Shown here in pieces: positions 1-64,000 of a stretch of 64,000 bases of DNA. A model generated the notes under the pieces. It ran no database searches, was not told the origin of the DNA, and saw only the letters and a program-made list of their open reading frames with translations. This stretch comes from Gloeophyllum trabeum ATCC 11539 (taxonomy: Eukaryota; Basidiomycota; Agaricomycetes; Gloeophyllales; Gloeophyllaceae). The stretch lies in contig NW_006920415.1 in assembly GCF_000344685.1 (NCBI RefSeq), positions 867,555 to 931,554 on the forward strand, read 5' to 3'. Made by a program: the position numbers and the translations under genes. How positions within the stretch are numbered: position 1 is the stretch's first letter; each line of letters opens with the position of its first letter.

Positions 1-61
1 CAGGAGGGGATCCGGGACGGTGTAAAAATACAGCATTATTTTGTCGTCGTCCTGACGCACC

Positions 62-4275
<4,214 letters not shown>

Positions 4276-4490
4276 GAGATCCCAGCGGTCGTCGTAGTCC
4301 CCGGTGAAGACGCAGAACGCGCCTTTAGCCTCTCCCCCCGAGTCCCCGATCGTAACTTTTATGGATCACGTGGCTCGCGGTATATATAGGGGCAAAGGAA
4401 AGCGCCGACATCAGATTCGGTACCACTTGCTCAAAGCCACTCCAGTCGTCATTTGTGCGCATCGTCCACCATCGGATAACCTTTGCAGCG
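4276..4490. promoter_or_regulatory. Divergent promoter between RPC2 and the E2 gene
   Basis: Only about 215 bp separate the two start codons, so the control regions must overlap. The interval contains a CACGTG E-box at 4367-4372 followed 8 bp later by an AT-rich TATATATA run at 4381-4388. CACGTG is the core recognised by fungal bHLH factors (Cbf1/Pho4-like). Which gene the TATA-like run serves cannot be read from sequence alone. Confidence 0.5.
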
Positions 4491-5437
4491 ATGGCCTCGT
4501 CTTCCAGCGCAACGGGAACGCCGTCGAACACGCTGCTTCTCCGACGGCAGCTTACTGAACTCATGAAGCATCCTGTAGAAGGCTTCTCGGCAGGTTCGTG
4601 TCCCACTATCGTGCAGCGACAACCTTCAATGCGTTCCTAACAGATTTGACGTGAAATAAGGACTTGTTGATGAGAATAACTTGTACGAGTGGGAGGTTAT
4701 GATCATCGGGTTAGTCATGTCCATTCTTTGTCCGTTTATACTGCCGCTGAACGCTTTACAGGCCACCGGACACGCTCTAGTAAGCGTTCACCCGAACTCC
4801 CTGATATCAATGGCATATATAATACGTACTTGCCAGTGAGGGTGGTTTCTTCAGGGCGCGGCTATCGTTTCCTCCGGAGTTCCCCATTCAACCGCCCACG
4901 ATGAGATTTATTACCCCAATGTGGCATCCGAATAGTGAGTTCTATTGTCTTGCTCATGCCCATGAATGCGCTGAATATTTCGTGAAGTCTATGCGGATGG
5001 GAAGGTTTGCATTTCGATCTTAGTATGTCCTTGTCATCGATAACAAGTGTAATATATGATTGATCAGTCACTAATATCTATAGCACCCGCCTGGTGAGGA
5101 CCAGTATGGTTATGAAGACTCTGGAGAGCGATGGCTTCCTGTGCATACTGTGGAATCAATCGTGAGTGCTATATATCGTCTAAATCAGACGATGTTAATA
5201 ACCGATCCTTTTACAGCTACTCAGCGTTATATCATTGCTGTCGTCGGACAAGCCTAACCTAGACAGTCCGGCCAATGTGGACGCGGCCAAGGAAGTGCGA
5301 GAGGATTTCGCGAGTATGTTTCCTTGTTTTTTTCTTTGTCAGTATGTATGTCTGATTGTATTGATGTATGATCTATAGCATACAAGAAGAAGGTCCGACA
5401 TCTCGTGCGCATGAGTGCAGAGGCGACGTTTGACTGA
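4491..5437 (+). CDS. Ubiquitin-conjugating enzyme E2, UBE2G1/Ubc15 class
   Basis: Class I E2 enzyme that carries ubiquitin on a catalytic cysteine and hands it to E3-bound substrates. Seven exons give about 170 residues, the usual UBC-fold length. The N-terminus NTLLLRRQLTELMKHPVEGF and then LVDENNLYEWEVMIIG match the G1 group. The HPN motif (WHPNIYADG) precedes the active cysteine in GKVCISIL, followed by the acidic-loop insert HPPGEDQYGYEDSGERW typical of the UBE2G/Cdc34-like subgroup, and the C-terminal helix SPANVDAAKEVREDFA then AYKKKVRHLV. The start at 4491 (MASSSS) is preferred over an in-frame ATG at 4455, because family members begin close to the LLLRRQL helix. It is divergent from RPC2. 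All key residues are present and nothing appears broken. Confidence 0.93.
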
Positions 5438-5953
5438 GACGCTCTCCGGGTTCTCTGTCTTTCCATCGTTTTTCGGTTCTCCGTCGTCTGCACTGGTCAT
5501 CACTTGTTGAATATCTTCTCACCCTTACGAATTTGATCACGAGTTTCTGCGTCTGTATCACTGTAGCTCTATCATTACTAGCGGTTTCCTCCTATTGCTG
5601 GGACATCTCCCGGTTGACTCTAGCTACGTCTCGGCTGTGCGTAATGGTGGTGCAGAATTTCGCATATTGGAGTAGGCTTGAGGCTAGTCTCTATTCGTTG
5701 AAGCAGTATTGCGGCTGCGTCTTCGCAAGTCTTAGTGAATGGGATAGACAATACTCTTGCCCCAGGGGCATGATGTCACACCAGCACCAAGTCCGGGTAC
5801 GGTGCTCGTGATGGCGTGGTGGTTTGAAGCAACGCCCTCGGACGCTGAGGCTCAAACCTCAACAGTACGACCCGAGCATTACTTGCGTCCTACTAGGACC
5901 GACGATATATATGGGGTCGTGGCCAGTCTACCAGTGTTTGTCCACAAGGCTGC
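5438..5953. other. Gene-free stretch between the E2 gene and the transposon
   Basis: About 0.5 kb of 3' flank. Short open frames here lack family features and good splice context. Nothing else was recognised; the stretch ends at the target-site duplication of the mobile element. Confidence 0.5.
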
Positions 5954-5961
5954 AAAAGCCT
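5954..5961. repeat. Left copy of putative 8-bp target-site duplication
   Basis: AAAAGCCT directly abuts the left terminal repeat. The right copy at 15726-15733 is AATAGCCT, so 7 of 8 bases agree. This is what a cut-and-paste insertion leaves behind after one later substitution. Confidence 0.6.
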
Positions 5962-5990
5962 ATGACGGTCCGTTTGCACTTTTAATAAAA
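5962..5990 (+). repeat. Left terminal inverted repeat of the TET-carrying transposon
   Basis: 29 bp beginning ATGACGGTCCGTTTGC and ending in an AT-rich TTTTAATAAAA block. It is a perfect reverse complement of 15697-15725. The match would run to 30 bp if the coincident T/A at the edge of the duplication were counted. Beyond this block the two ends diverge. Confidence 0.85.
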
Positions 5991-6232
5991 TGCGCACACT
6001 TGTACTATCATGCGGTACACCACATATATAATCCTTCATCCCCACCATAAACTCTCAGGTCTGATTGCGTATATAGACTTGCAGCACAACAATGCATACA
6101 TATAAGTATGGTCGTTTGAGTATATAATGTTGTCAAGCCTCCCTTCTAAGGCGTACCCATGTGCCTTGCTATTTTACTACCAATTTTATTTTCACATTGA
6201 AACGAGTGATTCAAGTCTAAGTCTAATCCTCT

Positions 6233-7975
6233 CTAATCCTTCGTCCATGGACTCCGCTTTGGCTTCCCCGGCGATGCAAGTGTCTTCCCACCGGAATACC
6301 CAAACTCATCCCCAGATAACGCCTGGGCACCAATTGGTCCAGTCCCCCCACTGAAAGATCCTCCTCCGAATAACTCAAACCCAGGATACTCCAGATATGC
6401 CTCCTTGTCCGCAAAGGGATCCAATCCGTCTACACCATCAGTCAGTACTACAGCAAGCACGGTAGCATTACTACCAGCACATACCTGATGGCTCTTCATC
6501 GGTCCTGCTGCGCTTCACCTCCACAATCTCAACCTCGGAATCACTTGCTGGCATCCTGCCTCTCTTCGCAACCAGTCGCTCTGACTTGCGCTCTTGATGT
6601 GCAGCCGCCTTGATATGGGCAGTAAACTCCGACTCCTGAGTCCCCTCGCTTCCCGAGTCGCTGTCAGAGCTCTCCGAAGGTGTCTCTGCAAATAGTTTAC
6701 CCTTCCGAACTAGGATAGGCCGGTTGACAGCCTTACCGGGATCAGCTTCCTTGCCCTTGCCCTTGCCCTTATACGCAGGGCGAGGTCTAGGGCGCTCAGG
6801 AGATCCTTCATTGTTGGAAGAGCTGTCGCTATTCTCTTCTTCAGTCGTTTCTTCACCAATGTCTTCCGTAGGAGAGATTGCCTCTGGGAGGCGATGGCGA
6901 GCCATGTCCGTAGCAGCATCCCAGTCCTGTAGAACGGAGAGCGGGATTAGATGGCTGGTAGCTGAGTTTGTAATCAGCTTTCATATCATATGAATCATCG
7001 CCGGACATACTAAAGTATAACGTCATCTTCTCTGGCGGTAAGCCAGTTCCTCTTTGCCGTGCGAGATCACTCCCATTTATTGCAGGGCGCCTGATTGAGA
7101 TGAACTTGCCATAGTGCCGTCCCAAGAGACCCCAGTGGTACTCTCCATCACGAGGTCTTCCATAGCGCACATCCAAGTACCGGAATGGCTGAGGAAATAG
7201 CTTCCGAAGCCAGGAATCAATAGCTTCTGCACTCCACTCTCGGTGAAATGTGGGCATTCCATCACCTTCACGATCGACTACCAGACCTGCTTCTTGGTAG
7301 CTCTTCCGACCCTTCTGGCCATTTTCTATTATTTCAGGCGTAGGGACTTCCTCACGTCGGACTTTACCAGAGCTCTGAAAGTGTATTCAGTCATCACTAC
7401 TCTCGACCAAGTAATCTGAGGATATGACGTGCTCACCTTCAGTCCATAAGGCATCAGTAGAACCATGCCAACTTTTATCCCCCTCGACGCTTGCGCTTTG
7501 GGCTTTAGGGTCACCTTGACTACCTTTTTAGCACCTCGAACCTTCTGTATACGCATCAGGATGTAGTCGTGGCCATAATATGATGGCGGCTGACCTTGAA
7601 TCGAGTGTCATTACCCTGGGGCCGATGGCCCTCCCAAGCACCATCCACAGCGACATCGTCAACCTTCCTGAACCCGGCGTTCGCCTCTCTTCGTGCCTCA
7701 GCCTCGTCTGCCTTCTCCGGTAGGCGCAGCCTTGGTAACTTCACTGAATACTGGTCGACAATGCTGGCGACAACTCCCAAGTCTGAGCCACCGGTGGAGG
7801 GCAGTGGGATGGGTTCATCGGCAGTATGCAGGAAGTCCTTGTGCTTGCATCCGCACTTGTCTTTCTTCTTGGGTACATAGCGCTGACACCGACAGGCGTT
7901 ACCGTCCTTGTCCAATCCAGCACAGTAAGGCCGGTTTGAAGGCAGGACAGGAGGACCAGCACTAGAGGAGGACAT
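6233..7975 (-). CDS. Transposon-borne hypothetical protein with an N-terminal Cys/His cluster
   Basis: I do not recognise a named family. Five exons (7595-7975, 7437-7544, 7011-7374, 6485-6961, 6233-6429) sum to 1527 nt, giving 508 residues with every junction in frame. The first exon holds a compact cysteine/histidine cluster (YCAGLDKDGNACRCQRY, then KKKDKCGCKHKDFLH) that looks like a zinc-chelating module. A basic stretch KKVRGAKKVVKVTLKPKAQA follows, then a conserved-looking globular part with REWSAEAIDSWLRKLFPQPF and DGEYHWGLLGRHYGKF. The C-terminal third is low complexity: acidic/serine-rich (EETTEEENSDSSSNNEG), a KGKGKGKE run, then a Gly-rich end. This composition suggests a nucleic-acid-binding or chromatin-associated accessory protein, but that is inference. 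An alternative start three codons upstream (7984) exists. It lies nearest the left terminus, transcribed toward it. Confidence 0.7.
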
Positions 7976-9191
7976 TGTGCGCAAAGGGACTGTGGACGCA
8001 GGGCACAGACAACGTGCAAAGGGGTAAGAGCAAGAGCGTTGAGCAACCTGCCTGCAGAGACCCTAATGCTGGCGAAATAGTGGACCCGGTCACCACTGTC
8101 AGTGCGGGCCGCCATGTTATCCGCTAGATTTCAATCGGGACTGTAGTAGTTCAGTTTGCCAAATCAAAACATATCGCCCTCTTGCTGAGCAGGTGGGACC
8201 AGTCTCATACACCAGAAGCTATATACAACATGGTCAGCATCACCCATATCACCGCCCAGAACCATGCATCGCTCAGAGTGCAAAGGGCATGAAATTTGCC
8301 CTCAGCCATCTGAAGCGGGCCCTCCTAAGTTGGAGCACTCGATCGAGGGGCTGCCAGCGGCTCCGACGGCACCCGCCTTATGCCATTCAATATATCATCA
8401 GCTTGGCCTCGGACGGCTGATGCGTATGGTGGGAACACAGCCATTTGGTTGAATACGGCGGCGAAGGACTGGGTGGTAACAGAATGGGCCGTCAGCGCAT
8501 CAATACGGGCATGAAGAAGAGGAGGCTGGGAGAATAAGGGAGACGGACGGGCGGGGTCACTCTACACCAGTTCAGTAGTACTTGCATCAACCAATGTTGA
8601 AATACGTATCCTTTTACCGGGGACTCCAGTCATCATCCCTTTTTGTGAAGGCCACAATGGCCTTTAAGCAGGGCAAATGATTTCGTGAAAACGTTCCCAA
8701 GTTGCATGAAACATGCCCGCGTTCCAGTTGAACGCGTCATGTTGTAAGTCGGTGGCAGTAGACATATTCCCAGATCGCACGAAGTCAGCCTTGATGCATT
8801 GATGCGCCACATCCTTTTCCTCCGCCTCGTCGAGTCTGTCTCCCGCATCCCTCCCCAGAGTCCCGCACCTGCTGCCCCACTACTCCCATGAACCTCATCT
8901 CGACCACTCGCGCGATTGGCGAGCACTTTATCGACGGCAAGAGCAGCTACCTCTGCCGCGCTCGAGGCTCTGGACAAACACCTGCATATGCGCTCCATTT
9001 TTCCAGGCATTCGGCATGCAAGACTAAGGTCTGTTGCCTCCCATTCCATTCTCTCACTCTTGCTTGCTAATTGCTTGCCTTATGCACCGGCACAGTCCTG
9101 TGCACGTACGGCATTGTTGGCAGGCTCGTCTGGACGAACAGGACCCCACGAGGAATGGGCAGGTGAGTGCAATGAAGAATTGCATAGGTTT

Positions 9192-9222
9192 CAGGGGAGG
9201 TAACACCTTGTTACCTCCCCTG
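9192..9222. repeat. Perfect 14-bp hairpin with a 3-nt loop
   Basis: CAGGGGAGGTAACA at 9192-9205 is an exact reverse complement of 9209-9222, separated only by CCT. The stem is G/C-rich with no mismatch. It has no T-run after it, so a terminator is not implied in a fungal context. It may be the core of a miniature element or a structured RNA. Confidence 0.8.
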
Positions 9223-9570
9223 CTAATTGACCCACTTTAGCCCAAATCCTCGCCCCAGCACACACACATGCATGCTGAAGACAACGAACGCGTGCCCACT
9301 CCCAGCCGTGCGGAGGTGCGCAAACTCCCGCCTATCCAGCAGCCCTCGCCACTGGGTCCAGATGTACGCGAGATGTCCGACTCTCTGCAAGCAGAGCGAA
9401 TCGAGGCGTGATTGATGACATCCCGGATGATGGCGCGGCGACAAGAGCACAGAGGTGAGCTTGTCATGGCGACTACATCTACATCCTGCAGATTGATGGT
9501 TCAGTACATCTAGTGAAAAGCACGGGTTACGGGAACCCGTGTGGGTAAGGGTAAGGGTACCGGCGGGTAT

Positions 9571-9858
9571 GGGTATGCGGGTCGCGTTTGGCCGTATCCG
9601 TAACCCGGCGGGTCTCGAGAACGCATCGTTCGACGCGCTCTCGAAACCGAAACCGCGAGTACCCGCGTACCCGTACCCGACCTGTCGACGCGGGTTACGA
9701 CGCGGGCGCGATATGGGTATGCGGGTCGCATTTGGCCGTATCCGTAACCCGGCGGGTCTTGAGAACGCATCGTTCGACGCGCTCTCGAAACCGAAACCGC
9801 GAGTACCCGCGTACCCGTACCCGACCTGTCGACGCGGGTTTCGACGCGGGCGCGATAC
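9571..9858. repeat. 144-bp direct tandem duplication, two copies
   Basis: Unit 1 (9571-9714) and unit 2 (9715-9858) differ at only four positions by my alignment, about 97% identity. Each unit is rich in GGGTAY/RTACCC hexamers and CpG. An inner TCGAGA...TCTCGA pair could fold back. The preceding 40 bp contain GGGTAAGGGTAAGGGTAC-like telomere-resembling runs. Long open frames cross it in several phases, but their Arg/Tyr/Pro-rich products reflect the repeat rather than a gene. Confidence 0.88.
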
Positions 9859-10352
9859 AGGTACGCGCCGGGAGATTGGAAAGTCACTGGCAGCTGCAGC
9901 GAAGTCATTGTTTCTTGTTTAACGGTTGAAGACTTGGGCTACGAGATATGACCGTGTGCATATGCATCATTCAAAAATACTAGTAATGGGAGACTGGAGG
10001 TTATTATAATTATACACTGGCAGAGTACTTGTATGATCCAACCTAGGCTACATGTCAAAATTGCATCATGATCAATGGATTGGATAAGACTATGCATGGG
10101 TGTGATGGAAATGAATAGCAAGAACATCCTGTCGTCTGATACGGCTGCATTTCGGTGGCGTGGAACACATCGGTGGCGCTGGATGCGTCCGACGTGCCAG
10201 ACATTGTTGACGCGCTCGCGCGTTTTCGCGCCGTTTACTGTCACCCGCGGCTCGCTGTACCGAGTTTCCACGCACGGGCCTGCTTTACCAGGTACATACG
10301 GTCGGTCTCACTGCGTTCTGGTCATAGCGGGGCCCCTCTGCATTCACAGAGA

Positions 10353-12436
10353 ATGAGCGGTGAGTGGCATATCGTCTGGCTGTCATCCAAAGCACGACGG
10401 CCCTGCCTCTCTCTGGTCTTGTCGCTGGCACGCACGTCGACCTGGGTGATATTGCAGACCTTTGTGTGTCGGCAGGTTGGCGCTGTAGTGGCTGGTGCAG
10501 GGGCAGGGGCAGCAGAGGCTGGCATTCTTAACAAGCCTTGGAGCCTGTATACCCATAGTGCTTGCTAATATGATCCTTTGTAGCCATCACGTATGCCTGT
10601 CGAGCTTTTCGGGAGGTAGGCTGCTTTAACTTCAATCCACCGCCGTTACTGACTCACTTTTGGCCACTAGTTGCGCGCACTCTGGAGTGTCTCAGAGTCC
10701 ACGCAAACGTACGACACTCGGCGTACACGCTCAGGCCGTGTGTTTTCACCCTGGACCCTGGATAATGTTATCAAGCCCAGGGACGTCTTTGATGTCAACA
10801 GCGCGCTCAATGCCTGTGAAGACATAGCCTACCAGCGAGATGCGGCGGAAGGGAGTGCTGGCTTTGATGAGGATGACCAGGAGTTGAGCCCTGAGCCGTA
10901 TTGGCTATATGTGGGTATGTTGTACAGTCTTATTATTCTGTGCTTGTTGGCCCCTAACATGACTGGCATCAATCAGCCAGCAAACCCACCGCTGCCTCCC
11001 TCATTGGAAAGACAACCCCTCCTGTCCCGACTCTGCCCTCTATTCCAGCTCCTGCCTCTGATGCCAGGACCACATTGGCCCCCTCCTCTTCACCATCCTT
11101 TGACTCTGCTACGGTCCCACCACTGTCACTTCTCTCCTCTGCTGAGAAGCAAGCCTTCCGCCGCCGCAAGATGAAGACTGCGAATCGGAGGAGGCGCGTT
11201 GAGGAGGACTTGGCCAAGATTGAGGCCAGAGGCCGCCATACTCTCAAGCAGAAGTCTATTGCCCTGAAGCGTTCTGGGGAGGCCCAGGTGCACCCGATTT
11301 CCTCCGATATCCACCAGCTCCATCAGGGAAAGAGTGGCTACCAGGGAGTTCGGAAGGCCATTGGCTCTGCGGAGAAGCATGAATACGTGCTTGATGATCC
11401 AGAGATCAAAGCCATGAAGTATGTTCAATGGGACGGCATGTGAGTATTAACAGTGACTCACCTTTATGAAATATTAATCGGCTCTACAGCACTCCGAAGG
11501 CGATATGTGACCCTGACGCTGATGTCCCTATCCTTGTCATGCTGGCAGGGGCCCCACGTGATAAGGACTGGGCCAATGTGCAACAAGGTGCCTTTGAGGC
11601 TATGGAGCATGCTCAGGGCAGCTTCCGCTGCAGCAAGAAGAAGCATCGGCGAGGCGACTATGTGGTGGCGGCCACAGGCATATCCTATGGCGGTGGACAG
11701 AAAGTAAGTCCATCTCTGGCCTTTGACGTGGAAGGTAACTGATTATTGAGCTAGGCTCCAGGGAACTTGGCTATACAAGGGGTGATTAACCTGATGGTAA
11801 TCAGGCTGCTCCTTGATAATCCATACATAAAGCGAATCGTTGGTTTTGCTAACCGTGAGTAACTCAGAGTTTCTTTTAAGGGTGGAACTGACTTTGCGTC
11901 CAGAGGCCTTTGATCTCTTTGCACCTCGCCTCTATGCCTACTATGCCAAGACGATGGACGATCTCTGCAACTGGAACCCTAAGCTAGAGAGGCATTATCC
12001 ACGGTCGGTTTTTGCCTGCTGCGCGTGGAATTTGGCCAAGTCAGTCTGGACTTTTATCCATACTGACCACCTGAACCTCGCTTTTGGGTGGTGTGCTGTC
12101 ACAGCACTGGGCAAGTTTGATCCTAGGAAGGGTGGCCACCTCATTATATGGGATCTCAAGCTTGTGATTGAATTTCCCCCAGGGTCGACTATTTTTTTAT
12201 GTTCTGCAATTCTGCGCCATTCTAACATCCCTGTTCGGCCTGGGGAGAGCAGGTTCTCATTTACGCAATGGACGGCTGGTGGGTTATTTAGATGGACTGA
12301 CTTTGGGTTTCGGTCAGCTGGGTCATTTGAGAAGGAGGTAGGAAAGCAAGCTGCTGAAGAAGCAAATACTGCGCGTTGGCGAGAAGGTGTATCTTTGCTC
12401 CCCCGTCTATCAGATTTATGTTGTTGGGCAATATAA
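10353..12436 (+). CDS. TET/JBP-family 2-oxoglutarate/Fe(II) dioxygenase carried by the transposon
   Basis: The family oxidises 5-methylcytosine or thymine in DNA, using 2-oxoglutarate and Fe(II). The proposed exons are 10353-10359, 10584-10615, 10671-10914, 10977-11439, 11490-11703, 11755-11854 and 11904-12436; they sum to 1593 nt, giving 530 residues. The last exon carries the double-stranded beta-helix core: HTDHLNLAFGWCAVTALG with the iron-binding HxD, then FDPRKGGHLIIWDLKLVIEF, FPPGSTIFLCSAILRHSNIP with the distal His, and GESRFSFTQWTAGGLFRW with the 2OG-binding Arg. The N-terminal half is basic and probably binds DNA (TRSGRVFSPW; SSAEKQAFRRRKMKTANRRR). The catalytic exons are sure. The first two exons are the least certain part and the true start could differ. 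It ends 19 nt from the transposase stop, tail to tail, inside the same inverted repeats. The catalytic residues are all present, so activity is plausible but unproven. Confidence 0.86.
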
Positions 12437-12455
12437 TAGATCTTTTTGTGTTATG

Positions 12456-14451
12456 CTACTCTGAATCACTACTATCACTGGTTTGAATGTCCAAGCGTGA
12501 TTCAAACTCAGCTAGGAGAGTCAATGCCTTCGTCCATGTTACCGCCCGAGGCCACCATGTCTGAAATCCTAATCCAATGCTTACATGTTTCCTGCCACTC
12601 TTGATCGACTCAACTTCAGGGTAGCCAGCCTCAGGCCACTCGGAAACATGGACATTCAAACCCAATGGGATGAAATCCGCTGCCAAGAGATCTTGGAGAG
12701 CAGATAAGAAATCACCAGTTATATCATCGGGAAAAGGACTGCTGGACTCTGGGACAGCAATAGGATCATGTCGTACATGTCGCTCTTGGTCGGCAGCAAT
12801 CATGTCATCAAGCTGTTCATCTTCTTCTTCAACGTCTGAATGACCAGCGCCAGTTTGCCCAGGAGGGCGAAGGTCGCCTGCGGAGTCAACCCCATAGTAT
12901 CGGTTTAGGATGTCAGGATGAATATCCTGAAAGTCGTCGCCATAGACCCCATGTTCCATTTGACCTACAAAGCGCATGTCCTTTGGGCACAAAGCAGTTA
13001 GAGAGCTAGAGCAAGATGCGAAAGAACAAATGACATACTACCGGCGTTTGGTCATGGCCCTCCCCAGAGATTGGGTGATGGTTCCACTCCTCCTTGAAGT
13101 CTTCACAATCTTGTCGTAGCTCAGGCAGGAAAAGATGATGAAGAAGCCATAGATGTGCAGGGTTCTTTGGGTCCAGCTGATGGAGCCGTTCAAGTCGAGA
13201 GAAGAAGGCCCGCCATCGCCGCGCAAACTGAGCTCCGACCTCAACCCATAGTCGCTCAATTCTGGTGTTCCGAGTGGAGCTGCCAGAGAGGTGAACAGGG
13301 CAGATGCAGAGGAATACAAATAACATATACCTTCCCCACATGAAAGAAGCACGGTTGGGACCGCGGTGCTTGATAACCCACACTGCTACCTCGATGTTTT
13401 CACCTCCGCGATCTCCCCGAACTCTGGATGGTAGTCCGTAGATGCCAACTGCATCAAGGAATAGGTTGAGAACTGTAGATACACGGTTATTGGTGTTTAC
13501 TTGTATGCCTACAACCTAAACATAAAGATCAGTTGTGGAAGGGAGACAAGCTGCACCGAATAACGCACCGTCCTGCAAAACCCATCTACCATACCATGGA
13601 CAACAAAGCCCCACCGGATCAGCTTATGGTAGCCATCAATGTGCCATAGATAATTGGGTCGTGGAACGCTGTACTCCTGCCGGTCAATTGCCTGATGGTT
13701 TCGGAGCACTTGACCAAGTCCATCAATGCGCCGGAGAGACATGCGAACCCGACGCTTCTGGACACGGAGGCCGTGGCGCTTCAGGAACCCAATCACATAT
13801 CGTAGACCGGATGTTGGACGGTGCTTCTTGTAGAGCTGCACAAGCAAGTCAATGTCGGCATCGGAGATCTCAGAAAATCGGTGATAGACGCCATGCATCT
13901 TAAGCTGCTTGCTGACTGCATTACGGTGCATTCCGAGAAGTTCAGCCAGCTTTGTGATCGTAATTTTCCGTCGGGTTGACATAGCTTCGATAAGCCAATT
14001 CGGATCAATGACTTTACGAGGGCGACCACGACGGCCAGTGCGTTCCACGGTGACTGGAACAATACGGTGGATCTCGGATTGCTCGCTGGAGATATCATTA
14101 GATACTGGCGAGGATCGGACACACAACATGGACGTACACCCCTTGTGCCGCAAATGCAGCATCCTCTAATTCCACAGTCACCTTTGCTAGCGCATGAGCA
14201 CAGTCTGCAGTCCATTGATCATTGCCCACATCCCTCGCCAATGCTTCCAGGATAGGTAGCATTCTCTTATAGATTTGTTCTGAGTGGATCCGGAGACGTA
14301 GCGGGTCACCATCTTCTTGTCGTAGGAGTTGAGTCGCTCGTGCATATGCCTCAGAAAGAATACCATGGGCACGCTGGACATTGGCAGACCAAATCTCAGA
14401 CTCAGGGTGTAATGGGAGGTCAGGGAATGTCAGAGGGCGTGGATTGTCCAT
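12456..14451 (-). CDS. IS3/retroviral-integrase-like DDE transposase
   Basis: Five exons (14138-14451, 13557-14085, 13331-13515, 13042-13279, 12456-12980) total 1791 nt, giving 596 residues in one frame. After a leader comes a basic, helix-turn-helix-like segment ([35 protein letters not shown]). The rve-type catalytic core follows: first Asp in [20 protein letters not shown], second Asp in [17 protein letters not shown], and Glu in [16 protein letters not shown], a complete DDE triad. The C-terminal part contains [17 protein letters not shown] and a W-P-R-A-x3-W motif. This lineage, common in animals and fungi as 'integrase catalytic domain' proteins, probably corresponds to what repeat databases call IS3EU; that name is from memory. 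An in-frame upstream ATG at 14538 would overlap the BTB gene, so 14451 is preferred. It presumably acts on the element's inverted repeats. Confidence 0.85.
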
Positions 14452-14530
14452 GTTGCAGTATAGGCAAGAGTGAGGATGACTAATCAGGGTAGACCACACG
14501 TCCTCAATCCTCAGCCAGCCACAACATCCA
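14452..14530. promoter_or_regulatory. 79-bp divergent promoter of transposase and BTB genes
   Basis: The two start codons face away from each other with only 79 bp between them, so transcription of transposase and BTB protein is probably coupled. No clear TATA or known operator was seen. If the transposase instead started at 14538 the genes would overlap. Confidence 0.4.
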
Positions 14531-15562
14531 ATGGACAATAGGCATCATCCTCTGTTCTATTACCCAGACGGGTCTTTGATTATACAGGTTAGTGATACCA
14601 AAGGGTACAAAAATCACTAAAGGTCAATTGAGCTGCAGGTGGGCAAGAACCGTACTCTATACAACATACACCTGGGACTGCTAGCCGACCGCTCTGAGAC
14701 ATTCCGGGCAATGACAGGGCTTCCACCACCAAGGGAGGGGCAAGAAGGAAAATCGGATGACCATCCCATGGTACTTCCTGAGGGTGTCAGTGAACCAGAG
14801 ATGGATAGCTTGCTCGATTACATGTTCAAAGCGTGAGTGGCCTGCACATCAAGATTAACAAGGGCTTACCAAGAATACCTCAGGCGGCATGATGATGGAG
14901 TGAAGCAGGAGGATCTGATAGCTATCCTCAAGCTGTCGACAATGTGGGAGATACAAGATGGTCGCGAATACGCAATCAGGAGGCTACCTGAATTGATCAG
15001 AGGGAACGCACCTCTTCAGTTCTACCTTGCCCGGACTTATGACATTGTGGACTGGGTGGAGCCAGCCTTCAGGGAGCTGTTGAATACACCAATCCAAACA
15101 ATCACAAAAGAAATGGCTCACGAGATCGGTCCTGAGGCATTCTATGTCCTGACTCACACAAGTGCGCAAATATCGGAGCACCGTCTTCTCCTTGCCTTCT
15201 TCCCATCAGATCCTGTTATCAATCCCGTCTGCCCTACTCCAGCCCTGTGCGCTAGCTCATGGACCAAGCAATGGTGGCACGGACTTGCAAAGCATCTCCT
15301 GCATCCAGACAGCACCTTGACCGGAGGACAAGTACTGGGGTTGTTGGAGGCAGCTCGGATTCCAGGGATGTGCATAGGCTGTCAAAAGGTAAACATCGAC
15401 TGGGTACGAGACCAGGGAGTGATGGTACAGGATGAAGCAATGAGGGAGAAAGCGCTCAAGGAGGTGTTACTCTGGTTCATCCCTGAGAAAGTGGGGCCAA
15501 GCGAGCACGACGTGGGGAAGGAAGGAGCGGCGAGTGGAGAGGCTCAGGAGGAACAGGCATAG
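14531..15562 (+). CDS. BTB/POZ domain protein carried by the transposon
   Basis: Three exons (14531-14587, 14639-14832, 14884-15562) sum to 930 nt, giving 309 residues. The N-terminus HHPLFYYPDGSLIIQ, then KNRTLYNIHLGLLADRSETF and PEGVSEPEMDSLLDYMF, follows the fungal BTB/POZ pattern: a D-G-x-hydrophobic strand, H/N-x2-LL-x2-RS and a short linker to the next helix. The C-terminal 200 residues (LIAILKLSTMWEIQDGREYA and ELIRGNAPLQFYLARTYDI) are the all-helical extension usual in basidiomycete BTB proteins. BTB domains dimerise and often recruit cullin-3 or repressors; which applies is unknown. The gene starts 79 bp from the transposase start and runs the opposite way, so they share a promoter. 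It ends 134 bp before the right inverted repeat. Frame and splice sites are intact. Confidence 0.82.
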
Positions 15563-15696
15563 GACACAGCTTGAGAATGTGTATATACATAGATAATTCT
15601 TTGTGCTGGCAAGTGTGTATGCGTGATGCTAATGTGTACGTGCGATGCAATGCATGCGAAGCGGATTATGTGATCAATTGCCATATATGTACTCAT

Positions 15697-15725
15697 TTTT
15701 ATTAAAAGTGCAAACGGACCGTCAT
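15697..15725 (-). repeat. Right terminal inverted repeat of the transposon
   Basis: Perfect reverse complement of 5962-5990, ending ...GGACCGTCAT. The following eight bases (15726-15733) are the right copy of the target duplication. Confidence 0.85.
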
Positions 15726-15733
15726 AATAGCCT
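15726..15733. repeat. Right copy of putative 8-bp target-site duplication
   Basis: AATAGCCT, one mismatch from AAAAGCCT at 5954-5961, directly adjoining the right inverted repeat. Confidence 0.6.
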
Positions 15734-17911
15734 GGGGAAGGAGCGAGTTGCAGGTACACCCAGAGGGAAATTACCCACGTCTTACTAGTCGGTAACAGGT
15801 CCGGATACGGGGCGACGGCCGGTGGTACCAAAGTTCGTCTCCGTGGCTGTCAAAGTTGGGAGGGAGCCACATGCGCGGGGAGTATACGTCCGAACTCAGG
15901 TACAGCTGAATTGCAGCTGCACTTGGACCATTCCTTCCGACCTTTCTCTGTGCGAACCGGAAATTAATTGAGCCTCAAACGAAGTTAGCCCGATCCAGTT
16001 TTCCGCTCTTGACGGCAAGACTACAGTGTATGTCACTAAGAGTCGGCACCTCTGTGGCACCTTAATTATGCCGCCGTAGGCAGCGAGAAAAAAATTTGAA
16101 ACATAAACCTGGTCAAAAGACGCGTAATCCTGCATTTGCATTTTTTTGGGTGCTTACGTAAGCGTTCAAATATGGGGTCACCGAGCGTAACCTCATTTAT
16201 TTGGGAGCCAGCTGCGTCCTGATCACTGAATATGGTTGTATAATACGTAAATGGGGGTCTCCGATGGAATTCCTGCGATAGGGAGTGTCCCACACGTCCA
16301 AAGCAAGTAGTGCCTTCACCCTAACCCTAGCCAGGCACGTGGCTCGGCTACCCTGGCCGTGATTACAAAGCTTCTCTTTATGGTAACTCCGCTTCATCTC
16401 CGACCCAAATTCAAATATGTGAAGGATTAAATTCTTAAAAGTCGGAATTTCGAGAAAATAATCAGATGGCTCGAAAGCTCTCGTGAAAAGGAATCAATTG
16501 GTCTGGTTTTCGGGACCTAAAAGTCGTTTCTCACGATCGTGATAGGATCCGCGGCTCGCCTATTGCCGAGTGGTCGGTTTTGAGCGCCTCACACTATACG
16601 AAAGCAAAACTTGACACTAAGAACGAACCAGGGTCAGCGAAGACAGTTGCATGGTAGATCTGCGCAGGGCGTACGGAAATTTCTTTTCGTTCAACATGAC
16701 GTACACGCTGCATCCAGGGCCAAACCTGCTGAGGACAATCTGTCAACGTCAGCGAAGAGCTCTAACTTGAAGACAGGGTGTGATGGCAGTTCCGAAGCGG
16801 AGCTTTTGGGAGAATGTGGACGGGTCACGCTGTAGATAATCAGCAAAAGATAAGTAGTACATGCCATGCATAGCATTGGCTTTCTGATATAGCGGCGATC
16901 AACACTCACTGGGGTGGTGTCCCATGGATACAGAGTCAATTTTAACATCCGGAAGCGAGCAACACAGAGGGCTATGGCCGTCACGGGTCATCAACAAGGG
17001 GTGCCGGTCGACTTATCAGAGGGGCACTTGGACGTCGGCTTCGCGTGTCTGCACTGCTGCTGGTGGATAACGTTGTCGCAAATTTTGCGACCGAACACAA
17101 GTAAAGGGGGATGTCTTGCCTGTGGTGATCCCCGGTCATCTGAGACTAAACTCGAGCCCTGAGGAAGCCGGGGGATTCACGACCCTCATTGGCAAGACAA
17201 CGCATCGGAGACTGGAGGGGATTTGTTCCTCCGGGTGACTCTGTGCTGTTCTGAGTCCCCAGGATCACGTCAAGGCTCCTAATGTCCACCGTCCAGACGT
17301 ACCGAACCGACGGCGAATGAACAGATCCGAGGATCAACGTACGTACGCTGCATCCGAGTCTTTCATGACTCCAGGAGCTTTGTCCCTCCGACTGGCTCTG
17401 GACATGCTCCGCTCCGAGGTCCCAGGATCATGTTAAACATTCACCGCGCAGAGTCCGAGTTGAAGAAGGCGAAGGTGAACGAGCGCTGGGTCCAAGTATC
17501 AATAATAATAAAACGCCGCATTTTTCATGCTACAGCAGGTAAAGAGCCGACTCGGAAGGGGGCGCAGGGAAGCCTGGCGCGGCTCGTACATACATAGCTC
17601 TAGGGTTTAGATGCAAGCTTGAAAGAAGGATGGCGTGGCACCGCGGAGTCCGCGGAGCTCGTGAGGGGGTTCGGCGACCTTCGGCACTAGGAACCGAATT
17701 TATGAGACACCTGTGGATCGCAATTCCAAGAAAGGGCCGCAAGTTGTACGTGAGCACTTGCTAGTATTACAGAGACACATTTTACAGTAATGATACATCC
17801 AGATACACAAAGACAGGCGAAAATATCGATAGCAAACAAATGAACGACGAAAGCTACGAAAGCGGAACTTCGGGAACTATCTAGATTATGCGCCTTTTCC
17901 TTCTCGCCAGA
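15734..17911. other. Gene-free region right of the transposon
   Basis: About 2.2 kb with only short, featureless open frames. Two diverged direct copies of a ~60-bp segment lie at 17221-17280 and 17381-17444 (TTTGTYCCTCCG..., ...CCCAGGATCAYGT). A CACGTG occurs near 16336. No gene or complete mobile element was recognised. Confidence 0.45.
17221..17444. repeat. Two diverged direct repeats about 160 bp apart
   Basis: Segments 17221-17280 and 17381-17444 share TTTGTYCCTCCG near their start, then TCTG and GCT blocks, and CCCAGGATCA near their end, with several small differences and indels. They look like an old local duplication or two fragments of one degenerate repeat family. Confidence 0.4.
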
Positions 17912-19286
17912 TCAAGTTTCGGAGGCAAGATCTCCTGGCTTCACAGGAACGCTCGCCGCGCTGCCCTCCTGCCGCAAAGTCGGGGCAAACTGCACCAACC
18001 CCTCCCTCCCCTTCTCTCCGACGGCAACAAACCCGACCTTCTTCACCGCCCCCTCATCTTCCCTCGTATCCCCGGTATCTTCCGTCCCCACAGTTCCCCT
18101 CCCAACCGTTTCCTTACCGATCCACGTCGTAGTCGTCGTCCTCCCGCCCCCAGCAAACATCCCGCTAATCCTGCTCCTTAGCCCAGTCGCCGCCTGGCTG
18201 CGCGAACGCGTCTTAAAGTGGATGTCCTCCCCGGTGTCGTCCATTTCCGAATCGCCTGCACCGCCGTCCGCGTGCATGCCGAGCGCGCGGAAGAGCGAGG
18301 TGGCCATGACGGGCAGATTTGCGACGGTCAGCGAGAGGCAGTCCTCGATCGCGGCAATGAGCACGACCTTGGTCCCGCCGACGGCGATGATGTAAGCCGC
18401 GTGCACGAGAGAGACTACCGAGGTTACGACTGGATTAGAGAGTGCCGATGGTTAGTGGGTGATATTAGAAGGATGCGAAGGGAGGGCATACTGGAGGTCG
18501 AGAAAATGACCATGAGGCGCCGACGAAGGCCTTTGCTTTGGATACCCCTGATTAGCCGCAAGGGAAGGAGCATCAGCAACAGGTCGGAAATCACATCCGC
18601 TAGATCAATCGCAGCCGTCAGCCTTCCAACCGGGGACTGCGCACACAACCCGGTACTCACTGACAATCTGGCAGATCGCCACCTGGCTGCCAAGCTCGCA
18701 CTGTGGGCTCTTTACGTCTTTCCAAGCGCGCTTGCTCGGGGGCTCGCAGACCCACATGAGCTGGCAGAAGAAGAAGACGATCGCGAAGATAAATACGCCC
18801 GCGACGTACTTGAGGCGGTGGCGCATGGCGGGGTCGGGGTCGATGCGGATAATGGTGAAGAGGATGGAGAGGCGCGCGGACCATATAATGGTGTAGAAGG
18901 TGACGGCGATGAGGTAGTAGGCGGCGACGCGGCTAGTCTTGGAGAGCTGCGCCGGGTTCTCGACATGCATGAAGATGCCAGCAAATTGAATGAATAGGCT
19001 ACATAAGACGAGAGATTATTAGCAACAGATATTCGCTGTAATGGCCGGTGCGGCGTACTTGATGAGGGCGAAGAAAGCCCAGGCATCGTCCCACCAGTAT
19101 CGGCCCCTACGGATGTAGAGCCGCGCGACAGTCATGAAGATTGCGACGAATCCGCAGACCGCCTGCGTCACTGTGAATCATTGATGATCGTCGTTCAGCG
19201 AAACTGCGCTCTCCGAGAATGTCTGTGGAAGTAGAGAGGAACGTACGTTTGATCTGGACGAGCGGATCCTGCAGGTTGAGCCCCAT
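17912..19286 (-). CDS. Rhodopsin-like 7TM integral membrane protein (SAT4/PTH11-like), copy 1
   Basis: The protein begins MGLNLQDPLVQIKLTQAVCG and runs through several hydrophobic helices: TQAVCGFVAIFMTVARLYI, the GRYWWDDAWAFF loop, INLFIQFAGIFMHVE, AAYYLIAVTFYTIIWSARLS, LKYVAGVFIFAIVFFFCQLM, a C-containing loop around KSPQC, DVISDLLLMLLPLRLIRGI and a last pair ending DCLSLTVANLPVMATSLFRA. The tail of roughly 120 residues is hydrophilic, Ser/Thr/Gly-rich and probably cytoplasmic. The layout resembles fungal SAT4/PTH11 rhodopsin-domain proteins, some of which are surface sensors; the ligand is unknown. A paralogue lies at 34963-36633 on the other strand with the same intron positions, except for one extra intron there. 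Start by homology between the two copies, which share M-G-L-x3-DPLVQIK. Confidence 0.8.
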
Positions 19287-20118
19287 GGCGAACTACGTCC
19301 AAGGCAAACGCAAAGGAGCGTGAAGACGGTGGTGGTGGTGGTGGTGGTACAGAAGAAAGAGCGGCCTGAAGCTCAAGCCTGAGAGCATTGGCGACGTATA
19401 AAGTCAGGAAACTTGGTCTCCGCGTTCATTCCATCAGCAGAGGAAGGAGTTCTTAAAATAGGCCAGTTGGCCAGTGTGGCCCACATGCCTGGCGAGTGGC
19501 GGTGTACATTTATTTAGATCGCATCATGACGATCTCGGCTATCGGCCATCTGCCCAGTCTGCTCCAGTCCTCCTCGGTAACTTCCAGCCAATCCTCGCTC
19601 TGCCCTCACTTCCCTTGTCAATGTACAAACGGCTGAGGTAAAGTCTGCTCTTTGCATCGACGTTCTGCCTAATTACAGTGAAAAGGGACTGAATAAACGC
19701 AAAGGGCTGAAGGCTATAGCTGGATGCTGGGTGCCTTGATTGACAATGTCTAGATGCCTCCGTATTCCATATGTGCCTTGTTCCGCTATGAATGCGAGAA
19801 TCCGGCGCCTGTTTCCTAGAATAGCCTGTTGACTCTCATGCCTCAAAGGCGTCATCAGGCCCTGAAGCTCTGTATACACAGTACTCTATAGCAAAGTCTC
19901 TTGCCCTCCTTATGAATCATGCGAATCATGATGGCAGAACCAGCCTGGCCAACTGCTCCCATTGACATGTGATCTTTCCGTCGAGGTCAGCTTGATAGGG
20001 GCAGCGCCGGACGGAGTAGATCTTCGTGGGTTCACATATCCTGTCCAGCAGGGACGATCCATCATGATTACACAACTTACATTCACATACCGCCGCACCT
20101 CCAATCCCAAGTCCGAAT
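19287..20118. other. Gene-free stretch with a (GGT)7 microsatellite
   Basis: The stretch covers the 5' flank of the 7TM gene and the 3' flank of the F-box gene. A pure GGT run lies at 19328-19348, about 40 bp upstream of the 7TM start. No other feature was seen. Confidence 0.5.
19328..19348 (+). repeat. (GGT)7 microsatellite
   Basis: Seven uninterrupted GGT units about 40 bp upstream of the 7TM copy 1 start codon, therefore probably in its 5' leader or promoter. Confidence 0.9.
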
Positions 20119-22071
20119 TCAGCCCTTAATCCTGCGCGCCTCCCACCGGATCTTATCCCCGTCCCTACTCAGCAAAATAACCTTGCCCGCATTCTCGTCC
20201 CAATGATCCACCCGTCTCAGCTTTGGGCACTTCCCCGTCAGGACGCTTGCGCTCCTGTCGTTCTCCCTAACGCGGCTCCTGTCGGATACGCACAGCGCTG
20301 CCTGGCTGTCGTTACGGTCGTAATCCCCGTTGGAGACTTCGAAGAAGAACCGCGCGCCGTGGAAGGTCGTTAATTCTGTGAGACTGGCGAGGGTCACCGC
20401 CCACTCGGCCTGGGCAAAGAAATCTTGGCATCAGTACAGCTGCACCGTGTTCGTTGGGGGACTCACGGCGTTGGCGTTGGCGGGCGCTGCAAGCCTGTTT
20501 GCGCGCCCAGCGCTAGGCGGGTTTATCTTCTTGCCGATATCTAACCACGTCAAACCAGGGACACACTCCGCCAGCCGTTTAACCTCCTCCAAGTCATTCC
20601 ACCCAGCCAGCTCAAGTCTTCGCACGCTGGCTCCGTACCTCTTCAAGCTGCCCAGGAACTCGCGATCCCCAGGCGTCGCTCCTCCACCCAGCTTGACGCC
20701 CTTGATTGTCTCCAGCGGCCTCGGCGTGTCGCACGGGCACACGAGCACGGAGCTCACCAGCTCCTTGCACGCGCGCACTTCGCGTAAGCGCGGCAAGGAG
20801 TTCGGGGCCAGGGCGAGCTGCGGTTTGCCGTTCCCCTCGAAGGTGATATCGATATGCAGAATTTCGAGGCAGGCATGGGCGGCGAGGAACGCTGAAGCTG
20901 CCGCGAAACCGTGCGCAGAGGAGCAGCGGATGCCGCCAAGGGTCAGGCTTTGCAGGCGCGACCAGCGACCACAGGTGAGGAGATTGTCGGCGAGGGGGGA
21001 GGTGAAGCCGGCACCTTTGGGACGCGCGTAGGCGACTTCTAGGGACTATGCAAGAGTACATTATTTTCAGTTTATAAGTATTCAAGAGCCGCATACCTCC
21101 AGTCGAGGACAACGGTTCAGCATGCTCTGGATTTGCGTCAGGGCCGGGTTCTTGGAGGCGCCGTACGTGTTTCCCGTGGCCTTGAAGGCCGCAGTGCGAA
21201 GCCCCGGGAGCTAAGTAGGAGATAAGGACCTCATTTCTGCATAGCAGCAGCGAGATAGGTATCCTACAACAAGCTGGTCCTTCTCATTCCCACCCTTATC
21301 CTCGTCCAAGTCACCAAATACGAGATTATCGCAGATCGTCACTTGCTGCAGATCAGGGCACTTGAGCAGCAGCGGCCATACCTCCTGCATGGAGATCGGC
21401 GAATGGCCGCACGCCCACACGACGGTCTGCACGCCCGTCATCTGCGCGAGCGCGTTGAGCAGGAACCTGCCATGCTTCTTATGCACCCCCTTCAACTCGT
21501 CGTCCGTCGACTCCAGGTCCGTGTCGCACGTTCTAATCCCCCGCGGGATGAGCTCCCGCCCCGCACCCCCCGCCCGCTCGTCGAGCACCTCGAGCGTCCG
21601 CACGTTCCGCGCCAGCGCACGGTTCACGCAGAGGTGGTTCCACACCCTCACCGCGCTTACCTTGCACCGCACCACGCGGTACTCAAAGTGCCGCGGGAAC
21701 ACGACGTCGCGCAGGCGCGCACACGTCAGCCCCAGCGTGAGCAGATCCCTTTTGGAATGGATGTGCGACGCGATGAGGTCGAGCACCTCCGCTGGCTGGG
21801 TAGAGAGGGCCGGGCGCGCGCCGCAGCCGAGCGCGACGAAGGGCTCGACGATGGCGAGGAGATGCAGCGAGAGCTTGTGCTCGTCATGCGTGAGCTTGTA
21901 CGCGCATCCGCCGACCCGCGAAGGCAGGGAGGAGAGCAGTTTCTGGAGGGTGTGTAGCGCCGCTAAGGGTTCGGTGCGGGGGTAGGACTTGAGGGCGGTG
22001 TCGACCGTCTGGGACGGCGGTCGGCGGCCTGGGACTCTGCCCTTTGCCCCTGGCTTCGTTCTCAAGGACAT
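20119..22071 (-). CDS. F-box-like protein, probably with leucine-rich C-terminal part
   Basis: Read on the minus strand from MSLRTKPGAKGRVPGRRPPS. About 100 residues in, LSTQPAEVLDLIASHIHSKR then DLLTLGLTCARLRDVVFPRH is a clear F-box (P-x-E-hydrophobic-x2-hydrophobic; LTC-x3-R). Later exons carry repeating leucine-spaced segments (WPLLLKCPDLQQVTICDN; VKRLAECVPGLTWLDIG; CPKLRRVDHWDENAGKVIL) as in basidiomycete F-box/LRR-like proteins, which serve as substrate adaptors of SCF ubiquitin ligases. The chosen stop is at 20119. The ATG at 22071 is the first in frame; the open frame continues upstream without another ATG. Introns near 21200, 21050 and 20450 are inferred. Substrate unknown. Confidence 0.7.
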
Positions 22072-22586
22072 TGCTAAGGAGAAGGGGATATGTCCCTCGC
22101 CTGAGGGCGGCGCAGCTATCAGCAACGCTATCAGTTAAAGCTGTGATGATATATTGAAGCTGTGTGATCCTTCCACGGTCCTCGGCGACGACGCGTGCCC
22201 GCGCGCGCTAATCAGAAGCTCGGTCAGTCACAGATCACGTGGTTGTGACATCCGACGTGTCATAATCCTCTGGTTATAAGACTTCACCTAGCTTTGCCTC
22301 TTCCAACATCCCGTCCCCGTTCGGATTTGTTACATGGGTGTTTGAGATTGGAAAATTGCACGTCGGGTCTGCCGCAGCCACAATGCGTACTATTTCAGTG
22401 ACGCGACCCGACTGGCAGCTCAGTGCTGCGGTGACCATTCGCATCTCCGTATGGATAGACAAGGTTTTGAAAGCTGGATCTATGACAATTTCAAAAGTTC
22501 CTCCGTGTCGAAAAGAGGTATATAGAGGTAGCCTATCGAGAAAGACGCCAGGCGCCCAGCTTCCCCTTCACAAGTGATGGGTGTGG
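22072..22586. other. Intergenic region with an upstream CACGTG
   Basis: About 0.5 kb between the F-box gene start and the sirtuin stop. A CACGTG E-box lies at 22236-22241, roughly 165 bp upstream of the F-box start. No gene seen. Confidence 0.45.
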
Positions 22587-23642
22587 TCATTCAACCAGCT
22601 CAGGGAACAATGAAGGGAGAACTGTTTCACAACCGCCGGCGAACACAAAGTCCGCCCGTTCATCCTTCTCACTGGGATCCTTGTTGAACACTGCGACCTT
22701 GCCTCCGTGGCGCTGCACGCGGTAGGCGTACGTCGATGCCGGTCGGACCTAGACACAGAAGGTCTGTAAGCCAGAAGGAGATAGGTACAGTCATGTTACG
22801 CACCGTCGAAGATGTGCCGATCACGAGGCACATATCAGCCTTGTAGATAATGCTGTTGATTTCATCCAAGTGGTACGGCTTCTCTCCGAACCAGACGACG
22901 CCGGGGCGTGCCAGGGCACCGCACGCCGGGCAGCGTGGAAGCTCATCTAACGGGATGTTCACCTCTTTCGAACCAGCATCGTGATAGTCTTTGAAAGATG
23001 CATCAGCCGCGCCAAGGGCAGGGCAAAGAGGGTCCGTGCGGTCTTCGGCGCAGTAGTCGCAGACGGTGCATTTCACGTCAAAGATCCTGCCGTGCATCTC
23101 GAGGATGGAGTTTGGGAAGATGCTACGTTTTCGTGCAGGAGCAGTACCGGAGTCCGCCGTCAGGCGTTCGACAAGCGAATCTAAGGCAGTGACCGATAGC
23201 CGGTCGACGTTTTGCGTGACGAGGTGGAAGGACTTGACTTCCGGAGCGACTTTCCTGATATACAAAGGAACGGACATCTTCGCGATAACTTCATGCGCAG
23301 GATTGGGCTTTGCTTCCAATGCTCTGCGAAATATCTCAGTTTTGACCCTATAATGGAGGGAATTATCTGTACTTGGTCCTACGGTAGTGATAAAATTGCC
23401 AAACTAAAGACGGGTTCTCGCTGAATGCCTCGGGAGTGGCTAGAGCTGTGGCGTCCAAGGAGCGCCACATGCCGCCACCATCACGAAAAGTAGGTATGCC
23501 TTGCGGATTTTCAGTCGCTAGGCTAGTAAGCAAATGAAACATTTTTACCTGAAGCTGCTGAAAGACCAGCCCCTGCAATGACAATAATGTGCTGGCTGGT
23601 GCGAAAGGCGTCACGGAAGGCTTCCACCGAAGAGTTTGGCAT
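22587..23642 (-). CDS. Sirtuin, class III (SIRT5-like NAD-dependent protein deacylase)
   Basis: NAD-dependent lysine deacylase. Exons give [20 protein letters not shown], then the NAD-binding GAGLSAASG joined to [32 protein letters not shown] followed by RR, the TQNVDRL motif, the catalytic His in ILEMHGRIF, two zinc-binding Cys pairs (KCTVCDYC and [17 protein letters not shown]), and GTSSTV joined to [20 protein letters not shown]. The Tyr and Arg in FYHYRR match the pair that reads acidic acyl groups (succinyl, malonyl, glutaryl) in SIRT5, so desuccinylase-type activity is likely. Four to five exons; stop at 22587-22589. There is no obvious long mitochondrial presequence, so location is open. 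A ~30-residue Ser/Ala/Arg-rich insert sits between the TQNVDRL and catalytic-His blocks. Confidence 0.88.
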
Positions 23643-24135
23643 GATTGATATCAGTATGATTCTGCAATCCGGACGTAACTTGATACAACTGAGGTAGTAC
23701 CTATGTACGAGGAGAGAATACGACGAACCCACATCAGCACTTCTGCGAATCCCTGAGGACCTGAGAGTCCTGACAGCAACACGTCAGGACGACTACAAAT
23801 TAGTGCCCCTCCTTTGAGAGGGGTTATGCCAAACCTGCAATACGTCGCACTTTTCGACCAACCGGCAAGTACCGGCGTGCCATGTTTGGCTCCAGTGGCA
23901 CACGGCTACACAGCGCGGACTTAGAATTATCTCGCGTCCCTTGCAGCTAGACCCTGCATCGTCTTAGTTACATATCGAAGTCAAAAATCAGCACTAAATT
24001 TCATCTCAATTCACCACAGCAGCTACATGCTGTGAACTCTTCACTCTGAATCAAGGAACACTCTGCCCTCCGGTAGGCCCTTTGCCGCGCGTTTGCCGAT
24101 ACCCGAAAAGGGCATATTTGGCGCGGACAAACAAC

Positions 24136-24172
24136 GCGCGCGTACGGTTGCCGAGCAGCACCAGGTCTATTT
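24136..24172 (-). repeat. Repeat fragment, copy A (inverted relative to 24964-25000)
   Basis: 37 bp exactly reverse-complementary to 24964-25000. On the minus strand it reads AAATAGACCTGGTGCTGCTC and onward. Similarity continues more weakly for about 40 bp on the side that would encode a peptide ending KIDLVLLGNRTRA. Confidence 0.75.
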
Positions 24173-24963
24173 TCCAAAGTGCATTCGTCAGGGTGTCTGT
24201 CACCTTTACATCCCGCTGCAGGGTCCATGAGTGGCTGTGCGAGGTCTGGTCAGTCCCCTGACTGCATCGCCGGACTCCTTCTCCAGCACAGTTTCTGAGC
24301 ATTTCTCTACTGTGTATGGCCTATGTATGACTTGCTAAAGTATAAGAAACAGCTACAGAATACAGAAAGTGTGCACAACTGCTCTAGAGAGCGCTTGAGG
24401 CGTAGAGCAAGTATCATGGGGGTCCCGGTGATACTCCGGGAAGTCCAGGAACATCCGTAGCCGGGAACTGAAGAGCTTCTCGATTCTCTCAAGCGAGATC
24501 TATGGTGACACTTGATCTGGATCTGTACTTGTCGTAACTTGTCAGTGAGTCCCAATCCTTTAGCAATAGCATATTATACCATACTACTCTGGTGCACTAC
24601 TGTATTATTGTACTTTAATTTTGCTAGAATTTGCAACTTCTACAGGTCCGACTTTCGTGAACTCCCGAAGGCGCCGGACTCGGGGTGCGGGTCAATGGAC
24701 TTCAGCTCGCCCAGCAAGTGCAACCGGCACGCAGAAACTTGGATCTCGGATAGTAAGAGTCCTTCAACAATACAGCAGCAAACTTAATTACTGGCTTCAG
24801 TCTTCTATCACTGCTCTTGACCCGGAGCACAGCTGGAGGGCGAATTCAAGTAGGCATGAGGAGCTGCGAAAGGAGGGTCTCCGGGTCCCACACCGCCGAG
24901 ATCAGTATTGTATTTCCGGGGTCCGGATACGTAAGATCGTGCACTTGAGCAATGGCATTCGCG

Positions 24964-25000
24964 AAATAGACCTGGTGCTGCTCGGCAACCGTACGCGCGC
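24964..25000 (+). repeat. Repeat fragment, copy B
   Basis: Plus-strand partner of 24136-24172. In the same phase it would encode EIDLVLLGNRTRA. The shared peptide in two otherwise diverged copies suggests pieces of a formerly coding repetitive element rather than a simple hairpin. Confidence 0.75.
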
Positions 25001-25364
25001 AAACGTGATGTTCAGTGTCTTATTATGCAAACGACTGTATATCAGTAACGATTTCCCAAGCGACCGCTCAAGGAGAACAATTGAATGATTGCCTCATATG
25101 TGATGGTTATATAGGTCGAGAGCGGGAACCGGCGTTTATTAGAGACCAAACAAGTTCAAACAGGCCGCTTCGTGCGTGAGCAGGTATTGCCTACCCCCAC
25201 TGATAGTGTCCGCTGTCCAGTGTCGAGTCTTGTTGGCCTTGTCCTGGTCCAGCAAAGACAAAGCATTGATGGAAGTCGTCCAAGAAAAGATAGGGGTAGT
25301 GATATATGGTGCATCTTGTACATATCTGCAATCGTCTTGCTGACATTCAGCACAGGTGAGCCCG

Positions 25365-25778
25365 AAACGGGGAAGAGAACGTTGGCCGCTGCTTTGGTGA
25401 GCTCGGGTTTTTGGCTGTCTGGCGTCGTTCTGACATCGCGCCAGACAGGAAGGGCATTTACTCGCCGACGTGATAAGAAGACCTACGTTATCGATGCACA
25501 ACTCGGTAATAATGGTGCCGCACGTCCTATAGGCTTGGTCACGGTTGATGCCACACATCTCAAAACGTTCTCCAAGTCTCTGCTTGAGCAGGTCGCATCA
25601 GTAACGCGAGCGTCTGCTGTTGTAATTACGAAAGCGGATCTCGTACCCCGCGATTACTCCCCTGAACATCTTGCATTACTCCGGCAACAACCCTATATGG
25701 CTGCAAATTATGATGTAGAGTGCTTCGCTGTCTCCGCCACTACTAACGACAACGTGGACAATCTGCTTGCGTGGATAG
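25365..25778 (+). pseudogene. Possible P-loop NTPase-like gene remnant
   Basis: I do not recognise the family. The open frame contains TGEPETGKRTLAAAL, close to a Walker A motif but with Arg where Ser/Thr is expected, then RRDKKTYVIDAQLG. About 60 residues later comes SAVVITKADLV (like the N/TKxD motif of GTPases) and ECFAVSATTNDNVDNLLAWI (like the SA motif). The order P-loop, TKAD, SA is that of a small GTPase, but the spacing is short and switch motifs are not visible. A donor-like GTACCAAG follows 'AWI', but splicing to the kinase gene downstream is out of phase by my reading. It may be a decayed gene or a part of a larger unresolved model. Confidence 0.3.
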
Positions 25779-26015
25779 GTACCAAGTCCTTTGCTGTATC
25801 TCTTTTTGTTGCTCACCGAGATACACAGTGGACACCTTCGCTCCTATCACAGCGACGCGGGCGGAGATCTCTTCATTTCGCCTGCAGTCATTTTTGCATT
25901 CTTTACTGGATGTAATTGCAGCATGCTTTGCCCTTCCAAATGCAACTCGGACTCCAGATGTCGGTACTGGTCCCTGCAGCGTAAATGAGACGAAATTTAA
26001 TGTCATGCTTTACAG

Positions 26016-26885
26016 GTGGACGAGGAAGTATCCAAGCTTACCAGCTACGAGGACATTCGCTCCCTATTAAGAGGTGATCTAGCTGAGAAATGGGATGCCA
26101 ACCTGAAACATCGTCTCCTCGCCGACCACGCACAATATGTTACGGTACATCGAATAACACCATCTTTGATCCTCAAGGAAGGTTCGGCGTGTGGCCCTTC
26201 TGAGCGCGCCACCATGGAATATGTTCTCCAGCACACTACGATACCTGTCCCACGTGTCCACTGCCCGGACCAACCCCATCTCATTATGGATCACATAGAA
26301 GGGGAAATGCTATCTGAATGCTGGGATCAGCTCTCCTCTTTCATGCAGTTTCGTATTGCGTGTACGTTGCGGCTATATGTCAGACAGTTGCAGAACCTGA
26401 AGTCCCAGCATGTCGGCGATGTGGAGAGTGGATATGCAGGGGGGATCTTCTTTGACGGGAGCTGGTATGGGCCATTCGATTCCGTCAAACGCTTCCGGCA
26501 GTTCTGCGAATGGATAGCCTTTGAGGGCTGGAGACCATTTGCATGTGCAGCCCGACTAAATCAGCGGCCAATACCTCCCTTGCCAAATTCCTGCAGTGAC
26601 TGGGCACCCGTCTTTACGCATGGCGACCTCAACCCGAGCAACATTCTGCTCAGCAAAGATGGTGTCCTCTGGGTTATTGATTGGGGCGAAGCCGGCTTCT
26701 ATCCGTCATGTATGGAGACACTTGTCATGCGCCACCATGATACGGTGGTGCATGCAGAAGACCATCCGCCATCATGGAAGCGCTACAGGGAGTTCATTGC
26801 AGGTATAGCTACGAAGGAGGAACAGGAATTCTGGGGCCATTTTCATACAGCTATTCATCGTTTTCCCGGCAGAGATATACAGTAA
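26016..26885 (+). CDS. Aminoglycoside-phosphotransferase-like (APH) kinase family protein, 5' end uncertain
   Basis: One open exon of 290 codons. It shows the APH/choline-kinase-like fold: SLILKEGSACGPSERATMEY around the ATP-binding lysine, then TTIPVPRV, PHLIMDHIEGEML (hinge), the catalytic loop FTHGDLNPSNILLSKDG with Asp and Asn, and WVIDWGEAGFYP with the metal-binding Asp. This form is abundant in basidiomycetes and its substrates are mostly unknown; it does not imply antibiotic resistance. The frame opens at GTGGACGAGG immediately after an acceptor-like TTTACAG at 26015, and has no early ATG. The true start is therefore in an upstream exon I could not place. The stop is at 26883-26885, tail to tail with the DUF7770-like gene. 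Confidence 0.8.
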   Translation: MDEEVSKLTSYEDIRSLLRGDLAEKWDANLKHRLLADHAQYVTVHRITPSLILKEGSACGPSERATMEYVLQHTTIPVPRVHCPDQPHLIMDHIEGEMLSECWDQLSSFMQFRIACTLRLYVRQLQNLKSQHVGDVESGYAGGIFFDGSWYGPFDSVKRFRQFCEWIAFEGWRPFACAARLNQRPIPPLPNSCSDWAPVFTHGDLNPSNILLSKDGVLWVIDWGEAGFYPSCMETLVMRHHDTVVHAEDHPPSWKRYREFIAGIATKEEQEFWGHFHTAIHRFPGRDIQ

Positions 26886-26972
26886 GGGACAATTCGATAG
26901 TATCTCCAATACATGTACGTGAAGGCACGACTTTAAATGGAAAAGCTGAACCATATTGTACAGACTGTACCA

Positions 26973-27542
26973 CTACATCGGAGGGTCATAGAATTGTCCT
27001 TCGACGGGCGGGAAAGGGACCTTAGCCTCATTCTCCTTGGCGTACTTCTCGATACTCCCTATAGCCTTGTCAACATCCGTGCCTTTGATCCACCCTTTGG
27101 AAACATATGCACGAAGTAGCTGCAGTTGCCAATACAGACAACCGCTGCCAAGGGGACTAAACATGTAATATTGTCGCCTTTCGGCTAGAACGAGGTCGAC
27201 AATGTCCCGCACGGTGATAGTGCATAAGAACTTGATTTCTTCCAACACGCCAGACCTGCGTGAAACCAGGCCTTTTTCCGCAGTTCGAAGGTGTATGTGC
27301 AGGCTCCCGAAAAGGTTCGTTTCTTCTCCGGTGTGGAATTCGTGTTCGAGGGGTTGGTGCATATTCATTGAGATACCAGCAATGGTCTGCTTGGGCGCAA
27401 CGACGATTTGGTCAACGAGCTTGTAGCTGGAGATCCAGTGATGCAAATTCCCCGACGTGCACCATATCGTTACACTGCTGAGCGGCTTGTCTCGTATATC
27501 ACTTGTACGATCGTCAAGGACGGGCTCGGGATAAGATTCCAT
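26973..27542 (-). CDS. DUF7770-like fungal hypothetical protein
   Basis: Single uninterrupted exon, 189 residues, MESYPEPVLDDRTSDI to FYDPPM. The body shows the features I associate with the fungal DUF7770 group: VTIWCTSGNLHHWISSYKLV, a conserved ISMNMHQ strand, GSLHIHLRTAEKGLVS, LVLAERRQYYMFSP and GSGCLYWQLQLLRAYVSKGW. No signal peptide or membrane segment. The family has no known biochemical role; assignment to it is from memory of the pattern and should be confirmed by profile search. It is convergent with the APH-like gene, 87 bp apart. Confidence 0.65.
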   Translation of the reverse strand: MESYPEPVLDDRTSDIRDKPLSSVTIWCTSGNLHHWISSYKLVDQIVVAPKQTIAGISMNMHQPLEHEFHTGEETNLFGSLHIHLRTAEKGLVSRRSGVLEEIKFLCTITVRDIVDLVLAERRQYYMFSPLGSGCLYWQLQLLRAYVSKGWIKGTDVDKAIGSIEKYAKENEAKVPFPPVEGQFYDPPM

Positions 27543-29250
27543 GACCTAGGTATTTTTAAATCGGTCCGAGGACATAATCTTAGTACAGGACGTACTGCTG
27601 AACGTAGAAACAAACAGACGGGCGCCTAGGGTGGAGATGAGGCAGATGCGATAAGGTAGCACTTCGAGGAGCCTTCTTATATTGTAAAGGCATCCCTTGC
27701 GGCCCCGAAAGCGCAAGTCATGAATATGAGATATCACTTGATGAAGGAAAAGAGTTTTTTCTCGGCCTCAAAGGTGCAGTATTGTTCTGATCGGGTGCAG
27801 TAACGCTACTTACCAGAATGAAGCATTGGCCGTTGTCCGCCTACGGCGTATCCGTTGACAATCCAGGTTGGGAAAGACGCCAGAAGCCTCCTACTGCAAG
27901 AGCCTCTCGGTCAGTGCCTGCTGAGAAGTCAAGCTCAGACGATGTACATCACTTCGACTAGGTTGATCTGAACTCACCAGGGGAGTCACAGCATGCAATA
28001 ATAGGTGGCACAATATGACCACCAGATGCTCACGGAAGAGCTGTGTTTGTGGTGCGACCGAGTCTGTGGTTCCAAATTATTGTTGTGCGGAATCAGACCG
28101 GTGCCCGTCCCTACCGAGGACTAGGCTCCCAATGGTGTCTACCCTTTAGCGTTACTTTCACCGAGATTCTTGCGTTATATCAACTTCGAATATCGACTTC
28201 TATATCAATTTGGAAACAATATGGACCTTCCTGTTTAACGATGCCGCAATGAGAGGACCTGTAAAGGAACATATGGTAGCGCATACATGCAGCCGCCATC
28301 CATTGACTGTAATCGGCACAGAGAGGTCGTGGGTGCAGTATGAACAGGGCCAGGCTGGATCCAGCAGATCAGACAGCTTACAGTGACTCGAGTCATCCGT
28401 CGCAACGGCGAACAGACTGCAGAAGCCGAGTTGTCCGAAGGAAGTTAATAAGAGACGCACTGCAAGAACACGCATTGATTAGGATGCTGATAAGCGAAGG
28501 AGCCCTCGGGGCGAGTCAGAGCCTGGCATAAATACGATCCTTCATGACAGGCCCGGTATCCTATTGTCCAGGATGTATGTACATCATGGGGCAAGAGCTA
28601 CTTGCTTTCGGACAAGGTACAGACGCGACGGCGAAGAGAGCTGCAGTCCCAGATTGTTAATCTAGACTGTATACCGTCAACGAAAAGATGGAGAGTAATT
28701 GACAGTGACATGCGCAGGAAACATATCGCCATGAGAGGAAGGTGACGGTGATAGTCCGTGCGGGCGCACGTCTCATTGGTAGCCAATGGCTTGGGGCTTC
28801 CGCGCAAGCCGGGGCGCAGTAGTCCGTCCGTGATCACACGTATTTGGTAGTCTCTCGGAGAGTGAGAGATGGCTCGGGGTGACTCATTGGTAGCAGCGGT
28901 ACCTGTGGTCATGCGTGAGATCAAGGTGCTGTACAGCTTGAAAGGAAACACACTGTACGCCCTTTATGGAGTATACACACCAGCTTCTGAGATAGGAAAG
29001 CTTTGCGAGTGTGATTGACGAGAACACCTGGACATGTGTCCAATACCCTAGGACTCAAGCCAGATCAAAGGAGGCAGGAGACTACAGATGGTTGCCAGCT
29101 ACACGATTTCATACTTGGGATTTCTTCAGTGTGTGAGCATCGCGTTCAAAGTTATAGCCTGTTGTGACTTTGAAGCCAGCCTCGGAGGACAGCCTTTGGC
29201 CAGCCTTAACGCGAGTCGCACGTGGAAGTGTGGCTGCGGGGTAACGCGCT
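27543..29250. other. Gene-free region
   Basis: About 1.7 kb with only short open frames and no recognised repeat. It contains the 5' flank of the METTL14-like gene. Confidence 0.4.
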
Positions 29251-31356
29251 ATGATGGCTTCCGCGTCCACGACGACGGTAGCGACAACGACGACGGAATG
29301 TCTCGCGTCTGCGAACGATATTCTCGCCGCTCACGCAGCTCTCATAGCACGCGTGAAGTCGAGTCAAGCTGCCCGACGACGCCATCTACAGTCGCTGCCG
29401 TCGCCGCCGCATGAGCTCGTGCGACTTCCTCTCATCCCGACGCCTTCGCAATCGCGGTCGCCCTCTCCCCCCTCTACGCCGGATTTACCCCCGCAGAAAC
29501 CTAGAGAGATACGACCGGACCTGCCTCCTGCGAAGCGTGCACGACTAGCGAGGTATAGGAACTACGTGCCTGAGGAGGAGACCATTAGGAATGATTACTC
29601 CCAGCGTTACGTCGACGGCGGTGAATGGCCGCAGAACTGGGTGATAGGTGCAGAACCTGAGCGAAGATTTGAGGAGTACGCTTTCCTTGCATCTCCACGA
29701 ACCTCTTTGTACTCAGTGATGTATCTCGTATGTGGAACTTCATCTTAGGTATCCCAAGCAACAGCGCCTCCTGACGCTCAAGAAAGCTTCCGTGAACGAA
29801 CACTCCCTTCCATCCTCTTACCTCCCTTATTCCTCCTTCTCTTCCCTAACCACTCCCTCTCCCGCCAAATTCGATGTAATTCTCATAGATCCACCCTTCT
29901 CTTCTTCGTTCACTTGGGACAATCTACAAGAACTCCCGATACCAGCGTTAGCTGCGGACCCTTCATTCGTCTTCCTATGGGTGGGAAGCGGGGCTGGCGA
30001 AGGTCTTGAACGCGGTCGGGAGACGCTTGCTAAGTGGGGCTATCGACGGGCGGAGGATATTGTTTGGGTGAAGACGAATAATAAGAGTAACAAGGGTCCA
30101 GGGGTGCGTCGTCCATCTCGAATATGACACATTGGATAGGTATTGACACCATGACCTAGACAGACCCTCCGACTACTTCTCTGCTGACTCGGACTAAACA
30201 ACATTGCCTGATGGGTATACGTGGGACCGTCCGTCGATCGACGGACAGTTGGTTTGTTCACTGCAATGTTGGTAGGCATCACATCATCTATGTATCAGAG
30301 CATCATACAATCGCTGACTCTCCACAGATACAGACGTGATCATCTGGGAAGGAGACCCGTCCGACCCGACTCTGAAGCCTCCCGAGATGTACACATTGAT
30401 CGAGAACTTCTGTCTCGGAATCAGGAGGCTCGAAATTTTCGGGCACGCTCGCGCAAGTTTGAGAAGAGGATGGGTCACCGTCCTCACAGAGGGCGAGGAG
30501 GAGAAGATGGAGCCCGAAGCAGACGGCGGGGTCAAGCAGTGGGATCGTGAGGCGTGGGAGACGAGGCTAAAGGAGATGGGCAGTGGGGGCAAGTACGTCG
30601 TGCCCATGACGCCGGGTGAGTCCCCTTGTGGTACGGGTGCTTCGTTTTGCTGATTGCTCGCATGCAGAGATTGACGCCCTGAGACCCAAGTCGCCAGTCC
30701 GCGGCGGCTCATCCAACACTCACATGGGCGTCGGCGGCGGCGTATCCCTGGGCGTCCCTATGAATGCCAACAACGCGACGTCCGGGGTTGTGCCCCTGGG
30801 TGGCGCCGCGATGCGCATGGGCGCGCGGGGCATAGTCGGCGGCGGCGGCGGTGCCGGCAATGTCAATGTCGGCTTCGGGAACAGGGGACAAATGAACCAG
30901 ATGGGCGGCATGATGCCGATGGGGATGGAAGGGATGCCCTGGAACGGGATGGGGATGAACCCTGCGATGGGTATGGGTCAACAGGGGATCAATATGAACC
31001 CTGCAGCGCCGGGAATGGGCATGGGCGTGGGTATGGGCATGAACATGCCGGGGATGGAGGGTATGGGTATGGGTATGGACGGGTTCATGGGCGGAGACTT
31101 TGGTACGGGCTGGCAGGAGGGTATGGGGATGGGACAACAGGGTATGGGCATGGCTCCTGCCATGATGGGGAATGCGGCGATGATGCAGAATATGATTATG
31201 AATGGGATGGGACAGCCGGCGATGGGCATGGGTGGGATGGGCATGGGAAATCTGATGGGGAATCCGGGGATGAGTGGGATGGGCGGGATGAATATGGGTA
31301 TGGGTATGGGTATGGGGAATATGGGGTGGGGGATGGGTTGGGAGGGTAATCAGTGA
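29251..31356 (+). CDS. MT-A70 family protein, METTL14-like m6A methyltransferase subunit with Met/Gly-rich tail
   Basis: METTL14 is the RNA-binding partner of METTL3 in the nuclear m6A writer. Here the N-terminal region is followed by [19 protein letters not shown] and RRFEEY joined to PKQQRLL, then the MT-A70 core: [91 protein letters not shown] and [20 protein letters not shown]. The [10 protein letters not shown] / [12 protein letters not shown] wording is that of METTL14, not METTL3. The motif corresponding to DPPW (METTL3) or EPPL (METTL14) is DPPF here. After the domain come about 220 residues of Gly, then Met-Gly repeats ([20 protein letters not shown]), longer than and different from the RGG tail of animal METTL14. 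Exons are joined at ~29667/29751, ~30102/30160, ~30268/30329 and ~30615/30667. The stop is at 31354-31356. Confidence 0.86.
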
Positions 31357-31555
31357 GTTGTATCGGTTGCGTTGTTGGATGTTTTGCTTGTGTAATGTCC
31401 ATCTGCTGCTTGCGTCCTTCCCTTTGGCTCCTCCTCACAGGTCATCCGAAGTGAACTTAGATTGGTGCCAGAATGGCACTGCTCCGTCACCAACAAGGTA
31501 TCGAGCGTGTATTTTACATCTTTGACTTCGTATGCTCCCTTACTCTCCTCTATAC

Positions 31556-32452
31556 TTACTGCCCCAGCTGGGGAATCTCATTCCTCCATACCGCTCCCGC
31601 AGCTTTACCCACTTCGACCGCGATTTCCCGGACAGCCTTGACCTGCTCGGGACTGCCTCCATTCCTCACAGAGCCCTTTAAATGCCATTCAATCTGTCGC
31701 GGGACATCCATTGCGATATTCGACACCAGCATGATGTAAGAGTTCTCCAGCCCAGAGATGAGGTCAGAGAAGGAATACGCATAGCCGTATGCATGGGTGA
31801 TGCAGAAGAATCCTGACATATCAAGGTCAGTTGCAGTTGAACAAGGTTCCACTAGTAAGTTTCCGCACCGAAGTCCGGATAGATGGACTCGAGGAGCTTC
31901 TGCGTCTGTTCTGCCGTTTCACCGTACGTTTCATTGAAGTACTTCTGACCTGAGGCCGTCCAATGTTCCGTCGGCAGTGTCTTGTCACTGGATGATGGAC
32001 ATTCAAACAGTCGATAAGACCTCGTAGATCCATGGATCATACCGAATCATCTCCTTATCCCTCAGATTCTCTGGTGTAGCCCCGTACAACGCCACAAGGC
32101 CGTTGATAGCCTGCCACAATCATCAATATGCCTCAACCTCGCGACTTGAGGCTCTGATACTGCACACCTTAGGGTATCCGATGAGGATCCCGCACTTGAA
32201 CAGCGCATCGCGGATCTTGCGCACGAGGTGCCGCTGCTCGTCCTCGCTGGCGCGCAGCCCCTTGATGTCGTTCAGCGCGCTCTGGAATACGGCGGGGATG
32301 GCCTCGGGGTAGTTGAACGCGCTGAACACCACCGCCGCGGCGAAGAAGTACGGGTTCTGGAGGTATTCTTGGGCGGTCGCTGGGGGGGAGGAAGAGGTGG
32401 GGTAGAGGCTTTTGATGCGGTCGAGGAGCTCTGGAGTCGCGAGGTGAGCCAT
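31556..32452 (-). CDS. AhpD/carboxymuconolactone-decarboxylase-like protein
   Basis: Four exons from MAHLATPELLDRIKSLYPTS to WRNEIPQLGQ. The segment HLVRKIRDALFKCGILIGYP joined to an AINGLVALYG-type continuation is the helical core of the AhpD-like fold. The catalytic Cys-x-x-Cys-His of AhpD is not evident (only one Cys in KCGILIGYPK), as in many fungal members, so peroxidase-partner activity is doubtful. Later exons give EHWTASGQKYFNETYGETAE and LESIYPDFG, then GFFCITHAYGYAYSFSDLIS and NIAMDVPRQIEWHLKGSVRN, a pattern of two related halves. There is no signal peptide. Biochemical role unknown. It ends 200 bp from the METTL14-like stop, convergent. Confidence 0.7.
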
Positions 32453-33633
32453 TGCTGCTGTCCTATCTAAATGACGATTGGAGGGTAGGGGCTAGAAGAG
32501 AGGGCGCCTGGAAGAGACTGCTTTGCGCGTCTGTGGGCGTACATCATAGAAGTTCGGATTCCGGGATTCATCGGAGGGAAGTATCAGATAAGACTCGTGA
32601 TACTTCGATATAGGCCGGAGTATGCTATACTGCGGGTTCTTCATGTGATGGACTCTAGTCTTATACGACTACACGCCCTTAGACTGCCATGGTTTTTTCC
32701 CGTTCCCGGTCTCCGAAGAATCATACTTGACACGACGAGATACGACGAGTTCATGCGGATGTGAGTGTGACGGTTCGGGGCATGCCATGTGGTGGACAAA
32801 CATCTACGAGCCGTCGTTGCGACACCAGCGAAGAATAACGAGCGACACGAGAGAACAAGCAAGCCTACCAAGAATGATATTCTGATACAAAGACACATCG
32901 GGAGTCCGGGAATAGTTCCGGCGCTCTATATAAGGAAGCGCCATTTCCTTTTCAGTACCTGAGGCGCCCTCGAAGAGTTGAAAGGTATCCAAGTTGCAAG
33001 CTGCGCAGCGCGGTGCTCAGCGGGCGTCAATTAATTAGATGGCATGATAAGCTCTCCTCACCAAGGATTCCCTGAGACCGTCTCAGAGAGCAGGACGAAA
33101 CGGGGAGGGGGACAATCCCAACTGACCGAAGGCCGAGCGTGATACATGAGCGCCAGTGTCAACGAAGGTCGGCCGGGCAGGTACCCAGGACGTGGATGGG
33201 AAGACGCTGGCAGCGACAAGAGGATAGTAGTGGGCCTGCAGCTTATGGCTTGGCCCACAGGATGCAGGACATGCGCACCCCCCGCCAGCGTTCCCTGGAG
33301 TATCTGCAATCACAACCGTCAAAAATGATAAACATGGTGGTGATACCTGGGTGTTCTATCGTACTTGTATTTCTTGCCCAGTGGTAAAGTTATACACCAG
33401 GCACAGACGTGTGATTGACTTTACTGCGGGAGCGGTAGATCCTGAGAATGATGTTCCGGCGTTATTTTCGAGCGGGCCACCTGATCTGCAGTTCCTCCAA
33501 TAAAACCATGAATATTTTCAGCAACAACAGTTTTGTAACGAGACGACAAACATGATGTCTGCCAGAGACAAGGCTGGGTAGGTGCTTGATATATTGCGGG
33601 GTGTCGCAGGTCAGATGTTCCAGAGACATCATC
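32453..33633. other. Gene-free stretch
   Basis: About 1.2 kb. Short open frames only; nothing recognised. Confidence 0.4.
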
Positions 33634-34083
33634 TTACCCAGCCGTATCTGTCCGGCCATTACGCCGAGACAAGCGATGTGATGGAGTAGACTCTGAGTTC
33701 AAGCTGGGAGGCGGATGCTCATAGGTAGGATGGGCCGAGCAAATTATTCCATGACGATCCTGCAGAGATTCAGCACAACAATCCGAGGGAGCAAGCGTGT
33801 TGAGTAGGTTGAACGCCACAAAGCGCAATCCAGTTTCAACCGGATCGACGGATGTCATTGGCAGAAAATAACCTGAAGGTGGAGACCCTGCGAGAGCTGC
33901 CAGAGGGTCCAAAAAAGATATCGGAGTTGACGCGGACTTGACAAGTTGACAGGCCGCGCCCGGCCACTGGCAGGGTTCAAATGTGCTGAGGACGTCAGAT
34001 GGTAACTCGGGCAATGCTTCATCTCTAAACTGAGGCGCTAGCAATGAGAACACGCTGCGCTTCAGGTTCAGACAGCAGGCCAA
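33634..34083 (-). CDS. Possible hypothetical protein exon, unrecognised
   Basis: An open exon of about 149 codons (LKRSVFSLLAPQFRDEALPE ... RRNGRTDTAG) preceded by an acceptor-like TTCTATAG. A second frame immediately upstream (to 34277; HRLVNDSRGISIFQAAEPQA) could be its 5' exon, but the intron required would be only about 33 nt, shorter than the others here. The product is Ser/Pro/Leu-rich with no domain I recognise. It may be a real lineage-specific gene or chance. Confidence 0.25.
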   Translation of the reverse strand: MACCLNLKRSVFSLLAPQFRDEALPELPSDVLSTFEPCQWPGAACQLVKSASTPISFLDPLAALAGSPPSGYFLPMTSVDPVETGLRFVAFNLLNTLAPSDCCAESLQDRHGIICSAHPTYEHPPPSLNSESTPSHRLSRRNGRTDTAG

Positions 34084-34277
34084 TGACTATAGAATAGCTT
34101 TATAGGGCATCCATATACGTAGCTCATCAGATCATCTTGAGGACAAGCTTGAGGCTCGGCAGCCTGAAATATGGAGATCCCCCTGCTGTCATTGACAAGG
34201 CGGTGAATGGTGAACCTGGAGCGAACGCGGCAACAAACTGTACATGTTAAAACTTCGTAAGGTGACTGAGCGTACAA

Positions 34278-34962
34278 GAGACAGAGATCGTACTCCGCGA
34301 AGCAGATGTACTTCGTCTTACCTGCAGTTTACCTACTGCAGGAAGTATTTACGTACCCAGAGGGAACGTGGTGCGGTTAGAGTTCGTTAGACCCGGACGT
34401 GGCTGTCACTGTGTCAGATGGTGCAACGTCGTTAAAGTACTCACGAGTGCCAAGGAGCATCACTCAAGATAAACTTCCGTCCTGGCCAGGCAGTGCGCGC
34501 GGACGGTGTGGGTCGAGGCATCCTGGCATTTACTTCCGTGCTTTGCCACCGGGCGTTGAGGATTTCATCCCGGTTGCAGCGGGGTAAATTGACCGCACCT
34601 AGCCATATCGGGATAGTCTCGGCGGGGAAACCTCGAGGCTTGGCCGAGATTTCTCGGAGATCCCGCGAATAATGCAGGCCGCGGCCGGGAAGCGCCGGCG
34701 TGCAATGGACTGGAGACCGTTCTTGGAAGCAGAGCGCGATGGGATGATGAGGTCGTGGTGCAGTTCTCTTCTGGATTCCCAATTGCCTTCCTGCGCCAGA
34801 AGATTTGATCTGCCCGTCCGCGTCTTGCAGAGCTCTACTTATGTTGCGTCTTCTCTTATAGCGCCCACCCCCCCTCTCCTGCCACCATTCCGTCTCGTCC
34901 GCTTGCTTCGGTGTATATACATATCTTTTGCACGCTCGTTTGCATCTGCGTTTCGGTGAGCA
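34278..34962. other. Intergenic 5' flank of the second 7TM gene
   Basis: About 0.7 kb with no recognised gene. A pyrimidine-rich stretch (CACCCCCCCTCTCCTGCCAC near 34863) lies about 90 bp before the start codon, as in many fungal promoters. Confidence 0.4.
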
Positions 34963-36633
34963 ATGGGACTCGACACGAAGGATCCTTTGGTGCAAATAAA
35001 AAGTGGGCGTATTGTTTGCCTTGTGCTGGATTTGGGCTGATTTTCCAGTGCAGTAACGGAGACCGTGTGCGGTTTCGTGGCAATATGCATGACCGTGTCG
35101 CGGTTGTACATCCGGAGAGGGCGATACTGGTGGGATGACGCTTGGGTATTCTTTTCATTAATAAAGTGAGAGCCTCGTTATCGTCAGTACTTTACTTTTA
35201 CTGACGGTTCTGCCAAGCTTGTTCATCCAATTCGCCGCGGTATTCATGCACGTCGAAGACCCGTCAGAAATCTCAAGAACAAGTCGCATTGCAGCGTACT
35301 ACTTGATGGCCGTCACTTTCTACACGATCATCTGGTCCGCGCGGCTGGCAATTCTCTACTCGATAATCAGGCTCGACCCCGATCCCGTCATGCGGTACAG
35401 GCTGAAATGGGTCGCCGGGGTGTTCGTCGCCGCAATATTCTTTTTCTTCGCCCAGCTCATGTGGGTGTGCGAGCCCGAGCCTGGCTGGAAAGATGCCCGA
35501 AGCCCCCAGTGCCGGCTGAACAAGGAGGTCGCCATATGTCAAGTCGTCTGTAAGAACCATCTGGTTTGACCTGTGCCATTGTTCTCTATGTTGACCATCA
35601 ATGATTAGCGGACGTGATATCAGACCTTCTTCTCATCACTCTGCCCATCCGACTTATCCGAGGGATTCGGGACCGCGGGCTCCAGCGACGCCTTATGCTC
35701 ATTTTCTCAACAAGCAGTACGTGGCCGCCTCATCATATGATTCCAGCTCGCTCTGAATATTTTGTCCGCCAGTCGTGACCACAGTTGTATCACTAGCCCA
35801 TGCATACTACATTATTACCGACGGTGAAATCCCGGTGGTCATCTCTGCTCTTGTCGAGGTTAGTCCCCGCCCCCTTCGATCGCGCCTGCCTCGTCGCGAT
35901 CGCAATCGGCCACGTCGTATCGCCGATCACATCGCGCGCGACGTTCTGTTTGACAGCGCCATTTCGATCGATTTGGAAATGACCATGTGCTGACATAATC
36001 GCTATTATTTTGCCCCATCCTACGCAGGACTGCATGTCGCTCACCGTCGCAAACCTGCCGGTCACCGCAACAGCGCTGCTCAGGATGTTCGGCGTGTACG
36101 GCGAGAGCGACCGCGACGACTCGTACGCGGACGGCAGCACGGGCGGCCCGCGGTTCAAGCACACGAGCTTCGGGTTCAAGACGCGCTTCACGAGCGTGTT
36201 CGGGGTGAGCACGGGGCGCCATCGCGGCCACGGGACGACGTTCGGCGCGACGACGGGGTATGGCGGCCAGACCACCATAGGCACGGACGAGACGGAGCCC
36301 ACGACGGCGACGCCGTTCAAGGTGGGGGCGCTGGATTGCACGGGGCAGGGGGCTACCCGGACGGTCGAGTTCCAGCTTGGCGAGCGGATGCCCATGAGTG
36401 CGGACATGGACCGCAAGGGCTTGCTGGGCCCGATGCCCGAGACGCCGGTGAAGGAGGCGCCGACCGTGCTGGAGGATGACCGGGCGTCACATGGCTCCAA
36501 AGGCAGCGCGGAGCAAGGACGCTTGAGAAAGCTGGCCAGCTTTACTTGGGATCGGCGAGGCGCAGAGCAGAACGAGCGACTGCCGGAAGGCGTTCAGGTC
36601 ACGACGGAGACGGTTCGCACGGCCGACTCATGA
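34963..36633 (+). CDS. Rhodopsin-like 7TM integral membrane protein (SAT4/PTH11-like), copy 2
   Basis: Paralogue of the minus-strand gene at 17912-19286. It begins MGLDTKDPLVQIKITETVCG and continues FVAICMTVSRLYIRRGRYWW, DDAWVFFSLINLFIQFAAVF, MHVEDPSEISRTSRIAAYYL, MAVTFYTIIWSARLAILYSI and WVAGVFVAAIFFFFAQLMWV. The next exons give DVISDLLLITLPIRLIRGIR and VVTTVVSLAHAYYIITDGEI. The tail is again hydrophilic and Thr/Gly-rich but clearly diverged, ending ETVRTADS. Intron positions agree with copy 1, with one exception: an extra ~169-nt intron at 35859-36027, between ALVE and DCMSL, at a point where copy 1 reads straight through (AAIEDCLSL). That intron is about three times longer than its neighbours. 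Ligand and role unknown. Confidence 0.82.
35859..36027 (+). other. Paralogue-specific intron in 7TM copy 2
   Basis: Bounded by GTTAGTCC and TACGCAG, phase 0, 169 nt. Splicing it restores VISALVE-DCMSLTVANLP, which aligns without a gap to the uninterrupted copy 1. Other introns of the pair are shared. Confidence 0.75.
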
Positions 36634-37358
36634 CTATAACCCTCCCATTCTTGATTATTTGGGCTCGTCGTCGTCTGTTCCCGTCCCGGGGACGCGGAAG
36701 AAAGAAGGAAGGCACCTGGCACTGTAATATTATGCTGTATGGACTCGTCTATTGTCACCGTATCCCCACCTGCTCCCGTCTACCCTCGTCCTCGTTTTCT
36801 AGCTGTGCATACCTTTCGGGTTTCTTGTACAATGTTATAATTACCCTGTAGAATTGTGTAGTATGGCATCGTCGTATGTTTGGTGTTAAGAATACTCTAC
36901 CCGCACAGACGAGTGAGACAAGTCAGGGTTCCATTGCCCTTTCAGCCACATATGAGTAGAAGCAACACATTTGATAGGTGGAGAAGCACCGAAGCTGACA
37001 GCTTCTTGATGTGCAATGACCTGGAGAAGGCGATGCAGAGAAGCCATAAGTCGGGGAAAGACGGACACGGTAGTTGCAGGTCCTGAGAAGTGAGCCAATA
37101 TAACCCAAGATATGACGCGCCAAAGCGAGAGACGGACTGAAGCACAGGTGCATTATGCAAGGAGTGACGAGTAGGATATTACAGTTTGAAACCGATAGGT
37201 CTACATTTATAATGTGTCCAAAGCCCGAGCAGCTTGATGTTTGTAACAGTATAACTTGAACAACAGAAGGTCAGACGGGGGTACAATGAAAACCCGTGCA
37301 TACTCACATATGTGGCGTCCATATGCATCAAAGCAAGATGACAGTCCCAACAATAGCA
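36634..37358. other. Gene-free stretch
   Basis: 3' flank of the 7TM gene and of the convergent cupin-like gene. Only short open frames; nothing recognised. Confidence 0.4.
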
Positions 37359-37902
37359 TTAATCCAAGTCTATCAGATTTCTTTTGTACTCCGTCCCAAC
37401 AACACAGGGCCCACTGTGTAGCACAGTATGGTTGGGAACAAGCCCTCCTTCTGTTGGTATTTGCATTGCGACGGTTTGGTCCCCCGAGGGGTACGCCGTA
37501 GAGTGCCCCAGCAAACTGACGTCGGCCGTGTCCGCAGCGAAGATCATCCCATTACGACCGCCTTGTACCCACGCCTCCTGCGTAGAATTCGGAAGAGTAA
37601 TGTGCGCGAGTCCTGATAGGAACACGACGTATCTGGACACCCATCGTTAAGAGCATCAGATGCGAGACGAATCGGGTTTGCACTCACTGCACGTTCGGCG
37701 CGTTATGCCTGCCTGCGTCGAAACCCGCGGGGATGATCGCGTAGCTCGCGTTCGCCAGGTTGCCCAGCTGCAGGCTGATGGCTCCAGCGGTACCGGGTTG
37801 CGCGGACGAGACGAACCCAGGTTGCAAGGCCCAGCACTCAAAGACAGACTGTCCGTTCACGGCAGAGAGCGCGGTGAGATTCAATGTGCTCGGGGAGACC
37901 AT
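37359..37902 (-). CDS. Small cupin-like fungal protein
   Basis: Two exons joined across an intron of about 60 nt (37631-37691 region) give about 160 residues from MVSPSTLNLTALSAVNGQSV to TEYKRNLIDLD. Strand-rich sequence with SYAIIPAGFDAGRHNAPNVQ followed by YVVFLSGLAHITLPNST resembles cupin motif 1 (His near the start of a beta-barrel strand, Pro, hydrophobic strand, G). GMIFAADTADVSLLGHSTAY may supply motif 2. No signal peptide is evident from this start, although the asparagine-rich N-T/N-S sites would suit a secreted protein if an upstream exon exists. Function unknown; cupin assignment is inference from motif shape. Confidence 0.6.
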
Positions 37903-39837
37903 GGTTATGAGCTGGGAGAGCGATGCCTGCGAGCAATATGTACGAGACCGGGTGCCGATGTGTGAGAGGGGATGCGCCTGAGAAGCGAAGTGTGTCTGTC
38001 CGATAGGGATTAATTTATAGACAGAGGGTATTGGCACGGGTATGTAAGGTGAGAGTCGGCGAGTGTCAGGCGCGATCTTCTCTTGTCAGTGACATGCCAG
38101 GTGAACCAGAATGAGACAGTCTTGATGCAAATATAAGAGGCAGAATTTGTAAGGCTATCTGCCCGCAGATGAAGCCAGGAACAGCGCATCCCAGGCACCG
38201 TGCGTAAGGGCCATAAGCGAACTTGGCCATCAGCTAACTTTTGCCGCGGCCACTCGTATTGTCCCCGTCCCCGACGTTGTTACCCGCTTTCACCGCTGTA
38301 TGTTTTTCAACGAGCACCCACATCTGCCGGTTTTCCTTGCAACTCTCCCAGCATCTTCGCCGAGGCCCTGCTCGGGTACAGTCTGTATGAGAAACAGCGG
38401 CCGTGTCCGTATGGCTCGTCGTCCTTATCGTGCGTTTGTCCTAGCGTAACCCATGAAACCGATTCCGCGCCACTAGTGACGGTTTTGTATCACTTGATCA
38501 AACTTCAGCTGTCAAGCCCACAATCGCAGGGCTATCGATATGTGCGAGGTGAGGATCCCATGTGTTGCCTTAATCGAGGTCGTCGACATCAAACCGCGTT
38601 TGATACTTTCGATTCCACTGCGCAATAAATTGCGGAAATTCAGACCGCCGTCGCCAAGCAATGAGGATTGTCTCATGCTCGCGGGAGGCGCTATGAACAT
38701 GGGCGTAGGTAAGAATACGTTCAATGCGACAACTCTAGATCTAGGGATAGCATGCCAGCGTTTGCTGGTTCTCAGCGTCCGGAATCTTATTTGACTTTAG
38801 TCGCTCTGCGATGCACTTTGTACCTGGTCAACCACCCTTGTCAGTAATTGAACCCTGAAGCCAGGCACCCGCCATTTTCGCTGTTTCTGATCACTGGATT
38901 ACCTTTTGTTACACTGCACAATGCGTTCCCAAGTCGTTGCATCTGAGAACAAGGTTCATGTACTGTCGGCAGGTATACATCTGCTAGCACGCTACTAGAG
39001 AGGTGCGAGGTGTCTGTCATCTTTCCAGCTCCGGTCTTGCGAAACGCAAGTCAGCGCAACTATTCTCTCAGGCAACCTATTGGAGTAACATGCAGGCCCC
39101 GGACACATCTCGGTCGACGTTGACAAAAAGGTATGACAGTCATGCTCATAAATACTGCTAAACCCCCCTGGTGTCACTAAAGACCCGTCAAGGTGGATTA
39201 TTCTCCGAAGTACGCTCGCCTCGCGCACGATTCTCGGGCAAGATGATGACACCTGACAAGGAAAAGTCAGACAAGCTGGCTGCGTCAACCCTTCATGTGC
39301 CCTGAACCGCTCTCAGCACACTCGGTGGGATTAATGCTCGACAGAGGCATGCGATGATGCTCGATGTTACACTGATGGTACAGGCCGACTGTTGTACACG
39401 CTGGCGCCCTGGTTAGCGAGCAAATGCAGAGTGGTTTTAAGGCATGCAGCCCCTGTCCTTCCTGGCGTCAGAAAATCTGGACAGGTAGACTAAATGTCAA
39501 CGGTCACGACTACGGCCGTCCCTGTAGACATGATTGGGCGTCATAAGATATGTAGTTCGTTCAAGAGTGTTTTGTCAGACGAAGCTGCGACGGTCGTCTT
39601 TGCGTCATCGATATGATGGTGTAGTAATTTGCAGGATGTCGAGCGTACCCCTCTCACGAATGAAACTCGCCAGTTTGCACCCACAGAGTCCTTGCCACAG
39701 ATCAGCCACATTGTGGCAAACGAGAAGCACTCCGGAAAGAAGCCACGCCGCCGGAAACAAACATAGCTGTGCAGGCACGTGGTCCACGTGCCTGGACCCT
39801 ACGTAGCGCTTTCGGTGGCGGGACGCGTACAAGCCAA
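37903..39837. other. Gene-free region before SFT2
   Basis: About 1.9 kb. Open frames are short and lack features. The only structure recognised is the 23-bp palindrome at 39772-39794. Confidence 0.45.
39772..39794. promoter_or_regulatory. 23-bp palindrome with two CACGTG E-boxes upstream of SFT2
   Basis: Two 11-bp arms (CAGGCACGTGG / CCACGTGCCTG) are perfect reverse complements around one central T. Each arm contains CACGTG (39776-39781 and 39785-39790), itself the target of fungal bHLH factors. The site lies 44 bp upstream of the SFT2 start codon, a typical place for an activator or repressor site. Confidence 0.6.
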
Positions 39838-40681
39838 ATGGCACCTGCTACCACCGAACAGAACTTCCGCGCAAACCTATCGCAGTTCCGCTGGGCCCGC
39901 GGGACAACAGACGACTTGCAGGAGCAGCCGGCACCGTCGGCCAACCCGTTCTCGCGGTTCTACAATGCTGTGGGGGCCGGCTACGTACCGCTGCGGTCGA
40001 ACGAGCGGTCGAATGAGGAGGAGGCGTATTTCGCGTTGTCCAGATGGGAGAGGTGAGTCCGTACCCACTGCTATGAAGGACAGTGACGGATAGAGGGGAC
40101 TCGGGTTAGGCTGTTAGGATTCGGAGCGTGCCTCCTGGGAGCCGCAGTGTGTTTCTTCGTCGCATTCTTGACAATGCCGCTGCTGGCGCTGCGGCCAGCG
40201 AAGTTCGCTCTTGCGTTCAGGTCAGTACCCGACGTTCTGCTCGAATATCGAGTCTGACATGCAGACTAGCCTGGGGAGCTTACTGGTTATGTTCGGGTAT
40301 GTCACGCCCTGTTCTATTCCCTTCCCGAAGTCATTCCGACATACGCTTCACAGATTCTCCGTCCTTATTGGACCCATAAACCATCTCAAGCACCTTCTAT
40401 CAAAAGAGAGACTTCCATTTACTGGCGCCTATTTCTCTAGCCTTGGATTGACCTTGTACTTCTCGTTGGGTGTGAGTCTCTCAAAGGTCCACTTCCCAAT
40501 GGACATTGACATCAGAGAACACACACAGGCCCACTCATATATCGGTTCCCTGGTATTCGCCGTGATCCAAGTCATCGCTCTCGTTTCCTATGTACTGGCG
40601 TACTTTCCAGGTGGTATCCAGACACTCCGTTTCGGCTCTCAAATGGCCTTCCGAGGGGCAGGCAGCCTCCTACCATTGTAA
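39838..40681 (+). CDS. SFT2: SFT2-like vesicle transport protein
   Basis: Golgi/endosome tetraspanning protein of the Got1/Sft2 family, acting in vesicle fusion with the late Golgi. Start ATG at 39838 (MAPATTEQNFRANLSQFRWA). A cytosolic leader of ~70 residues ends YFALSRWER, followed by LLGFGACLLGAAVCFFVAFL (helix 1), SLGSLLVMFG joined to FSVLIGPINHLKHLLSKERL (helix 2 and the conserved loop), PFTGAYFSSLGLTLYFSLG (helix 3) and AHSYIGSLVFAVIQVIALVS (helix 4). It ends GIQTLRFGSQMAFRGAGSLL. The G-P-x-N-H-x-K-H-L and F-P-G-G-x3-LRFG blocks are diagnostic. About five exons. It is convergent with the Nup192 gene, 96 bp apart. Confidence 0.9.
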
Positions 40682-40777
40682 CATATATAATGCCAAGCAC
40701 CAGAGATATACGGATGAAGATATGACAGAACTATAGCTACACATCTGCTTGACAGCATACACAGGTTTCGCACATTT

Positions 40778-43700
40778 TCACAAACCGTCGGCGTAGCCAT
40801 TTTGTTCCCCGAGATCGGCGACCTCCCGAAGCTTGCGGACCAAGGTATCGAGATAAGCCTTATTGGAACGCCATTCTTTGGGCGCGACCGGGGACTCCTA
40901 TGCCAATTCCTTGTCAGGGTCAAGCGAGTAACGGTATACGAGAGACGTACGAGGTCGATTGAGACTAGCTGCTGCAGCACAGGCGCCAGTCTCCCGCCCA
41001 CTTCTCCACGGAATGAATTGGCATCCGGAGCCGTTATAAACCGCATCGACTGCGATAGTGATGCTTTCATTTGCAGACTGGCGGTATCTCGCCCTTCGCC
41101 ATAATGCAAAAGATGCCGCCATAGAAGGAGTGATAACATTTCAATGGTAGCTGCAGGTTCAACATGAGTTGGCATGGTCGGATATGCGACGGCAGCGACG
41201 AAACGTACTGAGCAGGGTACCCGCCACTCTGCGAGCGTCGCTTGCCATGTCTTCGAGTACTCGGCAGACAAGGGTTCGCTTCTGACCTATATCTAGCTCA
41301 TCCAGGAAGTCTGCATCGGAAATCTCTAGTATCTGCAGAGGTGTTTGAATGTGGCGAGACCCGAGTTTCTACGATAGCTGAAACTCACCTCCTGCATATG
41401 ATCCACCTGCAGATGTTCCCTGTTGGCGAGCTCGGCCGCAATGTCAGAGATTTGCGTCAGCGTGTTTGACAGATCCTCGCAAATATCGTTCAACGCTTCT
41501 ATGGCATCTCCGACAGTGGGTATCAAAGCTGAAAGGACGTCAGCATCGCGTGTCAGTATTGAGTCTCAGCCCTGCAGACCTTGATAGTGCGCGGCACCGT
41601 CTCCTTTGAATGAAGAGGTGGTGACCGGCGAAAGTACGAGGTTGAACTCGGGCTCTGATGTATAAAATTAGGACATGGAGGTCAGACCCTTGCACAAGAC
41701 TCACCAGTAAAATTACTGGCTGCCCCTAGATATGCTACCAACGACTCCCGCAGCATTCGCTCCCTTTGCCTAACCGACTGACTGAACTTAGTTTCAGACT
41801 TCTGGCCTGCAAAGGGGTCAATCCCACGACGGTATGAAGAAGGAGGACAACCTACCAGGCAAGTAAACGGTAGCATCCCTTCTTTCAACCTCCGTCTGAG
41901 GGAGCACGTTATGCAGCCATCGCTCAGCTGCGAGGCCCCTAGCAGATAAACTCAGGATCGCGGCATGAATGCCGCCGAAACCTGCATTCGAAGAAAGCTG
42001 GGAGTGGCCGTCAGTAGGAGCCCTATATCGCCTAACGAGCTATGCTTACCATTTCGGACTTTGGAACCAATGGTAATACAGAGACACAGAGCGATACCAA
42101 AAGATGAATTTCCTCGACGATTGACAGCGTGATTGTAGATGACGACTCGTTCTTCAATAATATGACGATCGTATCCCTATGGCTCGATAGGAAAGCCAAG
42201 GCCTAGAAATAGGTCAATAAGGATCGCGGTTCTCGGATGGAGGCGTGTCACCTGTTTAGCTGCACCGACGTGCTGGGATCCCAGAGTCACCAAGATGGCC
42301 TCAACGGCTTGCAAAGCAGGCATGAAGAGTTGGTGGTAGCGTTCGATAGCTGATGGTAAGAAGTCATCCTGGTCTAAAGTAGTGTCATTAAGGTGGCTAG
42401 CCAGAACTGCTGAGAAGCATACGAACCTATGAAAGCCTGATTGAGTTCTGGCCTTGCGTCAAGAAAATCGCACTGTCCAAGCACACGTAGAAGCTGTACT
42501 TCGAGAAGGCGTTCAGCTCCTTGTCGTGTCTGCGCTATCTGGATGAGCATAGACATCTTAGCCTCATAGATATAAAGAGGATTGAGATCATCTGCGCAGA
42601 ATTCAGCGAGACCAAAATACAAGGTGATTGTGGAACGTACCAGGTTCCGGCTCTAAGACGGACTGAAGCAGAAGATCTGTTTCTTTGATCCCTCTGACAA
42701 CGTTCGCCAGGACACCGTGCCGCACTAATGATGTGAGGATATTGTTATGCGCTTCCGGCCGGAACATGTGAACCAAGGCGTCCAGCAACATGAACGCGAT
42801 TGACTTCCATACTTCGTTACCATCTATAGCGTCACGAGCTACGACAGTGGTTAAGCGATCCGCTGTACCCTTCAAAACGGCAAGGCTGACACTGCTTAGG
42901 GTAGCTGTGCCGTGACGACTCTTCTGACTAGCCGCCTGGGAAACGACTGGGAGTTGGCTCGAGGACAGAGAAACATCTGTGATGGAGGAGGTGAGCATGG
43001 ATGCTGAAAGACTGCGCATGTCCGACTCGGATCCGGAATCTTTGGAAGTCACTAGGTGCTGGTAGTTAATGAGCGCAGCATACAAGTTGCCCCGTATGAA
43101 TTCGTTACTGTTGGTGTCCATAATGATGTCCAAGATATTGCGGAGTAGAGCGGTCAGGCGCTCCAGGGGCAAAGTGCCTGCCTCCGTATCTCCGCCTGCC
43201 GACTGCACGATGATCTGATGTCGCCTATCTTCCCTCAACTTCGTGATGCACGAGAGTATAGCTTCGGAAAGTAACACGGCGGTACTTTCTTCAACGTTGG
43301 GTGACCGGATGGCCATCGGCAGAGCGTGCAGCAGGTCGAAAAGTAAGTTTTCCCTGTTATCGTGAGGCAACTGCGTGAAGCACTTCATGAGAGTCATATC
43401 CAATAGTCTCCTCCATGCTTCATATCCTGCGGAGACGGCGTAATGAACTTTCCGACGGTGGTTCTCAACTACACAGCTCTCGAGAACGTAGTGAGTCTCG
43501 GCCGCTAGCTGCTGAACATGTGTGGGAGTGATAATCTTGCCTTGAGCATTGAGAGCGCGACGGGCATCGGAAAGGAGAGATAGTACTGCAGCTTCATCGA
43601 CAACTTCACAACCCGAGTCGTCCGTGCGGATACATGAGAGCAAATTCAATTGGGACAAGAACTGCAGCTCGATCGGTTCCGGCGCGACACTGTCTGACCA

Positions 43701-46700
43701 ATCAAAATCCAGAGAGTGCAGGAATTCGATGATCCGGCTGTGAGATTGCCCCACATCGTTGAAACGCCCCATAACCGTGGTATTTAAACCCTCAGCATCA
43801 ACACCTTCAAATATAGCTTCATCGTTGCCAAAGACAATCTCTAACAGATCCGACGCTGCTCTTCTGTGGCCCTTGTTCGTTAGGACGTGTAGCTCGAGCG
43901 CAGCCATGTCAATGATCCATGACCGCAGGCGGAGGAAAGAACAGAGGACTGGTGCAGTAGTGGTTACGCGCGTTCCATCAGTGTAAACCACCTCGACGAA
44001 AGGATCATCTTCGAGAGTGGGCACCTTAAACGTCACAGCGGCCAGCTGTCTTGCAAAGAAGTCTTCTCGGGTGCGCAAGTATCGCATAGTAAAGTCTGAC
44101 GTCTGAGTATGGGAACATAGTTCATACACGACATGGTAGAGGCGCTCAGCAAGGCCAGGTTGCGCAATGAACAAAGGATTCATATGACGAGCTTGCTGGC
44201 GTCTCCGTTCCTTGTGATGGCCCTTCACCTTTGGGATGCCCGCGGTGAGCATGTCAAATATAACGTGGATGCTGGTAGCTCGGCCATCCAGCGCATGAGG
44301 GTCTTGAATATGATGATCAGGGCCCATTCCTCCTAATAAAAGATAGTGCGCGATATTCGGGTACCTCTTTCCAGGTTGAGTATTCTCGATGAACAGATCC
44401 ACAGCGGCGAGTTTGGTTGCCTGGGAGAGAGAGACGGGGATGTCTTCAGTATCTGCCGCTCCCGCACCCGTCCACTGATCAGCAGCTGCCTCCGCGAGCT
44501 CGACATCTTCCGCAGTGTCAGCTTCCATTAGCCGTCTGTATCCATCCAGTATCCGATCGGAGTCACTGCTTTTCTCAATCAAAGCAGCCAGATTCGTGAA
44601 TGCCGACGAAGAGGCGAGGGAATGCAGTATCTTGACGGAGAGAAATGCCAGCTCTGGATAACTAGAGTGCACAACACATGCCGCCAGAGGGGGAACAAAC
44701 TGGGGGGAGAAAGCCAGAGCTTGGTCTAACTTCTGGAAGTAGGAGCGGGGTGGGACTACGCCAGCAAAGGGCATAGCATCCATCTCGGACAATACAGGGA
44801 TGAGCATGTCGAGGTAAATGTCTTGGATTTCTAGCACACGCAGTATGATCCGCAGGACGCGGACGATCATGCTCGAAAGGAAAGGCTCGTGGTCCTTGTT
44901 GCCTCTGTCAAGTTCATCCAAGCATTCCGTGATGAAGGTTAATACGGTCGACTGTACTGGGGATGCCGTGAGGAGGCGTTTCATGATGTCAAACCCGGGA
45001 TGTATCACGAAGGACGCTAATGCTTCTGGCGTCATTCGAGCGTCGCTTTCCTGCATTCCGAGAAGGCCTTCGAGTTCATAGCTCGCGATACATCGCTCCA
45101 TGAAGCATAAACACAGATCATTGATCTGGAGCCTGTCCGTAAGTTTCGCGTACTCCCGATCAGGGATTTTCGAGAACACCGTGTCCATGACGAAGGATAC
45201 AAAAGGACCGATGCCCGGGAAGCGGTAGGTAGACCCAAGGTTTTCTGGGATTGTCTGGATCGGTGCACCATCCGTCATACGGACCTTCAATGGGACACGC
45301 TTCGGGGTATGTATAAGCGTGCTGAGGAGCTTTAGGAATGGTATCGTCGCAGGATACAACTTGTGCACCGACTCCACTTCTTCCAGTTCCACCTGGACGC
45401 CTCTCACAGCAGCGAGATTGAGGCGAGCGCCGCCCCGCACGTCAATGATTTCTTGCCGCTCCATGACAAGCCATACATTTCTGCAGATTTCGACCCCTTG
45501 TATACCCGCACCAGGGAGACAGAATGCTGCAACAGTTTCGAATATAGCGCCTTTGAGTTCAAGAGGAACCGGCAGAGGGACAAGCGATAGTAGAGTTGGA
45601 ATGGCACGGAACTGCACGTTCGAGCAGACGGCCACACGCACAGGTGGTGAGTATGTGACCGTCGTGGCCAGTAGTCGCAGGAACGCATCGGCGAGGTAGA
45701 TGTCCTTCGCAGATAGCATTAATGGCTGATGATGATGTTGCTGCGGCGGGGGAGGTGCCGGCTGCTGTTGCTGCCATGGTTGATTAGACGATTGAGTAGC
45801 GGCTGGGGGGTTGGATGGAGGGGCACGATGGTTTGAAGCAGCATTCGCCCAGGACTCCAATATGCCAAATATGGTGCTCCATGACACCATGGGCACGCTA
45901 GAGTAACTGCTACTAGAAGTCGAAGCAGACAGATCGAACCCTGGCATGATCTCACCTGCTCCTCGGGCCATGAAATTGTAGGCAAGCTCTGCACACTGAG
46001 GGCCTTTAGACAATCCCGAAAGCATATCATACAGAGCCGTTGACATATCTGGGTCGCGGGCCTGTGTCGACCACACAGCCCATTGTAAAAAGGAAGGGAG
46101 TTTGGGCGAGCGCATTTCGGTAAGTACGATGTAAGGAGTACGCGTTGTCTGAGGCGGGTGCGCGCCCCAGTATTGCAGAGCGGTATCGGGAGGTAGAGCA
46201 GTGTACAGCACGCCGATGAAAGCGAAGAGTGTGGCGATATCGTTCCTAGGAGGCCTTTGTTCGCCTGAAGGTGCGAATCGCACCGACTGGTGTACCCGAG
46301 ATCCAGAGGGAGCGCGCCCAGTTCGAGAGCTAGTCAAGAGCAGATCTTCTTGGCGCTGTTTGATCTTCCGTAATTCGGAAAGAGCGCTTGAAATCAGGCC
46401 GCGGACCAGAGCGTCGAAGGATTCGAGGATCGCCAGCTTGAAATCGGGGTCTGGCAACTCCGCGAGACCGTCCGCATCTATGGGCAGTCGTAATTGCTTT
46501 GCGAAAGAAGACGGAAGCGAGCTTCTCAGGGTCCTTTGCAGCCGTAGGGTTATGGCAAGAAGATAAGTAAATGCGTCCCCTTGAAGCGCATTCCAAATGT
46601 TGGTCTCAAGCTGCTCAGTCCTGAAGCTGTCCTTGTCTTCCAGCTCGGGATTGCGTTGTCTAGCCTCAGTCAGGAAGAGCGTCCACTTCATCAGTACAGT

Positions 46701-47774
46701 AGCTTTCAGACCAGGTTCCTTCCACTGTGTCGCAGGATCAAGCTTTTTCTTCATGTAAGGCAGCAATTGCCTGTCCTCATCCAAGGCCAGAATGCCTCTG
46801 ACTTGACCGCCAATGGTCAGGGGATCAACCGAATCGAGGGAGACCAGAGTGGCGGCCAGGATATAGTAGGTGATGGCATGTTGGGGATTGTTGGACAACC
46901 ATTCAACCGCTCTTTGGACGTCAAATGGTCCGTAATATCCAAGCCGAGCAATGAGGAACACCACAGTAGCCAAAGTGCGTCGCTCTGATTTGAGATACTC
47001 GCAGCGAACATCAAGGACTTCCTGCGCTAAAGAAGCTGAGCGCCCTGCGGATAGATGCCTTCAGCGATGCGCGCAAAGGAAAGGTAATAGAACACGCTAC
47101 CAGGTTCAGGGACGATCACAGTATTACTTGTAGCGGTCTGTCTGGCATTATGGGCTTTGGCAAGCTCAGTCCCAAGGGCTTCGAGCGTATTGAAGATTCT
47201 GTGCGTGAGGCCAAGGTCGTCGTGCTTGGCGTCGGGACGAGGAGGGAGTACGTATTCTCGGGCGAAGGCCCTAATTGCAGAGTAGATTCTGGGCGAACCT
47301 TGTATGTCTGCAACTTCACAGGCCTCGAAGATGAGCCGCAGACATTCACCAAGGTCCCGACGTCTACGGTGATGTAGGAGTATCGCTCTCTCCACTGCTG
47401 CGACAGCATTCAAGTTGGGACTCTCCGTCTCGACTGCGTGCAGGAGCTCGGCACAGTATCGCTCCGACGCGTCGAGTTGCTCTGAGAGAAAGAGAACTTG
47501 ACGGCAGAAATCCTGATTAACAGCCAACTGTCTTCCGTTGACCACAATTTTACCTGCCCTGGCTCAGTAAACCATATATACAGATTCAAGATGCACACTC
47601 ACCTGATTCCAACTCCCGTTTCTCCTGTCCGTTCCTCGGCCCCACTTCAAACAAGTTATACAATGCATCCCTAGACTCGTTCAGTTCGTCAAATAACTCC
47701 GGTTCGCCATGACTAGGTCCGCGAGGGCTGAGTGTGTTTATGAGAGCTGCTCGTAGATGGGATATAGAATTCAT
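40778..47774 (-). CDS. NUP192: Nucleoporin Nup192/Nup205, inner-ring scaffold
   Basis: Large alpha-helical scaffold of the nuclear pore inner ring, partner of Nic96/Nup93-type proteins. It starts MNSISHLRAALINTL at 47774 and runs through SPRIYSAIRAFAREYVLPPR, then one huge uninterrupted exon of about 1,450 codons (to ~42642) beginning around LATVVFLIARLGYYGPFDVQ. Smaller exons follow to the C-terminus EWRSNKAYLDTLVRKLREVA, ending EQNGYADGL at 40778. Total about 2,100 residues, closer to human Nup205 than to yeast Nup192. A Gln/Pro/His-rich insert (QQQQPAPPPPQQHHHQPLML) sits in the middle. A TAG in one reading near 40898 falls inside the last intron (GTACGT...GCATAG), so it is not a nonsense mutation. 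Its start lies 168 bp from the divergent NAA30 gene. Confidence 0.9.
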
Positions 47775-47942
47775 CGCGGCATGCAGACCAAGTCGCAGTC
47801 AAAGCCTCAGACCTGGGTGGCGAAGATGTTGAACGCGACGCGTCTCGTTCGTCACGCGAAAGGCCGTGTGGCTTGCCTCGTGGCTCGTACTTAGTCTCAC
47901 CGCCGGCATCGCTGCAAGCCTTTCCCTTTCTTCCTCCACCGT
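47775..47942. promoter_or_regulatory. 168-bp divergent promoter of NUP192 and NAA30
   Basis: The two start codons are 168 bp apart on opposite strands, leaving room for little more than one shared nucleosome-free region. No clear TATA element was seen. Confidence 0.5.
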
Positions 47943-48773
47943 ATGTCTGAAATCGAATACCGTCAGTATGTCGGGGAGTCTGATTTGCCTCACATCATGG
48001 CTCTGGTGCAAAACGAATTGAGTGAGCCGTACGTTATCTACACGTACCGTTATTTCCTGCATCAGTGGTACGTCGCGAGTCCGTATACACACGCAGCCAA
48101 GGCGGGCATCTCATAGCTGTCTTTCAGGCCACACCTGTCGTTTCTTGTGAGATTATAGGCCAGCAGAGCATCCAGCGTGATTCCGACCTCCCCCTTGCTC
48201 CTTAGGCATTCCCTGTGAACTCCTCAGACCCTGTCGGCGTGATAGTATGCAAGCAGAGCGAGCACCGAAGTTCTGCCAATAGAGGGTATATCGCAATGCT
48301 CAGTGTTAACAGATCGTGGAGGAAGCGCGGAATAGGTACGCTCCAGCTCATCTTGATAGCCTCCTCTCCAGGGTTCCGACTCTAAGGTATGTTGCGCGTC
48401 CACAGCTACTTCCTTAGTCAGAAAGTCCATTGATACCATGAAACAGCATGGCGTTGAAGAGGTGAGCGTAAATTCTGTGGTCCTATTTCATTTCGTGCTT
48501 AAGAACTCCTGCGCCACAAAGATCGTGCTAGAGACAGAATTCGACAACTCGGCTGCCCTTTCTCTCTACGAATCTCTTGGGTTCATACGCGAGAAGCGCC
48601 TATACCGCTTCTATCTGAACGGTAAGGATGCGTTCCGGCTCGTCCTCGCGGTTAGCCCTGGCGAGGACTCCCCCAGGAGTGACAGCGGCCATTCCATGTT
48701 ACGCCTCGCCCCTTATCGTGCAATCCCTATACCTCCTCTGTCTTACGATCCTGACGACGTATCTTCCCGTTAA
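47943..48773 (+). CDS. NAA30: N-alpha-acetyltransferase 30, NatC catalytic subunit (Mak3/NAA30)
   Basis: GNAT enzyme that acetylates N-termini beginning Met plus a large hydrophobic residue, acting at the ribosome with NAA35 and NAA38. Start ATG at 47943: [20 protein letters not shown] then [14 protein letters not shown] spliced to PHLSFL is the Mak3/NAA30 N-terminus (substrate-binding LSEPY-x2-YTYRYF). [31 protein letters not shown] is the core with the R-x-x-G acetyl-CoA motif. [11 protein letters not shown] spliced to [20 protein letters not shown] and [20 protein letters not shown] complete the fold. The C-terminus is extended by ~40 residues of no known function ([20 protein letters not shown]). 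About five exons. It is convergent with BiP. Confidence 0.9.
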
Positions 48774-49073
48774 CTTTATAACCAGTGATAGTCCGCTCTG
48801 TTGTCCTTATAGCTTTCTACGCCCTCCTCTGTCGTCTTCGGGTCTCTGTCGTGCTCTTGTACCTCTGCAGTTGTATTCATAGATGTTCTAGTGTCGATCA
48901 CAATCCCTGGTTCCATCCGCTTGTCCTCCTGCGTGCATCATGGCGTTGGATATGGTGAAGCTACCTAGTTCTTGCAAGGTATAAATACAAGCGATGGCGA
49001 AAGCAAATAATTCATTCTAATTACTGTCATAATAAAGACCTACAATAGGCGTTTTTGCACACCCAAAACATCC

Positions 49074-51478
<2,405 letters not shown>

Positions 51479-51567
51479 GGTGATGGTGATGGTGTTGAGG
51501 AGAGTGTGCCTGCGCCTGCTAACAACGCGCCGCACTTTTATAAGGCCTGCCACGTCTGAAGCGCACT

Positions 51568-51577
51568 TGACACGTCA
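51568..51577 (-). promoter_or_regulatory. UPRE-like palindrome upstream of BiP
   Basis: On the gene's strand this reads TGACGTGTCA, containing the TGACGTG core recognised by Hac1/XBP1-type bZIP factors, about 90 bp upstream of the start codon. A second related GACGTGGC core (minus strand) lies nearby, in GGCCTGCCACGTCTG on the plus strand. Function inferred from known control of BiP genes. Confidence 0.5.
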
Positions 51578-51621
51578 ACGCTAGCAATATCGCTTTCCCA
51601 CGGCTTCGCTCTGTCTTTCAC

Positions 51622-51636
51622 CGAACATTCACGAAT
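51622..51636. promoter_or_regulatory. Three-unit heat-shock element upstream of BiP
   Basis: CGAACATTCACGAAT fits nGAAnnTTCnnGAAn with no mismatch (GAA 51623-51625, TTC 51628-51630, GAA 51633-51635). It lies about 145 bp upstream of the BiP start, where Hsf1 sites are known in yeast KAR2. Confidence 0.6.
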
Positions 51637-51860
51637 CACAAGTGACTGTCCCATCTGCTCTGCATCACTGGCTTGTCTTTCTCGCGGTTTCATATACGCG
51701 GTGAAGGGAGAAGCTGTACGTTCGACGTGTCTGCAAGTACGCTTTGTCGCTGCTCAGTAGAGTCATCATCGGATCTTCTGAATTGACCGGGGTTGGACGC
51801 CGCGCGAGACTTGGTATGATAGAAGAGAACCATATAATGCCGTCGATTTTTGCCCTATAG

Positions 51861-53170
51861 ATCTTCTTCCGGACGAGCTACTGCTCGATATCTGGAACTA
51901 TAACAAGGAACATGTTCTATCCAAGACTCGTAATGGCAAATCGAAGAAAACGCATCCCCTTCCCTTCGGGATCCTTGTTTCATGGGTGTCTCGAAGATGG
52001 CGGCGAGTCGCAGTCAACAGTCCTTCTCTGTGGTCGTATATCTGCCTCTCTGGTTCCTCGCGCATGAAGATCCTGAGGCTCGTATTGCATCGATCACAGA
52101 GTTCTGTTTTCTCCCTTGTTTTGGACATACATGAGATGGAATTGAAGCGCTTACACCAACTACTTCGGGTTCTGTCGCCTCACGTCCCACGGTGTCGCAG
52201 CATTGACTTCGGACCCTCCAGGAGAATTTCCTTAATGGCCGACGAAAACTGCAAACTAGCAATGCGGGAACTATTTAATTCGCCTGCCCTGCATCTCGAC
52301 CGACTGCGCTTTGCGTGGGGGGTGCAAGCCGTAGTAGCGCATCTACCCTACATTCCAAAGGTCAGGTCGCTTTCGCTGTTCACGACTAGCCTGAGCGAGA
52401 ATCTTCATCTTGTCAATCCCCACTTGACGGTCTTGCACCTACATTCTTCAGGGGACCCCATGGACCCACGACCCTTTCGGGACATGTTGGCCTGCGTGGC
52501 GTCCTCCCTGATTTACCTATCCCTTGAAGACTCGTCAGTGGCCCTTTCGACTGAGGAGAGAAAGTTCGACTGTGTAAACATGCCGACTCTTCACTCGCTC
52601 ATGCTGGGGAACTACAGCGACGTCCTACTTGTGGAGTACTTCCTCTCGTCATTCAGTACGCCGAACCTGCGTATGCTTGGTCTCCTCCAGATGAGCTGGG
52701 AAGTTCTCAGTAAGACGATAGAAGTGCTGCATAAACTGTCGCCTCCCGATGGGTTCGTGTACCCAGCTCTTGAGACCCTAGTCATAGAAGCAGTCGACCC
52801 AGTGGATCCCGAACGGACGATGCTCTTACTAGAGTGCCTCCCGTCCATCCGGGAACTCGACATCGGCGGAGGGGCAGCCGATGTGTTTCTAGACTATCTC
52901 GTGGACCGGGATTTGGATGAGGGCAATCCTGCCGGGGTCTTGTGCCCTCGCTTGCTCACCTTGCGATGGTGCGAATGGTCAGCGTACGACGGCGCGCTGG
53001 TGCGGCGCTTCCTGGAGCGACGGGCGGCCATGGGCAAGCCGCTCGCGAAGCTGTCTAGCGATCGCGAGACGTTCCTGGAGCTCGAAGAGGACACTCAGGC
53101 ATGGTTGCGTGGCCATGTCGAGGTTTACTTCCGCGAGTCAAGTTTCAGGGAAGAGGCGCAGTCATTTTAG
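51861..53170 (+). CDS. F-box protein, 5' exon not resolved
   Basis: Long exon of about 436 codons after an acceptor-like GCCCTATAG. IDLLPDELLLDIWNYNKEHV, then LVSWVSRRWRRVAVNSPSLW is the F-box (LPDE-x-LL-x-IW; VS-x2-WR-x-VA). The rest is leucine-spaced (KRLHQLLRVLSPHVPRCRSI; VNPHLTVLHLHSSGDPMDPR; TPNLRMLGLLQMSWEVLSKT; CPRLLTLRWCEWSAYDGALV), as in basidiomycete F-box/LRR-like proteins that feed SCF ligases. No ATG lies in frame between a stop near 51780 and the F-box, so a short upstream exon must supply the start. Stop at 53168-53170. It runs away from BiP. Confidence 0.75.
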
Positions 53171-53754
53171 TCTGAAAGCTTGGGCGGTGAACATGTTCGA
53201 TCCCTCCAAAATCGCCGACGCCCAATTCTGTATATTGTAGTTCCCGTGATGACCCCTACCTATGTCATTGTGTGAAAGGGGAGTATCAAACCCCGGGGAG
53301 CCCTCATGACTCAGGAATCATTTCAGCGCTGCACTTCAAACAGGTCGGTGTCGTTATGATTCAGAAGGAGGCAGTGAAGTGCAGCAGGTCTAGTCTCCGG
53401 ATCCTAGGAGTGTTTCTTTGACTATGTCAGAAATGAAAGGCTTTCGGCGACTTTGCACGGTATTTCTGGGTTGTATCGCCGGATTCACGCTGATGGTGGC
53501 GGTGGATACATGGATTCGTGGGCGCTGATTGGCTGGAGCCGACTAGATTTAGATCGGGCATCCCCGCAAGCCTGCCTTATCTTGCCCCCGAAGTGCCTAA
53601 CCGAACGCTTGACGCCCATTGAAGCCCTTACAGCATACGGTCCAGATAAGAGCTGAGAATTTCCTGCTCCCCACTCAATGCTATATATACCAGGGGCTGA
53701 GAAGTATGACGCCCCCCTCTTCGGTTTTGCACTTTTCGTTCTCTAGTCGTTGGT
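53171..53754. other. Intergenic 5' flank of the permease
   Basis: About 0.6 kb. A TATATATA run near 53682 lies about 70 bp before the permease start, a likely TATA element. No gene seen. Confidence 0.45.
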
Positions 53755-55944
53755 ATGCCTGCACAAGAGAAAGGAGCACAGAATCCGAAGGACGCGGTTG
53801 CCCTCGCGGATAAGGAGCTGCTCGCGGCATTGGGGTACAAAGAGGAGTTTCAGAGAGCGTTCACGCCGTTGGAGGTGCGCCAGCGACTGGGGGGGATTGT
53901 TTGGCATAGCTGATGGATCCGTGTAGGTCTTCGGTATAGCATTCAGTATAATTGGCTTGCTACCTTCGATCGCGTGGGTGCCTTCAACCAGGAAAAGCTC
54001 GCTTTCTAACTGCGTTTGTGGTGTAGATCCGTACTGCTCTATGCGCTTCCCAATGGCGGCGCGTCGGCAATGGTCTGGGGATGGGCGGTCGCCAGTGTTT
54101 TCATCCTTTTCGTCGGAATGTCTATGGCTGAGCTGGCATCTGCGGCGCCCACGTCCGGTGGTGTCAGTTCATCTACCTGCCTGTCCCGGCTCACACTCAA
54201 GCTGTTTGCCGTATAGCTGTACTTCTGGACACATTCTCTTTCGTCTCCACGATGGCGTAATCTGCTAGCCTGGATCGTGGGATGTGAGTTCGTATCCCCG
54301 GCTCACCAGTGTCCTCAGCATCTCATCCTCTCTCTTAGACTCCAACACGATCGGTTCTATAGCATCTGTAGCTTCAATAGACTGGGGTTGCGCAGTCCAA
54401 GTCATGGCTGCAGCTAGCATTGGCTCGGGCCAAGAGTTTACGGCCACCAATGCCCAGTTATTGTAGGAGTCCAATCTCTAGACCGCACCTGCATGACAAA
54501 CTAATCACTGCCCGACGATAGTGGGTGCTACGCAGCTATCGTATTGACTCAATCGATCGTGTGCTCTCTGGCCACCCGGGTGTTAGCGCGTCTGCAGACG
54601 GTGTACGTCATCCTGAACGTTATGTGAGTGTGTATCTTGGTTAGCTCGTGTCGGTCGCTGAAGTAGTTCCTCGCATCATAGGCTGTGCCTAGCCGTTATT
54701 GTAGCTCTGCCGGCGGCCACTCCCTCGGAATTCAAGAACAGTGCACGTTACGCCCTCGGTAACTTTTCAAATGTCAGCGGATGGCCGGATGGGTTTGCTT
54801 TTATTTTGAGCTTCCTAGCGCCTCTCTGGACTATCTGTAAGCAACTCTAAGTTCATATCGGTGAACCGTTTTGACGCGCTCATCAGGTTCTTTCGACTCC
54901 AGCGTCCACATAAGCGAGGAAGCGTCCAACGCTGCTACCGCTGTTCCATGGGCGATTGTCAATGCTATTGCTATCGCGGGTATTCTTGGATGGGGTGGGT
55001 ATCTAACACCTGATCGTAAGATCGTCTATCTCACAATGCTGTCAGCAATCAACGTGTCATTGGCATTTTGCATGGGGACGGACCTTGACAGCATTATGAA
55101 TAGCCCCATCGGCCAGCCCATGGCGCAGATCTTCCTCAACAGCTTCGGAGAAAAGGGCACCCTCGCTGTCTGGGCTATCGTCGTCCTCGTGCAATACATG
55201 ATGGGGTCGAGCATGGTGAGCTACCTGCACTCGGTCTCCTCTTCTCTTCAGGCTAATGATATTTTCAGGTTCTCGCGGCGTCCCGCCAGTCCTTTGCATT
55301 CTCGCGCGACGGCGCCCTCCCCTTCTCCGGCATCCTGTACCGCATGAACAGCTACACGAAGACGCCCGTGAACACCGTGTGGTTTGTGTGCTTCTCTTCG
55401 ATCGCGCTCGGCCTGCTCGCTTTTGCGGGCGAGGGCGCGATCGACGCGGTGTTCGCGATTGGCGTGGTCGCGCTGTATGTTGCGTACGCGATCCCGATTA
55501 TGGCGCGGTTCCTAGGCGAGAATGAGTACAAGCCCGGGCCATTCAGCCTCGGGATTTTTGTGAGTACTTCTCTTGCTATCACTTCGGGGTGTCGGGATGA
55601 CTGAAGGGCGGTCGCTTCCGCAGAGTCTCCCGGTGGCGGTTATCTCGGTGGTGTGGATGGCATTCATGGGCATCGTATTCCTCTTCCCGACCAGCCCGCA
55701 GACGGACGTCGCAGATATGAACTATACGATCGTCGTCCTGGGCGGGGTGCTTATCCTGTCTTTGGTTTGGTATTACTTCCCGAAGTATGGAGGCGTGCAT
55801 TGGTTTAAGGGACCCGTGCCGACTGTGGAGAAGAACAGCTGGGATGAGGAATCCGATGGCCAGGGCTCGGAGGTGGAAAGAGAAAAGAAGTCGAGGGAAA
55901 ATGAGGTGGATGTGAGAGCTGTTGAGGCTGCCGAGAGATCGTGA
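53755..55944 (+). CDS. Amino-acid/GABA permease of the APC superfamily
   Basis: Twelve-helix membrane importer, closest in pattern to fungal GABA/choline/polyamine permeases (UGA4/HNM1 group). Start ATG at 53755 (MPAQEKGAQNPKDAVALADK). EFQRAFTPLE spliced to VFGIAFSIIGLLPSIA is helix 1. GGASAMVWGWAVASVFILFV, GMSMAELASAAPTSGG and YFWTHSLSSPRWRNLLAWIV are the conserved helix 2-3 motifs. Later come TEVNSVLSTAVPWAIVNAIA-like VHISEEASNAATAVPWAIVN, the loop SRQSFAFSRDGALPFS diagnostic of this group, and TPVNTVWFVCFSSIALGLLA. The hydrophilic C-terminus is charged (SEVEREKKSRENEVDVRAVE). Around ten short introns. No break was seen. Confidence 0.88.
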
Positions 55945-56255
55945 CATACGAAAAATGCCTAGAACTAGTGGACGGAATAGATGGCTTGTAATGTTACATC
56001 CTGTAATTTTTGGTACGCTGTAAAATATGGACGTAACGCCCTACGAGCGTCCAACTTGAAAGTACCATCGCGACGTTCGGTCCTCAGGTTATTGGCCTCC
56101 AAGCTGCGAAGCATAACGTTCGTTACACCCACAAGCACCCACAACTACCACCGGGACCGGCGACCATCGGCAGCCGGGTGCCATTCCTTTACCAGTGGCA
56201 TCCGCGCGTGTACCTCTGTCAGAGCCACTGACCCCTACCTCATCTTAAATCCCTG

Positions 56256-57828
56256 ATGGAATCACCGGAAATCGCAGAATCAGAGAATATCTCCGCATTC
56301 CGTCGATGGCTTACAGACAACGGCGCCAGGATCCATCCTTCCGTGTACTTTGACCCCAGTGAATGACCCTCTTCCTGCACACCACCGTGACAATGGGCTC
56401 ACTGAACTCACCGTGAAGCACCATCTGGATTCTCTGTGCGTACGAGAGAACCGCTCCAGCCGGATATAACCGTTGTGTCTACGCCGTTCTCGCTGGCTAT
56501 CACTCTCGAATTAGCTAGGAACGCTTTGCGTGAAGTCCTTGGAGAAGATGTGAATGCTCGTCTGTTGTCAATGTCTGAGAGAGAGGTGATCTGTCTTTAC
56601 GTGTGCATGCATTGGGTGCTTGGGGAGACAAGGTATGCCGTGCCGGGTCAGGGTGAGTTGTCCTTTGGAACATCGCTGACAGGACGACCCGGGATTGCAG
56701 TGGCACGCCTTCCCTTAGACATTTCCCTTACTTGAACACTTTGCCTTCGCCGACGAAGCTGCGGACGCCACTTCACTTCACTGATGACGAGCTGCAGGCC
56801 TTCAAGGGCACAAATTTGTTCGGAGCCACCCTTGATCGAAGGAGACAGTGGATGCAGGAATGGCAGCGGTGCAAGGAAGTAGTGAAGGGAGTCGACGAAA
56901 AATGGGCGGAAGACTTCACATGGTATGTATTCGAGTGAACTACATATTCGCTCCTTATGTTATCCTTTATCGACTTAGGGAAAGGTATCTGACAGCAGCG
57001 ACATATCTGTCTTCACGCGCCTTTCCTTCTTCCGTCCTCTCTCGCACACCCTCGCTCAAGCCATCATCAGCCTCCTACCCTGTTCTTCTACCCGGCATAG
57101 ATGCCCTCAATCATAGTCGGGCGCAGCCTGTCTCATGGCTAGTAACGTATCCCGATCCATCTCATCCGCAAGCTGAAAGCGAAATTTCGACTTCCGAGCC
57201 AATAATATCTCTAGTTCTCCACTCATCTCACGGCACGGGCTCCGAGCTCTTCAACAACTACGGCCCGAAGCCAAATTCAGAATTAATTCTAGGCTACGGA
57301 TTCTCTCTGCCGAACAACCCGGATGATACAATAGTACTGCAGCTAGGCGGTAGTCCGAAGAAGTGGGAGGTTACGCGTGATGCAAAGGGCATTGACGGCG
57401 TGTGGGAGGAGGTTGTGGACGTGATGAGGAATTCGGCAGGAGAAGCTGGGTACGAGGACGACGGAGAGGACTGGCAGGACGAGGTGGAAGCTGCGGGTAT
57501 TCTGCAAGAGATGACCCAGGTGCTCATGGATCGGTTGCCACCGTTTCCTCCAGTGGTTCCGGTGCGGGAGGAAGTGAAGGTAATGTTAGACCATTATCTT
57601 GAAGGTCAGTCGTGTCCACACCTGGATGATCGAGTCCTCTGGAGGGCTGGAATTTGCGTCCTCGTAGGTCAGAGAGCGATTTTGGAGAGTATCATGAACT
57701 TTGCAATCCAGAAAGAAGATATCGCTTTAGCGCAAGCTGGCCAGACACGGCTAGATATCGTCGAGGAAGAGGAAGAGGAAGAGGAAGAGGAAGAGGAAGA
57801 GGAAGAAGAGAGCGAAGCGCGAGTATGA
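56256..57828 (+). CDS. SET-domain lysine methyltransferase (SETD6/RKM-like) with polyglutamate tail
   Basis: Start ATG at 56256, MESPEIAESENISAFRRWLT and DNGARIHPSVYFDP. The split SET domain shows LQPDITVVSTPFSLAITLEL (start of SET), an inserted helical iSET region (DRRRQWMQEWQRCKEVVKGV), then VLLPGIDALNHSRAQPVSWL with the N-H-S signature and GSELFNNYGPKPNSELILGY with the catalytic-type NNYG. A Rubisco-LSMT-like C-terminal substrate-binding region follows (FPPVVPVREEVKVMLDHYLE; LWRAGICVLVGQRAILESIM). Such enzymes methylate ribosomal or other proteins; the target here is unknown. The C-terminus is a run of about 15 Glu encoded by a GAGGAA microsatellite. Four exons. It is convergent with the MFS gene. 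Confidence 0.82.
57763..57806 (+). repeat. (GAGGAA)n microsatellite coding a polyglutamate tail
   Basis: About seven GAGGAA hexamers in frame at the 3' end of the SET gene. Length is likely to vary between strains without shifting the frame. Confidence 0.85.
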
Positions 57829-58006
57829 CTGCAGGATACTAACTGCGCATTCGTTGCTAATCCCCTGCGATGTGGTGAGTTATTTCGTAAATTGACTCTG
57901 CAAGTTAATCTAGTCCTGCTGACGTCTGCTATCGTATCATTATACCGACAATGAAGTATTTAATTAAACCAAAGTCCGAGAGGCCCTGAAAAGTATTGCA
58001 TATGCC

Positions 58007-59524
58007 TTAAACCCTCTGTATCCTGAACATACAGCGTAACATGGTCGTTACTGATAATCGCCTCCCCTCCGTAATTGCTCGCTGTTTCTCAATTTGCAGG
58101 CCTCTCAGAAGGAGCAGACAGACACTAGCAACGACGAACATAATTCCCGTGAACACCTGAATGATTATATAACTGCTTGGCCCGGTTCCGCGTCTCATTG
58201 CGAATGCTATGGCCTCTGCAAAGGTGCATGGGACGACGACGGACAACCACACCAACGAGAGTCCAGAAGGGAGATTGGCTATCCCGACGACTTCAGCCGT
58301 CAAAGGTCCTACGCACTGGTAACGTTGTCGACGCGGTCAGTACTACAAGGTATGAACTTGATAGAGCTTTATACTCACCGACCAGAATGAGCCGCAGATG
58401 GCTCCGTTGACGAGCGCGAAGAAGACGCAGACGCCGTACGACTGTGCTGGGATCCAGATGATGAAACATGTCAGGCCAGTGATGAACGTCGCGATGCCCG
58501 CCATGTTGATTCTGCCCACAGAGTCCGAAAAATAACCAACGAGCGGCCGTCCAACGGTCATCCCGACACTGAGGACAGCGGTCACGATAGAAGCTTGGTG
58601 CGTGCTAAGCCCTTTTGATATCGAGAAGTCGGAGAGGGAATACAGGAGGACGATATACCCCAGAAGACTGAAGCACGCCCATGCGAGGATGAGCAGGAAG
58701 TCTCCTCGTAGTAGTAACGAGATGTCGAACGCCCGCTGATTGGGGTTGATGTGTTTGTTACGGTCGCGCATGAAGAGGGTGGCAACGATGTTCACGACGA
58801 AGAGGCATATAGCGGTGATACGGTACGCCCACGCCAGACTGATCGACTCAATCATGCTATTTGTGGCGAGCGCCCAGATAATCCCTCCAATGCCGGACCC
58901 AGCGGAGACGATCCCGTTTGTGATGCTCCGACGTTTAAGGAACCACTGGGAAGGTATGCCAATGCTGGAGGTGAAGGTGAGACCTAGTCCCCACCCGAAG
59001 AGGATGCCCTGTGTGAGGAATAGGTGCCAGATCCTGTTTGCGAAGGATGCGGCAATGAGGGCTCCCGATTCGAGGCATACCCCGAGTAGCATGGTCGCTC
59101 GGAAACCGTACTGACGGCTGAGCGCCGTTGCAGCAGGTGCAATCATGAGTGCCTGCGAGATGGACAAACCGCCGACAAAGGCGTATTCGAGCTTCGTCGC
59201 TCCCGGGAAGATGTTGTTGTTCAGGAAGTAGCCCAGGTAGATGGCATAGCCCTGGGAGTCTCATCAGCAAAGTGAATACACGCCATGCGCAAAATGCGTG
59301 CTCACCGCATTAACCCCCCATGTCATCGCGCACACCCAGAATCCGCACGCTACGACCACCCATCCATACCCGCCATCTGGTGGTGGAGCGGCTTCGGTAC
59401 GAGGAGTCTTCTCCACTTGCCCTTCGTAGTCGTTTTCAGTAGTACTCGGTTCACGAGGAGTTGCGTCCCCGTCTTCATGCTCGACTTTCTCTAGGACAAG
59501 TGGTGGACTAGGTTGGGCGTCCAT
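58007..59524 (-). CDS. MFS monocarboxylate transporter-like (MCT/SLC16 group)
   Basis: Start MDAQPSPPLVLEKVEHEDGD (an ATG two codons upstream is also possible). After a ~50-residue acidic leader comes the MCT signature PPDGGYGWVVVACGFWVCAM at helix 1. Then follow GYAIYLGYFLNNNIFPGATK, LEYAFVGGLSISQALMIAPA, RQYGFRATMLLGVCLESGAL, LTQGILFGWGLGLTFTSSIG and WFLKRRSITNGIVSAGSGIG. The central loop reads FMRDRNKHINPNQRAFDISL, and helices 7-12 include STHQASIVTAVLSVGMTVGR and FFALVNGAICGSFW spliced to a final exon CVGPLTAEVVGIANLPSGLS. The stop is at 58007. The substrate is probably a monocarboxylate or riboflavin-like acid; not determinable. Four exons, intact. Confidence 0.88.
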
Positions 59525-61496
59525 GGTCATGAATGTCGTGCGATGGGATATTGCAAGGTTTATGGGAATGCCTACTCAGTGTCCGAGAGTTATAAGGCCC
59601 TTCTCGACCTTACATATCGCCTGTCGTGGGCCACAAAGTCCTACGCCGAGCCCGATCTTGTTATTAATGGACTTTGTATAGCATTGAGGGTTTCTCAACT
59701 CAATCTCCGGCCGGAATTGTTCCAGTCCTCGTGTAAGAATAGCTCCATCCGTACAGCACGGAATGATGGCACACTTAGTGGAACGTTGCTTGGTGAACAG
59801 GCACTGCGTCTATTTTGGAACTGACTGCACCACGAAGCCTGTTGGACTTGGGCGCAACCTACGTTCGCGTCGGGGGGCAGATCAAGAGTGTAATCCTTGG
59901 AGAATGCAGCCTGAACGAGACAAAACTTGCTACATACATCTTTTATTGCACTCGACCCTCAACAGTCAGATGAACTGTCAATTAGTACTAAGCGCGCAAA
60001 CGTATGGGAAGTCCCCTTCGCTCCATTAAGGTGCAATTGCCCTATTGAGAGGCGTGTGAGAGAATGGAGACGGAGGTAGTCGATCTGCTCTGGGAGACTA
60101 GACTGCACTCTTACTGGTACCATTGTCTGTTAAACAAGTAGGGATCGCCTTCTGTTAGGAGTCCTAGCACGCAAGAGGGTCCATCAGAATTGTCCCTGAT
60201 CTTCTCCGAGTGGCTGTCACTGGGACGTCAAAAGAGCGCCACGGCGAGTTCTGGAGTCTGCGGATTTTGCAAAGTATGTCGACCGAAGTGAATGGAAATC
60301 AGAGTTCCAGTAAGGACAGTATCACAGCTGCAGTGATACGGTTGCAACACCGACATCAACACCGACTGTCCGAGGCAATAGAGTAACCAAGGCAAAATGA
60401 AAATCCTGTGCTTCAGTATTGTGCGGGAACCTCGCATCGGGACTTCGACTTCCGGGCCTTTACTACATAGTGGACAAAGCAAGTCTGGCACGCCTCGAAA
60501 CCGGTCTTCGCACTGGTATCAGTAGGTGATGGACTATGAAACCCACGACAGGGTCTGGTTTATACTTGGAAAGAGGAACGATAACGGCGGAGGATAGACC
60601 GACCGCTTTCGTCGATCCGACAGCGCCGGCTTCGCCCACAGACCGGAGGTGTTTGGGCTTCGGTCACGTCACACGTCACCTAAGTTCGACGATCCTTTCG
60701 CCATGACTGGCACCGACATGCGTCTCGACAAATATGAGGATCTATATCGTATGCCGAAGAAACACAATATCTTTATTGAATGAAAATCGTCTGATTGCTC
60801 TGAACTTCACATCATTTGAATAGGGGTCATGGACATGGGTGGGAGACCAGCGACTTCACAACTCTGTTCGCCCATTACGGTTCCCTTTCACCTGCTGTCG
60901 GCGCTAAGATTGCCTAAGCTGTGCTTAGGTACGTCTCTGAATCTCCCTTCGAGGAGTTAGCTCATGACGAGTTTTCCGCAGGTGTTCCGCCACGAAGGGG
61001 TCGCCGGTCCCTTTGGTTCTTTCCCCAGCCAGAGACCAAGTCAGAGACAAGATATTGTACCGCTGTCTTCATCAATTCAGTGCTTGACTGTTCCGATGCA
61101 CTTCCAGCCATTTCAATTATGTCCATCATCTCCTAGGCCCAAGGCTGCCAAGGGACCAGTGTTATCTTGACCTTGACTATAACCGCCCAACTGTATTCTC
61201 GCGTCATGGTCGGACAAGCGCTCTTGCGTGATGTGGTGTATGTGCCAATCAAACAGGGTCCTTTATGTTCGTTGATTGTACCTCCCTCGGGCCTTAAACG
61301 TCGGATGCCCGACAGCGGATTCACCGCCACGAAGGGCAGCATGAGCACGTCCAGCTGAAGTCCAGCCCGAGCGGACGACATATAAAAGCTGGGCTGTGAG
61401 GCTAGGGCATCTCTATCCCACAACCCCCTCTCTTCAGCGCAAGCAACCTCTAGCTACTCTACTTCCTAATTAAACCCACCAGCGCTCCCTAAGGAC
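59525..61496. other. Gene-free region
   Basis: About 2 kb between two divergent genes. Short open frames only, no recognised repeat. It is unusually long compared with the 168-215 bp divergent promoters elsewhere in the window, so it may carry an undetected gene, transposon debris or long upstream control regions. Confidence 0.4.
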
Positions 61497-63960
61497 ATGT
61501 CTTTTGAACTCCCTTCTCCTACTCGCAACCTGAAGGCATCCATTCTCTATCATGGTCTTCAGTCCATCAAGGGCCGCTCTCCCTATGCCTCCCAAGGCCA
61601 CACTGCGACTGCAACACCTGTCAATGGGGTGGATATTACCTGGAAGCCGACGAACTCCTCAGTGCATGCGTACCCTGCGGAATGCAAGACTGTCGCAATC
61701 AGGGTCCTCATGAACGTCCTTCTTTTGCTTCGTATCGCAAGTAAGTTGGCCCTTAGGTAAATTCCAGACGAGGTGATTTAGAAGATTTCTCTCAGAATGG
61801 AAAGTAGCAAACGCCAACAACGAGAAGTTCAAGCGCAATATGCAGCTCCCGTATTGTAAGAGAAATATATTATTTTTATCTTCTCGCTTTTCTGACCCGA
61901 TACTTTATCAACAGACAAAAGCGTAGCGATGGACTCCATCCAAACTGAACTCGAGGCTGTCCTGGCCGAGACCTTCCCGACCGCCTCCCACACCGCCTCC
62001 TTCGCTCGCACCATTATTGCTCGCCTCCTGGCTGCTCACACCGTCACTGCCATCATCGGTGCGTTGGAGGAGGTTGACCACCTGCACACCATGGGCCTGC
62101 GGGAGCTCGGCGGCGAGCGGTTTGCCACATTCACTCAGGACTCGGCCGAGGAGAAGAAGGACGCGGGCTTCACGTTCGCAGTTCTGAGCTGTCCAGAGCG
62201 GCTCGAGATCAGCTGGCCAGCCGAGTACGGAAGCGACTATCTTACGGCTGTGATGCGGTATGCTCAGGTCCTCAGGAATGAGCAAAGGGAGCCTTCCTTC
62301 CTTGATTCTGTGGTACGTCCGCCTACCAGCTTTCACCGCAGAGTACCCACGAGACGCATCTGGACAGGCGTTCCAATTTGGGTATCATACGTTGAGCAAG
62401 GGCGCGCCCCTCCCGGCGAGTGAAGCACGCTTCCTTGGAACTGTAGGCTTCCGCACGGACGCCCAGACGTACCTGAGTCTTACGGACCCCGGTGATGGCC
62501 ATGTCTCTGGCACAACTCGCAAGACCCGGTGGATGACTGGGGCAATCGTGCACGTCGAACGTAAGCTTCCCTCTTGCTCTTATCCAAATTTCCCTCTAAT
62601 CAATATTTGCCGATACAGACTTGGAACGCCCCCAAAATCTTCCGCGTTCTTCGATCGAGTCTTATCGCATCCCTTCGATCCTCGACTTCGCCAAGGTGCG
62701 CCTGCATACTGGCCGGGCCGCGCCCAACACATACTTCGTCGGTCGTGCCTTACGGGACAGCATCACACGCGACTTTGCATACGACTTTGTCAAAGTCGTG
62801 AGCACCACGAGCGCCGCTGCCTCTGCGGCCTTCGCTCTGGGTGCGGCCGAGTGCAAGGTTGCAATGGACGGACTGACGACGGGTCAGATGGTCCAGTACA
62901 TGCAGGGGTTGGCCGGGCATGTCCTGCGGAAGCCGGGAAGACAGTACTTGAGCGCGGCATTCAACTTGAATCACCCAATTATGGATGATCTGATGCTGGG
63001 CGAGGATGGACAACCCCGCATGCTTGAGGGAATCATGGAGATCGGCCTGAGGGGGATTGAACTTGCTGCTCTGGGTGGTTTTGACAAGGTGACCTGGGAC
63101 GGTGCAAGTGATAAATATCCCTCCGAGCCGGTCATTGTGCAGCTGGGAGGAAAGAACGCCCTGGAGCTCGTTCACAGGGCGCACGAGAGGGGCTTGACCA
63201 CATACATGAGCGCCGGATTCAAATTCCACAACGTCAAGGACGCAGTATTTGCCGGTGTGGATGGCATTGGCATCGGTGGTGCGCAGATTCTGCGATACAT
63301 GGATGGCGGCAGTGGAATGCACGGTCCTTACGTGAGTCTACATCCTACCTTTTGCTTGGCTAGGATTTGGAGTTGACAGGTGCCTGGTAATAGACGGAGG
63401 AGAATATCGACAGGATCATGGTAGAGCGTAACAACGCTGAAAATTCGATCCGGGGCCAAGGTGTGCGCCTGCTCGCCCGCCTCGACCAGATGCACTTCGA
63501 AGGATCACTCAGCGAAGCGGAAGAGAAGCTCCGGGAGCCCCTGTACCAGGCTCTGTACGACTGTGCCGAAGGCGACATCTATGCGATGCTATTCGACAAC
63601 AAGGACGCGCGGGCGGTGATGGAACTGCCCGGCGAGAGCGAGGAGCCGTGGGTGGGGTGCGCCGAGCGCATGCTGAGGCACGCTAATCCGCTGTTGCGCA
63701 AGGGCGCTCAAAATGACGAGCAGTGGGAGGGATTCGTGGCGGCGCTTGCGAACCTCGTGGATGTTAAGGACGAGGAGGGTATTCAGGACTTCGCGCAGAG
63801 TGAGCCATGGGTCGGGATGAGGAAGGGGTACCGCGTCTCTGTGGGAGATGGCGAGAAGGACTTCAAGGGCGAGCCGAGGGTAAGGGTCAAAACCACCCCG
63901 TACGGAGGATACGGCTCGATCGGAGAGGGGTCGGACAAGGTCACTGTGGATACCGCATGA
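61497..63960 (+). CDS. Conserved fungal hypothetical protein, TIM-barrel-like C-terminal half
   Basis: I do not recognise a named family. Exons run from MSFELPSPTRNLKASILYHG through MDSIQTELEAVLAETFPTAS, ALEEVDHLHTMGLRELGGER and EISWPAEYGSDYLTAVMRYA. An intron at ~62313-62366 removes an apparent frame change and joins SFLDSV to AFQFGYHTLSKGAPLPASEA. The later part (SRIDFAKVRLHTGR-like ILDFAKVRLHTGRAAPNTYF; IGLRGIELAALGGFDKVTWD; EPVIVQLGGKNALELVHRAH; ERGLTTYMSAGFKFHNVKDA; FAGVDGIGIGGAQILRYMDG) alternates strands and helices and ends each strand with Gly/Asp, like a TIM barrel with a phosphate-binding GIGIGGAQ loop. The last exon (EENIDRIMVERNNAENSIRG ... GEGSDKVTVDTA) is helical. No signal peptide or membrane segment. 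Probably a soluble enzyme; reaction unknown. Stop at 63958-63960. Confidence 0.72.
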
Positions 63961-64000
63961 GAAGGATGGCTGGTCTAAACTTTTTCTTCGGGCATAAGGA

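Follow-up and report, generated by a model that had tools for sequence, protein, structure and literature searches.

In the 64,000-nucleotide stretch of Gloeophyllum trabeum DNA analysed here (the window), a 9,766-bp element is bounded by perfect 30-bp terminal inverted repeats (TIRs) and encloses four open spliced genes in the order CXC(–), TET/JBP(+), DD34E transposase(–) and BTB(+) (Table 1). An earlier note on this DNA, which described perfect 29-bp repeats around ~9.8 kb with four intact spliced genes and placed the TET/JBP and transposase stop codons 19 nt apart, is confirmed on both counts, the TIRs being measured at 30 bp. The element ends in TATGACGG...CCGTCATA, i.e., in TA..TA termini, and the TIR ends contain two CpGs.

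Table 1. Features of the window element (window coordinates) and of its siblings elsewhere in the genome (contig coordinates)
Feature	Position	Strand	Details
Left flanking 6-mer AAAGCC	5955..5960		candidate target site duplication, 5/6 match to right 6-mer
Left TIR	5961..5990	+	starts TATGACGGTCCG
CXC gene	6233..7975	–	N-terminal Cys/His cluster and conserved core; modelled exons 7595-7975, 7437-7544, 7011-7374, 6485-6961, 6233-6447
144-bp repeat, two tandem copies (98%)	9568..9855		upstream of TET gene
TET/JBP dioxygenase gene	10671..12436	+	exons 10671-10914, 10977-11439, 11490-11703, 11755-11854, 11904-12436; 5' exon provisional
IS3EU-type DD34E transposase gene	12456..14451	–	exons 14138-14451, 13569-14085, 13331-13515, 13042-13279, 12456-12980
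Gap between the start codons of the divergently oriented transposase and BTB genes	14452..14530		79 nt
BTB/POZ-domain protein gene	14531..15562	+	exons 14531-14587, 14639-14832, 14884-15562
Right TIR	15697..15726	–	
Right flanking 6-mer ATAGCC	15727..15732		
Sibling element	C4:2444553-2453908		9,356 bp; flanks CCATTA; full four-gene set, order and relative orientations as in window
Sibling element	C32:561 to C15:199357		flanks GTCATT; full four-gene set, pieced together over two contigs; TET in opposite orientation
Interrupted copy	C6:605785		BTB, transposase, TET
TET-less sibling	C7:1636614-1642563		flanks GGGCGA; TIRs, transposase, BTB, CXC trace

The transposase matches Pfam PF24764 at 1.5e-63 and carries a DD34E triad, which bears out its earlier description as an IS3-like DDE enzyme. 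The features that define IS3EU transposons are an IS3-like DDE integrase core with the first D 100–300 residues from the N-terminus and no HHCC motif, TA..TA termini and a 6-bp target site duplication (TSD). In the window transposase the first D is D255, preceded by a single Cys; the termini agree, and the 6-bp duplication is provided by the relatives, the window element's own flanking 6-mers having one mismatch (5/6 bases agree). By these features, the window element is most likely an IS3EU DNA transposon, predicted to be autonomous from its gene content. None of its four proteins contains the KDZ transposase domain (PF18758), consistent with the earlier placement in a class other than KDZ, and the genome's 11 PF18758 matches are all remote from TET loci (the nearest ~134 kb off). 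Iyer reportedly described fungal TET-bearing Kyakuja/Zisupton (KDZ) transposons in Agaricomycetes in 2014. As far as the available text on the IS3EU/GingerRoot superfamily goes (PMC10045372), TA..TA termini, the 6-bp TSD and an integrase-type core without HHCC (first D at residue 255 in the window transposase) are common to both, and the CXC, BTB and TET genes are extra in the window element.

The window TET protein possesses the HxD...H Fe(II) ligands and distal Arg of these dioxygenases (H393-x-D395, H446 and R457, numbered after an incomplete model). The motif reads HTD, and its D is invariant across a 45-row homologue alignment. A TET-like double-stranded beta-helix fold is seen in the homologue P0001 (the C12:947235 TET), standing in for the window protein. 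The PF12851 profile gave no match to the window TET at E <= 1; of the 45 homologues, nine reach E <= 0.01, the lowest value being 1.2e-6. TETs were typed after the accessible text of Kojima 2025 (Biology 14:1741, PMC12730594), PE by the HxE motif and AG with CcTet, rather than AG-type transposon sequences, as yardstick. The PE type is rejected on the HxD motif. The enzyme also differs from CcTET of Coprinopsis cinerea (PDB 7vpn, 7w5p, 8jkk): phmmer and hmmsearch comparisons of CcTet with the window TET, as single sequence and as 45-row profile, gave no match, and structural alignment of a TET homologue to CcTet yields ~15% identity.

Sibling elements elsewhere in the genome show that the TET/transposase pairing recurs within it. 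TET is present in four of the five transposase-bearing siblings, counting the window element, and missing from the fifth; the outcomes under which the earlier note's reading was to fail, other copies consistently lacking TET or the TIRs belonging to an unrelated element, did not occur. The order check suggested at that time, run within this genome, finds TET, CXC and BTB in the window's order in the C4 element. Wherever a TET-bearing element retains both flanking genes (window, C4 and C32), TET is placed between CXC and the transposase. A one-exon CXC query and a one-exon BTB query found four and seven matches in the genome, respectively (window's included), every one of them lying within one of these elements or at its end. 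TIR-like ends with <=3 mismatches are found elsewhere in the genome, and TATGG is found at one end of the pair on C13 as well as at the right-end type of C32/C15. End pairs matched by position have perfect 6-bp duplications in 3/3 cases (C4 CCATTA, C7 GGGCGA, C13 ATGATG); two further pairs show GTCATT and TACATG duplications, which are not independent because the flanks themselves were used for pairing. A search with 247 bp from the window element's left end returned only itself and the right TIR, without a near-identical copy in the genome.

The transposases of the copies are 63–72% identical to that of the window, as compared with 52% for the TET-less one, and in the transposase tree those of the four TET-bearing elements group as a single clade (support 95/99). 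A tree that forces the TETs of these four IS3EU elements into one group is rejected (p-AU 0.0024). TET has apparently turned over within one IS3EU clade; its history differs from that of the transposase, which does not support the steady coevolution of transposon and TET that the earlier note had entertained. Since the C7 relative has BTB, transposase and a CXC trace without TET, the TET between transposase and CXC looks like added cargo; it appears to have been placed in this gap at least twice and to have been exchanged among transposons. In addition, each of the genome's three MULE transposases that score over the cut-off has a TET gene beside it, oriented tail-to-tail. TET genes seem to behave as a module that transposons exchange, probably even from one superfamily to another (here IS3EU and MULE). 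The 144-bp repeat, with 13 more matches in the genome, lies upstream of both IS3EU and MULE TETs, suggesting that regulatory sequence may be shared too. Tentatively, a lineage-specific TET family, detached from KDZ, might circulate as an anti-silencing module between at least two unrelated superfamilies, IS3EU, where it was replaced at least once, and the Mutator-like MULE, which would then be the twelfth TET-bearing transposon lineage.

We consider it likely that the window harbours an IS3EU transposon with a BTB/transposase/CXC core and a TET cargo that oxidises 5mC and so weakens silencing. The core would consist of the divergent BTB and transposase genes and of CXC, which shares the transposase's strand and lies downstream of it, TET having been added in the gap between transposase and CXC. 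The transposase would cut and paste at the TIRs, and TET would oxidise 5-methylcytosine in the element or its vicinity. Silencing by CpG methylation would thereby be weakened, so that the transposase gene and the TIRs, with their CpG-containing ends, stay usable. The genome has four cytosine methyltransferase (PF00145) matches over cut-off at three loci. The CpG observed/expected ratio is 0.75 in the window element versus 0.98 in the sequence around it in the window, and TpG/CpA is 1.21 versus 1.08, as expected after CpG methylation. Comparison of copies gives a mixed picture with no clear sign of protection by TET: the CpG ratio is 0.75, 0.72, 0.81 and 0.50 in TET-bearing copies and 0.93 in the single close TET-less sibling, opposite to protection, whereas two more distantly related transposase regions without TET, both on C11 (0.51 and 0.60), favour it. 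Most likely, TET counters silencing of the element by oxidising 5mC.

Alternatively, TET may be a passenger, an expanded gene swept up by transposons with no role in their life cycle. CpG loss that is not clearly smaller in TET-bearing copies is compatible with this, as are fused annotations in other species that suggest a transposase adjoining CXC without TET; the C7 element, with TIRs, GGGCGA flanks, transposase and BTB, lacks TET and yet has a flanking duplication, so TET was not needed for having transposed. Against it stand a slot used in 3/3 elements and apparently entered at least twice, and the constraint on the gene. In comparisons of the window TET with the C4, C32, C6 and MULE-linked C12 copies, the last exon has no stop in 169–171 codons (4/4) and differs at 0.16–0.29 of codon positions 2 versus 0.57–0.64 of positions 3 (4/4). 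The TET and transposase proteins are under purifying selection between copies, which, the copies being divergent, is selection between lineages and no proof of present function. We regard the passenger reading as unlikely. Equally doubtful is that TET, instead of demethylating, produces a modified base (5hmC, oxidised 6mA or other) as a mark on the transposon or its target sites. The low identity of the homologue to CcTet and the missing sequence-level match leave room for such chemistry, and CMD1 and JBP are discussed for divergent transposon TETs in the available text of Kojima 2025 (PMC12730594), but the four proteins include no Pfam-recognisable modifier, e.g., a glycosyltransferase, and the fold and Fe ligands fit marking and demethylation alike. 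That the TIRs belong to an element merely spanning unrelated host genes, for which the lack of a near-identical copy and the imperfect flanking duplication could speak, is highly improbable, as similar TIR ends and the same gene set recur at C4 and C32/C15, in line with the single TIR-bounded transposon first proposed, all CXC and BTB matches belong to such elements, and a segmental duplication joining C4 with C32/C15, which would rescue this reading, is at odds with their different flanking 6-mers.

TET-bearing IS3EU elements with an alpha-kinase gene have been reported in Pucciniales (rusts) and Tuber indicum (Kojima 2025, PMC12730594, available text, as for all comparisons in this paragraph). 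Those of Pucciniales have TIRs >30 bp, ends TAYGG..CCRTA and TET between the transposase and the alpha-kinase gene. The window kind shares with the reported elements an IS3EU-type transposase, a 6-bp TSD, an internal TET beside the transposase, a TET orientation that varies between families, and TETs that moved between transposons. It differs in its host (Agaricomycetes), in its partners (CXC and BTB rather than alpha-kinase), in TIRs of exactly 30 bp, in its TATGA ends (TATGG in some relatives) and in a TET with HxD rather than PE-type HxE and no detectable similarity to CcTet, the AG yardstick. No kinase domain was found among the window element's four proteins, where the TET neighbours are transposase and CXC. 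The Kyakuja/Zisupton (KDZ) elements of Agaricomycetes also bear TET, but with a transposase unrelated to the window's. The suggested distinct self-epigenetic transposon family is thus not new as a kind. In the parts of the literature available to our search, we found no description of an agaricomycete IS3EU with TET, CXC and BTB, of TET turnover within one IS3EU clade, or of TET tail-to-tail with MULE transposases, MULE being absent from Kojima's 11 carriers. Our observations extend the list of TET-bearing elements in mushroom-forming fungi beyond those that Kojima 2025 names (Kyakuja, Zisupton, EnSpm, Plavaka and Helitron2). Whether 5mC oxidation serves as an anti-silencing weapon is put to a natural test by transposons that bring along a DNA-demodifying enzyme, and as this genome has IS3EU elements with TET, one without, a replaced TET and methyltransferase genes, the methylome of a single species would allow a direct comparison.

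The 79-nt gap between transposase and BTB is a possible shared promoter, and one may guess that BTB and CXC regulate or target the transposase. The CXC protein matched no Pfam family at E <= 1. Among the matches listed, intron-free transcript-like records near-identical to TET or transposase were absent (best identities about 50–57%), and CXC is the only one of the three with such a record, ORF P0241. P0241 lacks 17 aa (51 nt) from within the fourth modelled CXC exon and another 6 aa at the final junction; one intron and one acceptor are thus probably missing from the model.

The window, at C6:867555-931554 of this agaricomycete genome, holds a genuine, well-formed IS3EU transposon that carries TET and has siblings in the same genome. 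Perfect 30-bp inverted repeats, 9,766 bp from end to end, enclose four genes that are all open on splicing by hand, bearing out the earlier note's account of inverted repeats around four intact spliced genes; repeats of this length are well beyond chance, the longest exact inverted repeat in 20 random windows being 14–17 bp. The TET and transposase genes converge, with 19 nt between their hand-spliced stops as had been claimed. The transposase and BTB genes diverge, and the 79 nt (14452–14530) between their start codons suggest a shared promoter.

Features of the window element and related loci in the same genome
Feature	Position	Strand	Basis or content
Left TIR, 30 bp, perfect	5961-5990	+	inverted-repeat search
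CXC gene	6233-7975	-	hand splicing
Tandem 144-bp GC-rich repeat	9568-9855		upstream of window TET
TET gene	10671-12436	+	hand splicing; start exon not fixed
Transposase gene	12456-14451	-	hand splicing
BTB gene	14531-15562	+	hand splicing
Right TIR, 30 bp, perfect	15697-15726	-	inverted-repeat search
C4 element	9,356 bp		four genes in the window's order and relative orientations
C32 into C15 element			all four genes; TET reversed
C6 copy	C6:605785		BTB with in-frame TAG, split transposase, TET
C7 element	C7:1636614-1642563 (5,950 bp)		BTB and transposase, without TET; CXC trace
C16			CXC and one end; nothing further of gene set in ~8 kb
C15 and C8			BTB and one end each
TET-MULE locus, C4	C4:483878-486387		TET at C4:483878; PF10551 at C4:486067
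TET-MULE locus, C15	C15:20058-22585		TET at C15:20058; PF10551 at C15:22265
TET-MULE locus, C12	C12:945128-947747		TET at C12:947235; PF10551 at C12:945128

The assignment of the transposase as IS3-like, on the same transposon, also holds. It contains an integrase core (PF24764, E 1.5e-63) with DD34E spacing, the first D being residue 255, and the element termini are TA..TA. The window element is flanked by AAAGCC on the left and ATAGCC on the right, and all three relatives with end pairs matched by position carry perfect 6-bp duplications (C4, CCATTA; C7, GGGCGA; C13, ATGATG, from ends alone). Two further fitting duplications, GTCATT (C32/C15) and TACATG (an element nested within C32/C15), were paired with the help of flanks because these pairs span two contigs. 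The available part of PMC10045372 gives the same transposase, terminal and duplication features for IS3EU. The first 19 TIR bases, with up to three mismatches, gave 19 genome matches versus 12 for a control pattern, so single weak matches carry little meaning; we used only those in pairs with duplications or genes, leaving most of the 19 unpaired.

Own-genome searches, using one exon or exon-sized piece per gene and counting the window's own matches, returned eight transposase, 14 TET (at 11 loci), four CXC and seven BTB matches. The TET–transposase pairing recurs in four of the five transposase-bearing elements of this kind; the refuting outcome named beforehand, siblings consistently without TET, was not found, one of the five lacking it. 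The BTB region of the C4 element contains an in-frame TAG. In the C6 copy, ~7.7 kb of other DNA interrupts the transposase, and neither CXC nor a right end occurs within the 14.7 kb examined; the CXC trace of the C7 element matches the CXC profile at E 1.4e-5. The four transposases of TET-bearing elements form one clade (95/99), and three distant ones (C7:1795513 and two on C11; ~34% identity) form a separate branch (100/100). No TET match lies within the 10 kb examined around each C11 transposase. Close to the distant C7 transposase, at ~2 kb, are two TET copies (C7:1792411–1793768) that are broken and nearly identical to each other; a Copia-like ORF recognised by eye adjoins them.

The proposal of a distinct TET-bearing transposon family stands in part: the pairing recurs in this genome, but the kind is known, TET-bearing IS3EU being reported from seven Pucciniales species and Tuber indicum in the available text of Kojima 2025 (PMC12730594). 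That text describes 11 TET-bearing transposon lineages, with Kyakuja, Zisupton, EnSpm, Plavaka and Helitron2 as Agaricomycotina carriers; none of the terms BTB, MULE, Mutator, SWIM and Gloeophyll occurs in its main text as available, which uses MuDR twice, for plants and oomycetes. IS3EU is already known in the agaricomycetes Ganoderma (PMC8955403) and Phlebopus (PMC12411881), the available parts of both papers lacking the word TET, and the Marasmius oreades genome paper, in its available part (PMC8290104), discusses KDZ and Plavaka, not IS3EU. Literature searches, judged by title, returned no further title on these TET pairings.

The finding is most interesting for the apparent exchange of TET within a single slot and for the TET–MULE neighbours. 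The window TET search gave 362 matches, and the named homologues among the best 120 are, by their names, presumably Agaricomycetes. A 35-row tree, built from 10 TETs of this genome (one identical duplicate left out) and 25 chosen among those 120, separates the own-genome TETs from the rest (96/85). The C32 IS3EU TET clusters with TETs at C1:4653 and C7:1793473 (100/99), apart from the other IS3EU TETs, and the remaining three form no well-supported single clade in this tree. A single group of all four was rejected (p-AU 0.0024), the constraint being set by carriers with the TET identity table known beforehand. Because the TETs split while the four transposases form one clade, TET appears to have been exchanged in the gap it occupies, or taken up there at least twice. 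For the selection comparisons of TET copies we report codon-position differences, not ratios, because dS was saturated or very large. The window TET has ligand residues H393, D395, H446 and R457. For P0001, a G. trabeum ATCC 11539 protein identical in sequence to the C12 TET, the structure model matches CcTet, NgTET, CMD1 and TET2 ahead of all else (Foldseek, VIA; CMD1 on the Foldseek list).

At the TET–MULE loci, all three over-cutoff MULE transposase (PF10551) matches in the genome adjoin a related ORF, which itself has three matches genome-wide, carries a recognisable SWIM zinc finger (PF04434) in two of three cases and converges tail-to-tail on the TET; one further PF10551 match is sub-cutoff (C6:1336898). 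Uniform placement would bring three of three MULEs to within 3 kb of a TET with a probability of ~5e-9. TET and MULE are neighbours at three loci, and a transposon enclosing both is a candidate. The 144-bp repeat has 13 other genome matches, three of them (C4:481732, C12:949633 and C12:951220) within 4 kb upstream of MULE-linked TETs (chance ~3e-6, or 4e-4 for two or more, the two C12 matches being non-independent).

The CXC gene looks, from sequence comparison, like part of the element core. A CXC profile was run against 243 proteins; its blastp-derived seeds (P0198, P0200, P0146 and P0144; Lanmaoa twice, Boletus and Coprinellus) match by construction, and P0224, P0141, P0168, P0218 and P0165 match outside the seed (E ≤1.2e-5). 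In other agaricomycetes the CXC domain lies C-terminal to IS3EU-like transposases, annotated as one protein, and these fused gene models suggest that transposase followed by CXC, without an intervening TET, is the older arrangement. A separate search with CXC itself matches the G. trabeum ATCC 11539 protein P0242. P0241, a 491-aa intron-free CXC ORF (96%) on a 1,705-bp contig (source tag lgn), looks like a spliced transcript.

Cytosine methyltransferase PF00145 has four over-cutoff matches at three loci. CpG observed/expected is 0.75, 0.72, 0.81 and 0.50 (pieces) in the TET-bearing window, C4, C32 and C6 elements, 0.93 in the TET-less C7 element, 0.51 and 0.60 in the two distant TET-less C11 transposase regions (1.3–1.4 kb each) and 0.98 in the window outside the element. 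These ratios fit past CpG methylation in several of the elements, and may be read neither for nor against TET protection. Where the window's TIR end reads TCCG, the two ends of the C4 copy (C4:2444553 and C4:2453908) have TCCA and TTCA and lack this second CpG, possibly a trace of deamination at a putative transposase binding site.

Elsewhere in the window, an 865-bp element (24136–25000) with 37-bp perfect terminal inverted repeats is MITE-like; C5 and C8 carry long copies of it (95%), and partial copies lie at other places in the genome.
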